NCBI GenBank assembly: GCA_036489315.1
Contig: DASXFZ010000045.1
Span: 1-59,243 of the forward strand
DNA from: Candidatus Cybelea sp.
GTDB taxonomy: Bacteria > Vulcanimicrobiota > Vulcanimicrobiia > Vulcanimicrobiales > Vulcanimicrobiaceae
Length of the DNA stretch: 59,243 nucleotides
Direction: 5' to 3'
Part shown: positions 1 through 59,243 of the stretch, one piece after another
Layout of the letters: each line of letters opens with the position of its first letter
Numbering within the stretch: the stretch's first letter is position 1
Translations under genes and position numbers: made by a program
The notes under the pieces: generated by a model
The model's database searches: none
The model's input: only the letters and a program-made list of their open reading frames with translations
What the model was told of the DNA's origin: nothing

Positions 1-633
1 GATCCGATTCGCTGGGTGGCGGTGCATCGCAAGCACCACGCGCACGCCGATCAAGAGGGCGATCCCCACGACATCCATGGCGGATTTAGATGGGCGCACA
101 TGGACTGGGTCTACCGGCACAACATCGCGCTTCCGACCGACGAAGAAACCCTCCACTTCGCACCCGAGCTGCGTACCGAACCGTTCTATCGCGCCCTTCA
201 ATATCTCAACATTCCACTTCAGGTCGCGCTCGGCGTGGGGCTCTTTGCGATCGGCGGATGGCCGTGGGTGATTTGGGGCATTTTCGTCCGGTTGGTGATC
301 AGCTATCATTCGACGTGGCTGGTGAATAGCGCGTCTCATATGCTCGGCTATCGCACGTATCCGACTTCAGACAAATCGACGAACTGCTGGTGGGTAGCGA
401 TCATCTCCTGGGGCGAAGGCTGGCACAACAATCATCACGCATTTCCGTTTTCAGCGCGTCACGGGCTGCGCTGGTATGAGATCGATTTGACGTGGTGGCA
501 CGTTCGGGCCCTTGCATTTTTGCGACTTGCCGATCGGGTCAAGATCCCAAGCAAGTCGATGCAGCGGCTCCGCCAAGCCGCGCACGGCGCGTCACATCCG
601 CAATTGATCACCGACGTTGCAGCCCTTTCGTAA
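1..633 (+). CDS. Fatty acid desaturase (C-terminal part; 5' end outside window)
   Basis: The reading frame is open from base 1, so the gene begins upstream and only about 210 residues are visible. Two of the three histidine boxes of membrane di-iron desaturases are present: HRKHH (bases 22-36) and HNNHH (bases 424-438), which sits in the typical WHNNHHAFP context. The first box, HxxxxH, should lie before the window. Hydrophobic segments occur around bases 205-330, followed by a conserved-looking NSASHMLG stretch. The family introduces a cis double bond into an acyl chain at the cytoplasmic membrane using O2 and an electron donor. The delta-9 acyl-CoA/acyl-lipid type fits best, but regiospecificity cannot be read from the sequence. 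The tail after residue 190 is short and polar. Confidence 0.93.
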   Translation, partial: DPIRWVAVHRKHHAHADQEGDPHDIHGGFRWAHMDWVYRHNIALPTDEETLHFAPELRTEPFYRALQYLNIPLQVALGVGLFAIGGWPWVIWGIFVRLVISYHSTWLVNSASHMLGYRTYPTSDKSTNCWWVAIISWGEGWHNNHHAFPFSARHGLRWYEIDLTWWHVRALAFLRLADRVKIPSKSMQRLRQAAHGASHPQLITDVAALS

Positions 634-788
634 CGCCGTCCTTTCGTCTGCAGGAGACTTTGAGTCCACGACGCATCAACTTGTCCCGCTACAAAATGGG
701 GCTGGAAGCGGCCCGTGGTGATCTCGGCGTCTCTGCGGGCTCTTTTCATTGCCGGCGCTGCAACCTTTTGCCGCGTCGAGGCTGTTAA

Positions 789-1178
789 ATGTCGGTGAAA
801 CTAAGTGATGGTTCGGCGGTGGCCGTTCTTGAAATCAAGGCCGAGCGCGACGTCAAGGGTGCTTCCGACCTTTCCGATTCGATCTACGGCGGTTATACCA
901 ACGGTCGCGGAGAGATCACTCTCTTCGGAAAAGATCTTGCGTATCGCGTCGACCTCAAGAAGCAGACCCTGCAGTTGCGACCGCGGCTGAACTTTGGCGC
1001 GCAGGCTCGTTACGACGCAACCGATGCCGGGGAACCCTTCTGCTTCGGGAACAAAACTTTTCATCGTTTGAGCGAGCAGCAAATTGCCGACGTGTGCGGA
1101 TTCGGGTGCTTTAGGGTTACGGTTCGGCAGTTGCCGTTTTGGCTGGCGGCCTCAGCAACGCCCGATCGGTCCGCATAG
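789..1178 (+). CDS. Hypothetical protein
   Basis: A 129-residue ORF that I do not recognise. Codon third positions over roughly the first 90 codons look like the neighbouring real genes, and the protein has a plausible alternation of beta-prone and charged segments (GGYTNGRGEITLFGKD), so at least that part looks coding. The last 30 residues are less convincing. There is no clear Shine-Dalgarno before the ATG, which directly follows an in-frame TAA at 786-788. No signal peptide or membrane segment is visible. The 155 bases between the desaturase and this ORF hold nothing recognisable. If this ORF is not real, 634-1228 is an unassigned gap of about 600 bases or an old gene remnant. Confidence 0.4.
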   Translation: MSVKLSDGSAVAVLEIKAERDVKGASDLSDSIYGGYTNGRGEITLFGKDLAYRVDLKKQTLQLRPRLNFGAQARYDATDAGEPFCFGNKTFHRLSEQQIADVCGFGCFRVTVRQLPFWLAASATPDRSA

Positions 1179-1228
1179 CCTGTTGCTCTAGCGGCACCGC
1201 GGCAGTCGCTGCAGCCGCCAAGTTTGTG

Positions 1229-2137
1229 TCAAACGACCGGTGCAGTCTCGAAGTAATGCCCACGATCGAGATCTTCGAGGAGTTTCGAGTGCTCTGGATG
1301 CCACTCGACCAGCTGCTGCGTTCGCGCACTCGAGGCGGGAATGTCCAGCGAAGCGAAGCGTGCAAACCAGCCAAAGTGGGCAACGGCCTCTTCCGCAGAT
1401 TTCGACACGACGGGCACGTTTAAGTGCCGGCCGATTACATCGGCGATCTCCCGGAACGGGACACCCTCGTCGCCGACTCCATGATAGCGTGCCCCCGCCG
1501 TACCTCTCTCGAGCGCCAGCCTAAAAAGGTGCGCTGCGTCAAGGCGATGTACTGCCGCCCAGCGGTTTTGCCCGTCACCGACGTACGCGGAGATGCCCTT
1601 TTCGCGTGCGATGCCGATAAGCAGCGGAATGAATCCGTGATCGCCGTCGCCGTGAACGGAAGGTGGAAGTCGGACGGCCGAGGCCCCAACACCGTGCGAG
1701 ACCATTTCGAGAGCCGTCTCTTCGGATACGCGAGGCCACCCCGGACGTAGAGCTGGATCGGGCGTGTCCTCTTCGGTCGCCATGCGGCCCGGCGCGACCA
1801 GCGCCGTGCCGGACGTCACCAATAGAGGACGATTCGAGTTGCCAAGCGCTTCGCCGAGCGTCACGATGGCGACCCGGTCCGTCTCCGCCGCCGCCGGGAT
1901 GTTCGTAAAATCGTGAATGAAGGCGGTGTGGATGACGGCGTCCGAGGCGCGCGCCCCGCTGCGCAGAGTATCGAGCTCCTCAAGCGAACCGCGATGGGCT
2001 TCGGCGCCCGCGGCAACGAGCGCCTTGGCAGAACGATCCGAGCGAGCGAGGCCGAGAACTCGATGGCCCGCGCCGATCAGTTCCCCGACGATGGCGGAGC
2101 CGACGAAGCCGGTTGCTCCCGTAACGAAGACACGCAT
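1229..2137 (-). CDS. SDR-family NAD(P)-dependent epimerase/dehydratase-like oxidoreductase
   Basis: 302 residues, the length of an extended short-chain dehydrogenase. The N-terminus has the Rossmann dinucleotide motif GATGFVG (residues 7-13) after a short beta strand, and the sequence resembles the NmrA/epimerase branch often annotated as SDR family oxidoreductase. The substrate is not identifiable. The ATG at 2137 is preceded on its strand by AAGGA about 11 bases upstream. It is divergent from a TetR regulator at 2263, and the 125-bp spacer holds two near-identical 17-bp operator sites around a good promoter for this gene, so TetR-controlled expression is likely. Such SDR/TetR pairs commonly respond to a small lipophilic compound (family knowledge). 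The specific inducer is unknown. Confidence 0.9.
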   Translation of the reverse strand: MRVFVTGATGFVGSAIVGELIGAGHRVLGLARSDRSAKALVAAGAEAHRGSLEELDTLRSGARASDAVIHTAFIHDFTNIPAAAETDRVAIVTLGEALGNSNRPLLVTSGTALVAPGRMATEEDTPDPALRPGWPRVSEETALEMVSHGVGASAVRLPPSVHGDGDHGFIPLLIGIAREKGISAYVGDGQNRWAAVHRLDAAHLFRLALERGTAGARYHGVGDEGVPFREIADVIGRHLNVPVVSKSAEEAVAHFGWFARFASLDIPASSARTQQLVEWHPEHSKLLEDLDRGHYFETAPVV

Positions 2138-2193
2138 AAGACAAATTTCCTTCTTGGAGGAGTCCCAGCGACCGAGCGCCGGAGACTGCTGTG

Positions 2194-2243
2194 ATGTCAG
2201 CTACTGACATAACTAGTATAGCATCGATGTCAATCACTGTCAT
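2194..2243. promoter_or_regulatory. Paired TetR-type operators overlapping the SDR promoter
   Basis: Site 1 (2194-2210) is ATGTCAG-CTA-CTGACAT, a perfect 7+7 inverted repeat. Site 2 (2227-2243) is ATGTCAATCACTGTCAT, the same consensus ATGTCA-N4-CTGWCAT with a weaker dyad. Their starts are 33 bp apart, about three helical turns. On the minus strand a promoter can be placed between them: ATGACA (2243-2238), 17-bp spacer, TATACT (2220-2215). Site 2 then covers the -35 element and site 1 covers the transcription start. On the plus strand TGTCAA (2228-2233), 17 bp and TAGACT (2251-2256) could drive tetR, ending only 6 bases before its GTG. The sites are seen directly; that the adjacent TetR binds them is inferred. 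Confidence 0.7.
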
Positions 2244-2262
2244 CGCGTGGTAGACTGGCAAG

Positions 2263-2826
2263 GTGACTAGATGGAAGCCCGATGCGCCGGGCCGTCTCGC
2301 GGAGGCGGCGCTCGAGCTCTATGGCGAGCGCGGATTTGCTCAGGTAACGGTCTCCGAGATCGCCCAGCGTGCCGGACTTACCGAGCGAACGTTCTTCCGT
2401 CACTTTGCGGACAAGCGCGAGGTGCTCTTCTCCGGTGCGAGCGCACTCGAAGAGCGCATCATGACCGCCCTCGCCGGCGCACCGCCTGGCCTGGGCGCAA
2501 TTGATGCGGTCGGTCTGGCCATGGAGGCCGGTGCCGGCTTACTTCAGGATCGACGTCATCTCGCTCGGCAGCGTCAAGCGATCATTGCGGCAAATGCCGA
2601 GCTGCAGGAACGCGAGCGCATCAAGCTTGCATCGCTCGCCGCGGCGCTTGCGGACGGCCTGCGACGGCGAGGCGTTCCAGATCCGGGGGCCGGTCTGGCC
2701 GCAGAAATGGGGATCGCCGTGTTCAGAATTGCGTTCGAGCGCTGGATCGAGGAAAACGACCGGAGCGACTTTTCACAGATCATCAGGGAATCGCTGAACG
2801 AACTGAAAGTAATCGCGCGCAGCTGA
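2263..2826 (+). CDS. TetR/AcrR-family transcriptional regulator
   Basis: 187 residues. The N-terminal helix-turn-helix is clear: ALELYGERGFAQVTVSEIA followed by GLTERTFFRHFADKREVL (residues 15-55), the TetR signature. The C-terminal ligand domain is short and unclassifiable, ending with an amphipathic helix. The GTG start at 2263 has no properly spaced Shine-Dalgarno; a possible -10 (TAGACT) ends 6 bases upstream, so the transcript may be leaderless. Divergent from the SDR gene and most likely its repressor through the two 17-bp operators in the spacer, with probable autoregulation. Its stop codon lies inside the first copy of a 19-bp tandem repeat, which is followed by a strong hairpin. Confidence 0.93.
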   Translation: MTRWKPDAPGRLAEAALELYGERGFAQVTVSEIAQRAGLTERTFFRHFADKREVLFSGASALEERIMTALAGAPPGLGAIDAVGLAMEAGAGLLQDRRHLARQRQAIIAANAELQERERIKLASLAAALADGLRRRGVPDPGAGLAAEMGIAVFRIAFERWIEENDRSDFSQIIRESLNELKVIARS

Positions 2827-2857
2827 CTTCAGTAACTGCAGCTGACTTCAGCAACTG
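2820..2857. repeat. 19-bp tandem duplication over the tetR stop codon
   Basis: CAGCTGACTTCAGTAACTG (2820-2838) is followed at once by the same unit with one change, T to C (2839-2857). The tetR stop TGA (2824-2826) lies in the first unit and the second unit carries a copy of it. It looks like a recent local duplication with no obvious function. Confidence 0.85.
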
Positions 2858-2860
2858 AGG

Positions 2861-2890
2861 AAGGCGGCGTGCCGCACGACACGCCGCCTT
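2861..2890. terminator. Hairpin between convergent tetR and katG
   Basis: AAGGCGGCGTG (2861-2871), 8-base loop, CACGCCGCCTT (2880-2890): an 11-bp perfect stem. It sits exactly between the 3' ends of two convergent genes. It begins with AA and ends with TT but has no long T tract on either side, so a bidirectional terminator is likely but not certain. Confidence 0.7.
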
Positions 2891-2912
2891 CGCGTTTCGG
2901 CAGTTCTGGAAG

Positions 2913-5126
<2,214 letters not shown>

Positions 5127-5254
5127 CTAACTTCTCCGATCCAAGAAAAAGTGATAAGTAATCCGCTGCGCCCAGCCCGTCACGGATCTCGCGGGCAGGT
5201 AGGCGTTCGAGTGCTAGACGGCGGGGTGCGGTCGAAGGTCCCGTGGGCGGAGGC

Positions 5255-5281
5255 TTTGAAAGTGAATGTCACTCTCATAAT
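5255..5281. promoter_or_regulatory. Candidate operator/promoter between katG and the PerR-like gene
   Basis: An inverted repeat AGTGA-atg-TCACT (5261-5273), flanked by GA/TC that extend the dyad imperfectly, lies just upstream of CATAAT (5276-5281), a possible -10 for the regulator; TTTGAA (5255-5260) is a weak -35 with short spacing. The placement between promoter elements suits an operator. The repeat does not match the AT-rich classical PerR box, so assignment to the adjacent Fur-family protein is tentative. Confidence 0.35.
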
Positions 5282-5342
5282 GGGCAGGATACTGCCGCAA
5301 GCTGCCGCCGTCAATAGGCAGACGGCGACGGAAAAGGACGAG

Positions 5343-5762
5343 ATGATGGGGGACATTATGGCGCCATCCGTGCAGGGGTCGCTGCCGAAAAATTACCGGC
5401 TGATTTACGACATCGTTGCCGAGAGCGGGATCGGGCGCCACCTTACTTCTTCGCAAATCTTTGCAAAGGCTCTCAAGCGCAGGCCAGGCATCGGATTCTC
5501 TACCGTCTATCGGGGCCTCGAGCGCCTGCGCGACCTTGGACTGGTCTCCGAGCTCCACCTTCCCGGCGCAGACGCCGCGACCTACGAGCCGGCGGGACCG
5601 CGGCACGCTCACTTTCGCTGCACGCACTGCGGCGGAATCGAAGATGTAGCCTACGCAATTCCCGCACGTACGCTCAAGTTGCTCGGGTTGCGGCACGGTT
5701 TCAACATTAAGAGCGAACGAATAACCTTCGAAGGGCAGTGCGCGGCCTGCGCCCCCTCCTGA
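5343..5762 (+). CDS. Fur-family regulator, PerR-like
   Basis: 139 residues from the first of two adjacent ATG codons (5343, 5346); AAGGA at 5334-5338 fits either. A third ATG at 5358 has a GGGGGA just upstream and would give 134 residues. The N-terminal winged helix (LTSSQIFAKAL...GIGFSTVYRGLERLRDLGLV, residues 38-75) and the dimerisation half with two CxxC pairs (CTHC and CAAC), the structural zinc site, are typical of Fur/PerR. The stretch HAHFRCTHCG is the usual metal-binding region. Divergence from katG points to peroxide sensing (PerR role) rather than iron (Fur) or zinc (Zur), but this cannot be proved from sequence. Residue-level assignment of the regulatory metal site needs an alignment. 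Confidence 0.9.
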   Translation: MMGDIMAPSVQGSLPKNYRLIYDIVAESGIGRHLTSSQIFAKALKRRPGIGFSTVYRGLERLRDLGLVSELHLPGADAATYEPAGPRHAHFRCTHCGGIEDVAYAIPARTLKLLGLRHGFNIKSERITFEGQCAACAPS

Positions 5763-5875
5763 GAATCGCCTCAGAATGACCACGCAATTTCATACGAACT
5801 AACCTCCGCACTTAAGGAAGCCTTCAGCTTTGCATGGTACGGTTAGCTCCGTCAAAGTGACAGTCGCAACAACGA

Positions 5876-5903
5876 GGGGGGACCGTCTGCACATGGTCCC
5901 CCT
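5876..5903. terminator. GC-rich stem-loop upstream of the MscS gene
   Basis: GGGGGACC (5877-5884), 10-base loop, GGTCCCCC (5895-5902), extendable by one G-U pair and followed by TTTCC. It lies in a 231-bp spacer between the PerR-like gene and the MscS gene, both on the plus strand, so a weak terminator of the regulator transcript is the simplest reading. A 5' leader structure of the MscS mRNA is the alternative. Confidence 0.45.
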
Positions 5904-5993
5904 TTCCGTGCAACTCTCTGGGACAAGCACGGTCGCTGCGCGCGACGAAAAGATCGAGGCGACTACGGTTCGTTCGCGAAGTGCACGGACTCG

Positions 5994-7655
5994 GTGCTGA
6001 AGCTTTTCTTCGTGCTGGCCGCAGTCACGGGCGCCCCAGTGCTCGCGCAAGTGCCGGGGGTGCCGCTTGGAATCCCGGGCTACACCGCGACGGCGTCACC
6101 GTGGGGATTTCCGATCAAACGGGTCAACAATCTCGATACCGCGCCGATTTTTTTCGAAGGTCAGCGCCTCTTCGTGGTTGCAGCGCCGGCAGCGCCCGCC
6201 GACGCCCCCGTCCCACCGATCGTGCAGCGTGTCGATACGATCAACGACAATTTGCAGCGCATCGTACCCGCGGCGGTAAGCCTGGGAAATAGGCCGGCAT
6301 CGCACTTCGATCCTAAGACCTTCAAAGTGAGCATCGGCAGCGAGAACGGCTATCCGACGCTCTATGCAACGGACGGCTCGAGGCGCGAAGTGGCGCCGAT
6401 CATGACGCTGACCGAGCCCGACGCCACGCTGAACTCGATGTCGAAGAACGATCTGGCGGTGCAGTGGCAGGGCGTGCTCGAAGCCGCACTCGGGCGGGCC
6501 CTGTTGACGGCGGAGCCGCAGTATTTTGCTTCGCAGCTTCGCAGACTGCCCTTCGTTATTCTCGGCGGCCTTCTCGCCACAGTGCTTCTGATCGTACTTC
6601 GCCGGCGCTTGCGCCGCCGCAACGATGTGCTCGACGCTGCCGCCGAATCGGTCGATCCGCACGAAACCAGCGACTCTGCAGGCGCCAAAAATCTGCGCAT
6701 CGAGCGATCGATCGTTTCGGGAGGACTGCGCCTGTCGAGCGCGGCGCTGCTGGCGATGTGGGCCGTGATCGTCCTTTGGGTGCTCGGCATCCTCCCGTCG
6801 ACGCACGCGCTCGCCAACCAGCTGACGACACGATCGATCCGTGTCGTCGTGGTTTGGCTGATCCTTGCCCTCTTGGATCGCTTGCTCAACGTCGCCATCG
6901 TCCGCGTTGCCGACAACTGGGAATCGAGCCTCTTTGCGACTCCTGGTGAACGCGCGCGCTTGACGCTTCGGCGCCCGACCGTCGTACGGGCAATCGAGAA
7001 CCTCAAGTCGATCGTTCTCTGGGCGATCGCGATCCTCGCCACCCTCTCCGTACTTTCCATTTCCCCAGCCTCGGTTCTAACGATCGGCGCGGTGATCGCC
7101 TTCGCGCTCTCGTTTGCGACGCAGAGCCTCATCAAAGACTATCTCAACGGCTTCTTGATTCTCGCCGAGGATCAGTTTGCGATCGGCGACGTCGTCACGA
7201 TCAACGGCTTCAGCGGTAACGTCGAAGACTTGACCCTACGGATCACGCGACTGCGCACCGACGACGGCCGGCTGGTCACGATCCCCAACAGCTCGGTCGT
7301 CGCGGTCGAAAATCAGACGCGCCTGTGGTCGCGAATCGACTACCGCGTCGCGGTTGCTGCCTCGAGCGACATCACGCGAGCCATCGAAGTTTTGACGGCA
7401 ACCCTCGACCAGATCGCGGCAGACCCCGGCTGGAACAAGACCATCGTCGAACCGCCGCAAATGCTCGGCGTCGACGCGGTTTCACACGCCGGCATCGTAC
7501 TGCGCGCCTGGATTAAGACGTTGCCTGCGCAGAAGGCGGCACTCACCCGCGAGATCAACCAGCGCGTGAGCGAGGCGTTCCGAAAGGAGAACATCTCGCT
7601 TGGCGTTCCGCAGTCGGTGGTCTTGCAGGCGCAAGTTCAGCCGGAGACTCAGTAG
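5994..7655 (+). CDS. MscS-family mechanosensitive channel with periplasmic N-domain
   Basis: 553 residues. A signal peptide (residues 1-19, LKLFFVLAAVTGAPVLAQ) is followed by a periplasmic region of about 160 residues. About five hydrophobic segments then start near residue 180 (VILGGLLATVLLIVL). The MscS core begins around residue 340, with the glycine/alanine-rich pore helix (ASVLTIGAVIAFALSFATQ) and the beta-domain signature (FAIGDVVTINGFSGNVEDL, then VTIPNSSV). The family opens on membrane tension to release solutes during osmotic downshift. The GTG at 5994 was chosen because it opens the signal peptide directly; its Shine-Dalgarno is weak. The stop is immediately followed by the GTG of the HAD gene, so the two are co-transcribed. 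Confidence 0.92.
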   Translation: MLKLFFVLAAVTGAPVLAQVPGVPLGIPGYTATASPWGFPIKRVNNLDTAPIFFEGQRLFVVAAPAAPADAPVPPIVQRVDTINDNLQRIVPAAVSLGNRPASHFDPKTFKVSIGSENGYPTLYATDGSRREVAPIMTLTEPDATLNSMSKNDLAVQWQGVLEAALGRALLTAEPQYFASQLRRLPFVILGGLLATVLLIVLRRRLRRRNDVLDAAAESVDPHETSDSAGAKNLRIERSIVSGGLRLSSAALLAMWAVIVLWVLGILPSTHALANQLTTRSIRVVVVWLILALLDRLLNVAIVRVADNWESSLFATPGERARLTLRRPTVVRAIENLKSIVLWAIAILATLSVLSISPASVLTIGAVIAFALSFATQSLIKDYLNGFLILAEDQFAIGDVVTINGFSGNVEDLTLRITRLRTDDGRLVTIPNSSVVAVENQTRLWSRIDYRVAVAASSDITRAIEVLTATLDQIAADPGWNKTIVEPPQMLGVDAVSHAGIVLRAWIKTLPAQKAALTREINQRVSEAFRKENISLGVPQSVVLQAQVQPETQ

Positions 7656-8309
7656 GTGATTAGCGTGGTCTTCGATCTCGACGGGACGCTCGTCGAGACC
7701 GAGCAAGTCTGGCGGGACGTGCGCCGCGACTTCGTCATCGCCCAGGGCGGGCGCTGGCAAGACGGTGCTCAGGCAACGATGATCGGCATGCGCACCAACG
7801 AATGGGCACGCTACATCCGCGCCGATCTCGGCGTCGCGCTCGACGAGTCCGCAATCGCCGACGCGGTGATCGCCGGCGTAATCGCGCGCTTAGAAAACGT
7901 CCCCGTGCTGCCCGGGGCAAGCGAGGCGCTCGATCGTCTCGGCCGAGCATTTCGGCTCGGGCTCGCGACCTCGGCAGCGCTGCCGGTCGCAAACGCGATT
8001 CTCGCTCGGACCGGCTGGCGCGAACGCTTCGCCGTCGTGGTCTCGGCCGACGAGGTCGCCCGCGGAAAGCCCGCGCCGGACGTCTACCTGCGTGCGCTCG
8101 AGTTGCTGAAAACGCCGCCGGATCTTGCTGCAGCCGTCGAAGATTCGGCGAACGGCATTCGCTCGGCTTACAACGCCGGAATGCGCGTCATCGCCGTTCC
8201 GAATCGCGAGTTCGCGCCGGACGCGCAAACGCTTTCGCTGGCCGCGCGCACGATTACGAACCTCGATACGCTCGATGCGGCATTCGTCGGCGCGATGCTG
8301 GGACTCTAG
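7656..8309 (+). CDS. HAD-superfamily hydrolase (phosphoglycolate phosphatase/beta-phosphoglucomutase-like)
   Basis: 217 residues. HAD motif I is FDLDGTLVE (residues 6-14, nucleophile Asp7, acid Asp9); motif II threonine/serine is in LGLATSAALP; motif III lysine is in GKPAPDVYLRAL; motif IV acidic residues are in AAVEDSANGI. A helical cap between motifs I and II makes it a subfamily I HAD. It could dephosphorylate a small sugar phosphate; the substrate is not readable. The GTG start at 7656 directly abuts the TAG of the MscS gene, implying translational coupling. It is convergent with the beta-propeller gene, with a 22-bp gap and no clear terminator hairpin. Confidence 0.9.
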   Translation: MISVVFDLDGTLVETEQVWRDVRRDFVIAQGGRWQDGAQATMIGMRTNEWARYIRADLGVALDESAIADAVIAGVIARLENVPVLPGASEALDRLGRAFRLGLATSAALPVANAILARTGWRERFAVVVSADEVARGKPAPDVYLRALELLKTPPDLAAAVEDSANGIRSAYNAGMRVIAVPNREFAPDAQTLSLAARTITNLDTLDAAFVGAMLGL

Positions 8310-8331
8310 GACCCGGTAGGCTCCTGGGGCT

Positions 8332-8973
8332 TCAGATCTCGAATGAGACGATCTCGTTCTGCTCGCGGTAACTCGTCCACCAGGCTTTGCCGTCAAACGT
8401 CAGCGCGCGCGCCTCGGGATTGAGCACCGCTATCGGAACCGCCTGCGGCGAGGGGAGCCCCACGTCGAGCGTTGCAAGCGTGAGGTTGTCGAACTCTTCG
8501 TCAGCGGAGATCATGTAGAAGTCTCCGTCGCGGACGCCGATTCCGCCGCAACGCGTCGGCAGCGGGATCTCTCGCGCGATCGCTCCGCGTTCGTCGAACG
8601 CAAGGATGCGCCGCAAACCCATCTGCAAGAGATAGAGGGTGCCGTTGTGAGCCGCCAAGTGCGAACCGGTAAAGTCGGGGCACGGCGTCTTGCTCGCGTC
8701 GTCGAATCCCTTGCCCGGTACGAACCGGTAGAAATAACGGTCGTCGTCGGCGCCAATCGAGACCACGACGCGAATCTCGTCACCAAGCACCGCCATCCCG
8801 TACGGTCTGCCGGGCGCCTCGACTTCATCGACGACCTTCCACGTCGCCGGATCGACCGCGTAGATTCTATCGGTATCCCAAGCGCCCACCCAGAGCCTCT
8901 TATCGCGATATGCCAGCGGCTGTGGGCGGCCGCCCGGCGACGCTTTGCGGACGAGTTCTCTAACGTCGTTCAT
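8332..8973 (-). CDS. Beta-propeller-like protein of unknown function
   Basis: 213 residues from the ATG at 8973. The frame continues upstream into the neighbouring gene, but that part reads as a shadow. The protein shows repeated units of the form LWVGAWDTDRIYAVDPATWK, AVLGDEIRVVVS and LYLLQMGLRRILAFDERG, consistent with several blades of an NHL/YncE-like beta-propeller. With 213 residues it would be a short propeller. No signal peptide is visible, unlike its neighbours. It is last in an apparent four-gene run (ATP-grasp, NHL lipoprotein, LolA-like protein, this gene) with a 44-bp gap upstream. No catalytic residues could be assigned. Confidence 0.75.
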   Translation of the reverse strand: MNDVRELVRKASPGGRPQPLAYRDKRLWVGAWDTDRIYAVDPATWKVVDEVEAPGRPYGMAVLGDEIRVVVSIGADDDRYFYRFVPGKGFDDASKTPCPDFTGSHLAAHNGTLYLLQMGLRRILAFDERGAIAREIPLPTRCGGIGVRDGDFYMISADEEFDNLTLATLDVGLPSPQAVPIAVLNPEARALTFDGKAWWTSYREQNEIVSFEI

Positions 8974-9017
8974 GTCTGCCGCAATCGCGCAGCGGGGCAA
9001 AAGGTTGCAGCCGGGCT

Positions 9018-9659
9018 TTACGAAGGATTCGGCGAGGCGAAAACCGAGGGCGAGACCGTCGAATTCGGCCGGTACGTCGCAAACGTCAGCGTTCCGTCGA
9101 CGCTGTATCCGGGAAAGCGGGCGGCAATATTCGTCTTGGCCGGCAGCCGGTATTGACCCACGTTCGTATAGTTCTGATCGAAACTCAGCGATCCGCCGTT
9201 TGAATATGCCCACTGCGCACGAGCGATCAATGACGTCGCGTCGGTGACCGTCAGCGTGATGCTCTTCACCCGGCCGCCCGGCTTCTTCGGAACCGCCGAG
9301 TAGGTCGAAATCGTGCCGTTGTCCTGCAGCGGTGCGATCGTGTACTCCTTCATCGCCTGCTCGTAGCTGGGCGTCTGCGACGCGAGATCCTTGAAGCGGC
9401 TCAACGCGCCGGAGACGTTTTCGAACTCGATCTTGCGCCTCGGGCGAAGATAGTAGACGGTGCCGCTGAAGTTTTTGTGGACCGGAATCAGCACGTGCAG
9501 CGTCGCCGAAAGCTGGACCGACGCGGTGTAGGAATTGAGCGCCGGATTCGGGTCGACGGCGCGACTCAGCAGATCCAGCGATGCGGTCTGCGCAGCGCCG
9601 GCGTGCGGCGCGGTCAGAACGAGTGAGAGGGCGGCTGCAGCCGCGATCGAGATTCTCAT
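9018..9659 (-). CDS. Secreted LolA-like protein
   Basis: 213 residues with a clear signal peptide (MRISIAAAAALSLVLTAPHAGA, cleavage near AGA/AQ). The mature part has the feel of the LolA/LppX fold: a first helix with NSYTASVQLSATLHV, long beta strands and YYLRPRRKIEFENV, as in outer-membrane lipoprotein-sorting-like proteins. It lacks strong diagnostic motifs, so the family call rests on overall pattern. Third gene in the minus-strand run, 40 bp after the NHL lipoprotein. A similar secreted protein is at 12154-12759, so this genome seems to use several. A periplasmic role binding lipid or lipoprotein is an inference. Confidence 0.7.
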   Translation of the reverse strand: MRISIAAAAALSLVLTAPHAGAAQTASLDLLSRAVDPNPALNSYTASVQLSATLHVLIPVHKNFSGTVYYLRPRRKIEFENVSGALSRFKDLASQTPSYEQAMKEYTIAPLQDNGTISTYSAVPKKPGGRVKSITLTVTDATSLIARAQWAYSNGGSLSFDQNYTNVGQYRLPAKTNIAARFPGYSVDGTLTFATYRPNSTVSPSVFASPNPS

Positions 9660-9699
9660 AGCGGCAACTTCTTCGCGGCGAGCGGCCGCCCCCTCGAAC

Positions 9700-10734
9700 T
9701 TAGCGCTTCGCCGTGCTGAGCGTAGCTCCGGTCGGGTCTTGTTCCCCGGAGTACGTCCTTACCGGATTGCCGGCGTTGGGATACGACCAGATCAACGTGT
9801 TCATGCCGTCACCGTTGGGACCAATGACGTGCGTGGCTCGGCTCTTCTTCCCTTTCCCAACGCGAGGCAGCCAGAATTGCGCGACCTCATTTGCGCCGTT
9901 CAAGATCGTCATGCCAACTTCGGTGCCGCCGCTCCCGCTGATCGCGAACTGATAGATGACGCTCTGAAAATTGTGCTTGACCGCAACCTGATCGCCGACG
10001 GCCATGTATTGGCCGTCCCACTGCACGCCGCCGGGAAGGTAGATCGTCTCCGGGAGCGCGATATCGACGAACGATTTGCCTCCGGCGGGCAACTCGGCGA
10101 AGCCTGTTTCGCTCCCGTAGCTGAGCCCGTCGACGAAGAGATCGCCCTTATCGTCGTAGCCGCAATAGTAGTAGTAGTAGATGCTCGGATCCGTGTAGGA
10201 CACCGGCGATCCGCTGCCGTGCCGATAGATCGAAACGCCCCCCGCGCGCTCCGTGGCTCCCCAAAAGTTCGTGACCGCCAGATCGCCCGTGACCGGGTTG
10301 ACGGCGCAGCCGTTGACTCGGCCGTCCGGATCGTTCAACGTCTGCAAGGGCGTCGTTGCGCCGTGCGCGTACTCGATGACTTGGTGATTGCCGTCGCTCG
10401 TATCGTTGGTCACCCAGACGTTGCCTTTTTTATCGACGCACAAGCCCTCCGGATTGAAGAATCCGCTCAGCGTGCCCACCAGCTTCTTGGCGCGATACGT
10501 ATAAATGAAGACCTCTTGCGCCTCGAGATCCGAGACGTACAATAGAGCCTGCTTCTTTGCCTCGGGAAGCACCCACGACGAGGCGCGGTTCAAGTGGCCC
10601 AAAACGCGCGTTGCGCCGGCGAGCGCCGGACGCTGCGGTACGGGGCTCGAGGCTGTCGAGCATCCGGCAAGAATAGCGCAGCCGGCGCCGGCGGATAGGG
10701 CGTACCGAATCAAATCAAGACGACATTTTCTCAC
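9700..10734 (-). CDS. NHL/beta-propeller lipoprotein
   Basis: 344 residues. A signal peptide ends in the lipobox LAGC (Cys around residue 25), so the mature protein is lipid-anchored. The rest is a repetitive beta-propeller with units such as YVSDLEAQEVFIYT, GLCVDKKGNVWVTN, GCAVNPVTGDLAVTNF and GYDDKGDLFVDG, the pattern of NHL-like repeats. A run of five tyrosines (YYYYY) is encoded by a TAG-rich tract on the plus strand near 10165-10185. The ATG overlaps the stop of the upstream ATP-grasp gene by four bases (ATGA), so the pair is translationally coupled. Ligand or partner unknown. Lipid-anchored propellers of this type usually act as scaffolds or lyases; no catalytic residues are evident. 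Confidence 0.85.
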   Translation of the reverse strand: MRKCRLDLIRYALSAGAGCAILAGCSTASSPVPQRPALAGATRVLGHLNRASSWVLPEAKKQALLYVSDLEAQEVFIYTYRAKKLVGTLSGFFNPEGLCVDKKGNVWVTNDTSDGNHQVIEYAHGATTPLQTLNDPDGRVNGCAVNPVTGDLAVTNFWGATERAGGVSIYRHGSGSPVSYTDPSIYYYYYCGYDDKGDLFVDGLSYGSETGFAELPAGGKSFVDIALPETIYLPGGVQWDGQYMAVGDQVAVKHNFQSVIYQFAISGSGGTEVGMTILNGANEVAQFWLPRVGKGKKSRATHVIGPNGDGMNTLIWSYPNAGNPVRTYSGEQDPTGATLSTAKR

Positions 10735-11612
10735 GATAGAGCCTCCGTAAAAGCAGCAAGTTGTCGGATAACGGCGTCGGCGAGCGCGGCGCGGGCCGGC
10801 TCGTGAACGCCGAAATAGAGCGCGGGCTCGATGAGTTCGAGCTCGCTGACGCAGACGTTGTCGTCGTCGTCGCGCAGCAGGTCGACCCGCGCGTACAGTG
10901 TCGGAGCCGGGACCGCGTCGAGTGCCTTCAAGGCGATCGCGATCTCGTCGCCGGTCGCCTCGACGAGCGATGAGTCCGTGTCGCTAATTGCCAAGAGCGT
11001 GTCGAAGGGCTTCTTCACGATGGCGTGCGAGTAATGGCCGTCGATAAAGATCAGCGCCCGCTCGCCGTAGGCGAATACACCCTCTAAGTAGGGCTGTATC
11101 AGCATGTCGCACGTTTGGGCGAGGTGATCGAGCCTCGCCTGCGCCGCCGCAAACGACTTCGCACCGCGACGCACCAGCGAGACACCGTGCCCGGCCAGGC
11201 CCTTCGCCGGCTTGAGCACGAGATCGCGCCAGCCGCGCATCTCGGCGAGCGTCGCCAGGCTGCATCGCTCTCCGCGCGCGACCCACGCGGTCGGAACGAT
11301 CGGCACCCCGCGCTCTTGCAGAGCCCGCAGGTACGACTTGTCGGCGTTCCACTTAAGAAGGTGCGGGCCGTTCTGGAGCCGGGTAACCGCCGATGCTCGA
11401 TCGATCCACGAAACGAACTCGTCGTAGCGAACGTGGTAGTCCCAGGTCGAACGCAGTACGCACAGGGTTGAAGCGCTCCAGTCAGTCTGCGGCTCGCTCC
11501 AGACTTCGACCGAAACGTCGAGACCGCGCCGCTGCATCTCCCGCTGCAGAAGCCGGTCGTCCGGATCGAGATCGGGCACGAGGGCGCACGTGACCAGAGT
11601 ACAATCGGCCAT
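10731..11612 (-). CDS. ATP-grasp domain protein
   Basis: 293 residues from ATG 11612 (MADCTLV); an in-frame ATG at 11630 would add six residues and neither has a good Shine-Dalgarno. The fold is ATP-grasp: an N-terminal pre-ATP-grasp Rossmann-like part, then LLKWNADKSYLRALQERGVPIVPT, the nucleotide-binding LVLKPAKGLAGHGVSLV (around residues 130-147), MLIQPYLEGV, GERALIFIDGHYSH, and the metal-binding LYARVDLLRDDDD...VSELELIEP near the C-terminus. ATP-grasp enzymes ligate a carboxylate to an amine or thiol through an acyl phosphate. The closest general pattern is the glutathione-synthase/RimK-like group, but the substrate cannot be read. It leads a run with three secreted or propeller proteins and is coupled to the lipoprotein through ATGA. 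Confidence 0.88.
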   Translation of the reverse strand: MADCTLVTCALVPDLDPDDRLLQREMQRRGLDVSVEVWSEPQTDWSASTLCVLRSTWDYHVRYDEFVSWIDRASAVTRLQNGPHLLKWNADKSYLRALQERGVPIVPTAWVARGERCSLATLAEMRGWRDLVLKPAKGLAGHGVSLVRRGAKSFAAAQARLDHLAQTCDMLIQPYLEGVFAYGERALIFIDGHYSHAIVKKPFDTLLAISDTDSSLVEATGDEIAIALKALDAVPAPTLYARVDLLRDDDDNVCVSELELIEPALYFGVHEPARAALADAVIRQLAAFTEALS

Positions 11613-11699
11613 GCCCTTGCAGCGTACCATCGCCGCAGGGCCGGGAACAGAAGAGAGCTTGTGCGAAATTGGGCTTTCGCCTTGGAATAGGAGGGGACT

Positions 11700-12179
11700 T
11701 TGGCGCAGGGCCCTGGTTTTCACGCCCTCGACCGCGTCGATTGCTCGATTCTCGGCGAGCTGCAAAAAAACGGCCGCGGATCCTTCGCGGAGATCGGCAA
11801 AGCCGTCGGGCTATCGGCGACCAGCGTATCGGAGAGAGTTCGGCGCCTCGAACAAGTCGGCGTCATCGAGGGTTATTCGGTGCGCCTGTCTGCGGCGAAG
11901 TTAGGCTACCCGGTCATGGCGTTCATCTTGGCCCGCCCGAACGGACCAGATGCGCGTTTCGTCAAGGTCGCCGGCGAGCGCCCCGAGATCCTCGCGTGCC
12001 ATCGCGTTACGGGCGAATTCTCGTTCATCGCCCAAGCGGTCGTGCCCGACGTCGCGCACCTCGAGGCGCTTCTCAATCACTTGGAGCCGGCCGCGGTCCA
12101 CATCGTTACGCTCGTCGTGCTGTCGACGTCGTTCGACGGCCTCTCCATTTCGGTTACGGCGAACGGTCGCCGACCGTAG
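11700..12179 (+). CDS. Lrp/AsnC-family transcriptional regulator
   Basis: 159 residues. N-terminal helix-turn-helix: LDRVDCSILGELQKNGRGSF followed by GLSATSVSERVRRLEQVGVI (residues 9-58), the classic Lrp/AsnC arrangement. The C-terminal RAM-type ligand domain spans roughly residues 70-145. The start is TTG at 11700; AGGAGG (11689-11694) sits five bases upstream, which decides it. Family members bind an amino acid and oligomerise. It is divergent from the ATP-grasp gene (87-bp spacer), a plausible target. Its 3' end overlaps the convergent secreted-protein gene by 26 bp. Confidence 0.93.
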   Translation: MAQGPGFHALDRVDCSILGELQKNGRGSFAEIGKAVGLSATSVSERVRRLEQVGVIEGYSVRLSAAKLGYPVMAFILARPNGPDARFVKVAGERPEILACHRVTGEFSFIAQAVVPDVAHLEALLNHLEPAAVHIVTLVVLSTSFDGLSISVTANGRRP

Positions 12180-12759
12180 TCTCGTCGATTTTCGGCTGCT
12201 CGGGCAACGCAACGTCGACCGAGGCATTGTAGTTGATGTAGTGGACTTTGATCGTTTGATCCGGCAGTTGGATGGACGCGAATACGGGCAGATAGGTTGG
12301 CCCGATCCAGACCGTCGCGTCGTATGCGCCTGCTGCATCGTGGAGCAGGTAGCCGCGTAGCGTGGTACGGTCGATCCTCTTGCTGCCGAGGGACGTAATC
12401 GTAAAAAGCTTGTGAACGTCGGCGCTCGGCGGTCCGGCGAGGTTCCACGCCGCCGAAAGCAGCGCCTGATGCTGGGCGCCGTTCGGCGAACGTTTCCAAA
12501 CGCCGCCGACTCGTTTATCGTATTCGACGTTGCCCGCCAGCACGATTTGCGACGTACGCATCGTCACGTGATAGCGATTGGGTGAGGCGTACTCAACGGT
12601 CGCGAACTCGCCGGAGCTGTAACGCTGGACGGCGACGACCGACCGGACGTGTGAAAACGCTACGCGCATCGTGCTGATATCTGCATACGGATCGCCCGCT
12701 GCAAATGCTCTTGGCGCGGTTAGCGCGAGAGCGATGAGGATGAGTATGATGGAGCGCAT
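12154..12759 (-). CDS. Secreted protein, LolA/LppX-like
   Basis: 201 residues with a signal peptide (MRSIILILIALALTAPRAFA, cleavage near AFA/AG). The mature protein has strand-rich patterns such as GEFATVEYASPNRYHVTM and YDATVWIGPTYLPVFAS, typical of LolA/outer-membrane lipoprotein-sorting-like folds in which a hydrophobic groove binds a lipid. The family call is by pattern only. It may be paralogous to the protein at 9018-9659, although the sequences are clearly different. Its last 26 bases overlap the end of the Lrp/AsnC gene in antisense. ATG 12759 opens the signal peptide directly. Confidence 0.72.
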   Translation of the reverse strand: MRSIILILIALALTAPRAFAAGDPYADISTMRVAFSHVRSVVAVQRYSSGEFATVEYASPNRYHVTMRTSQIVLAGNVEYDKRVGGVWKRSPNGAQHQALLSAAWNLAGPPSADVHKLFTITSLGSKRIDRTTLRGYLLHDAAGAYDATVWIGPTYLPVFASIQLPDQTIKVHYINYNASVDVALPEQPKIDETTVGDRSP

Positions 12760-12879
12760 GGCTCGTGGCCTTTCTCCCTTGCCGCCCTTTGCGCGACGGC
12801 GAGAGACTTCTCTTACCCAAAACTCTGAGTTCGGGCTCGCTAGGTGGGAGAATGCTTTGGGCGGCGAACCTACGCCGCC

Positions 12880-13464
12880 GTGAAACTACAGATCGGGGTC
12901 ATGGGCTCCGCCGGCGGCGTTCTGACCAGCGGTGAGCTTGGGTTGGCCCAACGGCTGGGGCGCAATATCGCTCGCCGCGGCGCGCTGATCGTTACCGGGG
13001 CCAGCCCGGGGCTTCCTCACGCGGCCGTCTTAGGCGCGCACGAGGCGGGCGGCCAGAGTTTGGGAGTCTCGCCCGCGCACTCTCGCGAAGAGCACGTCGG
13101 CCTCTACGAATCGCCGCTCGAGCCCTACACCGCGATCGTCTTCACCGGCTCCGGACTCATGGGGCGTGAAGTCGACAACATCCACAGCTCCGACTTTGTG
13201 ATCTTCATCGGCGGACGCAGCGGAACGCTCGGCGAGTTCTCCATCGCCTTCGACGAAGGAAAGCTCATCGGCGTCCTGCGGGATTCGGGTGGAATCTCGA
13301 ACGAGTTTAAGGCAATCGCGCGCCTTTTCGGAAAGGCGACGGGCGCCGTCTTGATCGAGGATACCGACCCCGACGCGCTGATCGACCGCTGCGCGGAGCA
13401 GTATGCCGGCGCAGGACGCCCAAGTGCGATTGCCTTCTCGAGCGTGATGACGTGGCTGAGCTGA
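12880..13464 (+). CDS. LOG-family (SLOG superfamily) protein
   Basis: 194 residues from GTG 12880 (KLQIGVMGSAG follows); an in-frame ATG at 12844 would add 12 unlikely residues. Rossmann-like with GVMGSAGG near the N-terminus and IGGRSGTLGEFSIAFDEGK (around residues 108-126), which is the GGxGTxxE signature of LOG/lysine-decarboxylase-like proteins. Characterised LOG members hydrolyse cytokinin ribotides or AMP-type nucleotides; other SLOG proteins sense nucleotides. The exact ligand is unknown. Its 3' end overlaps the start of the beta-CASP metallo-hydrolase by 13 bases, indicating co-translation. Upstream is a divergent secreted-protein gene. Confidence 0.85.
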   Translation: MKLQIGVMGSAGGVLTSGELGLAQRLGRNIARRGALIVTGASPGLPHAAVLGAHEAGGQSLGVSPAHSREEHVGLYESPLEPYTAIVFTGSGLMGREVDNIHSSDFVIFIGGRSGTLGEFSIAFDEGKLIGVLRDSGGISNEFKAIARLFGKATGAVLIEDTDPDALIDRCAEQYAGAGRPSAIAFSSVMTWLS

Positions 13465-14804
13465 CCTTCGTCGGCGCGGCCGGAACCGTCACCGGCAGCA
13501 AGCACCTCGTCACCATCGACGGCCGTCATCTATTCGTCGATTGCGGGCTCTTTCAAGGGCCGCCCCAGGTCGAAGCGCTCAACCACGCTCCTTTACCGGT
13601 CCCCGCCGCCGAGATGGACGGCGTCGTCATCACGCACGGCCACCTCGACCACATCGGATATCTTCCAAAGCTCGTGCGCGACGGCTTCAAAGGCCCGATC
13701 TATTGTACGCCCGCGACCGCCGACGTGGCGGCGATCGTTCTCGAAGACGCGGCGCACCTCCAGCGGCACATGCACGACCGCGGATTTCACCGCGAGCGGT
13801 CGCATAATCTCACGCCTTTTTTTACCGAGCGCGACGTCGCAGAAGCGCTTTCGCAAATCAAGCGGGTGCCGCTCGAGACCGATTTCAATCTTTGCGGCGC
13901 AACGCTGCGCTACCACTACGCGGGCCACATCATCGGGGCGGCCTTCGTTGAGCTTCGAACCGGCGGACGCCGCGCGATCTTCTCCGGGGATCTCGGCCGG
14001 TACAACTCCGCGCTGCTCTACGATCCGGCACCGCTCGACGGCGCGGATACCGTCGTATGCGAAGCAACCTACGGCGACCGGCCGCATCCATCCGATACGC
14101 TCGACGCATTCAAAGCGACGCTTCTCAGCGGAATCGCACGCGGCGGCCCGATCGTTATCCCAACCTTCGCGGTCGAACGCGCGCAAGATCTGCTCTTCAC
14201 GATCGGACGCCTTCAGGGAGATGATCCAACGATCGCGCAGGTGGGAGTTCACCTCGACAGCCCCATGGCAATCAAGGTCGACGCGGTTTTCGAACACCAC
14301 CGCGAGGCCTACCGGCAAATTCCCGAGCGGCCGGACGCCCCGTTCGGCTGCCGGAACCTGACGATTCACGTCACCAACGAGGAATCGCGCCGGCTGAACT
14401 CGCTGCACGGACCCGCGATCATTCTCGCGTCCAGCGGCATGGCCAGCGGCGGGCGTATCCTCTACCATTTACACCGGCATCTCTCGAATCCGCACGCGAC
14501 GATCGTCTTCCCCGGTTACCAAGTTACGGGAACACCGGGGCGACTGCTGATCGACGGGGCGCGGACCATCCGCATTTTGGGCGACGAACTTTGCGTACGC
14601 AGCGCGATCGTTCCGCTTTCGGGTTTCAGTGCGCACGCCGGGCAGGACGAGATCTTGCGGTGGCTCGCGCTCCTGCGCTCGAGTTCTACCCAGATCTACC
14701 TCGTCCACGCGGAGCCGGCGGGTGCCCAGGGCTTGGCGGGCGCGCTTCACGCGGGCGGATTTGCGGCCGCCGTGGCGCGACGCGGGGTGACCGTTAAGCT
14801 CTAG
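13452..14804 (+). CDS. Metallo-beta-lactamase/beta-CASP RNA-processing-type hydrolase
   Basis: 450 residues, typical for the CPSF-73/YSH1-like bacterial family. GTVTGSKHLV (residues 11-20) is the usual opening. The zinc motif HxHxDH is THGHLDHIG with His62, His64, Asp66 and His67. Further ligands are in HYAGHIIGAAF and FSGDLGR, and beta-CASP motifs in PTFAVERAQDLL, SSGMASGGRI, FPGYQVTGTPGR and SGFSAHAGQ. The family consists of zinc nucleases acting on RNA (endo- or 5'-exonucleolytic) or sometimes DNA. The GTG start (13452) lies inside the end of the LOG gene. It is convergent with the HPF-like gene, with an 11-bp gap. The nucleic-acid substrate is not readable. Confidence 0.93.
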   Translation: MAELTFVGAAGTVTGSKHLVTIDGRHLFVDCGLFQGPPQVEALNHAPLPVPAAEMDGVVITHGHLDHIGYLPKLVRDGFKGPIYCTPATADVAAIVLEDAAHLQRHMHDRGFHRERSHNLTPFFTERDVAEALSQIKRVPLETDFNLCGATLRYHYAGHIIGAAFVELRTGGRRAIFSGDLGRYNSALLYDPAPLDGADTVVCEATYGDRPHPSDTLDAFKATLLSGIARGGPIVIPTFAVERAQDLLFTIGRLQGDDPTIAQVGVHLDSPMAIKVDAVFEHHREAYRQIPERPDAPFGCRNLTIHVTNEESRRLNSLHGPAIILASSGMASGGRILYHLHRHLSNPHATIVFPGYQVTGTPGRLLIDGARTIRILGDELCVRSAIVPLSGFSAHAGQDEILRWLALLRSSSTQIYLVHAEPAGAQGLAGALHAGGFAAAVARRGVTVKL

Positions 14805-14815
14805 GGCCTGAAGGT

Positions 14816-15127
14816 TTACGTTCCCTTCAGCCGCGTTGCGTAGTCCTGCAGCCGGCGCCGAGCCCGGCGAAACGCATCGCGGACGGCGACCCTGGAATCC
14901 CTTTCCAGTGTATCTGTCAAGAGTTCGTTGCCGGGCACGCCGAGGTCGATGCGCACGCGAAACGGCGCGGCTTCGCGCATATGACGCGGCTCCCGCTCGA
15001 CAAGGACCCGACAGCTCGTGATCCTTGCGAAGAAATGCTCGAGCTTCGCACCCTCTTTGTGAATGAGCCGGCGAAGCGCGCCCGATGGGCTGACTCCCCG
15101 GTAGGTAATCTGGAGCGGTAGTTCCAT
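14816..15127 (-). CDS. HPF/RaiA-family ribosome-associated protein
   Basis: 103 residues: MELPLQITYRGVSPSGALRR at the N-terminus, then a beta-alpha-beta-beta-beta-alpha pattern including HFFARITSCRVLVEREP and RVRIDLGVPGNELL, and a basic C-terminal helix (RDAFRRARRRLQDYATRLK). This matches the short hibernation-promoting-factor type that binds the 30S decoding/mRNA channel and inactivates ribosomes in stasis. Family knowledge supports a role in stationary phase; no regulatory site is visible here. The N-terminal half is more divergent than canonical HPF, and some relatives are annotated only as ribosome-associated translation inhibitors. Confidence 0.8.
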   Translation of the reverse strand: MELPLQITYRGVSPSGALRRLIHKEGAKLEHFFARITSCRVLVEREPRHMREAAPFRVRIDLGVPGNELLTDTLERDSRVAVRDAFRRARRRLQDYATRLKGT

Positions 15128-15206
15128 GCCCAGAGTTTACGCCCTTAAAATAAGAAATGCCAGGGACGCGCCTTTTGCGCAGCGAGATGGGCGGCCGGCC
15201 GACCGC

Positions 15207-17786
15207 TTAGAGCTCGACGCTGATGTGATTGCCGCAGTTGGGAATGTGCTTCATGCGCATGCGGGCGGCCAACTGTTGGACGATGAACAGCCCCCGTCCC
15301 AGCTCGGCGAAGTCGTCATCGGGCAAGTGCGCCTGCGTTAGACTGAAGGCCGAGCCGGAGTCGATGACGTGCAGGGTGGCGGACTCGCCGCCGGCGTCGA
15401 ACGAAACCTCGACCGGACCAGGAGCGTGGCGAACGACGTTACCGAGCAGCTCGCCGAAGACCAGCTCCGTCCGATCGACGAGGTCGTCGTCCTGCCCAGC
15501 TTGATGGAGAAACTGGACGAATTGCGCTCGCGCGTCAACCGCCGCCCGCGCATCCTCCGCGGCGAACGTCCAGGCCGGCGGCCGGCCGATCGACACGCTC
15601 AGAATCGCAACGTCATCGTGAACGTGTGGCGGCAAGCACGCGCGCGCGACGAGCTTTGCGGGAGCAACCGAGGCGGACAGAACGCCGCTGTTAACGACCT
15701 CGCGCAGCAAGCGCTCCCCCTCGCTCAAGTTGCGCGTCGCTTCGATCAGCCCATCGGTGAAGAGCATGATCACGTCGCCGTCACGCAATTCCATCGAGAC
15801 GCTTTTCTCGGCCGCTGCGAAGCTGCGCAGGCCCAGCGGAAGTCCCGAAGCCTGCAGTTCGATCGACGCGCCGTCTCTCCAAAGCAGCGGCCGCGGATGT
15901 CCGGCGTTGGCGAAGCGGATCGTGCGCCGATCGGGGCTGACGATCGCCACAAAGGCCGTGACGATCGCATCCGGGTAGCGCTTTCGCAAAAACCACTCCG
16001 CCGAATCGAGAATCTTGGTGGGGTCGCTCTCGTGCAGCGGCGCCATGCCCATCGCGTGTCTAACCTTGCTCATTATTGCGGCGGCCTGGATTCCGCGGCC
16101 GGTTACGTCGCCGACGCTCACCACGACCGAACCGTCATCGAGTTCGATCGCGTCGTACCAATCGCCGCCGACGTCGCCTTCGTCGCCTGCAGGCGAATAA
16201 ACGGCGTCAAACCGCAAATTCTCAACTCGTGGTATCAACGTCGGAAGAGATGCCTGCTGGAGCGTCGTCGCGATCTTACGTTCGCGCTCGAGCGTTTCGA
16301 CCTGCTCGACCGCCACCGAGGCGCGCGCCGCTATCTCTTCGAGCAGCACGACGTCGTCGGGCTCAAATGGCCGGTCGGAATAGTATGCGACCAGCGCGCC
16401 GTACGTCGTCTTACCCGCGTAGAGCGGAACGATCACGCTCGACCTCACCGAAAGCGCATCGATCTCGTCGGAAAGGTATGGCCAGGCGCGCTCTCGCATG
16501 AAGCCCGGCTGCTCGTCACGGAATACGACGGTCTCTCGCCGTCTCAGCCGCTCGACAAGGTCGCGCTCCGGCGCGAGGCGCAGGATGCGCTTCCCCCGCA
16601 GCGCCGCGACGATCGCGTTGACCTTGGGCTTGCGATGCACCATGACTTCGGTACGCAGCGCGTCGTCCCGCACGCGAAGGATCGCGCCGGCGTCGGCAAT
16701 TTCGAGCGCGATCATCTTTGCGACGCGGCTCATCGCCTTCCAGGGAGCCGGACTCTCGAAGAACAGCTTGTTGACGCGACTGGTAAAGCGCAGCTGCTCG
16801 GCGATACGCCGTTCGGCCTTGAGCATACGGGTGTTTGCGATCGCGGTCGCGGCGCGCGTAGCGATCGCGCCGGCGATTTCGAGGTCGCTTCCATCGAAAA
16901 GGCGCCCGGATTCGGCCGAGATCATCGTCAGCGCCCCTAACACCTTGCCTTCGAGCGTTGCCAAAGGGATGATCATGCACGAGCGCATTTCCAGCGAGCG
17001 CAGCAGGCGCAGGTGTTCCTCGTCACGCGCACCCGCCACGAGCTGATCGTCGGTTATGCGCTCGAAGAGCGCAGGCCGGTTCTCCTCGATCGAAGCAAAC
17101 AGCGCATCGCCGGGGCGAGGTGGATAGCGATCGCGATATTGCTGCACGAATACGACGCGATCCCGATCGCGATGTTCGAAGGCAATCGTATCGAACGCGT
17201 CGCCCTCGGCTAACGTCACGAAACACCAGTCGGCAAAACGCTCGATCGCCACACGCGCCAACGCCTTACATATCTCGTCGGCTTCGCTGGGGGCGGCCAG
17301 CACGTTGCCCGCCTGAACCATGAAGCTCAAACTATCGCGCGCCCGCCTCTGCGCGTCGACGTCGGTTGCCGTACCGATCCACCGCGAGACCTTGCCGTCC
17401 TGCGCGAAGAGCGGGACGGCACGGCAGAGAAACCAGCGATAACCGCCGTCGGCGCCGCGACGCAGACGAAACTCTCCTTCGTACGGAGTGCCCGACTCGA
17501 TCGCTTCGGTCCACCGGTTCCACGTTTCGTCGACGTCGTCGCCGTGCACGATGCCGACATACTCTCCGCGGCGGCGGAATTCGTCGAGGTCGACCCCGGT
17601 GTAGTCGATCCAGCGCTGATTGAAGTAATCGATCTTTCCGTCGCCGCCGGCCGTCCAGACCAACTGCGGCATAGCCTCGGCGATCGTTCGGAAATCGTCG
17701 CGCAAACGCTCGGCCGCGAGCAGCGCATCGGACGTCGTCCCGGTCGTCGCTCGTTGGCCGGAGCCGGCCCGCTTGCGCTCAGTCAT
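15207..17786 (-). CDS. PAS-GAF-GAF-PP2C (SpoIIE/RsbU) phosphatase with C-terminal HATPase
   Basis: 859 residues, cytoplasmic, with no membrane segment. Order: PAS with PAC-like end (about 30-150; AEAMPQLVWTAGGDGKIDYF, YRWFLCRAVPLF), GAF 1 (about 160-320), GAF 2 (about 330-500), SpoIIE/PP2C phosphatase (about 510-725; AGDEGDVGGDWYDAIELDDG, VGDVTGRGIQAA, FANAGHPRPLL, LFTDGLIEA), and a GHKL HATPase_c2 (about 735-859; ELVFGELLGNVVRHAPG, then GRGLFIVQQLA). The phosphatase and anti-sigma-kinase halves of a partner-switching module are thus in one chain. In known systems an RsbU-type phosphatase acts on a phosphorylated STAS anti-antagonist and the HATPase phosphorylates or binds it. No STAS or sigma gene is in this window. 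It is last in a run after an MFS transporter and a phosphoesterase, whose gene overlaps this start by 8 bp. Confidence 0.93.
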   Translation of the reverse strand: MTERKRAGSGQRATTGTTSDALLAAERLRDDFRTIAEAMPQLVWTAGGDGKIDYFNQRWIDYTGVDLDEFRRRGEYVGIVHGDDVDETWNRWTEAIESGTPYEGEFRLRRGADGGYRWFLCRAVPLFAQDGKVSRWIGTATDVDAQRRARDSLSFMVQAGNVLAAPSEADEICKALARVAIERFADWCFVTLAEGDAFDTIAFEHRDRDRVVFVQQYRDRYPPRPGDALFASIEENRPALFERITDDQLVAGARDEEHLRLLRSLEMRSCMIIPLATLEGKVLGALTMISAESGRLFDGSDLEIAGAIATRAATAIANTRMLKAERRIAEQLRFTSRVNKLFFESPAPWKAMSRVAKMIALEIADAGAILRVRDDALRTEVMVHRKPKVNAIVAALRGKRILRLAPERDLVERLRRRETVVFRDEQPGFMRERAWPYLSDEIDALSVRSSVIVPLYAGKTTYGALVAYYSDRPFEPDDVVLLEEIAARASVAVEQVETLERERKIATTLQQASLPTLIPRVENLRFDAVYSPAGDEGDVGGDWYDAIELDDGSVVVSVGDVTGRGIQAAAIMSKVRHAMGMAPLHESDPTKILDSAEWFLRKRYPDAIVTAFVAIVSPDRRTIRFANAGHPRPLLWRDGASIELQASGLPLGLRSFAAAEKSVSMELRDGDVIMLFTDGLIEATRNLSEGERLLREVVNSGVLSASVAPAKLVARACLPPHVHDDVAILSVSIGRPPAWTFAAEDARAAVDARAQFVQFLHQAGQDDDLVDRTELVFGELLGNVVRHAPGPVEVSFDAGGESATLHVIDSGSAFSLTQAHLPDDDFAELGRGLFIVQQLAARMRMKHIPNCGNHISVEL

Positions 17787-19128
17787 TGTCGGGGGCGACG
17801 AAAGAGGGACGTTCGTTGAGAAAACGAGAGGCCGAATAGCGCGCCGGTATGGGGCTGAAACGCCGCGGTGCCTGCGTAAAGTCGAAGCTGTCGAGAATGC
17901 TTGCGGCCCGCGTGTCGGTATAGCCGCTCGCCGGCGAACCGATCGGCTGCAGGTTAAAGACCTCTTCGACGAACTTCAGGATGCTGCCGAACTCGTACTG
18001 CGTGTGCGAGACGTACCCGGAACGAGCACCTTTAGCGATGCGTGCATACGGTGAAATGATAATGCATGGTACCCGAATGCCGAGCCCGCGAAAATCGAGC
18101 TGCGGCGGAGGCACGTTGTCGTACCAGCCGCCCCAGTCGTCCCAGAGGACGACAATGGCCGTCGTGCTCCAGTACGGGCTGCGGCCGATCGCGTTGACGA
18201 TCGAGGCCACCCACGAGGGACCGGAGTCGTACCCGCTGCCCGTGTGATCTGAGTCCTGCCAGTCCGGCGTCACCCAAGAGACGTCCGCGAGGCTGCCGGC
18301 CTGGACGTCGCGCAGAATCCGAGTCTGCGGCGATTTTACATTCTTCCAGTAACCGCTGTAGCGGATGGCTCGGATCGAATCGAACTCCGACCACACCTTG
18401 CCCCCGATCTTGCTCAACGGAGCGGCATAGTAGCTCCACGAAAGCCCGGCGCCGTTGAGCTGGTCGGCGATCGTCGCCAGCTTCGAGAAGCACGGAGACG
18501 GCCCGTTGAACTTCTCGATTCGCCGGGCATCGAGCGTGAAGGAACCGGTGCCCGGCGGCGCGTCGCATCCCCACGGGTAGCGCGCGGGCGCATCGACCTC
18601 AGCGATGGGCGCCGGCGCAATCGTCGTATTTGCGGCGATCAAACTGAGGTGCGCCGTGAAGCTGGGGCCGAACTCCATTGGAAACATGTGGTCGGCGAGA
18701 ACGTACTGCTTGGCCATCGCCCAGTACGGGGCCGTCTCGGCCCGCGGGACGACCGCGTACGCATAATCGAGTGGGCCGCCGTAAAAATGCTCGCTCGCAA
18801 AGCCGTCCATCTTTGCGTTATTCCAGCCGGCGATCGCGTCGCGCCAGTTGTTTTCGATATTACCGGGATCCTCGAGCGGGATAGGGTGCAGCGCAATCCG
18901 CCGGCGGCCGTCGTAGCCGAAGCGCGGCGCGTCGGCACCCGCAAAGCCGCTGAACAGATTATCGAAGCTGCGATTCTCCTGAACGATCACGACGACGTGC
19001 GTAATGTAGTGCCGCAACGCTAAAGGAGCGGACGGCGCGAGACTGGAGCCGGACCGGCTGGTGCATCCCGCCGCAATCGTCAGCGATACGATGACCGAGG
19101 TTACGGTCGCGGATCGCCAGGCACTCAT
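17779..19128 (-). CDS. Lipoprotein phosphoesterase (phospholipase C/acid phosphatase family)
   Basis: 449 residues from ATG 19128. The signal peptide ends in AAGC (lipobox), so it is probably a lipoprotein. The first motif of the alkaline-phosphatase-like phosphoesterase family is intact: HVVVIVQENRSFDNLFSGF (near residue 50). Further conserved blocks are ADHMFPMEFGPSFTAHLSL, VSWVTPDWQDSDHTGSG, IVVLWDDWGGWYDNVPPP and RVPCIIISPYA, as in bacterial phospholipase C and related phosphatases. The enzyme hydrolyses phosphate esters, lipid or otherwise, outside the cytoplasm. It lies 29 bp downstream of the MFS gene, and its end overlaps the start of the PAS-PP2C gene by 8 bp. Confidence 0.92.
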   Translation of the reverse strand: MSAWRSATVTSVIVSLTIAAGCTSRSGSSLAPSAPLALRHYITHVVVIVQENRSFDNLFSGFAGADAPRFGYDGRRRIALHPIPLEDPGNIENNWRDAIAGWNNAKMDGFASEHFYGGPLDYAYAVVPRAETAPYWAMAKQYVLADHMFPMEFGPSFTAHLSLIAANTTIAPAPIAEVDAPARYPWGCDAPPGTGSFTLDARRIEKFNGPSPCFSKLATIADQLNGAGLSWSYYAAPLSKIGGKVWSEFDSIRAIRYSGYWKNVKSPQTRILRDVQAGSLADVSWVTPDWQDSDHTGSGYDSGPSWVASIVNAIGRSPYWSTTAIVVLWDDWGGWYDNVPPPQLDFRGLGIRVPCIIISPYARIAKGARSGYVSHTQYEFGSILKFVEEVFNLQPIGSPASGYTDTRAASILDSFDFTQAPRRFSPIPARYSASRFLNERPSFVAPDND

Positions 19129-19157
19129 CAGCGCAAAATTTTTCAGCGTCTTGCCGG

Positions 19158-20366
19158 TCACGTCCTGGCCTGTACCGGGTCTTTCCCAAAAATGAAGAAG
19201 GGGATCGCTGCAACCTGCAGGAGCATCGAGAACGCAATGAGCGCGGTGATCGATCGGTCGAGGAGGATGCCGCTGACGACGCTGCCTGCAAACCACGCGA
19301 CGCCGAACGCAAGGTCGTAGAGGCCGAAGACGGTCGCTTTCTTTCGTCGCGCCAGTACGGTGGCGACCAGCGCCAGCAAGAGCGCGTCCTGCACGGCGGT
19401 ACCGACACCCCATACCGTCGCCCCGGCAACGGCGAGCGAGCCTCGTCCCAGAAATGCCAGCGGGACGGCCGCCGCGGTTACCGCCAGCGCGACGGCGATT
19501 ACCGGTTTGCCGAAGCGGTCGAAGAGATGCCCGGCGACCGGAGAGACGACCGCGCCAACGGCCATCGCGAGTGCAAAGGCGACGGAAATCGCCGCGACCG
19601 GCATGATCCCGGCCGTCGAAAAATGATAGGAAATCAGAGCGAAATCGACGTAGCCGGCGGCAAAGAGCGCGCCTCCGGCGGCGTAGCGTAGCAGCGTGGC
19701 GCGATCGCCGGCCGACGAACCCTGCGGTTCGGGCTCGTCATGAGGAACGAGCCGGCTTCCCCGCGACGCTGCAACGCCAAGGGCCGCGAGTGTAAGCAAT
19801 GCGGGAACGATCAGCACGCCGAACCCGGTTCGATACCCCCCGCGCGTCACCGCATAGGCGACGATGAGCGGACCTGCGGTCGCTCCGATCTGATCGAGCA
19901 ATTCATTCAGCCCGAAGACGCGGCCGCGGCCGAGCCGGCGGCCGGCCTCCGAAAGTATCACCGCGGTAACCGGTTTTCGGATACCTCGCCCGATGCGCTC
20001 GCCCACGAGCAGGCCCGCGGCGGCCGGCCAACTCCCTGCAAAAGCAAGCGCCGGAACGCACAGCATGTTGATCGCGTAGCCGACCCAGACATTGATCCAG
20101 TAGCGTCCGGTACGATCTGCCACGGCACCGCTGACCGAGCGGATGAGATAACCGGCCAGCTCTCCGCCTCCGGCGACCGCACCGACCATTGCACCGTTGG
20201 CGCCGAGGTGTCCCAAGAAGGCACCGGACACGCCGCGTGCTCCCTCGTACGTCATGTCTGCGAAGAGATTGACGATACCGAGTGCGACGACGAATCGCAG
20301 CGCGCCGCGCAGCTCGTTCTTGTTCAAGCCGTGCGTCTTGCACCCGCATGAGATAATCTCTTGCAT
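19158..20366 (-). CDS. MFS transporter
   Basis: 402 residues from ATG 20366, with about 12 hydrophobic segments. Typical MFS loop motifs are AVADRTGRYWINVW and GERIGRGIRKPVTAVILSEA in the N-half, and a matching VSPVAGHLFDRFGKPV in the C-half. The GIGRGIRKP pattern resembles the group of transporters annotated as MFS with no fixed substrate; drug or metabolite efflux is possible. The chosen ATG lies inside the palindrome TTGCATGCAA and overlaps the ATG of the divergent nuclease-helicase by two bases. An internal TTG at codon 16 (NKNELRG follows) is the alternative start. It leads a run with the phosphoesterase and the PAS-PP2C protein. Confidence 0.88.
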   Translation of the reverse strand: MQEIISCGCKTHGLNKNELRGALRFVVALGIVNLFADMTYEGARGVSGAFLGHLGANGAMVGAVAGGGELAGYLIRSVSGAVADRTGRYWINVWVGYAINMLCVPALAFAGSWPAAAGLLVGERIGRGIRKPVTAVILSEAGRRLGRGRVFGLNELLDQIGATAGPLIVAYAVTRGGYRTGFGVLIVPALLTLAALGVAASRGSRLVPHDEPEPQGSSAGDRATLLRYAAGGALFAAGYVDFALISYHFSTAGIMPVAAISVAFALAMAVGAVVSPVAGHLFDRFGKPVIAVALAVTAAAVPLAFLGRGSLAVAGATVWGVGTAVQDALLLALVATVLARRKKATVFGLYDLAFGVAWFAGSVVSGILLDRSITALIAFSMLLQVAAIPFFIFGKDPVQART

Positions 20367-23300
20367 GCAACGCCTCGACGGGCGGTTCATTTACTCTGCA
20401 AGCGATCTCAACGACTACCTCGAGTGCAAGCGGTTGACCGAGCTCGAAGCACTCGTGGCGCGCAAACGCCTGCGGCGCCCGGATGACGATGACGAGCGCT
20501 CTGCGCTGGTTCGCCGCAAGGGGGACGAGCACGAACGCCGGCACCTGGCCGGCTTGCTGGAGCGTTATCCGGGCGAGGTCGTTGAGTTCGAACGCTCCGA
20601 AGCAGGCATCGAAGCCTACCATCAAGCCGAGCGGCGGACGCTCGAAGAGATGCGCAAAGGTAAGCGCGTCATCTACCAGGCGACGTTCTTTGACGGCCTG
20701 TTCATCGGCCACGCGGACTTCTTACGCCGCGTTTCGACACCGTCGGATCTAGGCGCTTACGGCTACGAGGTCGTCGACACGAAGTTGGCGCTGGCACCCA
20801 AAGCCTACTACTTGGTGCAGCTCTGTAATTACAGCGAGCATCTCGCGCGACTACAGGGGCACATCCCGGAATTCGGCCACGTCGTTTTCGGTGATGGCAC
20901 CGAAGATCGCTTCCGCATCAACGACTACATGGCGTATTACCGCCACCTCAAACATGCGTTTTTAGATTTTGCCGGCGACCCGGCCCTCGAGCAAATCGAG
21001 CTGCCCCGGCAGTATCCCCACAGATGCCGGCACTGCTCGGACTGCGCGTGGAGACGCGCGTGCGCGGCGCAACGCGAGAGCGACGACCATCTAAGCCTCG
21101 TGGCCTGGATGCGCCGCGACCAGATCGCTAAGTTCGAACACAACGGCATCACGCGAGTTTCCGAGCTCGCGACGGCCACCGGCGAGCGGCGCCCCACGGG
21201 GATGAATCCCGAAACCTTTATCAAGCTGCGGCGGCAGGCGGAGCTTCAGGTACGCGGCCGTGAAAGCCGCCGCCCGATCTACGAACTGCTCGAGCACGAG
21301 CCTCCGCTCGGCTTCTCGCTGCTCCCCCCGCCGTCAGCAGGTGACGTCTTCTTCGATATGGAGGGTGACCCACTTTACGAGCCCGGCCGCGGCCTCGAAT
21401 ACCTTTTCGGCTGCTGGATGCCCGACGACGAACACCCGTTTCGAGCGTTCTGGGGAACCACGCGCGCCGACGAGAGAGTCGCGTTCGAGTCCTTCATCGA
21501 ATTCCTAATGGAGCGCCGCGCGCGCTACCCATCGCTGCACGTCTACCATTATGCGAACTACGAAAAGTCGGCGCTCCGGCGACTCGCGCAAGAGCACCGC
21601 ACCAAGGAGAACGAAGTCGACGTTCTGCTGCGCGAGGGCGTGCTCGTCGACCTCTATGCGGTCGTCCGCCAATCTCTGGTCATCTCGGAGGACGGCTACG
21701 GCTTAAAGAAACTCGAGCGCTTTTACGATCTCACCCGTGAGACCGAAGTCCGCAAGGGTGACGACTCAATCGTCATGTTCGAGCGCTGGATGCTCGAAAA
21801 GGATCGACGCATCCTCGACGATATCGAAGCGTACAACCGCGACGACTGCCGGTCGACCTTTCTCCTGCGCGAGTGGTTGCTGGCACGCCGGCTGGAGGCC
21901 GCGGCTGCGTTCGGGATCAGCTTCCCGTTCTACGAGCATCGCTCGAGCACGCCGAGCCTCAAGACGCAAGAGGAGGAGAGCCGGCGCAGCGATCTCGAGC
22001 GGCGAATCCTCGAAAACGTGCTGTCGCCGAAGTCCGAAGAAGAATACGAGCGCATGAGCGATGACCGTCGCGCTCGCTACCTAATCGGCGGTCTGCTGGC
22101 GTACCACACGCGGGAAGCAAAACCGCAGTGGTGGGCGTACTTCGACCGCTGCGAGAACATCGACGACCTCCTCGAGTTCGATCGCGAGCCGATCGCCGGA
22201 CTACGGCTGTGCGAACACATCCCCGCAAAAGAGATCAAGCGCAGTAAGATCTACACGTACGCGTTTCCCGAACAGCATCACAAGATGGGGCCGGGTAACG
22301 CGGAGAATCCTCGCACGCGCAAGAGCGTCGCGATCGTCTCGATCGACGACGAGCGCAACCTGCTGGAGCTGCGCACCGGCGCCTCGATCGAGGACGCGCG
22401 CGCGATCGCGGAGCTGATTCCGCCCCGCCCGCCTACGGCCAAGCCGCAACGCGACGCGATCGAACGCATCGCAAAATCCTTTCTGGCCGGCGACCTTTCG
22501 CGACGCTATCCGTGCGCAAACGATCTGCTTTTGCGTCGGCCTCCGCGGCTTGCCGGCGGCGCCCGCGGGCCGATTCAGCCGGCGGAGGTCGACGCGGCCG
22601 GCATTACCAAAATCGCGGCCGCGCTCGAGGGCAGCTATCTGTTCGTTCAGGGGCCGCCCGGCAGCGGGAAGAGCACCTATGGCTCCAGCGTGATCTGCGA
22701 CCTGCTAGCTGCGGGCAAGCGCGTCGCGGTCACCAGCACGAGTCATGCCGCGATCCATAACCTGCTGCACAAGGTCGAATCGAGCATGCAGGAGCGGGGC
22801 CTCGGCTTTCGCGGCCGGTACAAGCATTCGTCCTCCAGCGACGGCTCCGAATTCCGTTCGAAGCTTCGCATCGCGATGATCGACTCGGTCGATACGAACG
22901 ATGGCTTCGTCGGCGAAGGCTACGACCTCGCCGGCGGCACGGCATGGCTGCTGGCACGTGAAGAACTCGAAGGACAGTTCGACTATCTTTTCATCGACGA
23001 AGCGGGGCAAGTCGCGCTCGCCGACGCCCTTGCGCTCTCGCTGTGCGCGCGCAACGTCGTCTTGCTCGGGGATCCCTCGCAGCTCGCTCAAGTCAGCCAG
23101 GGGAGCCACGTACTGCACGTCGGCGACTCGGCCCTCAAGCATCTGCTCGCCGCCGACCGAACCGTCCCGAAGGATCGCGGAATATTCTTGGATGTCAGCT
23201 ACCGGATGGAGTCCGATATCTGCGCGTTCGTTTCCGACGCGATGTATGAAGGCCGCCTGCACCCGTCGCCCGCAGCGGCGCAGCATCACGTGGCGATGGG

Positions 23301-23772
23301 AGACCGGCGCCTCGCCGGCCTTTATTTCGCACCGGTCGAACATTCCGGCAACAGTTCCAGCTCGGTCGAGGAGGCCGCGGAGGTCGTTGCGCGGATCTCG
23401 CGACTGGCTGCCTACGAGCGGGATATCATCGTCGTTACGCCCTACAACGCGCAACGCCGTCTGATCGCGAGCAAGCTGGCGGAGGCCGGACACAATTACG
23501 TTCGCGTCGGCACCGTCGACAAGTTCCAGGGGCAGGAGGCCGCGGTGGTCTTCTATTCGATGGCGACCTCCAGCGGTGAGGAGATGCCGCGGGATATGGA
23601 GTTCCTTTTCGAGCGAAATCGGTTCAACGTCGCGATATCGCGGGCGCGCGCGGCGAGCGTTTTGGTTTGTAACCCGAGGCTGCTCGACGTCTCGTGCCGC
23701 ACGCCGGCCGAGATGGCGCTGGTAAATCTGCTCTGCGCTTTCAAGGAGCGCGCCGCGGCCGCCGATTGGTGA
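20365..23772 (+). CDS. TM0106-type RecB-like nuclease / RNase H-fold exonuclease / superfamily 1 helicase fusion
   Basis: 1135 residues from ATG 20365. Module 1 (1-235): a RecB/Cas4-like PD-(D/E)xK nuclease, with GHADFL and VVDTKLA as active-site segments and a C-terminal cysteine cluster HRCRHCSDCAWRRAC that, with the Cys near residue 19, could hold an Fe-S cluster. Module 2 (about 325-510): RNase H-like 3'-5' exonuclease with DVFFDMEGDP and YNRDDCRST. Module 3 (about 745-1135): UPF1/Dna2-like helicase with Walker A GPPGSGKST (about 762-770), Walker B DYLFIDEAGQ, then VSYRME, VDKFQGQEA and NVAISRARA. The architecture occurs in bacterial TM0106-family proteins. DNA end processing, repair or defence are all possible. 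Divergent from MFS; convergent with a DEDDh exonuclease. Confidence 0.92.
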   Translation: MQRLDGRFIYSASDLNDYLECKRLTELEALVARKRLRRPDDDDERSALVRRKGDEHERRHLAGLLERYPGEVVEFERSEAGIEAYHQAERRTLEEMRKGKRVIYQATFFDGLFIGHADFLRRVSTPSDLGAYGYEVVDTKLALAPKAYYLVQLCNYSEHLARLQGHIPEFGHVVFGDGTEDRFRINDYMAYYRHLKHAFLDFAGDPALEQIELPRQYPHRCRHCSDCAWRRACAAQRESDDHLSLVAWMRRDQIAKFEHNGITRVSELATATGERRPTGMNPETFIKLRRQAELQVRGRESRRPIYELLEHEPPLGFSLLPPPSAGDVFFDMEGDPLYEPGRGLEYLFGCWMPDDEHPFRAFWGTTRADERVAFESFIEFLMERRARYPSLHVYHYANYEKSALRRLAQEHRTKENEVDVLLREGVLVDLYAVVRQSLVISEDGYGLKKLERFYDLTRETEVRKGDDSIVMFERWMLEKDRRILDDIEAYNRDDCRSTFLLREWLLARRLEAAAAFGISFPFYEHRSSTPSLKTQEEESRRSDLERRILENVLSPKSEEEYERMSDDRRARYLIGGLLAYHTREAKPQWWAYFDRCENIDDLLEFDREPIAGLRLCEHIPAKEIKRSKIYTYAFPEQHHKMGPGNAENPRTRKSVAIVSIDDERNLLELRTGASIEDARAIAELIPPRPPTAKPQRDAIERIAKSFLAGDLSRRYPCANDLLLRRPPRLAGGARGPIQPAEVDAAGITKIAAALEGSYLFVQGPPGSGKSTYGSSVICDLLAAGKRVAVTSTSHAAIHNLLHKVESSMQERGLGFRGRYKHSSSSDGSEFRSKLRIAMIDSVDTNDGFVGEGYDLAGGTAWLLAREELEGQFDYLFIDEAGQVALADALALSLCARNVVLLGDPSQLAQVSQGSHVLHVGDSALKHLLAADRTVPKDRGIFLDVSYRMESDICAFVSDAMYEGRLHPSPAAAQHHVAMGDRRLAGLYFAPVEHSGNSSSSVEEAAEVVARISRLAAYERDIIVVTPYNAQRRLIASKLAEAGHNYVRVGTVDKFQGQEAAVVFYSMATSSGEEMPRDMEFLFERNRFNVAISRARAASVLVCNPRLLDVSCRTPAEMALVNLLCAFKERAAAADW

Positions 23773-24341
23773 ACGGGCCCAACGTTCACGAAGGCCGTTT
23801 CGGCCAGAAAATGGGCCCACGCTTCACCGCCGCGGTAAGCTCCGAAGCGCCGCCGGCAAGCGATCAAGACGTGAGCGCTGACGAGCGCATCGCTCAGTGC
23901 CCGGTGGGCTTCAAATCGCTCGCCGGCGGCGCGGTCGATAGCGAGGAAACGGCGTAGCGTCTGGTTCTTGTGATTTGGCGCTTCGGGAAAGAGCGCTCGC
24001 GCGAGGCGCATCGTGCAGAGTCCGCGCGTTGCAACCGACGGGCCGACGAAGGAGAGATCGAAGTTGGCGCAATGCGCGGCGACGGTGCGGCCGCGACACC
24101 ATCGCCGGACGGACTGCAGCGCCCAGGCAGCGCTCGGCGCACGCGCGACCATCTCGTCGGAGATGCCGTGCAGGCCCGTTGCAATCGGCGGAATCGGTAT
24201 TCCGGGGTTCACGAGGGTCGCCCATCGGCCGACGATTCGGTCGTACTCGACGATAATGCAGGCAATCTCGACGATACGATCCTGCGCCGGGCGCAAGCCG
24301 GTCGTCTCGACGTCGATTACGCAGTAGCGTTCCGGAAGCAT
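23553..24341 (-). CDS. DEDDh 3'-5' exonuclease (DnaQ/PolC-epsilon-like)
   Basis: 262 residues. The exonuclease motifs are Exo I VIDVETTGL (about 8-16), Exo II AAHCANFDLSFV (about 90-102), and Exo III with HRALSDALVSAHVL (about 145-158), giving the DEDDh set. The fold is complete by about residue 180. The remaining 80 residues are Ser/Arg/Ala-rich with no domain pattern and are read in antisense to the last 220 bp of the nuclease-helicase gene, because no stop is met before 23553. Either the overlap is genuine or the natural stop was lost. Function: proofreading-type or repair exonuclease on DNA or RNA ends. Its position facing another nuclease may be functional or chance. Confidence 0.88.
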   Translation of the reverse strand: MLPERYCVIDVETTGLRPAQDRIVEIACIIVEYDRIVGRWATLVNPGIPIPPIATGLHGISDEMVARAPSAAWALQSVRRWCRGRTVAAHCANFDLSFVGPSVATRGLCTMRLARALFPEAPNHKNQTLRRFLAIDRAAGERFEAHRALSDALVSAHVLIACRRRFGAYRGGEAWAHFLAETAFVNVGPVHQSAAAARSLKAQSRFTSAISAGVRHETSSSLGLQTKTLAARARDIATLNRFRSKRNSISRGISSPLEVAIE

Positions 24342-24389
24342 GCCGCCACGATACGGCCGCTCCCTGCCATCAGTATGGCAGTGTACGCT

Positions 24390-25643
24390 CTAGGGCGACG
24401 GCAACGGCAAGAAAGGATCGAACCCGCCGGAGGCGAGCGCGTACCACGCCGTAGCGCCGACCTGCGGCGATGCGAAATATTTGTCGCCGTCGCAATCGCT
24501 CAAGCCATTCTTGGAGGCTGCGATGATGCCGCGGCCGTCGCCATTGAGCCCGTTTTGCTGCGCGTACGCGATATCCGCGAGATACGTCTGCGCCTGCGAC
24601 CGGTCGCCTCGGGCAGCGCGCAACTTCAGCGCTCCGGCGAGATGAGCGGTTCCCTCGAACCACACTCCCGAGCGGTCGCCGCTGCAGAAGCTGACGCCGT
24701 CGAAGCCGCCCTTACCTACCGCGAGATGCGTGACGTCCCAGCTCGGAGCGGCGGCCCAGTGAGAATTTTCGAACGCGAGATAGCTCCATGAGTTAACATC
24801 CTCGGGCCGAAACGACTTGTTCGGGGTAACGCCGTCGTTGCCGGTGCCGACGTAAAATCGGCCGTCACGCGCATCCCACATCGAGGCGACGAACCGCTCG
24901 GCCCAGCGCGCCTTTGCGTCCCATTTCCGCTCGCCGGTTCGGCTGGCAAGCATCTCGAAGAACGCGTAAATGTCGATGTTGTGTTCCGTCGACTTCCACT
25001 CAATCTTCTTACCGCGTGCGGTGTAGCCCCCGGTGTAGCCGCCGCTGCCGCGAGTATCGTGCGCGTTGCGCGCAAGCCACGCCGCGATCGCAGCAGCGCC
25101 CCGCAAATACCGCGCCTCGCCCGTCCTTACGTACAGCTGCACGAGCGCTTGCCCGACCCAGGCCATGTTGCCGGCATCGCTGCTGCCGTCGTCGATCTTG
25201 ATGTCTTGTGGGCTCCGCAGCGGCCGCGGCGCGTAGGCAGCGCGCAGACGTCCGTCGCCGGCCGGGTCGTGCGCCTGTACGAAGAGAAAGGCGCTGCCGA
25301 CGATTTTCGAGCGAGACACGCCGTCATCGGTCCCCTCGGCCAGCATCGCATCGACGAAGAGCGCATCGTCGTAGGTCACCGCATCGGTGAAATGCCGCAA
25401 TGGGCCGCCGTCGAAGCTCCGGACGAGGCGTATCGCCGCACCCTTGGCGTATCTGTCCATCATGAAGCGCAAGAACACATACGCCTTAGCCACACTCCCG
25501 TTCGAACGTTGCGCGCGCACGCCCGGCGCGGCGGGCAGCGGGTCCGCACCGCCCGGCTGCCGGCCGCAGCCGGCCGCCAGCGCGAGGCCTACGACGACAA
25601 TTCGAAAGCCGGCGTGCATAGCGGCGAGGTCCGAGAGCTTCAC
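24390..25643 (-). CDS. Lipoprotein with six-hairpin glycosidase-like domain
   Basis: 417 residues from GTG 25643, chosen because AAGGAGAGGAGC lies just upstream; ATG 25619 (MHAGFRIV) is an alternative eight residues shorter. A signal peptide ends in ALAAGC (lipobox). The mature protein has repeated helical hairpins (NMAWVGQALVQLYVRTGEARYL, IYAFFEMLASRTGERKWD, SYLAFENSHWAAAP), consistent with an (alpha/alpha)6 barrel as in GH8/GH9/GH88-type or related hydrolases. Catalytic acids cannot be assigned by eye. It lies on the outer surface or in the periplasm. The gene is 48 bp from the exonuclease start and divergent from the BrkB gene (150-bp spacer, no recognisable promoter). Confidence 0.75.
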   Translation of the reverse strand: MKLSDLAAMHAGFRIVVVGLALAAGCGRQPGGADPLPAAPGVRAQRSNGSVAKAYVFLRFMMDRYAKGAAIRLVRSFDGGPLRHFTDAVTYDDALFVDAMLAEGTDDGVSRSKIVGSAFLFVQAHDPAGDGRLRAAYAPRPLRSPQDIKIDDGSSDAGNMAWVGQALVQLYVRTGEARYLRGAAAIAAWLARNAHDTRGSGGYTGGYTARGKKIEWKSTEHNIDIYAFFEMLASRTGERKWDAKARWAERFVASMWDARDGRFYVGTGNDGVTPNKSFRPEDVNSWSYLAFENSHWAAAPSWDVTHLAVGKGGFDGVSFCSGDRSGVWFEGTAHLAGALKLRAARGDRSQAQTYLADIAYAQQNGLNGDGRGIIAASKNGLSDCDGDKYFASPQVGATAWYALASGGFDPFLPLPSP

Positions 25644-25793
25644 GCTCCTCTCCTTCACGATTTCTTCATGCCTGCGCCCTACCATCGGCGATACGGTCGA
25701 CGTGCCGCGCTGGGGTAAGGTGGCAGTGTCTGGGGGATACCGCTCGAAGGCCGCGGCACTCGATCGTTCCTTTTCCGGCAGAAGTGCGCCTCT

Positions 25794-26621
25794 GTGACGC
25801 GGTCGCTGCCGTTCCGTTTGGCGGTGCAAACGTGGACGAACTACCAACGCCACAACGCGCAATGGCTGGCCGCCGCGCTCGCCTATTTTGCCGCTTTCGC
25901 GGTCGCGCCGCTGATCATCGTCGTCGTTGCGATCGCCGGCCTCTTCATTCACTCTCACCAGAGTGCGCTTAACGCGATTTACGAGCGTATACCGGGACCC
26001 GGCACGCTCGCGGTGCGTCAGATCGTGGCTTCCACGCTGGACCAGCAGCGTCATTCCGTTATCGCGCAGATCGCCGGCTGGGCGCTCTTCGTCGTAGCGG
26101 CCATCGGGCTATTTAACGCACTCCAGTTTGCGTTGAACAGCGTTTGGGAGGTCGCTCCGAAAAGACTCGGCATCGGGCAAACGATCAAAGAACGCGCCCT
26201 CGTCTTTGCGATGATGCTGGCACTCGCGCTGCTGCTGATGCTTTCGGTCCTGGCAAATACCGCGCTCGCCGTCGCATCGAGTCACTTCGGCCTCTCGATC
26301 GCGGGGCCGGCCGCGCTTGCGAAGCCGGCAGATTTCGTACTTTCGGCAGCGCTCAGCTGGCTGTTCTTCGTCCTGCTTTTCAAGTATTTACCCGACGCGC
26401 GAGTTGCGTGGCGCGACGTGTGGCTGGGCGGCGGCTTGACGGCGGTTCTCTTCGTCGCCGGACAGCTCTTACTCGGGTGGTACCTGAGCGGCGCCGGCGT
26501 GAGCTCGGCGTATGGCGCCTTCGGTTCGCTCGTGGTCTTTCTGCTTTGGGCGAACTATTCGTCGCAGATTCTGCTCCTCGGTGCGGAGTTCACGCACGCT
26601 TATTCGCAACGCGAACGCTAA
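25794..26621 (+). CDS. YihY/BrkB-family inner-membrane protein
   Basis: 275 residues, about six hydrophobic segments. Conserved blocks of the family: ALAYFAAFAVAPLIIVVVAI, GLFNALQFALNSVWEV, VWLGGGLTAVLFVAGQLLLG and GAFGSLVVFLLWANYSSQILLLGAE. The family was once called RNase BN by error; its true function is unknown, possibly envelope transport. GTG 25794 has no clear Shine-Dalgarno but opens the conserved part directly. The stop lies only five bases from the stop of the convergent lipoprotein gene, with no hairpin between. Confidence 0.92.
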   Translation: MTRSLPFRLAVQTWTNYQRHNAQWLAAALAYFAAFAVAPLIIVVVAIAGLFIHSHQSALNAIYERIPGPGTLAVRQIVASTLDQQRHSVIAQIAGWALFVVAAIGLFNALQFALNSVWEVAPKRLGIGQTIKERALVFAMMLALALLLMLSVLANTALAVASSHFGLSIAGPAALAKPADFVLSAALSWLFFVLLFKYLPDARVAWRDVWLGGGLTAVLFVAGQLLLGWYLSGAGVSSAYGAFGSLVVFLLWANYSSQILLLGAEFTHAYSQRER

Positions 26622-26626
26622 TCGCA

Positions 26627-27082
26627 CTACTCCACCCGGAGCGGCGCCTCTTCGACGAACTGCTCGCCCGGCGTGTTTCGCGCGATGATATAGAGTTCGT
26701 ACCCGTGGCGGCGTGAGAGCGGCGGCAGCTCGAGCACGCGCATGTGAAAGCGATAGACACCCGGCGCGACCTGTTTGCTATTTATCGAAAAAGCCGCGGT
26801 TCGCACTTCGACCGATGCCACGTTCGTGCTTCCAACGATCGTACCGTCAAACCAGCTCCCCGGCGTAATCGTCAGCGTCGAAAACCACATTGCCACGATC
26901 TGAGGAGGGGCGTTCGGCTGCGCGACCGGCGCCCGCGGCATCGGCTGGGGAAGCTTGCTAGAAACCGTTAAATTCGAAGGCACCGAAACCGGCGCCGACG
27001 AGCATCCGCTGATGCAGCAGAGTGCCCCCAGCGTTATCGCCGGAACGAGAGTCGAGGAGGGTTTCGAGGTCAATCGAAGCAT
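26627..27082 (-). CDS. Small lipoprotein
   Basis: 151 residues. Signal peptide with lipobox ISGC (Cys about 27). Then a proline-rich linker (SSKLPQPMPRAPVAQPNAPP) and a strand-rich domain of about 100 residues (AMWFSTLTITPGSWFDGTIV, VEVRTAAFSINSKQVAPGVY, YELYIIARN) with an immunoglobulin-like feel. Function unknown. It starts just 18 bp from the start of the divergent membrane gene at 27101, so a shared regulatory region is likely. Confidence 0.75.
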   Translation of the reverse strand: MLRLTSKPSSTLVPAITLGALCCISGCSSAPVSVPSNLTVSSKLPQPMPRAPVAQPNAPPQIVAMWFSTLTITPGSWFDGTIVGSTNVASVEVRTAAFSINSKQVAPGVYRFHMRVLELPPLSRRHGYELYIIARNTPGEQFVEEAPLRVE

Positions 27083-27100
27083 AAGAATGACAGCCGAGCT

Positions 27101-28216
27101 ATGAAGTCGATTAATTTGCTTTCCCGTACGGGGGAGGCGAGGCCTTCATTACCATTCCTCGATCTCGCGGTCGATGCTTCGGGCGTGCCCACCTGGCTCG
27201 ATTGGCTGGTCACCTTCGCGGGTGTGTGGATCATCACGGGCCTCTTCGTCGACGCGCATCAGCATCTGTTCCTTGCAGTCGAATCCTTCTTCAATCCCTG
27301 GCACGTCACGATGTACACCGGCGCGATCTTCGCGGCCGCCGTCCTCGCCGTCACGATCGCCCGAAATTATCGCAGCGCCGGCTCGTTTTGGAAGGCGGTC
27401 CCGCAAGGCTATGCAGGGAGCGTTATCGGCGTCGTGGGGTTGCTCGTGGGAGGCGCGCTCGATTTCGTCTGGCACGCATTCTTCGGTTTCGAGCACCAGC
27501 TCGATCTGCTCTTGAGCCCGCCGCACCTTTTCTTGCTTACCGGCCTCTTCTTCTTGGTTACGGGTCCGGTTCGCAGCGCGCTCGGGCGGCAGCCGGCCGC
27601 CACGCTGCTCGGACAACTGCCGATGCTGATATCGCTCGGCCTCGCGTTCGAGATCATCCAGTTCTGCACGCAGTACGGCTTCTATCCCGAGGCGCTGATG
27701 CGCGATCGCCCCCTTGCGCAGAGCGGGTTTCCCGGCGAGCAGTTCGTGCTCTCCGTCTTCCTATTCTATAAACAGGCGCTCGAGATATCGATCGTCATTT
27801 GGCAGAGCCTGCTGCTATCCGCAGCGGTGCTCTACCTTTGCGTGCGCACGCAGCTGCGGTTCGGAGCTCTGATCGTTCTGAGCGTTGCCGTCAAACTATG
27901 GATCTGCGGCGAGATCGCAAACGACCCCAACGAGGTGCTGCTCGTCGTCCTGGCCTCCGCCGCCGCCGGCGCGATCGGTGACTTCATCGTCGCAAAGCTT
28001 GCGGCCGGTCCGCGCCGGCCAAACGCGCTTCGCCTCTTGGGCTTTGCCGTTCCGTCCGTCTACTTTGCCGCGTACTTCGCGTTCGCCGTGCCGCTCTTTG
28101 GCGGGACGTGGTGGGACGCGAGCTTCATTTTTGGGTCGATCGTGGAGGCCGGGCTCGTCGGCCTTTGCATCAGCCAACTGGTGCTCGCTGGATCGCAGGC
28201 GACGACGACTGCATGA
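27101..28216 (+). CDS. Polytopic membrane protein of unknown function
   Basis: 371 residues, about nine hydrophobic segments (for example WLVTFAGVWIITGLFVDAHQ, IGVVGLLVGGALDFVWHAFF, HLFLLTGLFFLVTG). The pattern WHVTMYTGAIFAA and the histidines HQHLF, VWHAFFGFEHQ and SPPHLFLLTG stand out and recur in membrane-embedded positions, which is unusual and might mean metal or quinone binding. I do not recognise the family. Its stop overlaps the ATG of the GT39 gene by four bases (ATGA), so it is co-translated with it. Divergent from a lipoprotein gene at 27082. Confidence 0.8.
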   Translation: MKSINLLSRTGEARPSLPFLDLAVDASGVPTWLDWLVTFAGVWIITGLFVDAHQHLFLAVESFFNPWHVTMYTGAIFAAAVLAVTIARNYRSAGSFWKAVPQGYAGSVIGVVGLLVGGALDFVWHAFFGFEHQLDLLLSPPHLFLLTGLFFLVTGPVRSALGRQPAATLLGQLPMLISLGLAFEIIQFCTQYGFYPEALMRDRPLAQSGFPGEQFVLSVFLFYKQALEISIVIWQSLLLSAAVLYLCVRTQLRFGALIVLSVAVKLWICGEIANDPNEVLLVVLASAAAGAIGDFIVAKLAAGPRRPNALRLLGFAVPSVYFAAYFAFAVPLFGGTWWDASFIFGSIVEAGLVGLCISQLVLAGSQATTTA

Positions 28217-29757
28217 AGCCGCGGCTATCGCCGATCGCGTATGCCTTAGCTCTCATCTGTGCCGCCGTACACCTCGCCTTCTGCCACCGCTTCGGACTCT
28301 ATCGCGACGAGCTCTACTTCATTGACTGCGCCAAGCATTTGGCGTGGGGATACGTAGACCAGCCGCCGCTCGCCCCGCTGGTAACGTGGCTGACCGCGCC
28401 CCTGGGATATCCCGTTTGGGCGGTGCGCTTCTTCCCCAGCGTGCTCGCAGGCGTAACGGTACTGCTCGCCTGCGCGATCGCACGAGAGCTCGGCGGTCGT
28501 GCCTATGCCCAGCTGCTGACGGGGTTGGCTGTCGGTCTTGCCCCGGGGCTCGTCGGAATCGCGTACGGGCTGTCGACCGAGTTCCTTTCGCCGGCGACGT
28601 GGACCGCCTTGATCTACCTCACCATTCTCCTGGTAAAGAGCGGCGATCGCCGGCTCTACCTGCCGATGGCTCTCGTCGTCACGACGGCGCTCTATGCGAA
28701 GTATTCGATCGCCGCATGCGCCGTCGCGCTCGCAATCGGGTTGCTCTGCACGGGGCACGGCAAGCTTCTGCATTCGCGCCGGCTCGCGATCGGCATCGCC
28801 CTGACCGCTCTGCTCGTGCTCCCCAATGCACTCTGGCAGGTCTTCCACGGTTTTCCAATGCTCGAAGTGCTGCACAACGACCAGTTGAACCGCCACGCGC
28901 TCGCCAACGGGATGGCTGACGAATCGCCGAACCGCTGGATCAACGCTCGCTTTATGTTCGGCCTGCAGTTCATGTACAATAATCCGCTCTTCGGAGTCAT
29001 CTGGATCTGGGGCCTCATTTGGCTGCTGCGAAGGCCTCCGTACCGCTTCTTGGCGGTGGCCTATCTACTTCTCTTGGGAATGCTGGTTCTCACGATCGGA
29101 CGCGGGTACTACATTCAAGGGATCTATCCGGCGCTGTTCGCCGCCGGAGCGGTCGCAATCGAAGCCGCGCTCAGCGCCAAACCGCGGTGGGCTAAAGCGG
29201 CAATCGCAGCCGCCGCATTCATCGCCGGCATACCGATGGTTCCCCTCGCGTTGCCAATTCTTTCATTGCCGCAGTATATGGCCTACGAACGCGCGATCGG
29301 ATTGAGCCGCCCCGCACCGCCCGACGGTAAGAGCCATCTGATCAATCCGATGTATGCCGACCAGCTTGGCTGGAAGACGATGACGCAAACGGTCGCGGGT
29401 GCGTACTGGTCGCTTCCGCCTCAGCAACGAAGGGCGACCGCCGTCTTTGCCGATCGTTACGCGTATGCGGGCGCACTCGACTATTACGGCGCGCGTTACG
29501 GACTGCCGGTTGCGATCAGTCCCAACAACAACTACTACCTTTGGGGAACGCGAGGCTATAGCGGAGCCTCGGTTTTGGCAGTCGGAGCGACCGACTACCA
29601 TCTGCTGCTGCATTGGTTCGGCAGCGTTCGCCAAGTCGCGCTCTATCGCAACGACTACCGCTGGATGCTCGAAGGCCCGCTGCCGATTTACCTCTGTACG
29701 AAGCCGCGCGTCTCGCTCGCCGCTATGTGGCCGGCGTTTAAGTATTACGGGCTGTGA
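28213..29757 (+). CDS. GT39-type glycosyltransferase (ArnT/PMT-like)
   Basis: 514 residues from ATG 28213. The first half has the PMT_2 pattern: HRFGLYRDELYFIDCAKHL with the acidic pair after the first membrane helix, then GYVDQPPLAPLVTWL, and about ten hydrophobic segments. The C-terminal soluble part is about 150 residues. These enzymes move a sugar from a polyprenyl-phosphate donor to a lipid or protein on the periplasmic side; donor and acceptor are unknown. The ATG overlaps the preceding membrane gene's stop (ATGA). The following membrane gene starts 36 bp later. Confidence 0.9.
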   Translation: MKPRLSPIAYALALICAAVHLAFCHRFGLYRDELYFIDCAKHLAWGYVDQPPLAPLVTWLTAPLGYPVWAVRFFPSVLAGVTVLLACAIARELGGRAYAQLLTGLAVGLAPGLVGIAYGLSTEFLSPATWTALIYLTILLVKSGDRRLYLPMALVVTTALYAKYSIAACAVALAIGLLCTGHGKLLHSRRLAIGIALTALLVLPNALWQVFHGFPMLEVLHNDQLNRHALANGMADESPNRWINARFMFGLQFMYNNPLFGVIWIWGLIWLLRRPPYRFLAVAYLLLLGMLVLTIGRGYYIQGIYPALFAAGAVAIEAALSAKPRWAKAAIAAAAFIAGIPMVPLALPILSLPQYMAYERAIGLSRPAPPDGKSHLINPMYADQLGWKTMTQTVAGAYWSLPPQQRRATAVFADRYAYAGALDYYGARYGLPVAISPNNNYYLWGTRGYSGASVLAVGATDYHLLLHWFGSVRQVALYRNDYRWMLEGPLPIYLCTKPRVSLAAMWPAFKYYGL

Positions 29758-29793
29758 AGGGGCGAGCAAGGGAGGAATCTTTTCAGTCTTAGC

Positions 29794-30507
29794 ATGAGTG
29801 AACCGTCTATGGAAAACGTTCACGCGGAACGATCCGCCGGCTGGTCGGTCCTCTGCTACGTTGCGCTTCTCATCGTCGCAACGATTTTGACGTCGGGAAT
29901 GCCGTCGATCGAGATGAAGAGCTCGGACGCCGCGCTGGTCATCGACGCGCATAAGTTTATGCTGCTGCTGGGCGCCTGGCTTACCTTTCCCGCAATCGCC
30001 TTCTTCTTATGGTTTTTGGTCGGGCTTCGCAGCTATCTGAGCTTTGCGCCTGGGCGTCAGGAGGGGCTGCCGACGTTTGCGATGATCGCCGGGATCGTGA
30101 TGATCGCGAGCTCGCTGTGGGCCGCGATGCTGCAGACCGCCGCGGTCTACGTTCCGCCGGAAACCTTCCAAGACAACGCCCTCTCGGGCATCTACGACGC
30201 GTTTGTTTTCGTTCAGAACGGCCTCGGCTACGCGCCCGTCGCCGTCTTTCTCTTTGCAGCGGCTCACAGCATGCGCCGGCACGACTCCGCCCCGCCCTGG
30301 CTCGCGACCCTAGGCTACGTTGCGGCGTTCGGAGCCTCGGTCGCCACGCTCTCGATCTTCATTCCCTACGGCCCGATGGCGCCCGGCGGCCCCGCACCCG
30401 GGGTTATCGGCGCTCTGCCGGCCGCGATCTGGCTAATCGCAACCGGCCTTGTCTTGATTCAGAGCAAGCGCGGATCGGGCTCGTCGAGCACATCGGCAAC
30501 GTCGTAG
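29794..30507 (+). CDS. Membrane protein, DUF4386-like
   Basis: 237 residues with about six hydrophobic segments (LCYVALLIVATILTSGMP, FMLLLGAWLTFPAIAFFLWF, MIAGIVMIASSLWAAML, VAVFLFAAAHSM). The overall pattern is like DUF4386-type membrane proteins, but that is a loose resemblance. A GGAGGA lies rather far (about 17 bases) upstream; an internal ATG (29809, MENV) is the alternative start. The last 49 bases overlap, in antisense, the 3' end of the SRAP gene. Confidence 0.75.
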   Translation: MSEPSMENVHAERSAGWSVLCYVALLIVATILTSGMPSIEMKSSDAALVIDAHKFMLLLGAWLTFPAIAFFLWFLVGLRSYLSFAPGRQEGLPTFAMIAGIVMIASSLWAAMLQTAAVYVPPETFQDNALSGIYDAFVFVQNGLGYAPVAVFLFAAAHSMRRHDSAPPWLATLGYVAAFGASVATLSIFIPYGPMAPGGPAPGVIGALPAAIWLIATGLVLIQSKRGSGSSSTSATS

Positions 30508-31070
30508 TTAGCGTTGTTCACGCGCCTGGTGACCTCCCGAACATCCATCAGCGCGGCGTCGAACGGAAGCAGGATCGTCGAGGCGGTTTCGGGCGGTAAA
30601 GGTTCGGGATCCAGCCAGCGTTCGAGGCCCTCCCGCGTGAGGATCACCGGCATCCGGTCGTGGACCGGGGCAACGAGCGCGTTGGGCTTGCAGGTAACGA
30701 CGTCGCAGCAGGGCACGCCGTCGGCCGGCTCCCAGAGCCCGGCAAAAGCGAACGGCTTCCCCGAGCGCAAGGTGTAGTAGTACGGGCGGCGCTCGCGCCA
30801 CTCGAAAAAACCGTCGGCGAACTCGACGCAGCGGCGCCGCACCGGATTGCGTCTGGCCAGGATCGATTCAGCGCGGATGTTGATGCGCCCGCGAATCCCC
30901 CAACGCAGCGGCTCGATGCGTTTCTCCCCATCGTTGCGAACTCCCAGTACATCCTGGGTCGGGGCAATGTTATAGCGCGGAAGGCGCGTCTCGCTGAACT
31001 CGGGATAGCGGAACTGGGGGAAGGCGGTGCGCAACCCCTGCGGCTTCGTCAGCGTGAAACGGCCACACAT
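30459..31070 (-). CDS. SRAP-domain protein (YedK/HMCES family), short-loop variant
   Basis: 203 residues from ATG 31070, which gives the obligatory Cys2 (MCGRF). Active-site Asn64 is in NIRAES, Glu90 in GFFEW and His137 in VHDRMP. All catalytic residues of YedK/HMCES, which cross-links to abasic sites in single-stranded DNA, are present. In E. coli YedK, WGY is followed by PGWWDKPPLINAR; here RWGI goes straight to RGRINIRA, so about six residues of that loop are missing. The 3' end overlaps the convergent membrane gene by 49 bp. The 5' side is divergent from the CsgG-like gene. Confidence 0.92.
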   Translation of the reverse strand: MCGRFTLTKPQGLRTAFPQFRYPEFSETRLPRYNIAPTQDVLGVRNDGEKRIEPLRWGIRGRINIRAESILARRNPVRRRCVEFADGFFEWRERRPYYYTLRSGKPFAFAGLWEPADGVPCCDVVTCKPNALVAPVHDRMPVILTREGLERWLDPEPLPPETASTILLPFDAALMDVREVTRRVNNANYDVADVLDEPDPRLL

Positions 31071-31144
31071 CCTCTCTAAAACGTCCCGCCTTCCTCTCCC
31101 CGTGACAATACCCCATGGGGCGGCGCTTGTGGTATAACAAGGGG

Positions 31145-32092
31145 GTGCTTGGACGTTTGCTTTCTCTTCTGATCGCTGCCGGTTTGGCAGCGGCCCCACT
31201 TACCCTCGCCGCCCAGGGCGCCGCGCGGCCGCCGATCGCGGTGCTCGACTTCTCGACGCAAGGGCTAACCTCTGACTGGTACGGCAACTTTCAGCCGGGA
31301 GTCGCGCTGAGCGATCTGCTGACCGATCAGATGGTCAACGGCAGCCGTTTCAACGTGCTCGATCGTACGCACTTGAGCTCGACGCTCGGCGAGCATCAGC
31401 TCGCGGCCAGCGGCGAGGTCGACCCGGCCTCGGCGATCAAGGCCGGCCAGCTCGTCGGAGCGCGGTACCTCGTGACGGGAAACATCATACAACTCGATCA
31501 GACGGGCCAGAGCGGCGCCAGCGCCGGAAGCCTACTGCCGGGAGTCTTCGGCGCGGCAGCCGGCGGCGTCGCGACACACCGGGTGACGATCAAGGTGGCG
31601 GTGCGCGTGATCGACGCAAAGACGGGACAGATCGTGCAGAGCTTCTCCGATGAAGCAAGCCGCTCTGGAACGTCGTGGAACGCGAGCGGCGTTGCGGGCT
31701 ACACCGGCGGATCGTACAGCAACGAGCAGTTCGTGAACAGCGACATGGGGCACCTGATCGACGACGAGGCCGCGAAGATTGCGGCGACGCTCGATCCGAG
31801 CCGCTTCAACTCGGGCCCGGTCGCACCAACCCTCACCGGGCACATCGCTCAAGTCAGCGGTCAGACCATCATCATCAACATTGGCTCGAACGCCGGCGTC
31901 CAGCCAGGCCAAACGTTCTTGATCGTCAAGTCGAAGTCGCTCGTCGATCCAACGACGCACCAAACGCTGCACGTCGATGAAAACGTTGGCCGCCTGCAAA
32001 TCGATACGGTCAGCAGCAACGCCGCCGTCGGACACCTTCTCTCGGGTACGGCGGCCGCTCGGCTGACGGTTAGGTCGGAAGGGAACCCGTAG
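31145..32092 (+). CDS. CsgG-like secreted protein with C-terminal FlgT-C/SH3-like domain
   Basis: 315 residues from GTG 31145; an in-frame ATG at 31115 would add ten residues and neither has a well-spaced Shine-Dalgarno. Signal peptide (LLSLLIAAGLAAAPLTLA) without a lipobox Cys. Residues about 25-210 have the CsgG/curli-secretion pattern: PIAVLDFSTQGL, VALSDLLTDQMV, FNVLDRTHLSSTLGEHQLA, LVGARYLVTGNI. Residues about 225-310 (GHIAQVSGQTIIINIGSNAG, VQPGQTFLIV) resemble the FlgT-C fold found after CsgG in flagellar and envelope proteins. A periplasmic or outer-membrane role is likely; lacking the lipid anchor it may not form a CsgG pore. The 3' end overlaps the M48 gene by 23 bp. Confidence 0.85.
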   Translation: MLGRLLSLLIAAGLAAAPLTLAAQGAARPPIAVLDFSTQGLTSDWYGNFQPGVALSDLLTDQMVNGSRFNVLDRTHLSSTLGEHQLAASGEVDPASAIKAGQLVGARYLVTGNIIQLDQTGQSGASAGSLLPGVFGAAAGGVATHRVTIKVAVRVIDAKTGQIVQSFSDEASRSGTSWNASGVAGYTGGSYSNEQFVNSDMGHLIDDEAAKIAATLDPSRFNSGPVAPTLTGHIAQVSGQTIIINIGSNAGVQPGQTFLIVKSKSLVDPTTHQTLHVDENVGRLQIDTVSSNAAVGHLLSGTAAARLTVRSEGNP

Positions 32093-33584
32093 CACGGGCG
32101 ACGACGCGTTCGACCTTAACGACGCGCGTCTTCGTCCATCGGTCGTGAAGGAGCACTCGCCGCCAGATTAGGCTCAGCGGCATGATCAGCCACCACAACG
32201 CGAAGGTGATGAGATAGCGCACGATCGTGCGGCCGATGCTCGGCTTGCAAAAGTCCGTTGTTACGACGCGTAACCCGGTGATCATCATGCCGAACGTTTG
32301 ACCGGCGAGGATGACGAGAATCGCCAGATAGACGGGGAACCAAAACGAGAAGCCCAGCTTCTTGACTGCAGCTGCGACGATCTCTCCGAACGCATCTGCT
32401 TCGAGTGGTACGCTCGAACCGCCGACATTGACGGTCGTCCCTTGGTCGGAGAGCGTGATCGGCCCCAAGTCGTATTTTTCGCGGGTCACCGTCGGCGACC
32501 GCCGCGCCGAAGGCGTCGCAGCCGGCGCAGGGTTCTCTTTTCCCTTAATGCGTATCGACGCGATACCGGGCGCAGCGACCTCGACGTCGCCCGGCGACAC
32601 CGACGCCGTCGCTTCCTTCGCGTGGGCTCCCGGCGCGATCGAGCCGCCAAATGAGGTGATGATCGCGCTGACGACGACCGCGTCGATGCCCCAGGCGGCG
32701 AAGCGCCGCCACCAGCCCGCGCAGTCTCGCGTCGCGACCGTCGCTTCACCTGGGAGTGCGATCTCCGGGGGCGTCTCCGAGCGCTCGCGAACGAACCACG
32801 CCTCCGCATCGGCGAACGCCTGCGTCGCCTTAAAGCGCTTCAGCGACGCGATGCGCGCAGTGGCATATGGTTCGGCGCTCAGCCACTCGCCCCAGCGCAG
32901 CACCGAGTCGGAGGCGATTTCCGATTGCTGCTCGGCAAAGGCCTGATAATCGACGCGCCGGCCGAACTCGTGAAACGACGCGACGCCCAGCGCGCGGATC
33001 GCGGATTCGAGCGACCCGCAGCAGAGCAGGCCCACCTTATCGCAGGTGAGCGCGCAGCGCCGCAGCCACGCCCCGAAGATCAACGAAATCAGCGGATTCT
33101 CGCCGCCGTTGACGCTGAGCAAAGAATGAAAGCGGGTGTGGCCGGCAGCAATGTGACCGAGTTCGCGCCCGATCATAAAGGTCAGTTCGTCGTCGGAGAA
33201 GAGCTCGACCCAGTGGCTCGAGAGTACGAGCGAATATGGCACGCCGAAGCCAAGCGCGACCGCGGGCACGTAGTTATCCTCACGTACGAAAATCATCGGC
33301 ATCGGAATCTCGAGCGCTGCGCACGAACCGCGCACGATCGAAAAAACGCGTGGGTACTGCGTCTGGTGAATGCGGACGCTCGAGCCGAGCAAGCGCCCCC
33401 GAGCCAATGTAACGTACACCATCGCGACGACGATGAAGAGCGCAACTTGCGACGCGCCGATCGACTCGTGGAGCACGTAACCGATCAGCAAGGCGGCGGG
33501 AAACGCGCACAGCCCCGTCAGCCAAAAAGCAAGCGTTTCGGATGGTTCTCGCAGCGAACCGGGCCCGTTAAAGAGGGACTCCAC
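32070..33584 (-). CDS. M48-like membrane protein fused to an RDD domain, with altered zinc motif
   Basis: 504 residues from GTG 33584 (AGAGG eight bases upstream). N-terminal membrane segments (about 20-60), then an M48-like peptidase core with FVREDNYVPAVALGFG. The zinc motif reads MIGRELGHIAAGH: Arg140-Glu141-x-x-His144 instead of His-Glu-x-x-His. A later EIASDSVL could be the third-ligand region. A linker rich in Ala/Pro follows, then an RDD-type membrane domain: WWRRFAAWGIDAVVV (about 285), GQTFGMMITGLRVV and HDRWTKTRVVKV. M48 proteases degrade membrane proteins, RDD domains are of unclear transport function. The Arg is encoded by CGC, one base from CAC (His). It may be an inactive or reprogrammed protease. 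The 3' end overlaps the CsgG-like gene. Confidence 0.88.
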   Translation of the reverse strand: MESLFNGPGSLREPSETLAFWLTGLCAFPAALLIGYVLHESIGASQVALFIVVAMVYVTLARGRLLGSSVRIHQTQYPRVFSIVRGSCAALEIPMPMIFVREDNYVPAVALGFGVPYSLVLSSHWVELFSDDELTFMIGRELGHIAAGHTRFHSLLSVNGGENPLISLIFGAWLRRCALTCDKVGLLCCGSLESAIRALGVASFHEFGRRVDYQAFAEQQSEIASDSVLRWGEWLSAEPYATARIASLKRFKATQAFADAEAWFVRERSETPPEIALPGEATVATRDCAGWWRRFAAWGIDAVVVSAIITSFGGSIAPGAHAKEATASVSPGDVEVAAPGIASIRIKGKENPAPAATPSARRSPTVTREKYDLGPITLSDQGTTVNVGGSSVPLEADAFGEIVAAAVKKLGFSFWFPVYLAILVILAGQTFGMMITGLRVVTTDFCKPSIGRTIVRYLITFALWWLIMPLSLIWRRVLLHDRWTKTRVVKVERVVARATGSLPT

Positions 33585-33683
33585 CAGGGCGCCTCTTCTC
33601 CAAACGAGGAGCCGTGCCCGGCTTCACGCAATCTTCACTGACTACCCCACGCATAATCCCACTTTTTCTGCGGAGGTTTTCCC

Positions 33684-34892
33684 GTGCGTTCATTTCTCCC
33701 AATCACCGGATTAACGGCGCTGGCGCTGGCGTTGTCCGCCTGCGGCGCGAATACCGGGGGCATTCCCTCGGCCGGCGGACAATCGTCAGTCGCGCCCGCG
33801 CAGCGCGGCGGTGCGTACGCTTATTCAGCCAACGTCGTTCGCGCGTGCCCGGCGGTCTATGGCCCGAACATCGCACAATGCCAGGCGCTGGTCCGGACGG
33901 ACGTCGGCGGCGGCCCGGACATTTCGGGGCTCGTTCCAAGCGATCTCCAAAGCGCGTACAACCTGCCCTCGGCCAAAGCCGGAAAGGGTGAAGTCGTGGC
34001 CGTCGTCGACGCCTTCGACGACCCCAATGCCGAGAGCGATCTCGCCGTCTATCGTAAGCAGTTCGGTCTCCCGGCTTGCAACAAAAAGAACCCGTGCTTT
34101 GAAAAGGTCAATGAGCAGGGGCAGCAGAGCAACTACCCGCAGGGCAGTTCAAGTTGGGGTGTCGAGGAATCGCTCGACGTCGACATGGTCTCGGCCATTT
34201 GCCCCAACTGCAAAATAATTCTCGTTGAGGGGACGACCAACAACTTCGTCGATCTCGGCACGTCGGTCAATACGGCCGTCAATATTCTTCATGCCGACGT
34301 CGTCAGCAACAGCTACATCGGCTACAACGACAAGTCGTTAGGGGGAAGTGCGTTCTACCGTCATCCCGGACACGTTATCGTCGCTGCCGCCGGTGACGAA
34401 GGATATAAGGTCGGGGAGCCGGCCGGCTTCGACGACGTCGTGGCGGTCGGCGGCACTGCTTTGAGCACTTCGTCCGGAAGCCGCGGCTGGAGCGAAACGG
34501 CGTGGGCCGGAACCGGAAGCGGATGCGTGCTTCGTCACCATAAACCGGCGTGGCAGCACGATAAGGGCTGCAAGTTCCGCACGATGAACGACGTCTCGGC
34601 GGTCGCGAGCCCGGCGACGGGCGTGGCGATTTACGATACGTTCGACCGCGGCGGCTGGAGCGTCATCGGCGGCACGAGCGCGGCGTCGCCGATCATCGGC
34701 GCGGTGTACGCGCTTGCCGGTAACGCCTCATCGCAGCACGGAGGAGAGTCGCTCTACGCAAAGGGGGCGTCGCTCTTCGACGTCACTTCAGGCACCAATG
34801 GTTCGTGCAAGCACAAGGAACTCTGCACCGGCGGCCCGGGCTACGACGGGCCAACCGGAAACGGCACGCCCAACGGCGTAACCGCTTTCTAG
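33684..34892 (+). CDS. S53 (sedolisin-like) peptidase lipoprotein
   Basis: 402 residues from GTG 33684; GGAGG (33672-33676) seven bases upstream supports it. Lipobox LSAC (Cys about 19). The catalytic set of the sedolisin family is visible: Glu/Asp in WGVEESLDVDMVSA, the oxyanion Asp in VIVAAAGDEGYKV, and the nucleophile Ser in IGGTSAASPI. The C-terminus GYDGPTGNGTPNG is typical. Family members are acid-active, usually with a large pro-kumamolisin prodomain; here only about 80 residues precede the catalytic domain, so the prodomain seems absent. Four or more Cys (for example CPNC, CNKKNPC) may form disulfides. A long hairpin follows the gene. Confidence 0.9.
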   Translation: MRSFLPITGLTALALALSACGANTGGIPSAGGQSSVAPAQRGGAYAYSANVVRACPAVYGPNIAQCQALVRTDVGGGPDISGLVPSDLQSAYNLPSAKAGKGEVVAVVDAFDDPNAESDLAVYRKQFGLPACNKKNPCFEKVNEQGQQSNYPQGSSSWGVEESLDVDMVSAICPNCKIILVEGTTNNFVDLGTSVNTAVNILHADVVSNSYIGYNDKSLGGSAFYRHPGHVIVAAAGDEGYKVGEPAGFDDVVAVGGTALSTSSGSRGWSETAWAGTGSGCVLRHHKPAWQHDKGCKFRTMNDVSAVASPATGVAIYDTFDRGGWSVIGGTSAASPIIGAVYALAGNASSQHGGESLYAKGASLFDVTSGTNGSCKHKELCTGGPGYDGPTGNGTPNGVTAF

Positions 34893-34918
34893 TTTAGTCG
34901 CGAATCTAAGATAAGAAT

Positions 34919-34953
34919 GGGCGACGCTCGCGCGAAAAGCGCGGACGCCGCCC
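34919..34953. terminator. Hairpin between the convergent S53 and PEP-mutase genes
   Basis: GGGCG-A-CG-CT-CGCGC (34919-34933), loop GAAAA, GCGCG-GA-CG-C-CGCCC (34939-34953): a long GC-rich stem with small internal loops and a purine-rich loop. It lies in the 80-bp gap between two convergent genes. No U tract follows, so bidirectional termination is likely but not proven. Confidence 0.65.
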
Positions 34954-34972
34954 AACCCTTGCGCGAACTACC

Positions 34973-35788
34973 TTAATCTCGCGGAAATAACGGCGCGATC
35001 TCGCTGCCGGGGATCGCGCCGGTCGCAGCCGCCAAATCCGCATGCAGTGCAAGCGCGGTTTCATTGAGCGCCGTCATCGCTTTCCGATAGAGCGCGCCGC
35101 CGACGCTGATGCGGCGGACGCCGGCCGCGTCGAGCTCCGCAAGCGCAACTGGCGGAGTAGGACCGATCAGAACGTTGACCGGTTTGGGCGCAACCGCGCG
35201 CACCACGGCGCGAATCTCTTCCATCGTGTCCAAGCCCGGAGCGTAAAGCACGTCGGCGCCGGCCTGAGCGAAGGCCGTCAAGCGGCGGATCGTATCGTCG
35301 AGGTCGGCCCGGCCGTGCAGATAGTTATCCGTACGTCCGGTGAGCACGATGCGGCCGGCGGCTGCGCCGGCCGCGGCGCGGATTCGTGCGACCGCGTCGT
35401 CGAAGGCGTGAATCGGATGAGCTGGATCGGCCGTCGTGTCCTCGATGCCGAGTCCCCCCAGACCGGCCGCGACGGCGGCGTTCACCGTTGCCACGCAGTC
35501 TTGCGGATCGGCACCGAACCCATCTTCGAGATCGCCGTTTATCGGCAGTCCGCTCACGCGCCCGAGCAGCGCCGCGTGCGCGACGGCTTGCGCGCGCGAG
35601 ACGGTGTGACATCCGTCTTGGCGCCCGAGCGAGAAAGCCAGGCCAAGCGACGTGCTGCCGAGCGCCTCGAATCCGGCGCGCGCGAGCAGCGCCGCCGACG
35701 CGCCATCCCACGCGTTGGGCATGATGAAGGCGCGTGGCCGTTCGTGGAGCGCTCGAAAGCGCTCGTACGCCGAGCTAGGAGAACCCAT
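34973..35788 (-). CDS. Isocitrate lyase/PEP mutase-family protein
   Basis: 271 residues. The family's TIM-barrel motifs are clear: FIMPNAWDGASAALLARAGF (about 20-40), ALGSTSLGLAFSLG, NGDLEDGFGADP (the metal-binding acidic segment, about 84-95), GLGIEDTTAD, and VLTGRTDNYLHG. Members include phosphoenolpyruvate mutase, oxaloacetate hydrolase and carboxyvinyl-carboxyphosphonate mutase; many uncharacterised bacterial members are simply lyases. The ATG at 35788 lies five bases downstream of the stop of a decayed DUF885-like gene, so it is probably the surviving second gene of an old operon. Confidence 0.88.
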   Translation of the reverse strand: MGSPSSAYERFRALHERPRAFIMPNAWDGASAALLARAGFEALGSTSLGLAFSLGRQDGCHTVSRAQAVAHAALLGRVSGLPINGDLEDGFGADPQDCVATVNAAVAAGLGGLGIEDTTADPAHPIHAFDDAVARIRAAAGAAAGRIVLTGRTDNYLHGRADLDDTIRRLTAFAQAGADVLYAPGLDTMEEIRAVVRAVAPKPVNVLIGPTPPVALAELDAAGVRRISVGGALYRKAMTALNETALALHADLAAATGAIPGSEIAPLFPRD

Positions 35789-35793
35789 TGGTT

Positions 35794-35969
35794 TTATTGC
35801 GCGAGCATCTCGCTTGCGATGATGCTGACCGGCACCGTTCCGTGCGAGAGCAGATCGTTGTGAAACTCTTCAAGGCTGAACGCGGCGCCTTTCTTGCTCT
35901 GTACTGGGCGAGCAGATCCTCGATTGGTACCTTCCCGACGGCATAGTCGAATGCTTGCCCCGAACCGCA
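35794..35969 (-). pseudogene. Remnant of a DUF885-family protein C-terminus
   Basis: Two reading frames together give a recognisable DUF885 C-terminus: CGSGQAFDYAVGKVPIEDLL and AQYRARK in one frame, then GAAFSLEEFHNDLLSHGTVP and VSIIASEMLAQ-stop in the next. This matches the family pattern GQA-Y-G-I-L-R then FH-LL-G-PV. One lost G around 35890 (the AAAGGCGCC run) would restore the frame, and a TAA stands directly before the CGSGQ segment. No upstream part of the gene is recognisable, so most is deleted or mutated. Confidence 0.75.
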
Positions 35970-36156
35970 TTAACCGCATGCCGCTGCGACCGCGCAGCGT
36001 TGCGTTTGCTCGTATCGATCGCGGAGAGCTTGCTGGAAAACGATCGAGCATCTGCTTCATCCGCGCCAGACCCGCCGGCGTCGGGGCGCTCTAGGAATAT
36101 CACGGGCTCGCGGCGGGTATAGAAGCGGTCGACACGTTAAAAGCGAGGTACCTGTA

Positions 36157-36561
36157 ATGATTCGTGCCATCAGCTTGATAATCGCCGCCGCGGTGGCTTG
36201 CCCGGCGGCCGCACGGGCGGCGACCTGCGCTGGGCCTGACCCGGCGATCACCTCGGTGAGCGTGAAAAGCGTCGTCACGAGCAACGCGCTTAACCATTAC
36301 ACGATCGCCGGCACGGTAACCAACGTCGGCGCCCAGAGGCAGGCGTCCAACGTCATTCAGACCATTCAAATTTTCGACGGCGCTCAGCAAGTCGACGCGA
36401 AGGGCATTCCGCCGCTGCCCGTGGGGCAGTCGTACCAGTTCACGTACGTTTGGCCGCGCGCGACAGACGCCGGGAACGGGACGACGGTCTTCAACTTCAA
36501 GCTGAAGACACCCGACGTAGCGTGCGGCACCGCCAACGACAGCTATCGGCTTACGTTTTAG
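36157..36561 (+). CDS. Secreted protein, CARDB-like fold
   Basis: 134 residues with a clear signal peptide (MIRAISLIIAAAVACPAAARA, cleavage near ARA/AT). The mature part is a single strand-rich domain (HYTIAGTVTNVGAQRQASNV, IQTIQIFDGAQQVDAKGIPP, VGQSYQFTYVWPRA), the pattern of CARDB or similar immunoglobulin-like adhesion modules. Two Cys (ATCAGPD and VACGTAN) could form a disulfide. Function unknown. Its TAG and the TAA of the convergent HxlR gene are nested in TTAG (36558-36561), so the genes share four bases. Confidence 0.78.
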   Translation: MIRAISLIIAAAVACPAAARAATCAGPDPAITSVSVKSVVTSNALNHYTIAGTVTNVGAQRQASNVIQTIQIFDGAQQVDAKGIPPLPVGQSYQFTYVWPRATDAGNGTTVFNFKLKTPDVACGTANDSYRLTF

Positions 36562-37226
36562 GACGCTGCCGGTTTGGGGTCGATCCGAAAGAGTTTGGCG
36601 AAGAGCTCGAGCATTTCGGGCCGACCGTTACCGTTTATCCTGACGACGCCGCTCTTGCGCGCCGCGGCCGGCGTAATCTCGCCGGCCATGAGCGCGCGGA
36701 TTGCGGGTCCTGCCTCAATGATCAGATCGGCTCCCGCAAGCGGGCCCGGCGCGACGGCGACGCGCTTGTTGGCGACACGCGCGTTCAAAACAATCGGGCC
36801 GAGGTGCAGCTCGAAGCTCGCCTTGACCCCCGCGGCGGCGTTGGGGCGAAATATCGAGCGCAATGCCACGATCATCGAATCTTCGGTTATTCGCTCCGCC
36901 GGGCGCGGATCGCCCAGCGACTTGGCGCCCCAGCGGCCGATGGCGATCAGCGCGGTCTCCAACTCCGCCCCGTATTCGGTCAACTCGTAAACGATCGCGG
37001 CGGCGGGTCTGGGCAGAACGCGCCGCCGAATGACCCCCGCCTCTTCGAGCTCTTTGAGCCTCGTCGTCAGGACGTTGCTGGGAATCCCCGTGAGCCCGCG
37101 CTGCAGGTCGGTGAAACGCTTCGGCTCGACCAACAGGTTGCGCACGATCAATAGGGCCCAACGCTCGCCGAGGAGCTCCGCGGCGCGCGCCAGGCCGCAA
37201 TACTGGTTGTAGGTTCGGGCGGCCAC
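36558..37226 (-). CDS. HxlR-family regulator with C-terminal SCP2-like domain
   Basis: 222 residues from GTG 37226. The HxlR winged helix is typical: YNQYCGLARAAELLGERWAL (with the conserved Cys10) followed by KRFTDLQRGLTGIPSNVLTT and LKELEEAGVI. The C-terminal about 110 residues (VKASFELHLGPIVLNARVAN... MAGEITPAAARKSGVVRING) have the SCP2-like pattern often fused to this family. HxlR regulators sense quinones, aldehydes or other electrophiles, often through Cys. On its strand TTGCAA (37261-37256), 17 bp and TATAAT (37238-37233) end six bases before the GTG, so transcription probably begins at the start codon (leaderless). Divergent from the VOC-VOC-Hyu operon, the likely target. Confidence 0.9.
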   Translation of the reverse strand: MAARTYNQYCGLARAAELLGERWALLIVRNLLVEPKRFTDLQRGLTGIPSNVLTTRLKELEEAGVIRRRVLPRPAAAIVYELTEYGAELETALIAIGRWGAKSLGDPRPAERITEDSMIVALRSIFRPNAAAGVKASFELHLGPIVLNARVANKRVAVAPGPLAGADLIIEAGPAIRALMAGEITPAAARKSGVVRINGNGRPEMLELFAKLFRIDPKPAAS

Positions 37227-37295
37227 GCTTCGATTATAAAGCAGAACTTTTTCTTTTGCAATATACTTGTAAAAAGCAAGTGCGCTTGTTACAAT
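37226..37295. promoter_or_regulatory. Divergent promoters and operator between HxlR gene and VOC operon
   Basis: Minus strand: TTGCAA (37261-37256), 17-bp spacer, TATAAT (37238-37233), then 6 bases to GTG. Plus strand: TTGTAA (37267-37272), 17-bp spacer, TACAAT (37290-37295). Inverted repeat ACTTG-N7-CAAGT (37265-37281) covers the plus-strand -35, and CAAG-TGCG-CTTG (37277-37288) lies in its spacer. The spacing resembles HxlR operators in the literature (TACT-N7-AGTA type), so autoregulation and control of the VOC operon are likely. Confidence 0.7.
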
Positions 37296-37359
37296 GCGCC
37301 AATGCGATACGGCGTCTTCTTTCCTTCGCCCTTCTTGCATCGCAACGAAAGGATTTCTC

Positions 37360-37779
37360 ATGCAACTCGAACCGAATCTGGTCTTTAATGGAAACGCGCA
37401 GGACGCGCTCGAACACTATCGCGACGCGCTCGGCGGCGAGTTGGAGATCGTCCGCTTTGCGGGAACGCCGGCCGCAGCCGAAGCCCCGCCGGAATACGGC
37501 GAGAAGGTTCTCTACGGCACGCTCCGCTCGCCGCTGGGAACGATCAACGCGATGGACCTCCCGCCGGCGCGGGGCATCGTTACCGCCGGCGACAACTTCT
37601 CGATTGGAATCCAGAGCCCCGATGCCGCCGAGATCGATGCAGTCTTTGCCAAACTCAGCGAGGGCGGCACGGTGATGATGCCGCTCGGAGAGACGTTCTT
37701 CTCTCCCAAATTCGGAATGGCGGTCGACAAATTCGGCATTCGGTGGATGCTGAATCTGCAGCGGGGTCCGAGCAGATGA
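37360..37779 (+). CDS. PhnB-like VOC-superfamily protein
   Basis: 139 residues from ATG 37360, with AAAGGA (37348-37353) six bases upstream. The sequence follows the PhnB/3-demethylubiquinone-methyltransferase-like pattern: LVFNGNAQDALEHYRDALGG (about 7-26), KVLYGTLRSPLGTINAMDLP and FSPKFGMAVDKFGIRWML. Members adopt the vicinal-oxygen-chelate fold and many have no assigned reaction. First gene of an operon with a second VOC protein and a HyuA/HyuB pair. The next start overlaps by four bases (ATGA). Probable target of the divergent HxlR regulator. Confidence 0.9.
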   Translation: MQLEPNLVFNGNAQDALEHYRDALGGELEIVRFAGTPAAAEAPPEYGEKVLYGTLRSPLGTINAMDLPPARGIVTAGDNFSIGIQSPDAAEIDAVFAKLSEGGTVMMPLGETFFSPKFGMAVDKFGIRWMLNLQRGPSR

Positions 37780-38591
37780 GTGAACGATCGCACTATCCCC
37801 CGGGAACGCCTTGCTGGGTCGACCTGCTGTCTGCGGATCCGCAATCCGAACTTCGCTTCTACGGCAACGTCCTCGGATGGGAGTTTATCGGCCCGGCGCC
37901 GATGCCGAGTGCGGGCGGCAAATACTTCGTCGCTCGGCTGCGCGGGCGCGACGTCGCCGGCGTAGGCTCGGCACCGCCGAACCTTGGCGGCTCGCCGGGC
38001 TTTTGGGAAACCTACGTCAGCGTAGCCGACGTCGATGAAAGCTCCGCGCTGGCGCAGCGCGCCGGGGGAACGATTCTCGCTGCACCGTTCGACGCGCTTC
38101 CCGCCGGCCGGATGGCGGTCGTTGCCGATCCGTCCGGTGCCCAGTTCTGTCTTTGGGAGGCCGCAGAGCGAGCCGGGGCACAGCTGATCAACGAGCCGAG
38201 CGCGTGGGCCATGAGCGCGCTGTTCACGCCGGATATCGAAGCGGCGAAGCGTTTCTATCACACGCTCTTCGGCTGGGAGTGGGAGAGGTTTGCAGCCGGC
38301 GCAATGAGCGCGACGCTATGCCGGCTGCCGGGATATTTCGGCGGCGAACCTACTCAGCCGGTACCGCGCGACGTCGTCGGCGTAATGATCGAGCACGAAG
38401 CGGGTTCCGAGGCTGTCCCGCACTGGAGCGTCGACTTTTGGATCGACGACGTCGATGCCGGCGCGGCTCGTGCTGCAGACTGCGGCGCCGCATTGCTCGT
38501 GCCGCCGCATGACGCAGCAGGGTTCCGGCGCTGCGTGATTTCCGATCCCGCGGGAGCGGTGTTCACGATCAGTCGAGTCGCGCGAGCCTGA
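37776..38591 (+). CDS. VOC-superfamily protein with two glyoxalase-like domains
   Basis: 271 residues from ATG 37776 (overlaps the preceding TGA). Two tandem domains of about 125 residues: CWVDLLSADPQSELRFYGNV ... MAVVADPSGAQFCLW and ALFTPDIEAAKRFYHTLFGW ... CVISDPAGAVFTISRV, each with the beta-alpha-beta-beta-beta pattern of glyoxalase/dioxygenase superfamily proteins. This resembles bacterial hydroxylase-like double-VOC proteins in actinobacteria. Metal ligands cannot be assigned with confidence. Three bases separate it from the HyuA gene, so the operon continues. Confidence 0.9.
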   Translation: MSERSHYPPGTPCWVDLLSADPQSELRFYGNVLGWEFIGPAPMPSAGGKYFVARLRGRDVAGVGSAPPNLGGSPGFWETYVSVADVDESSALAQRAGGTILAAPFDALPAGRMAVVADPSGAQFCLWEAAERAGAQLINEPSAWAMSALFTPDIEAAKRFYHTLFGWEWERFAAGAMSATLCRLPGYFGGEPTQPVPRDVVGVMIEHEAGSEAVPHWSVDFWIDDVDAGAARAADCGAALLVPPHDAAGFRRCVISDPAGAVFTISRVARA

Positions 38592-38594
38592 CTC

Positions 38595-40667
38595 GTGCGC
38601 TCGCTTCGCGTCGGAATCGACGTCGGCGGCACCTTTACCGATCTCGTCGCCGTCGAATCGTGGAGCGGGCGAACGGTAACCCACAAGCTCGCGAGCACGC
38701 CGCGGGAGCCTCAACGTGCGGTCTGCGACGGGCTCGCGCGCCTTCTCGCGCAGTACGATCCGCCGCCGGCAATCGAGCTGCTCGCGCACTCGACGACGAT
38801 CGCGACCAACGCCCTGCTCGGGCAAATCGGTCTCGAGCTCCCGCGAGCGGGGCTCGTCACCACCGCGGGTTTTCGCGACGTCATCGAGATCGGACGCCAA
38901 AACCGCAGCGAGATATACAATCTCTTCGTTCGCCGCCCGCGGCCGCTGGTGGCGCGCGAGGACCGGTTAACGGTTCGCGAACGCATCGACTATCGCGGTC
39001 AGATTCTGCTCGAACTCGACGAGTCCGAGGTGCGGCGCGTTTGCGCGGAGCTGGGCGCCCGCAACGTCGCGGCCGTAGCCGTCTGCCTGCTGCACTCCTA
39101 CGCAAACGACGTGCACGAGCGTTTGCTCGCGCAGGCTATCTCCGCGGCGCTCCCGGCGGCGCGCGTCATGTACTCCTCGCAGATCGATCCGCAGTACCGC
39201 GAGTACGAACGCTTCTCGACAACCGTCGTCAATGCGGTGCTCGCGCCGATCGTCGAGGCGTATCTCGAACGGCTTGCACGGGATTTGCGGCGTCGGGGAG
39301 TGAGCACGACCCTCTTAGTCATGCGCAGCGACGGCGGGTTGGCAACGGCGCAGCGGATTCGCTCGCTCCCCGCGGCGATCATCGAGAGCGGGCCGGCCGG
39401 CGGCGTTATCGCAACGGCCGCACTGGGAAAACAGATCGGCGATGCCCGCCTGCTCTCGTTCGACATGGGCGGTACGACAGCGAAGGCGGGTGCAGTCGTC
39501 GACGGCGTCGTGCAGGTTGCCGGCGAATTTGAAGCTGCCGGCGCAACCCACAGCGGCCGCGCCGTAAAGGGCAGCGGTTATCCGGTTCGATTTCCTTTCG
39601 TCGACCTCGCCGAGGTGAGCGCCGGCGGTGGGACTATCGCCTGGCGCGATGCGCCCGGCGTGCTGCACGTCGGTCCGCTTTCTGCCGGCGCCGACCCAGG
39701 ACCGGCGTGCTACGGCCGCTCGGACCGTGCGACGGTCACCGATGCGAACGTCGTGCTTGGGCGGCTCAACCCCAGCGCGCTGCTGGGCGGCGCCTTTCCG
39801 ATCGATGCGGCGCGCGCTCGCGCGGCGATCGAGAGCGTCGCAGAACCGGCCGGCCTGAGCGTCGAAGCGATGGCGCTCGGCATCGTCGCAATCGTCGACC
39901 ACGCGATGGCGAAGGTCTTGCGGATCGTTACCGTCGAGCGCGGGATCGATCCCCGCGGCTTTACGCTGTGCGCATTCGGCGGCGGCGGCCCGCTGCACGC
40001 GTGCGCGTTGGCCGAAGAGCTCGGAATCGCGCGCGTTGTCGTGCCCGCGCATCCCGGGCTCTTCTCTGCCATCGGACTGCTCGACGCGATGCTCGTCGAG
40101 ACGGAGCTGCACCCGGTCTTGCAGACGACCGCGCAGATGGATCATCGGGCTGTCGAGAGGTGGTTCGCGCGAAGCGAATCGCGCGCCGCGCAAGCGCTCG
40201 CCGTACAAGGAGCTCGCCCGGAGAACATCGCTTTCCGCCGGCAGTACGACGCCCGCTATCAAGGCCAGAGTTTTGAGCTGACGATCGAGCACGACGCCTC
40301 TCCGGAAGCGATCGCAGCGCGCTTTCACGACGCTCATCGCGCCCGTTACGGCTACGACGTCAGAAGCGAATCGGTCGAACTCGTGAATGCGAAGCTGACC
40401 GGCGTCGGAAGCCTGCCCTTCGTGCGGGATTTCGATGCCGGGCCCCAGGCGCGCGGTGGCGATCGTGACGGAGCAGCCGCGCGCAAGGTCTACGTCGCCG
40501 GCGGCTTCGTCGATGTTCCCGTTCTGCAGCGCGCGTTGCTCGCGGACGGCCGGCGCGTCGACGGCCCGGCGATCGTCGAAGACTACGACAGTACGACGTA
40601 CGTGCCGCCGGAATGGTCGCTCGCCGTCGACGGAGAGATGCTGCGGCTCGAGAGGCAGGTCGCATGA
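38595..40667 (+). CDS. Hydantoinase/oxoprolinase A-type subunit (HyuA family)
   Basis: 690 residues from GTG 38595. N-terminal GIDVGGTFTDLVAVE (about 7-21) is the ATP/actin-like phosphate-binding site of the HyuA/oxoprolinase/acetone carboxylase family. Other blocks: LAHSTTIATNALLG, TTAGFRDVIEIGRQNR, SGPAGGVIATA, LLSFDMGGTTAKAG, LCAFGGGGPLHACALAEELG and VVPAHPGLFSAIG. The family couples ATP hydrolysis to opening of cyclic amides or carboxylation of ketones; the substrate is unknown. Four-base overlap with the HyuB gene, so a heteromeric enzyme is expected. Confidence 0.95.
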   Translation: MRSLRVGIDVGGTFTDLVAVESWSGRTVTHKLASTPREPQRAVCDGLARLLAQYDPPPAIELLAHSTTIATNALLGQIGLELPRAGLVTTAGFRDVIEIGRQNRSEIYNLFVRRPRPLVAREDRLTVRERIDYRGQILLELDESEVRRVCAELGARNVAAVAVCLLHSYANDVHERLLAQAISAALPAARVMYSSQIDPQYREYERFSTTVVNAVLAPIVEAYLERLARDLRRRGVSTTLLVMRSDGGLATAQRIRSLPAAIIESGPAGGVIATAALGKQIGDARLLSFDMGGTTAKAGAVVDGVVQVAGEFEAAGATHSGRAVKGSGYPVRFPFVDLAEVSAGGGTIAWRDAPGVLHVGPLSAGADPGPACYGRSDRATVTDANVVLGRLNPSALLGGAFPIDAARARAAIESVAEPAGLSVEAMALGIVAIVDHAMAKVLRIVTVERGIDPRGFTLCAFGGGGPLHACALAEELGIARVVVPAHPGLFSAIGLLDAMLVETELHPVLQTTAQMDHRAVERWFARSESRAAQALAVQGARPENIAFRRQYDARYQGQSFELTIEHDASPEAIAARFHDAHRARYGYDVRSESVELVNAKLTGVGSLPFVRDFDAGPQARGGDRDGAAARKVYVAGGFVDVPVLQRALLADGRRVDGPAIVEDYDSTTYVPPEWSLAVDGEMLRLERQVA

Positions 40668-42325
40668 TCGACCCGATCACCGTTGAGATCGTCAAAGGCG
40701 CGCTCGTCTACGCGGGTGAGGAGATGGGCATCACCGTTCGCAACAGCGCCTACTCACCGAACATCAAAGAGCGTCTCGATCATTCCTGTGCGCTATTCGA
40801 CTGCTTCGGGCGCCTGATCGCGCAAGCCGAACACATCCCGGTGCACCTCGGCTCGCTGCCGTGGGGATTGAAGCGGGTACTCGAGCGCATCGACGGAGAG
40901 TTCGGCGGCGTACGCGAAGGTGAGATGTGGGTGGCCAACGACCCGTACCTGACCGGCACGCACCTCAACGACATAACCGTACTGCGTCCGATCTTCGACC
41001 AGGGAATCCTTGCCGGCTACGCCGCCAACAAAGCGCATCACGCCGACGTCGGCGGCGCCGTGCCGGGCTCGATGCCCGCCGATGCTGCGGATCTCTTCGC
41101 CGAAGGCGTCGTCCTTCCGCCGCTGCGCCTCATGCGTGACGGCCGGATCCTCGAAGAAACCATCGGTCTTCTTCGCGCAAACTCGCGAACGCCGCACGCG
41201 CGCAGCGGCGATCTGCGCGCGCAAATCGCGGGCAATATCGTCGGCGAGCGCCGTCTGCTCGAGCTCTGCGTGCGTTACGGCCGCGATACGTTCGAGGAGG
41301 CCGTGGAGCGCGCCCTCGACGAAAGCGAGCTCGCGATGCGAGCGGCTCTGCGAGCGATCGGTGATGGCGTTTTCTGCGCATCGGACTATCTCGAGGATCG
41401 CGACGGCACCCCGAACATCCGGATCGTACTGCGGCTCGAACTGCGCGACGGTCGAGCGAGCTTCGACTACGACGGCACCTCCGCGCAGGTCGACGCTCCC
41501 CTCAACGCCGTCTTCGGCGTGACGCTCTCCGGCGTGCATTATGCCTTGCGCGCCGTCACCGATCCGACGATCCCGATGAACGAGGGCTGTTTTCGCCCGA
41601 TCGAAGTGCACGCCCCCGCAGGGACGCTGCTCAATCCGCGCCGGCCGGCACCAGTCTCCGGCGGCAACGTCGAGACGAGCACCCGTAACGCGGATGTCGT
41701 GCTGCAGGCGCTGGCGCAGGCGGCGCCGCTGCGAGTCGGAGCCTGCAGCGGCGGTACGATGAGCAACGTGATGCTCGGCGGCCTGCGTAGCGACGGCCGC
41801 TCCTGGTCCTTTTATGAAACCAACGGCTGCGGCATGGGCGCGCGTCCGAACGACGACGGCATCGACGCGATCCAATGCCATATGACCAATACGCTCAACA
41901 CTCCGATCGAGGCGCTCGAGCGCGAGTTTCCGATGCGCGTCGTTCGCTACGAGATCGCCGAAGGGACGGCGGGCTCCGGACGCTATCGCGGCGGCAACGG
42001 CCTCGTTCGCGCGCTCGAACTCATCGAAGGATCCGCGCAGGCAACGCTGCTCGCCGATCGCCACACGCTCGCGCCCCCGGGTGCAGCCGGCGGCGGGCCG
42101 GGCGCATGCGGGCGGCACGAACTGGAGCGGGAGGGAAGCACCACGCCGCTGCCGGCGAAAACGAGTTTCGCTTTTCGCTGCGGCGACGTCCTGACGATTC
42201 AGACGCCCGGCGGCGGGGGCTACGGCTCAGAAGGGAACGCCGGGCAGCGCCCCAGCGGGGCGCTCGAGACCGAAGCGCGCCGCGCAGAGAAGATCGACGA
42301 CGCGAATCGCGCTGCGCCGGGGTGA
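40664..42325 (+). CDS. Hydantoinase/oxoprolinase B-type subunit (HyuB family)
   Basis: 553 residues from ATG 40664. The family pattern is clear: IDPITVEIVKGALVYAGEEM, RNSAYSPNIKERLDHSCALF, IPVHLGSLPWGL, VANDPYLTGTHLNDITVLRP and AGYAANKAHHADVGGAVPGS. Acts with HyuA. The residues after GGGGYGSEG (last 30) are low complexity. The start overlaps HyuA's TGA by four bases. The final 99 bases run antisense to the end of the convergent GT2 gene. Confidence 0.95.
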   Translation: MIDPITVEIVKGALVYAGEEMGITVRNSAYSPNIKERLDHSCALFDCFGRLIAQAEHIPVHLGSLPWGLKRVLERIDGEFGGVREGEMWVANDPYLTGTHLNDITVLRPIFDQGILAGYAANKAHHADVGGAVPGSMPADAADLFAEGVVLPPLRLMRDGRILEETIGLLRANSRTPHARSGDLRAQIAGNIVGERRLLELCVRYGRDTFEEAVERALDESELAMRAALRAIGDGVFCASDYLEDRDGTPNIRIVLRLELRDGRASFDYDGTSAQVDAPLNAVFGVTLSGVHYALRAVTDPTIPMNEGCFRPIEVHAPAGTLLNPRRPAPVSGGNVETSTRNADVVLQALAQAAPLRVGACSGGTMSNVMLGGLRSDGRSWSFYETNGCGMGARPNDDGIDAIQCHMTNTLNTPIEALEREFPMRVVRYEIAEGTAGSGRYRGGNGLVRALELIEGSAQATLLADRHTLAPPGAAGGGPGACGRHELEREGSTTPLPAKTSFAFRCGDVLTIQTPGGGGYGSEGNAGQRPSGALETEARRAEKIDDANRAAPG

Positions 42326-43765
42326 GAAGCGCCGGCGCGAGTCGGCGGCGATCGCACGCCCGTACCTGTGTCTCGATTCGAGATCACCGGTGAAGCGTGC
42401 AATCGCTTCACCTACCCGCTCAGCCTCTGCGAAGAGTGCCGTATCGGCGGCAATAATGGCGCGCACTTGCGGGGAGTCCAACGCAACCGCGGGAACCCCA
42501 GCCTGTGCGAGCAGGACGTTTCCGAATGCAGCGGCATCGGTCCAGCTGCCGTGGATGACGCAGGCCACGTCGACCCGCGGCGCATCGCCGAGCAGCATCG
42601 CCGCCGTTACGCGTACCGCGCGTGATCCGAGGTCGCGCTCAATGGCGGGCGGAACGCTTCCGGCAATCGCCACCGCCGTGCACGATGGATCCTCCGAAGG
42701 CCGGATGCGGCACGACGCAACCCGATCCTGCGCCGCGCACGGCAGCCACGGTACGTCGATCTCGATTGCGCCGCGCGTGCGGATCGTCGCGACCGAGCTC
42801 TGCGCGCCCGTAATCTCGACGGCGGGCACCGTCGCGGCGTCGCAAAACCACGCGAGCGCCGCCGACTTTCGAAAGCGACGATCGAGGCGCTGCCACAGAG
42901 CGACCCTTTCGTGCACGATCGGGTGGCCAAACGCGCGAAGCGCGTTCTCAAGATCGCACAGCGCTGCGTGCAGCAGCGGATCCGCGGCACCGCGGCGTAT
43001 CGCGATCGCGCCGACTTCTCCGCGAGCGGTTCGCGGAAGCGCGCTCATCGCGGTCCCCCAACGATCGTAGAAGAGCCGCTCGTTTGCGGCCTCGCGGTCG
43101 AAGCGGCCGGCCGACGCGGCCTCGTAATGAACGAAGCGAGCCTCCGGCACGTAGGCGATCGCGCGTTCTTGGGCGCGTGCACGCATGCAAAGGTCGACGT
43201 CCTCGAATCCGTTGACGTAGGATTCGTCGAATCCGCCGCTCTCGAGAAACCACCGCGTGCGCACGGCCATTGCCGCACCCGATACGCCGAGCGCATCGCG
43301 CGGCCGTGCCGCATCGGGTACTGCAGAGAGGTTCCGGCAGTAGTAGTGCCAGTGCGCGTTCGGCAGCACGACGAGCCCGGCCGCCTGCGTCGCAAAGTCT
43401 TCAAAAAAAAGTGCGCCGCCGGCGACGCTCACCTCCGCTGCTTCGAAAGCGCGAACGATCGGGGTTAGCGCGTCTCCGACCGGGTAGGCGTCGTTGTTGA
43501 GCAAAAGCGTCAGCGGGGCGCCGGCGGCCCGCACACCCGCATTGCACGCGCCGGCGAAGTTGCGGTTCTCCTCGTGGCGCACGTATCGAACCCAGGGAAA
43601 GTCGCCGATTGCCTGTGGGGTCTCATCGCGCGATGCGTTGTCGACGACGATCGTCTCGAAGCTGACCGTACCCCGCTTGCGCAGGCGATCCAGTTCTCTC
43701 AGGCACCGCGCCGTAAGCCACCAATTATCGTAAACGGGAATGACGATACTGAGCTGCGGGTGCAC
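42227..43765 (-). CDS. Glycosyltransferase family 2
   Basis: 512 residues from GTG 43765 (HPQLSIVIPVYDN follows); the frame is open farther upstream but that part runs into the MFS transporter gene. GT2 core (about 1-245): SIVIPVYDNWWLTARCL, ETIVVDNASRDETP, NRNFAGACNAGV, LLLNNDAYPVGD (donor-metal region), VSGAAMAVRTRWFLESGGFD and GFEDVDLCMRARAQ. The rest (about 250-512) is a second, less defined domain that may be a GT4-like part. It transfers a sugar from a nucleotide sugar to a surface glycan or lipid; donor unknown. Starts 10 bp after the sugar-transporter stop. Confidence 0.92.
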   Translation of the reverse strand: MHPQLSIVIPVYDNWWLTARCLRELDRLRKRGTVSFETIVVDNASRDETPQAIGDFPWVRYVRHEENRNFAGACNAGVRAAGAPLTLLLNNDAYPVGDALTPIVRAFEAAEVSVAGGALFFEDFATQAAGLVVLPNAHWHYYCRNLSAVPDAARPRDALGVSGAAMAVRTRWFLESGGFDESYVNGFEDVDLCMRARAQERAIAYVPEARFVHYEAASAGRFDREAANERLFYDRWGTAMSALPRTARGEVGAIAIRRGAADPLLHAALCDLENALRAFGHPIVHERVALWQRLDRRFRKSAALAWFCDAATVPAVEITGAQSSVATIRTRGAIEIDVPWLPCAAQDRVASCRIRPSEDPSCTAVAIAGSVPPAIERDLGSRAVRVTAAMLLGDAPRVDVACVIHGSWTDAAAFGNVLLAQAGVPAVALDSPQVRAIIAADTALFAEAERVGEAIARFTGDLESRHRYGRAIAADSRRRFSPRRSAIRVVDLLCAARFGLERPAGALPGVPF

Positions 43766-43775
43766 GGCGCGCAAG

Positions 43776-45101
43776 TTATACCGGCCTGACACGCACCTGT
43801 TCGAGCAGCTCCTGCTTCGTCTCCGGGACCATCGTAGCAACGAAGATCACGGTTAGAACGCAGATTCCGGCGTAAACCCAGAACGTCGCGGAGATTCCGA
43901 GTTGCTCGACCATCGTCAAGAAGAACTGCGAGACCAAGAAGTTTCCAATCCAGTTCGACAACGTCGAGAGCGACATCCCGAGCCCGCGAACCGGAAGGGG
44001 AAAGATCTCGGAGAGCAGCAGCCAGACAATGGGACCTAGGCTAAAGGCGTAGCACCCGACGTAGACCATCATGCTGCTCAAGGCAATCGCTCCGAGCGAC
44101 GACGAAAGGTGCGACTGCGAGAACGCCAGCGCCATCGCCGATAACGCGACGAACATGCCGGCGAGGCCGACGTAGAGCAGCGGTTTACGCCCGAGCCGGT
44201 CGACGAAGAAGATCGCGACCAGCGTCATGAGACAGTTGACCGTGCCGACGGCCGTTTGCGCGAGGATCGAGCCGGCCGCCGTAGCGACTCCCGCCATCTC
44301 GAAGATCCGCGGGCCGTAGTAGATCACCGTGTTGATGCCGGTAATCTGCTGCAGGACTGCAAGCGATATCCCGACGACGAGCGCGAGCCGGGTCCCGCGG
44401 GCGAAGAGCGCGCGGAAGCCGGCTCCTTTGATCCGGAGGCTTTCGACAATCGAGGCCTCCTCGCGCGAACTCTCTGTCGGATCTTCGTAGATGTGCGTCA
44501 GTTCGGCGCGCGCCAGCGCCTCGCGTCCGATCTTGAAGAGGTACCGCGGGCTCTCGGGCATCCAGATCATTCCCGCCATTAAGATGGCCGATGGCACGAC
44601 CGCGACGCCCAACATTCCGCGCCATTGAGCGTGTCCGGCAAGCGCGTAATCGACAAGATATGCGCCCAGGATGCCGATCGTAATCGCAAACTGGTAGAGC
44701 GAGACCAACGCGCCCCGTGTCTTCGCGGGCGCAACTTCCGAGATATACAGCGGGGCCACGACCGAGCTGAAACCGATGCCGATGCCTACGACGAAGCGTC
44801 CCAAGAGCAGAACGTTCTCGCTCGGCGTCAGCGCCGAAATCAACGCACCGAGCAAGAAGATGACCCCTGCGCCGAAGAGCGTCGGACGGCGTCCGACGCG
44901 ATCGGCCACCGTCCCCGCCACCGCCGATCCCGCGATGCATCCGATCAAAACAACGCTGATCGTGAAGGCCTGCAGGCGCGTGTCGAGCACGAAATCCTTG
45001 GTGATGAAGAGGATCGCGCCGGAGATGACGCCGGTGTCGTACCCGAAGAGCAATCCTCCCAAGGCTGCGATCGAAGCGACGAGCAGCACGTACGGCCTCA
45101 T
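43776..45101 (-). CDS. Sugar porter family MFS transporter
   Basis: 441 residues from ATG 45101, with about twelve membrane segments. Sugar-porter signatures: GLLFGYDTGVISGAI (about 15-29), DRVGRRPTLFGAG, GRFVVGIGIGFSS, PLYISEVAPAKTRG, MPESPRYLFK, LQQITGINTVIYYGPRIF, DRLGRKPLLYVGL and VPETKQELLE. Members are proton symporters or uniporters for hexoses, pentoses or polyols; the substrate cannot be read. It lies 38 bp from the divergent serine hydrolase gene and directly precedes a GT2 gene. Confidence 0.95.
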   Translation of the reverse strand: MRPYVLLVASIAALGGLLFGYDTGVISGAILFITKDFVLDTRLQAFTISVVLIGCIAGSAVAGTVADRVGRRPTLFGAGVIFLLGALISALTPSENVLLLGRFVVGIGIGFSSVVAPLYISEVAPAKTRGALVSLYQFAITIGILGAYLVDYALAGHAQWRGMLGVAVVPSAILMAGMIWMPESPRYLFKIGREALARAELTHIYEDPTESSREEASIVESLRIKGAGFRALFARGTRLALVVGISLAVLQQITGINTVIYYGPRIFEMAGVATAAGSILAQTAVGTVNCLMTLVAIFFVDRLGRKPLLYVGLAGMFVALSAMALAFSQSHLSSSLGAIALSSMMVYVGCYAFSLGPIVWLLLSEIFPLPVRGLGMSLSTLSNWIGNFLVSQFFLTMVEQLGISATFWVYAGICVLTVIFVATMVPETKQELLEQVRVRPV

Positions 45102-45139
45102 GCAGGCGCTTTTGCAAGCGACGTCCGAACGCTCCTCCA

Positions 45140-45970
45140 ATGAAGCGAGAGATCGAAACGGCTGCGGCGATCGAGTATGCTCGGGCACACGACCTGCGGG
45201 CGATCCTCATCGCACGCGGCGGCGAGATCGTTGCACGAACATTTGGCGACGGCGCTACGGCGGAGACCGCGAACGCACTGTACAGCGGAACGAAGAGTTT
45301 CTGGGGCCCGGCGGCGCTCTTCGCGCAGGCAGATGGACTGCTCGATCTCGACGAACCCGTCTGCGAAACGCTTCGCGAGTGGCGCGACGACCCGTGGAAG
45401 CGCCGGGTGACGGCGCGCATGCTGCTCTCGCTCACAGCCGGCTTCGGATTCGGAGGCCTGGGAGCCGCCGTCCCGGTCTACGCACGTGCCTTGGCGATGC
45501 CGTTGAAGAACGAGCCCGGCACGCGTTTTACGTATGGCGGAATTCCGTTGCAAGTCTTCGGCGCGCTGCTCGCGCGCAAGCTCGCCCCTCGCACGCCGCA
45601 CGAGTACCTTCACGATCGGGTGCTCCTTCCGGCGGGCGTACGCGTCGAGAGCTGGCGCCGCCTCGCCGACGGAACGCAGCCGCTGCCCACCGGCGCATCG
45701 CTGACCGCGCACAGCTGGCTCGCCTACGGACAGTACGTGCTGCGCGAATACTCGCGGCTCGCGCAGTGCTTTACCGGTTCGCAAGCCAACGCGCGTTACG
45801 GTCTGGGCTGGTGGCTCGGGGCCGCCGGCGCGCCCGCCGATCTCATCTACGCCAGCGGCTCCGGAGGCCAAGCGCTCTATCTCGTACCGTCCCTCGAGCT
45901 CGCGATCGTCCGCTTCGGCCGCCGCTCCTCATACCGCCACGAAACCTTCCTCAAGCGCCTCTTTCGTTAG
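45140..45970 (+). CDS. Serine hydrolase (beta-lactamase/class C-like)
   Basis: 276 residues with SGTKSFWGPA (about 49-58) giving the SxxK motif, TARMLLSLTAGFGFGGLG as the helix region, and FTYGGIPLQVFGALLA (possible YxN-like element). The usual third motif (KTG-like) may be in SGSGGQALYLVP. No signal peptide, so it is apparently cytoplasmic, unlike many beta-lactamases; esterase or peptidase activity is more likely than resistance. ATG 45140 has no strong Shine-Dalgarno. The stop is nested with that of the convergent VPS10-like gene in TTAG (45967-45970). Confidence 0.85.
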   Translation: MKREIETAAAIEYARAHDLRAILIARGGEIVARTFGDGATAETANALYSGTKSFWGPAALFAQADGLLDLDEPVCETLREWRDDPWKRRVTARMLLSLTAGFGFGGLGAAVPVYARALAMPLKNEPGTRFTYGGIPLQVFGALLARKLAPRTPHEYLHDRVLLPAGVRVESWRRLADGTQPLPTGASLTAHSWLAYGQYVLREYSRLAQCFTGSQANARYGLGWWLGAAGAPADLIYASGSGGQALYLVPSLELAIVRFGRRSSYRHETFLKRLFR

Positions 45971-48900
45971 TGCGTCGCGGGCTTTACGCCCTCGAGCGGT
46001 TTGAGGCCGGCGCCGTGCAGCGCGGTCTGCAGCGGCCGCAGCGACGCAACGTAAGCGTTGTACTCGTTGACCGCAGCCGCATACGCTGCGTCGAAGCGTT
46101 GCGAAAACTCCAGCTGCGCCGCGCTCGGCGGAAGCTGCGGGCCGCCGAATCCGGTCCGCGGTACCGATTCGCGTAACGATCCGCTGCGTTGGATCGAGTC
46201 TTCGTCGTTCTTGTAGTCGGCCGTGAAGGCCGCGAATACCGGCGTCCATGCCTGCTGCGCGGCTGCAACCTGCCCCGCGAGTGCCGCATTGTTCTTTGCC
46301 GACACCGCTGCGGCCGCGAGGGACTTCTTGATCGCGTCGAGGTTGTTGAGGATCTCGTCGATCTTACCGTAGATCGTCGAATACTTACGGGCGTAGGCGT
46401 AACCCGCTTCGTACTGCGCCGCCGTCCAATCGTCGCGCGGATCCGGTTTTACCGTCAGCGGCTGCGTGAACGTTCGCCCGCCCAGCGTTAAACGGACCGA
46501 GTACGTTGCGGGGACGACGACCGGGCCGCTCTTCGGGCCCTGATACTCTTCGCGTGCGGCGCCGTACCACTTGGCCGGCGCGTCCTCGGTGAAGTCCCAA
46601 ACGTAGCGGTTGATGCCCACCTTGTTCGGGACGTACGGTTCCTGCTTACCCTTCACCTTATGCGTGCCGGTAATCGTACGCACGACGCGTCCGTTCGCAT
46701 CGAAGATCTGCATCGCCGCTACGCTCTTCTGCGCCGCGGCTTGGTAGAAATCGATGGTTGCACCCTTCGCCGGGTTCTCGCCGGTGTATCGAGTGTACGT
46801 GCCCAGGTCGTTGGAGTGATAGTGGTACTCGAACGCCGTGCGCGGCGCGAACAGCATGAGACCGGCGCTCTGCGCGGCGCCCAGTTGCTGCACCGAACCG
46901 ATGTCGTCGAGAATCCATAGGTCGCGCCCGTGCGTTGCCGCAACGAGATCGTCGAACTGCGGCTCGACATGAATGTCGCGCACCGAAACGGTGGGAAGGT
47001 TGATGCGGAAGTCTTGCCAGTGGGAACCGGCGTCGTACGAAATCCACATCCCGTTCTCGGTTCCGGCGTAGAGCAAGTTGCTATTGCGCGGATCGGGACG
47101 AATCGTCCGCACGTACTGGCCGGCAGGAAGCCCGCCGACGATCTTCCTCCACGTAGCGCCGTAGTCGTGCGTAACGTAGGCGTACGGGGCGTAGTCGCCC
47201 GATCGATGATTGTCGGCGATCGCGTAGGCCGTCCCCGCAACGATCGGCGATGGGGCGACCGTCTCGACGCGCGCATACTCCGGCGTGCCGGGCGGGGTAA
47301 CGTTCCGCCAGTGCGCTCCGCCGTCGCGCGTCATCTGCACGTAGCCGTCATCGGTCCCAACCCAAATCTCGCCGCGTGCCAGCGCCGATCCCTCGATGTA
47401 CAGGATTGTGTCGGAGTATTCGGCGCCCGAGACGTCCTTTGCCAAAGGGCCGCCCGACGGCGCCTGGTGCTCCTTGATGTTTCGCGTGAGATCGGGGCTG
47501 ATAATGCTCCACGTTGCACCGCGATCGCTGGATTGAAAGACGACGTTGCCGCCAAACCAGCCGATGTGTCCATCCCAAGGCGCAAACGCGACCGGCGAAT
47601 CCCAGTTGAACCGATAAGGCACGGTGCGCAGGTCGAACGGGCCGAGGAAACTCCCCGGGAAAGAATCGTACGGCCGCACGAATCGGCTCACGCCCGTGCG
47701 GCGATTGAAGATCGTCAGCGCCCCGTCTTCGAGGTCCGCCCAGATGTAGTTGGGATCGATGGGATCGGGTACGGTCCACATGCCGTCGCCGCCGACGACG
47801 TCGATCCAGTGACGGTCGAGAATCCCTTCGTTGTCCAGAGAGTTCGAGGGACCGCAGAAGCCGCCGTTATCTTGAAACGCGGCGCAGACTTGATACGGGT
47901 TCTCATTGGAGATTCCGACGTGATAGATCTGGCCGATCGACAAATTGCGCGAGAACGACCAGTGCTCGAGGTCGGTGGTCAGCGCGTAGCCGCCGTCCTC
48001 GCCGACGATGATCCGCTTGGGATCGTTCGGCGCAATCCATATCGCATGGTAATCGACGTGAACGTCTTTTGCGATCTCTTTGAACTTACGCCCGCCGTCC
48101 TTGCTCTCCGAGAGCATCTCCGACACGGCATAGACGTGATTGGGATTGCGAGGATCGACGGCGATGTGCGTAAAGTAGAACGGCCGCTGATCGACGAGCG
48201 TGTCATCGCTGGTCATCGACCAATGCGCGCCGGCGTCGTCGGTCCGCCAGAGAATTCCACCCTTCGCTTCGATGAGGGCAAAGACGCGATTGGGCTTACT
48301 CGGCGCGATCGCCAAGCCGATCCTTCCCGTATACCCCGAAGGCAAGCCATTGCCGGTCAGCCTTTTCCAAGTTGCGCCCCCGTCGGTCGACTTATAGAGA
48401 CCGTCGTCGGGGCCGCCGCTCGTAAAGGTCCACGGCACGCGCCGAAAATGCCACATGCCCGCGTAGACGACGTTGGGATTGCGCGGGTCCATCGCGATAT
48501 CGCTCGCGCCGCTCGACGGCGAGAGATAGAGCGACTTGCGCCAGCTCGCGCCGCCGTCGAACGTGACGAAGACGCCCCGGTTGGCCGAGTCTTTGTACGG
48601 ATCGCCGAATGCCCCGACGACGACGTGGCGTGAATCGCGCGGATCGATCGCGATGCGCGAGATGCTCCACACGCCCTTGAGCCCTACACGGCGCCATGTC
48701 TTCGCGCCGTCGGTCGACTTGTAGAGGCCGTCGCCATAACTGACGTTGTTGCGCGGGTTCGCCTCGCCGGTTCCGGCCCAGACGACCTTTTCGTTCGTTG
48801 GGTCGATCTCCACCGCGCCGATCGCGGAGACTCCTTGCTTATCGAAGGCGGGCTGCCACGTTGCGCCGCCGTTCTCGCTCTTCCAGACGCCGCCGCCGGC

Positions 48901-49041
48901 GGTGCCGATATAGTACAGCTGATCGTTCTGCGCCGTCCCGGCGACGGCCGCGACTCGTCCGCCCGCGATTGCCGGGCCGATCGAACGCCAGGAAAGATTG
49001 GCGTACGCGGCTGCCGCCAAGACGATCGATGAGAGGATCAT
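45967..49041 (-). CDS. VPS10/BNR-repeat (sortilin-like) secreted protein B
   Basis: 1024 residues with a short signal peptide (MILSSIVLAAAAYA). The body is a series of BNR/Asp-box-like beta-propeller units: GGGVWKSENGGATW, GLYKSTDGAKTWRR, FVTFDGGASW, GLYKSTDGGATWKR, LWRTDDAGAHW and many more. The N-terminus LSWRSIGPAIAGGRVAAVAG is typical of the VPS10-domain-containing family known in several phyla. After about residue 700 a different domain follows (FQPLTVKPDP near 880, then coiled helical parts). Such proteins were once annotated as glycosyl hydrolases; activity is uncertain. Its ATG overlaps the upstream paralogue's stop by four bases, so the two are co-translated. Confidence 0.9.
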   Translation of the reverse strand: MILSSIVLAAAAYANLSWRSIGPAIAGGRVAAVAGTAQNDQLYYIGTAGGGVWKSENGGATWQPAFDKQGVSAIGAVEIDPTNEKVVWAGTGEANPRNNVSYGDGLYKSTDGAKTWRRVGLKGVWSISRIAIDPRDSRHVVVGAFGDPYKDSANRGVFVTFDGGASWRKSLYLSPSSGASDIAMDPRNPNVVYAGMWHFRRVPWTFTSGGPDDGLYKSTDGGATWKRLTGNGLPSGYTGRIGLAIAPSKPNRVFALIEAKGGILWRTDDAGAHWSMTSDDTLVDQRPFYFTHIAVDPRNPNHVYAVSEMLSESKDGGRKFKEIAKDVHVDYHAIWIAPNDPKRIIVGEDGGYALTTDLEHWSFSRNLSIGQIYHVGISNENPYQVCAAFQDNGGFCGPSNSLDNEGILDRHWIDVVGGDGMWTVPDPIDPNYIWADLEDGALTIFNRRTGVSRFVRPYDSFPGSFLGPFDLRTVPYRFNWDSPVAFAPWDGHIGWFGGNVVFQSSDRGATWSIISPDLTRNIKEHQAPSGGPLAKDVSGAEYSDTILYIEGSALARGEIWVGTDDGYVQMTRDGGAHWRNVTPPGTPEYARVETVAPSPIVAGTAYAIADNHRSGDYAPYAYVTHDYGATWRKIVGGLPAGQYVRTIRPDPRNSNLLYAGTENGMWISYDAGSHWQDFRINLPTVSVRDIHVEPQFDDLVAATHGRDLWILDDIGSVQQLGAAQSAGLMLFAPRTAFEYHYHSNDLGTYTRYTGENPAKGATIDFYQAAAQKSVAAMQIFDANGRVVRTITGTHKVKGKQEPYVPNKVGINRYVWDFTEDAPAKWYGAAREEYQGPKSGPVVVPATYSVRLTLGGRTFTQPLTVKPDPRDDWTAAQYEAGYAYARKYSTIYGKIDEILNNLDAIKKSLAAAAVSAKNNAALAGQVAAAQQAWTPVFAAFTADYKNDEDSIQRSGSLRESVPRTGFGGPQLPPSAAQLEFSQRFDAAYAAAVNEYNAYVASLRPLQTALHGAGLKPLEGVKPATH

Positions 49042-52000
49042 GTCTTCACCTCGCTGACGGCCGGCAGCGCCTTCATGCCGGCTTGTTTCAGGGCCGCGTT
49101 GACGCCCGGCAGTACGGCGTTAAGGTACGCATTGTAGCGATTAACCCCGTCGCGATACTCTGCATCCGCTCGGGCTAGCAGGCTGGAAACTGCCGGCGTG
49201 ATCAGGCCCTGCGCCGCGAAATACGCGCCGAAAACATCGTCGTGGAGCCTGCCTTCGTCTTCGGTCCCCTCGCCGCGTATATTGACGGCGAGCGAGTCGA
49301 ACAGCGTCTGGCGTGCCGTGGAAGCGTCCTGCAGCTTCGTCGTCAGCGCGGCGTTGTTCGCCTTCTTCGAGGCCTCGAGCGCCGTCTCGATTCCTTTCTT
49401 GACCTCGTCGAGATTATTGAGCATCGTGTCGACGGCAGAGAGGTGCGCCATCTGGCGCATAGCTTCGTCGAAGCTGCGCCGATAGTCGGCTTGCGTGAAA
49501 CGCGAGCGAGGATCGGGGCCTACGCTGAAAGACTGCACGTACGTTCGCCCGGTCAGAGTCATGCGTGCGGAATAGCTGCCGGGCACCACCCCCGGGCCCG
49601 TATCCGGGCCTTTGGAGAACTCGTTGCCGCCGTTCCACTTTACGGGTCCATTGACGGCGAAGTCCCAAACGTAGCGGTTGAGACCAGCCTTGTTCGTGAT
49701 GTATGGCTCGTCCTTACCGGCGACTTTGTGCGTTCCCGAAACGCTGCGGATCACGCGGCCCCGGGCGTCGAGGATCTCGAGCTTCGGCGCCGTCTTTTGC
49801 GGCTGCGACTGGTAGAAGGTCAACGCGACGCCGTACGGGGGGTTATCCGCCGCGAAGTCCGTGTAGGTTCCCTCGTCGTCCTCGTGCAGGGTCCACTCGT
49901 AACTCGTGCGGGGTGTGAAGAGCCAGGTGCCGCGCGCGATGGCTTGCTGCAGGCCCTGGACTCCACGAAGATCGTCCATGATATAGATCGCGCGACCGTG
50001 CGTCGCGATCACCAGATCGTCGTACTGCGGCTGCAGGCGAATGTCGTGGACCGATACCGGCGGCAAGTCGTTGCGGAACGACTGCCAGTGCGCGCCGCCG
50101 TCGAACGAGATCCAGATGCCCTCCTCGGTGCCGAGATAGACGAGTTGGCGATTGCGAATGTCCGGCCGAACCGAGCGCGCCCACTCGTTTCCGGGCAGAC
50201 CATCGACGATTTTGCTCCAATGCTTGCCGTAGTCGTGCGTAACGAAGACGTACGGCGCGCTGTCGCCCATCTCATGGGCGTCGTTGACCGCGTACGCCGT
50301 TCCATCGACGAGCGTCGATGGTGCCACCGTCGCGAAACGCCCGTTCTGCGGCGCGCCCGGCGGGGTAACGTTCGCCCAGCGCTTGCCGCCGTCAAGCGTC
50401 AACTGCACGAGCCCGTCGTCGGTGCCGACCCAGATCTCGCCGCGATGAAGCGCCGAGCCCTCGATGTCGAGAATCGTATCGGTATACTCGGCCCCGGAGA
50501 CGTCGTTGACGATCGGACCGCCGGCGGGCTGCTGATGCTCTTTGACGTTGCGCGTCAGGTCCGGACTGATCGGCTTCCAGCTGCGGCCGCGATCGGTCGT
50601 TTGGAAGACGACGTTGCCGCCGAGCCAACCGATCACCGCACCGCCGGCCGCACGCCAAGGCGCAAACGCAATCGGCGATTCCCAGTTGAAGCGGTACTTG
50701 CTCGTAGCGGGCACCCACGATTCTTTGGCCGTCTGCAGATAGGGCTGCGCCGACCAGCCGTCTTTGGTGACTCGGTTGTAGACGACGATCGAGCCGTTTT
50801 GCGAGTCCGACCAGATCCAGTTAGCGTCATCGGGCTCGGGAATGCCCCACTCGCCGTCGCCGCCGACGGTGACGATCCACGCTTTGTTCTGAATTCCCGA
50901 AGAGTCGAGCGAGTTCGACGGCCCGCACCAGCCGTTGTTGTCCTGCAGGCCGCCGCAGACCGTATACGGATTATCGTTGCCCAAACCGACGCGATAGACT
51001 TGGCCGATCGGTACGTTGCGGGAGAAGAACCAGCTCTGGCCGCCGTCGAGCGTCAGCGCGTAGCCGCCGTCTTCTCCGAGCATGATGCGCGTCGGATCGT
51101 TCGGCGCGATCCAGACCGAGTGAAAGTCGGAGTGTACGTCCCGCGCGATCGGCTTGAACTTCTTGCCGCCGTCGGTGCTCATCATCGTCTCGAACGAGAG
51201 GGCGTAGACGCGGTCGGGATTCTTCGGGTCGACCGTCACGTGCGTGAAGTAGAAGGCGCGAGCGTTAACCAGCGAGTCGTCGCTCACTTTCATCCAGTTA
51301 TTGCCGCCGTCGTCGGAGCGCCAGAGGATGCCGTCCTTCGACTCGATCAGAGCGTACACGCGGTTGCCGTTGCTCGGCGCCACCGCCACGCCGACTCGCC
51401 CGACCGTGCCCTCCGGCAGCCCGTGCCCCTCCAGCTTCGTCCACGTCTCGCCGCCGTCGGTCGACCGATAGAGCCCGTCTTCGGCGCCGCCGCTGACGAA
51501 GGTCCACGGGCGCCGTTGAAACTTCCATATCCCCGCGTAGAGTACGCTGGGATTCTGTTCGTTCATCGCCAGATCGCAAGCGCCGCTCTGGGGGCCAACG
51601 TACAGCGTCTGCTTCCAGGTGCGGCCGCCGTCGTTGGTGACATACACACCGCGTTGCGTGCTGTCGCTAAAGACGTCGCCGAGCGCGGCGACGACGACGT
51701 GGTTGTGGTTGCGCGGATCGACGAGGATGCGCGCGATGTATTTCGTGTCCTTCAACCCGAGGTTCGTCCACGTGTCGCCGCCATCGGTCGTCTTGTAAAT
51801 GCCGTCGCCGTAGCTCACGTCGTTACGCGGATTCGCTTCGCCCGTACCCACCCAAACGGTGTTGTTGTCCGTCGGATCGATCGTCAGGGCGCCGATCGCG
51901 CCGACGCCCGCCTTATCGAAGACCGGATCCCACGTCTGCGCGCCGTTCTCCGATTTCCAAACGCCGCCGCCCGCGCTGCCGAGGTAGTACAGCTTGGGAT

Positions 52001-52253
52001 TTGTTGCCGAGCCGGCAACCGCGGCGACGCGCCCTCCCGCTCCCGCCGGCCCGATCTCGCGCCAGCTCATATTGGAAAAGGGCGGTCCGGGCGTCGGAGT
52101 CGGCGATGGTGTCGGCGTGGGTGCTGCGGGTTTGGGCGGCCGCGGCGATGCCGGCAACGGCGAAGCCGTCGGTTCTACCGCCTGCGCCGCCGCCGGCGCG
52201 AAGAATGAGAGGACACCGCAGAACGACACTGCAAGCAGCGTGCGAAGAAACAA
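49038..52253 (-). CDS. VPS10/BNR-repeat (sortilin-like) secreted protein A
   Basis: 1071 residues from TTG 52253 (GAGGGAG eight bases upstream); TTG 52259 is the alternative. Signal peptide (LRTLLAVSFCGVLSFFAPAAAQA), then a Pro/Ala/Thr linker (SPLPASPRPPKPAAPTPTPS) and WREIGPAGAGGRVAAVAG. The body repeats the BNR units of its neighbour: GGGVWKSENGAQTW, GIYKTTDGGDTWTN, GVYVTNDGGRTWKQ, GLYRSTDGGETWTK, LWRSDDGGNNW. It is clearly a paralogue of the 45967-49041 protein, with the extra N-terminal linker. Probably periplasmic or surface-bound. Between this start and the small membrane ORF upstream there are 23 bases. Confidence 0.9.
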   Translation of the reverse strand: MFLRTLLAVSFCGVLSFFAPAAAQAVEPTASPLPASPRPPKPAAPTPTPSPTPTPGPPFSNMSWREIGPAGAGGRVAAVAGSATNPKLYYLGSAGGGVWKSENGAQTWDPVFDKAGVGAIGALTIDPTDNNTVWVGTGEANPRNDVSYGDGIYKTTDGGDTWTNLGLKDTKYIARILVDPRNHNHVVVAALGDVFSDSTQRGVYVTNDGGRTWKQTLYVGPQSGACDLAMNEQNPSVLYAGIWKFQRRPWTFVSGGAEDGLYRSTDGGETWTKLEGHGLPEGTVGRVGVAVAPSNGNRVYALIESKDGILWRSDDGGNNWMKVSDDSLVNARAFYFTHVTVDPKNPDRVYALSFETMMSTDGGKKFKPIARDVHSDFHSVWIAPNDPTRIMLGEDGGYALTLDGGQSWFFSRNVPIGQVYRVGLGNDNPYTVCGGLQDNNGWCGPSNSLDSSGIQNKAWIVTVGGDGEWGIPEPDDANWIWSDSQNGSIVVYNRVTKDGWSAQPYLQTAKESWVPATSKYRFNWESPIAFAPWRAAGGAVIGWLGGNVVFQTTDRGRSWKPISPDLTRNVKEHQQPAGGPIVNDVSGAEYTDTILDIEGSALHRGEIWVGTDDGLVQLTLDGGKRWANVTPPGAPQNGRFATVAPSTLVDGTAYAVNDAHEMGDSAPYVFVTHDYGKHWSKIVDGLPGNEWARSVRPDIRNRQLVYLGTEEGIWISFDGGAHWQSFRNDLPPVSVHDIRLQPQYDDLVIATHGRAIYIMDDLRGVQGLQQAIARGTWLFTPRTSYEWTLHEDDEGTYTDFAADNPPYGVALTFYQSQPQKTAPKLEILDARGRVIRSVSGTHKVAGKDEPYITNKAGLNRYVWDFAVNGPVKWNGGNEFSKGPDTGPGVVPGSYSARMTLTGRTYVQSFSVGPDPRSRFTQADYRRSFDEAMRQMAHLSAVDTMLNNLDEVKKGIETALEASKKANNAALTTKLQDASTARQTLFDSLAVNIRGEGTEDEGRLHDDVFGAYFAAQGLITPAVSSLLARADAEYRDGVNRYNAYLNAVLPGVNAALKQAGMKALPAVSEVKT

Positions 52254-52276
52254 CTCCAAAACTCCCTCGTCGAAGA

Positions 52277-52417
52277 TCAGTGCGTAGGTGCGGGTCCGTG
52301 CTGCGCACGATACATCGGGACGTTCACGTGAATCGCGTACCACTGGGACCACGCGATCATCCCGCACATTAGGACAAACAAGAAGAGGAGGACGGGGAGG
52401 GCGCGGCGCGAACCCAC
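52277..52417 (-). CDS. Small membrane protein
   Basis: 46 residues from GTG 52417: VGSRRALPVLLFLFVLMCGM is followed by IAWSQWYAIHVNVP and a short polar tail. One clear membrane helix with positive residues before it, inside the cell. The stop is 23 bp upstream of the VPS10-like protein A start, which places it at the head of that operon. It lies 10 bp from the divergent lytic transglycosylase ATG. I do not recognise it. A longer TTG-started version runs into that gene and is less likely. Confidence 0.5.
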   Translation of the reverse strand: MGSRRALPVLLFLFVLMCGMIAWSQWYAIHVNVPMYRAQHGPAPTH

Positions 52418-52427
52418 GGGACGCAAT

Positions 52428-53072
52428 ATGCGCAGGACCGTTGTGAGCCTCCTGGCTACGGCTGCCTTTTTGATGGGGCCCATCTTTTCTCTGCCCGCCC
52501 AGGCAGCCAATCGAGCGGTGCCTGCCTCCGCGGTCGCTATCGCCGTCTATTCAAAAGTTTTGCGCCATATCAATCCGCAAATGCCGAGTTGGCAAAGCCG
52601 CAATTTGGCGCAGCGCGTGCTCGTGAATGCGGAGCGCTGGCGCCTCGACGCAAACATGCTGGTCGCAGTCGTCACCGTCGAGTCGCGCTGGCATACGCAC
52701 GCGATTTCCCGAGCGGGCGCGATCGGGCTTGGGCAACTGATGCCCGGCACCGCGGCGCTGCTCGGCGTCAACCCGCGCGATCCGGCGCAGAACCTCTCGG
52801 GGGCCGCGCGCTACCTGCGCGGCCTTGTGCAGCGCTTCGGCTCGAAGCACTACGATCTCGTCTTTGCGGCGTACAACGCCGGGCCCAAGGCCGTGACCGA
52901 ATACGGCGGGATTCCGCCGTTCGATGAAACGCAGAACTACGTCGTCCGCGTTCTCGCGACATGGGAAACGCTGGCCCGAACGGTCCATCTGCCGGACGAC
53001 GCGTATGCGGCATTGCCATTGCCGGCACACGGACTCGACATCGACTACTGGCTCGACGCCTCGACCCAGTAA
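52428..53072 (+). CDS. Lytic transglycosylase (SLT domain)
   Basis: 214 residues. Signal peptide (MRRTVVSLLATAAFLMGPIF ... LPAQA). SLT (goose-lysozyme-like) domain: MLVAVVTVESRWHTHAISRA (about 80-100), the catalytic Glu being in VESRW, then GAIGLGQLMPGTAALLGVNP, DPAQNLSGAARYLRGLVQRF and VFAAYNAGPKAVTEYGGIPP. It cleaves peptidoglycan glycan strands forming 1,6-anhydromuropeptides in the periplasm. The last 28 bases overlap the HAD phosphatase gene in antisense. Confidence 0.94.
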   Translation: MRRTVVSLLATAAFLMGPIFSLPAQAANRAVPASAVAIAVYSKVLRHINPQMPSWQSRNLAQRVLVNAERWRLDANMLVAVVTVESRWHTHAISRAGAIGLGQLMPGTAALLGVNPRDPAQNLSGAARYLRGLVQRFGSKHYDLVFAAYNAGPKAVTEYGGIPPFDETQNYVVRVLATWETLARTVHLPDDAYAALPLPAHGLDIDYWLDASTQ

Positions 53073-53538
53073 AGAATCCGCTCGACCGCCTTCGCCAATC
53101 CCCGCGGTCCCTCGACCCGCAGCGCGATCGCGCCTGCGCTGCGAGCCGCCTCCACGTCGCTCGCCCGGTCGCCCACGACGACGCAGCACGCCGGATCGAC
53201 GCCGAGCGCCCGCGCGGCATCAAGGATTAACTTCGGCTTGGGCTTGCGGCAGTCGCAGCCGTCCTCGGGTGCGTGTGGACAGACGAAAAAGCCGGCGAAC
53301 GGACCGAGCAGTTCGTTCACGCGGCGATTGACCGCGTCGACCGCCTCACTCGTGAGCAATCCGCGTCCCACGCCGCTCTGATTGCTGACAACGGCGAGGG
53401 GCAGCCCGGCAGCGCGCAGCCGGTCGAGCAGTGCCCGCGCTTCGGGTGCGGGCTCGACGCGTTCGGGATCGCCGTTAAAGGGGACGTCGACGACGATCGT
53501 CTCATCGCGATCGAAGAGAACCGCACAGGGTTTTACCA

Positions 53539-53539
<1 letters not shown>
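53045..53539 (-). CDS. GmhB-like HAD phosphatase (histidinol-phosphate/heptose-bisphosphate phosphatase family)
   Basis: 164 residues from GTG 53539, overlapping the thiC TAG by one base (TAGTG). HAD motif AVLFDRDETIVVDV (about 6-19), motif II VSNQSGVGRG and motif III CRKPKPKLI. The zinc site of GmhB/HisB-N phosphatases is present as CPHAPEDGCDCRKP. GmhB removes the 7-phosphate from heptose-1,7-bisphosphate for LPS. Here it follows thiC directly in a TPP-riboswitch operon, so a role in thiamine metabolism (a phosphate monoester of a precursor or TMP) is an alternative. The 3' end overlaps the lytic transglycosylase by 28 bp. Confidence 0.9.
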
Positions 53540-55295
<1,756 letters not shown>

Positions 55296-55433
55296 CTTAG
55301 TTTATCCGCTCGGCGTCAGCCTCATGCGCGGAGCGCGGATTTTGTGCGGCGGCTGGGCAGGGCGCGGCGAGCACTCGGCGGGCAGCACCCACGCCGAAAG
55401 GGATTGGCCTGCGGCGGGGAATGGAGCGCAACG

Positions 55434-58124
55434 ATGACGACGTTCGGCGTAGATCCCGATCCGCAGGAAACCCGTGAATGGCTCGAAGCGATGCGCGGCG
55501 TGCTCGCCGTCGAGGGGCAGGACCGCGCGCGGCAACTGATCGCGGCGGTCGTCGACGAAGCACAGCGTGGCGGCGCCCACGTATCGCTCGGCCTTACGAC
55601 CCCTTACGTGAATACGATCCCCGTCGACAAGCAGCCGGCGATGCCCGGCGATCGCGAGCTCGAGGCGCGTCTGCGGCACATCGTTCGCTGGAACGCGCTC
55701 GCCACGGTCGTGCGCGCGAACAAAGTCAGCTCCGAGCTCGGCGGCCACGTGGCGAGCTTCGCTTCGGCGGCGACGCTCTACGACGTCGGCTTCAACCACT
55801 TCTTCCGCGCGCCGAGCGAGGACGCCGGCGGCGACCTCGTTTTCTTTCAAGGGCACTCCTCACCAGGCGTGTACGCGCGAGCATTTCTCGAAGGGCGCAT
55901 CAGCGAAACGCAACTCGAACACTTCCGCCAAGAGGTAAGCGGAGAGGGCCTCTCTTCGTATCCGCACCCGTGGCTAATGCCGGACTTCTGGCAGTTCCCG
56001 ACGGTATCGATGGGCTTGGGCCCGATCATGTCGATCTACCAGGCGCGCTTCATGCGATATTTGCACGATCGCGGGCTGCGAGACGCCAGCGGCCGCAAGG
56101 TGTGGGCCTTCGTCGGCGACGGCGAGATGGACGAACCCGAATCGCTCGGGGCGATCTCGCTTGCCGGACGCGAGAAGCTCGACGACCTTATCTGGGTCGT
56201 CAACGCCAACCTGCAGCGGCTCGACGGTCCGGTCCGCGGTAACGGAAAGATCATTCAGGAGCTCGAGGGCGTTTTCAAGGGCGCCGGGTGGAACGTCATC
56301 AAGGTCATTTGGGGGAGCCGCTGGGATCAGCTTCTGCGCACCGACGCTAACGGCCGGCTCGTGCAGCTGATGACGGAATGCGTCGACGGCGACTATCAAA
56401 CGTTCAAATCACGCAATGGCAAGTACGTTCGGGACGAATTTTTCGGCCGTTATCCGGAGACCGCAGCGATGGTCGAGGGGTGGACCGACGACGAGATCTG
56501 GGCGCTGCAGCGCGGCGGCCACGATTCAATAAAGGTCTACGCCGCCTATAAGGCGGCCTGCGAACACCGCGGCGCGCCGACGGTCGTGCTGGCAAAGACG
56601 ATCAAAGGCTACGGGATGGGCGAGGCGGGCGAAGCGCAAAATATCGCGCACCAAGCCAAAAAGATGGAGATCGAAGCGATGCGCACCTTCCGCGACCGCT
56701 TCGACCTGCCGATTTCAGACGAAGCCATCGCCGGCGAGAAGGTTCCGTTCTACAAGCCCCCCGAGGACTCGGCGGAGATGCGCTACCTGCGCGAACGAAC
56801 TGCGGCGTTGGGAAGTGTACCGCAGCGTCGCCGCCGGTCGGTTTCACTAGCCGTGCCCGAGCTTTCGGCGTTCGACGCGCAGCTGCAGGGCACCGGCGAT
56901 CGCAGCATTTCGACGACGATGGCGTTCGTTCGCGTGCTCAATACGATCGCCCGCGATCGAGAAATCGGTCCGCGCGTCGTTCCGATCGTCGCCGACGAAT
57001 CGCGTACCTTCGGTATGGAAGGGATGTTCCGGCAGCTTGGAATCTACTCGTCGGTCGGCCAGCTCTACCACCCGCAAGACGCCGAGCAGCTCATGTGGTA
57101 CCGCGAAGACAAGCTCGGACAGATTTTGCAGGAAGGCATCAATGAAGCCGGAGCACTTTCGTCCTGGATTGCGGCCGGTACTTCGTACTCCAATCACAAC
57201 CTGCCGATGATTCCATTTTACATCTTCTATTCGATGTTCGGATTTCAACGCGTGGGCGATCTGACATGGGCCGCAGGCGATAGCCGCACGCGCGGATTTC
57301 TGCTCGGCGCAACTTCCGGCCGAACGACGCTCAACGGCGAGGGCCTGCAGCACGAAGACGGCAGCAGCCAAGTCGCAGCCTCGTTCGTACCAAACTGCCG
57401 CAGCTACGATCCCACCTATGCCTATGAAGTTGCGGTCATCATTCAAGATGGCCTCCGGCGCATGCTCGTCGAACAAGAAGACGTTTATTACTACATCACG
57501 CTGCTCAACGAAAATTACCAGCATCCGGCGATGCCGCCCGATGCGCGTGACGGCATTTTACGCGGGATGTACTTGCTGGCAGACGCCGGCAAGCCCGATC
57601 GGAAGGCGCCTCGCGTGCAGCTTTTCGGCTCGGGCGCGATTCTGCGCGAGGTACTTGCGGCATCGGAACTGCTCGCGGCCGATTGGAACGTCCGCAGCGA
57701 CGTTTGGGCCGTGACGAGCTTCAACGCGCTGCAGCGCGACGGCGTTGCCGCCCACCGCTGGAACATGCTGCATCCGCAGGAGAAGCCCCGGCTCTCCTTC
57801 GTCGAAGAGCGCCTGCGAGAGCGCGGCGGACCGGGAATTGCCGCGACCGACTACATCCGCACGTTCGCAGAACAGATTCATCCGTTCGTCGCTTCATCGG
57901 GGCCGGCCCAGCCGAGGCGCTACGTGGCGCTGGGTACCGACGGTTACGGGCGCAGCGATTTCCGGCGCCGGCTGCGCTCCTTCTTCGAAGTAGACCGGCA
58001 CTTCGTGACGATTGCTGCGCTGCGAGCGCTTGCCGACGAAGGGACACTCTCTCCGGCGACGATCGAGAAGGCCATCAAAAAATACGAGATCGACCCGAAT
58101 AAGCCTAATCCAATCGATGTGTAG
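55434..58124 (+). CDS. aceE: Pyruvate dehydrogenase E1 component, homodimeric type
   Basis: 896 residues from ATG 55434 (GGAG about eight bases upstream; the frame is open further upstream but that part overlaps the riboswitch region). The single-chain AceE type is clear: VPVDK-like N-terminus (TPYVNTIPVDKQPAMPGD), RWNALATVVRANK, GGHVASFASAATLYDVGFNH, and the ThDP motif GDGEMDEPESLGAISLAGRE ... NANLQRLDGPV. It decarboxylates pyruvate and acetylates the E2 lipoyl group. Next gene, 15 bp later, is E2, so this is the PDH operon. Divergent from thiC, which makes its cofactor's precursor. Confidence 0.97.
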   Translation: MTTFGVDPDPQETREWLEAMRGVLAVEGQDRARQLIAAVVDEAQRGGAHVSLGLTTPYVNTIPVDKQPAMPGDRELEARLRHIVRWNALATVVRANKVSSELGGHVASFASAATLYDVGFNHFFRAPSEDAGGDLVFFQGHSSPGVYARAFLEGRISETQLEHFRQEVSGEGLSSYPHPWLMPDFWQFPTVSMGLGPIMSIYQARFMRYLHDRGLRDASGRKVWAFVGDGEMDEPESLGAISLAGREKLDDLIWVVNANLQRLDGPVRGNGKIIQELEGVFKGAGWNVIKVIWGSRWDQLLRTDANGRLVQLMTECVDGDYQTFKSRNGKYVRDEFFGRYPETAAMVEGWTDDEIWALQRGGHDSIKVYAAYKAACEHRGAPTVVLAKTIKGYGMGEAGEAQNIAHQAKKMEIEAMRTFRDRFDLPISDEAIAGEKVPFYKPPEDSAEMRYLRERTAALGSVPQRRRRSVSLAVPELSAFDAQLQGTGDRSISTTMAFVRVLNTIARDREIGPRVVPIVADESRTFGMEGMFRQLGIYSSVGQLYHPQDAEQLMWYREDKLGQILQEGINEAGALSSWIAAGTSYSNHNLPMIPFYIFYSMFGFQRVGDLTWAAGDSRTRGFLLGATSGRTTLNGEGLQHEDGSSQVAASFVPNCRSYDPTYAYEVAVIIQDGLRRMLVEQEDVYYYITLLNENYQHPAMPPDARDGILRGMYLLADAGKPDRKAPRVQLFGSGAILREVLAASELLAADWNVRSDVWAVTSFNALQRDGVAAHRWNMLHPQEKPRLSFVEERLRERGGPGIAATDYIRTFAEQIHPFVASSGPAQPRRYVALGTDGYGRSDFRRRLRSFFEVDRHFVTIAALRALADEGTLSPATIEKAIKKYEIDPNKPNPIDV

Positions 58125-58139
58125 AAAGACGGCCTCTGC

Positions 58140-59243
58140 ATGAGCAGTACGATCGAAGTGCGCGTTCCGGATATTGGCGATTTCAAAGACGTGCCGGTTA
58201 TCGAGGTCCTGGTCAAACCGGGCGACCGCGTAAAGAAGAACGATTCGCTGATCACGCTCGAAAGCGAAAAGGCGTCGATGGAGGTGCCGGCCGAGGCCGA
58301 CGGCATCGTGCAAGACGTTAAAGTGAAGGTGGGCGACCGCGTCTCGGAAGGCGCACCCATCGCCCTTCTCAGCTCGGAAGAACGCGCCGCCGAACCGGCA
58401 ACAGTCGCCGAACCACCCAAAGCGAACGCTTCCGAGGGCGAACCAGCGGTTGAAGTGCGCGTCCCCGACATTGGCGATTTCAAAGACGTGCCGGTTATCG
58501 AGGTTCTGGTAAAGCCCGGCGATCGCGTCAAGAAGAACGACTCGCTGATCACCCTTGAGAGCGAGAAAGCATCGATGGAAGTGCCCGCCGAGACCGACGG
58601 CATCGTAACCGACGTCAAGGTAAAAGTTGGCGACCGTGTCTCCGAGGGAATGCCGATTCTGACGATCGCCGCGCAAGAGCGCACCTCCGCGACACCTGCG
58701 GCGGCGGCGCCCGCAGCACAACCGGCGCCGGCAGCAACGCCGTCAGCCGCACCGGCGCCGCACGCCGCCGCGCCTGCGGAGCCAAGCGGCAACGGTATGG
58801 TGCACGCCGGGCCGTCGATTCGCCGGTTTGCTCGCGAGCTCGGCGTGAATCTGCGCAATCTTCGCGGGAGCGGCCCGCACGGACGGATTACCCGGGAAGA
58901 CGTTCAAGGATTTGTCAAAGCCGCGCTCGAGAAAGGCAGCGCGCAGCCGTCGGCGTTCGCGGGCCTGCCGCCCTGGCCCAAGCTCGATTTCGTTCAATAC
59001 GGCGAGATCGAACGAAAGCCGCTCTCGCGTATCAAGAAGCTCTCGGGCCCGAACCTGCATCGCAACTGGGTTGGGATTCCGCATATCACCAACTACGACG
59101 AAGCCGACGTCACTTCGATCGAGGCGCTGCGCAACGAAGTCAACGCCGAGCAGACGAAATCGGGCGGTCCGAAACTGACGATGCTCGCGTTTCTGATCAA
59201 AGCGTCAGTCGCAGGGCTGCAGCGCTTCCCGGAGTTCAACGCT
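58140..59243 (+). CDS. aceF: Dihydrolipoamide acetyltransferase E2 (3' end outside window)
   Basis: The ATG at 58140 follows E1 by 15 bp; 368 codons are visible and the frame is open to the window edge. Two lipoyl domains are nearly identical: each begins EVRVPDIGDFKDVP and has the lipoylated Lys in LESEKASMEVP (first copy about residues 6-80, second 105-179). An Ala/Pro-rich linker follows, then the peripheral subunit-binding domain (GPSIRRFARELGVNLRNLRG, SGPHGRITREDV), and the start of the catalytic domain (LSGPNLHRNWVGIPHITNYD). The C-terminal active-site His region is beyond the window. E2 transfers the acetyl group to CoA. Confidence 0.97.
   Translation, partial: MSSTIEVRVPDIGDFKDVPVIEVLVKPGDRVKKNDSLITLESEKASMEVPAEADGIVQDVKVKVGDRVSEGAPIALLSSEERAAEPATVAEPPKANASEGEPAVEVRVPDIGDFKDVPVIEVLVKPGDRVKKNDSLITLESEKASMEVPAETDGIVTDVKVKVGDRVSEGMPILTIAAQERTSATPAAAAPAAQPAPAATPSAAPAPHAAAPAEPSGNGMVHAGPSIRRFARELGVNLRNLRGSGPHGRITREDVQGFVKAALEKGSAQPSAFAGLPPWPKLDFVQYGEIERKPLSRIKKLSGPNLHRNWVGIPHITNYDEADVTSIEALRNEVNAEQTKSGGPKLTMLAFLIKASVAGLQRFPEFNA
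58155..58659 (+). repeat. Internal duplication encoding two lipoyl domains of E2
   Basis: The segments starting at 58155 and 58452 are 297 bases apart and encode the same domain; over about 68 residues I count only three or four amino acid differences, while third codon positions differ at many sites. That pattern indicates an older duplication kept uniform by selection or occasional gene conversion. Confidence 0.9.

Follow-up and report, generated by a model that had tools for sequence, protein, structure and literature searches.

Genes and features at the locus

The present study covers the whole of contig DASXFZ010000045.1 from Candidatus Cybelea sp. (59,243 nt; hereafter, the window). It belongs to a 3.09-Mb draft assembly of 64 contigs, the closest named relatives of which are Candidatus Eremiobacterota assemblies. 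An exonuclease ORF and a helicase ORF converge tail to tail in the window and share 220 bp (23553-23772). The features are as follows.

20197..23772, plus strand: helicase ORF, 1191 aa counted from TTG
20365..23772, plus strand: TM0106-type RecB-like nuclease (RNase_H_2) fused to an SF1 helicase (AAA_11/AAA_12); TIGR03491, PF13482, PF13087
23553..24341, minus strand: exonuclease ORF, 262 aa, ATG start
23773..24341, minus strand: conserved body of the exonuclease, a DEDDh (DnaQ/RNase_T type) 3'-5' exonuclease, about 189 codons
23553..23772, minus strand: putative read-through tail at the exonuclease C-terminus; about 73 codons lying antisense to the 3' end of the helicase gene
23553-23555, minus strand: stop codon TAG of the tail, opposite Phe-Tyr of the helicase motif VFYS
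23745..23800, no strand: junction at which the phosphatase gene of relatives is missing; ends of both homologies and a 7-bp inverted repeat
24390-26054: p554, no Pfam family

The exonuclease has 189 codons ahead of the overlap and about 73 inside it. The first-pass annotation had described a frame that stays open for 220 bp into the helicase 3' end and adds about 73 residues without a recognisable domain. The ORF coordinates bear this out, and the only Pfam match, to PF00929 (RNase_T; E 4e-24, over the cut-off), is confined to residues 8-159. In an alignment of 26 sequences, D10, E12, and D95 are invariant and H146 and D151 nearly so; we take these to be the D-E-D-H-D residues that give the DEDDh motif its name. 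The DEDDh domain is thus intact by profile match and alignment, and the exonuclease domain is probably active. The PADLOC output, one DEDDh match and some partial matches to helicases, has no bearing on the overlap.

The helicase protein matches TIGR03491 (E 5.4e-80) as well as PF13482 and PF13087. ATG at 20365 is a likelier start than the listed TTG at 20197. A helicase starting at the TTG would overlap the divergent MFS gene (19158-20390, minus strand) head to head by 194 bp (20197-20390). At the other end, the last aligned position of the window helicase is 1186 of 1191, leaving only 5 residues beyond, and the helicases of relatives (n=21) end 0 to 36 codons past their last aligned position. 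The length of the window helicase is similar to that of its orthologues, as expected of the partner gene in the 3'-end extension class discussed below.

Exonuclease orthologues and the length of the tail

The 189-residue body was used as a query against 18 genomes of the genus. Clear orthologues were present in seven, the window's genome included; three more matches, in G016 and G009, were distant (28-30% identity). Exonuclease lengths in relatives, to which the first-pass annotation had pointed as a check, were informative: in each of the six other same-genus orthologues, codon 190 is the last before a TGA (codon 191), against 262 codons here (the G004 row starts at codon 4 of the query). The tail is therefore present in one of the seven genus exonucleases, that of the window. 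Homology runs to about residue 185, where the aligned ends finish, and the window protein crosses into the helicase gene at codon 190.

A wider search with the window protein covered 60 genomes, 53 of which matched, the window's genome among them. The last ~70 residues matched separately, on the antisense strand of the helicase 3' end, and in the genomes giving such matches an exonuclease of this kind is either lacking or located elsewhere. Matches crossing the junction without stops were found in G005 (query 113-262) and G033 (query 111-262). Neither was accepted as a long exonuclease: the frame in G033 is not that of the exonuclease (offset 2), and the exonuclease query finds nothing in G005. 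For the pre-tail part of the match, shuffled sequences gave a 95th percentile of 40; the G005 score of 44 is marginal beside it, and G033 scores 33.

Gene order and the missing phosphatase gene

In G003, G004, G006, and G009, a single contig carries the exonuclease gene, a PAS-GAF-SpoIIE-HATPase gene of ~670 codons (the phosphatase gene), and the helicase gene on the opposite strand. G014 and G016 have the same order divided over contig ends. The synteny is GYD-p554/GNAT-exonuclease-phosphatase-helicase in relatives versus p554-exonuclease-helicase in the window's genome. In G010 and G011, p554 itself adjoins the helicase gene, with neither the exonuclease nor the phosphatase gene between them. 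In G007 (L142 3483-6959), p554 and the phosphatase gene lie close to the helicase gene, ~1.5 kb separating the latter two, and there is no exonuclease orthologue.

A search of the window's genome for the phosphatase orthologue did not find it, the best match being 33% identical. We rejected relocation of the gene within this genome because only paralogues at 27-45% identity were present. One paralogue, a PAS/SpoIIE phosphatase with 27-31% identity to the missing gene, lies at about 15207-17786 of the window, beyond the helicase gene and a few kb from it.

The 3' end of the helicase gene overlaps other neighbours as well: the phosphatase gene by 31 or 72 bp (five genomes measured), p554 by 12 and 85 bp (two genomes), and the exonuclease gene by 26 bp in G033 and 220 bp in the window. 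At 220 bp, the overlap in the window exceeds the other eight and is of the same kind. The 72-bp overlap occurs in four relatives (L147 7752-7823, L149 493-564, L034 7597-7668, and L035 4834-4905), in which the last helicase codons are the antisense of the conserved 3' end of the phosphatase gene. The common helicase C-terminus that results probably arose as a similar by-product.

Phylogeny and the junction

The helicase tree groups the window's genome with G003 and G014 (100/100), and then with G006 and G009, all of which bear the phosphatase gene. G004 and G007, which fall outside that group, likewise have a phosphatase near the helicase. Since the helicase tree nests the window's genome among phosphatase-bearing genomes, loss is favoured, and the phosphatase gene was likely lost in the lineage of the window. 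The direction of change (loss here versus gain in relatives) rests mainly on this tree. In the exonuclease tree, the window's genome is level with G004 and outside the other five, and in the p554 tree it sits on a long branch. The RpoB tree, built from 10 rows of more than 500 residues (matches were found in 11 of the 18 genomes, and G011 was dropped as short), leaves its placement unresolved.

At the junction (23745..23800), exonuclease homology ends near codon 185, and that of the helicase runs out a few codons short of its stop, around which lies the 7-bp inverted repeat. Sequence comparison could not fix the exact breakpoints or microhomology there. The motif GCCTTCG is common to the 3' ends of the exonuclease and phosphatase genes and is only suggestive as a possible trace of a breakpoint. 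A terminator scan of the junction returned no terminator-like sites. A bidirectional terminator was also rejected because 71-nt folds were no better than those of shuffled sequences on either strand (z 0.06 and 0.52). A 46-nt fold gave z -2.14 on the plus strand (7 of 200 shuffles were as good) and z -0.84 on the minus strand, which is nothing firm.

Why the antisense frame is open

The exonuclease and helicase frames are in phase (123:213), in which third positions lie opposite each other. An antisense stop is then possible only where Tyr or a stop follows a T- or C-ending codon, or where His or Gln follows a T-ending one. The 71 helicase residues past the Tyr of VFYS include no Tyr, His, or Gln, while Phe-Tyr in the helicase always yields an antisense stop in the phase of the tail. 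When the helicase 3' end was synonymously recoded, the frame was open in 2000 of 2000 sequences, and in recodings of Phe-Tyr the stop was present in 2000 of 2000. Therefore, once a frame enters from the 3' side, the helicase protein sequence fixes that a tail exists and how long it is.

This antisense frame was scored in 21 other helicases (G016 was left out of this count) and taken as open when no antisense stop fell between Phe-Tyr and the last codon with homology. It is open in 16, and none of them has an exonuclease reading in it. It is closed in G001, G007, G015, G017, and DAHU. Among 45 long ORFs taken from the window by greedy selection, which may include a few false genes, an antisense frame entering the 3' end is open for at least 73 codons in 34 of the 135 combinations of gene and frame, and this particular phase is so in 6 of 45 ORFs. 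The openness of the tail frame is not by itself beyond chance.

Codon use, selection, and predicted structure

The codon score per codon was +0.25 for the exonuclease body and -0.21 for the tail; ten genes, which also trained the score, gave +0.26 to +0.39 in sense and -0.20 to -0.47 in antisense. Codon use is thus gene-like in the body and antisense-like in the tail. The ratio of fourfold-site divergence between the overlap and the region upstream averaged 0.93 in 13 pairs with the window's genome versus 0.89 in 78 pairs without it, a comparison of low power near saturation, as these sites differ by 39-65% between pairs. In the AlphaFold model, block means of pLDDT are 36-71 in the tail and mostly 93 or more in the body. 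Helices are placed at residues 194-213 and 225-250 of the tail with low confidence. Any tail that is made would most likely be tolerated as a poorly ordered appendage with no selected function.

Origin of the overlap

We consider it very probable that the overlap is a lineage-specific 3' extension, namely, a read-through in one genome that followed the disappearance of the phosphatase gene and the native stop, and that the tail has no selected function. The common state among same-genus relatives with the exonuclease is a 190-aa DEDDh exonuclease gene followed by a phosphatase gene converging on the helicase gene. The phosphatase gene is absent from the window's genome, and the native exonuclease stop would have disappeared together with it or afterwards, through either one deletion that removed the stop or a deletion with a later change. 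The exonuclease frame meets the helicase 3' end head-on, stays open across conserved C-terminal residues that include no Tyr, His, or Gln, and ends at the antisense stop set by Phe-Tyr of VFYS. Of the two alternatives raised in the first-pass annotation, a lost stop with the tail read through the neighbour is supported by the six short orthologues and the different 3' neighbour in relatives. The other, a functional overlap that constrains both proteins, received no support: the six same-genus orthologues stop near the position equivalent to 23773, the observation that the first-pass annotation had named as its refutation, the overlap is not conserved, and neither the codon score nor the low-confidence predicted tail supports it.

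A functional overlap would require the 73-residue tail to be useful, for example, by binding the helicase or nucleic acid, with both frames under selection. The open ORF, the intact exonuclease domain, and the weak helices modelled in the tail may be read this way, and the two genes are neighbours in several arrangements across the family, which hints at linked roles. However, none of the six genus orthologues has the tail, the helicase amino acids force the frame open, the codon score is antisense-like, pLDDT is low, and the fourfold sites, which are near saturation and of low power, show no extra synonymous constraint. Such a function is very improbable. It is also doubtful in the extreme that the tail, which is known from one genome, is translated and has been co-opted as a newly overprinted C-terminal extension that might anchor the exonuclease to the helicase.

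An assembly or base-calling error, in which an indel near the exonuclease 3' end masks a nearby stop and no long tail exists, is highly unlikely. The source is a draft in 64 contigs, and a TGA lies one frame over, just past codon 184, at the end of homology. However, the end sequence is not a one-base variant of that in relatives, the whole intergenic stretch is missing with the phosphatase gene, and the helicase frame passes through cleanly. An unlikely alternative is that direct convergence of the exonuclease and helicase genes is older, that the phosphatase gene was inserted in relatives, and that the stop was lost here by a small change. The two genes are directly convergent in G033, which belongs to another genus, and the exonuclease tree does not place the window's genome inside the phosphatase-bearing ones. 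In contrast, the helicase tree groups it with G003 and G014, and G004 and G007, outside that group, still have the phosphatase near the helicase. This alternative concerns history only, and the tail is a read-through under either history.

Comparison with known overlaps

In a 2008 survey in BMC Genomics (PMC2478687), 178 convergent overlaps of >60 bp are described, of which 124 are 3'-end extensions (group iii) and 54 are possibly real; group iii is treated there as misannotations. The overlap in the window resembles group iii in being convergent and >60 bp, with one gene 3'-longer than its orthologues and the length of its partner kept. It differs in that a whole intervening gene is missing, which is more than a frameshift or point mutation of the stop, and in that the ORF is plainly in the sequence. 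An account of the origin of overlaps (PMC2174442) describes stop-codon mutation (SCM) as stop loss with read-through, and gives (123:213) as the least common phase in convergent pairs (18% vs 49% and 33%). The phase here is this least common one, yet it is fully open owing to the helicase residues. The overlap fits the accounts of both papers, with the loss of the intervening gene as an added detail. The gene pop opposite ompA in E. coli O157:H7 (PMC7103648) is likewise an antisense coding overlap; however, pop is a whole embedded gene argued from expression, whereas the present case is a C-terminal extension known from sequence alone. Among the papers searched, we found no report on overlapping genes in Eremiobacterota.

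The overlap is an ordinary kind of genome accident and not a new dual-coding system. It serves as a worked example that long antisense overlaps in GC-rich genomes need comparison before dual-coding claims, since the gene order of relatives and the amino acids of the neighbour together explain the open frame and its exact end. If the tail were used, it would be a new protein extension caught at its start, and co-option, if true, would mean that such an extension arose upon gene loss from the antisense strand of a helicase motif that is itself conserved.

Exonuclease and helicase neighbours recur across the family (loci L170, L171, L172, L150, L036, and L038) in tandem (G021, G034, and the contig of L038), divergent (G022), convergent (G033), and helicase-first (the contig of L036) arrangements. 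At ten family loci with an exonuclease homologue, a helicase was nearby in three and absent nearby in seven. The link between the two genes is partial but recurrent, and they might share a role.
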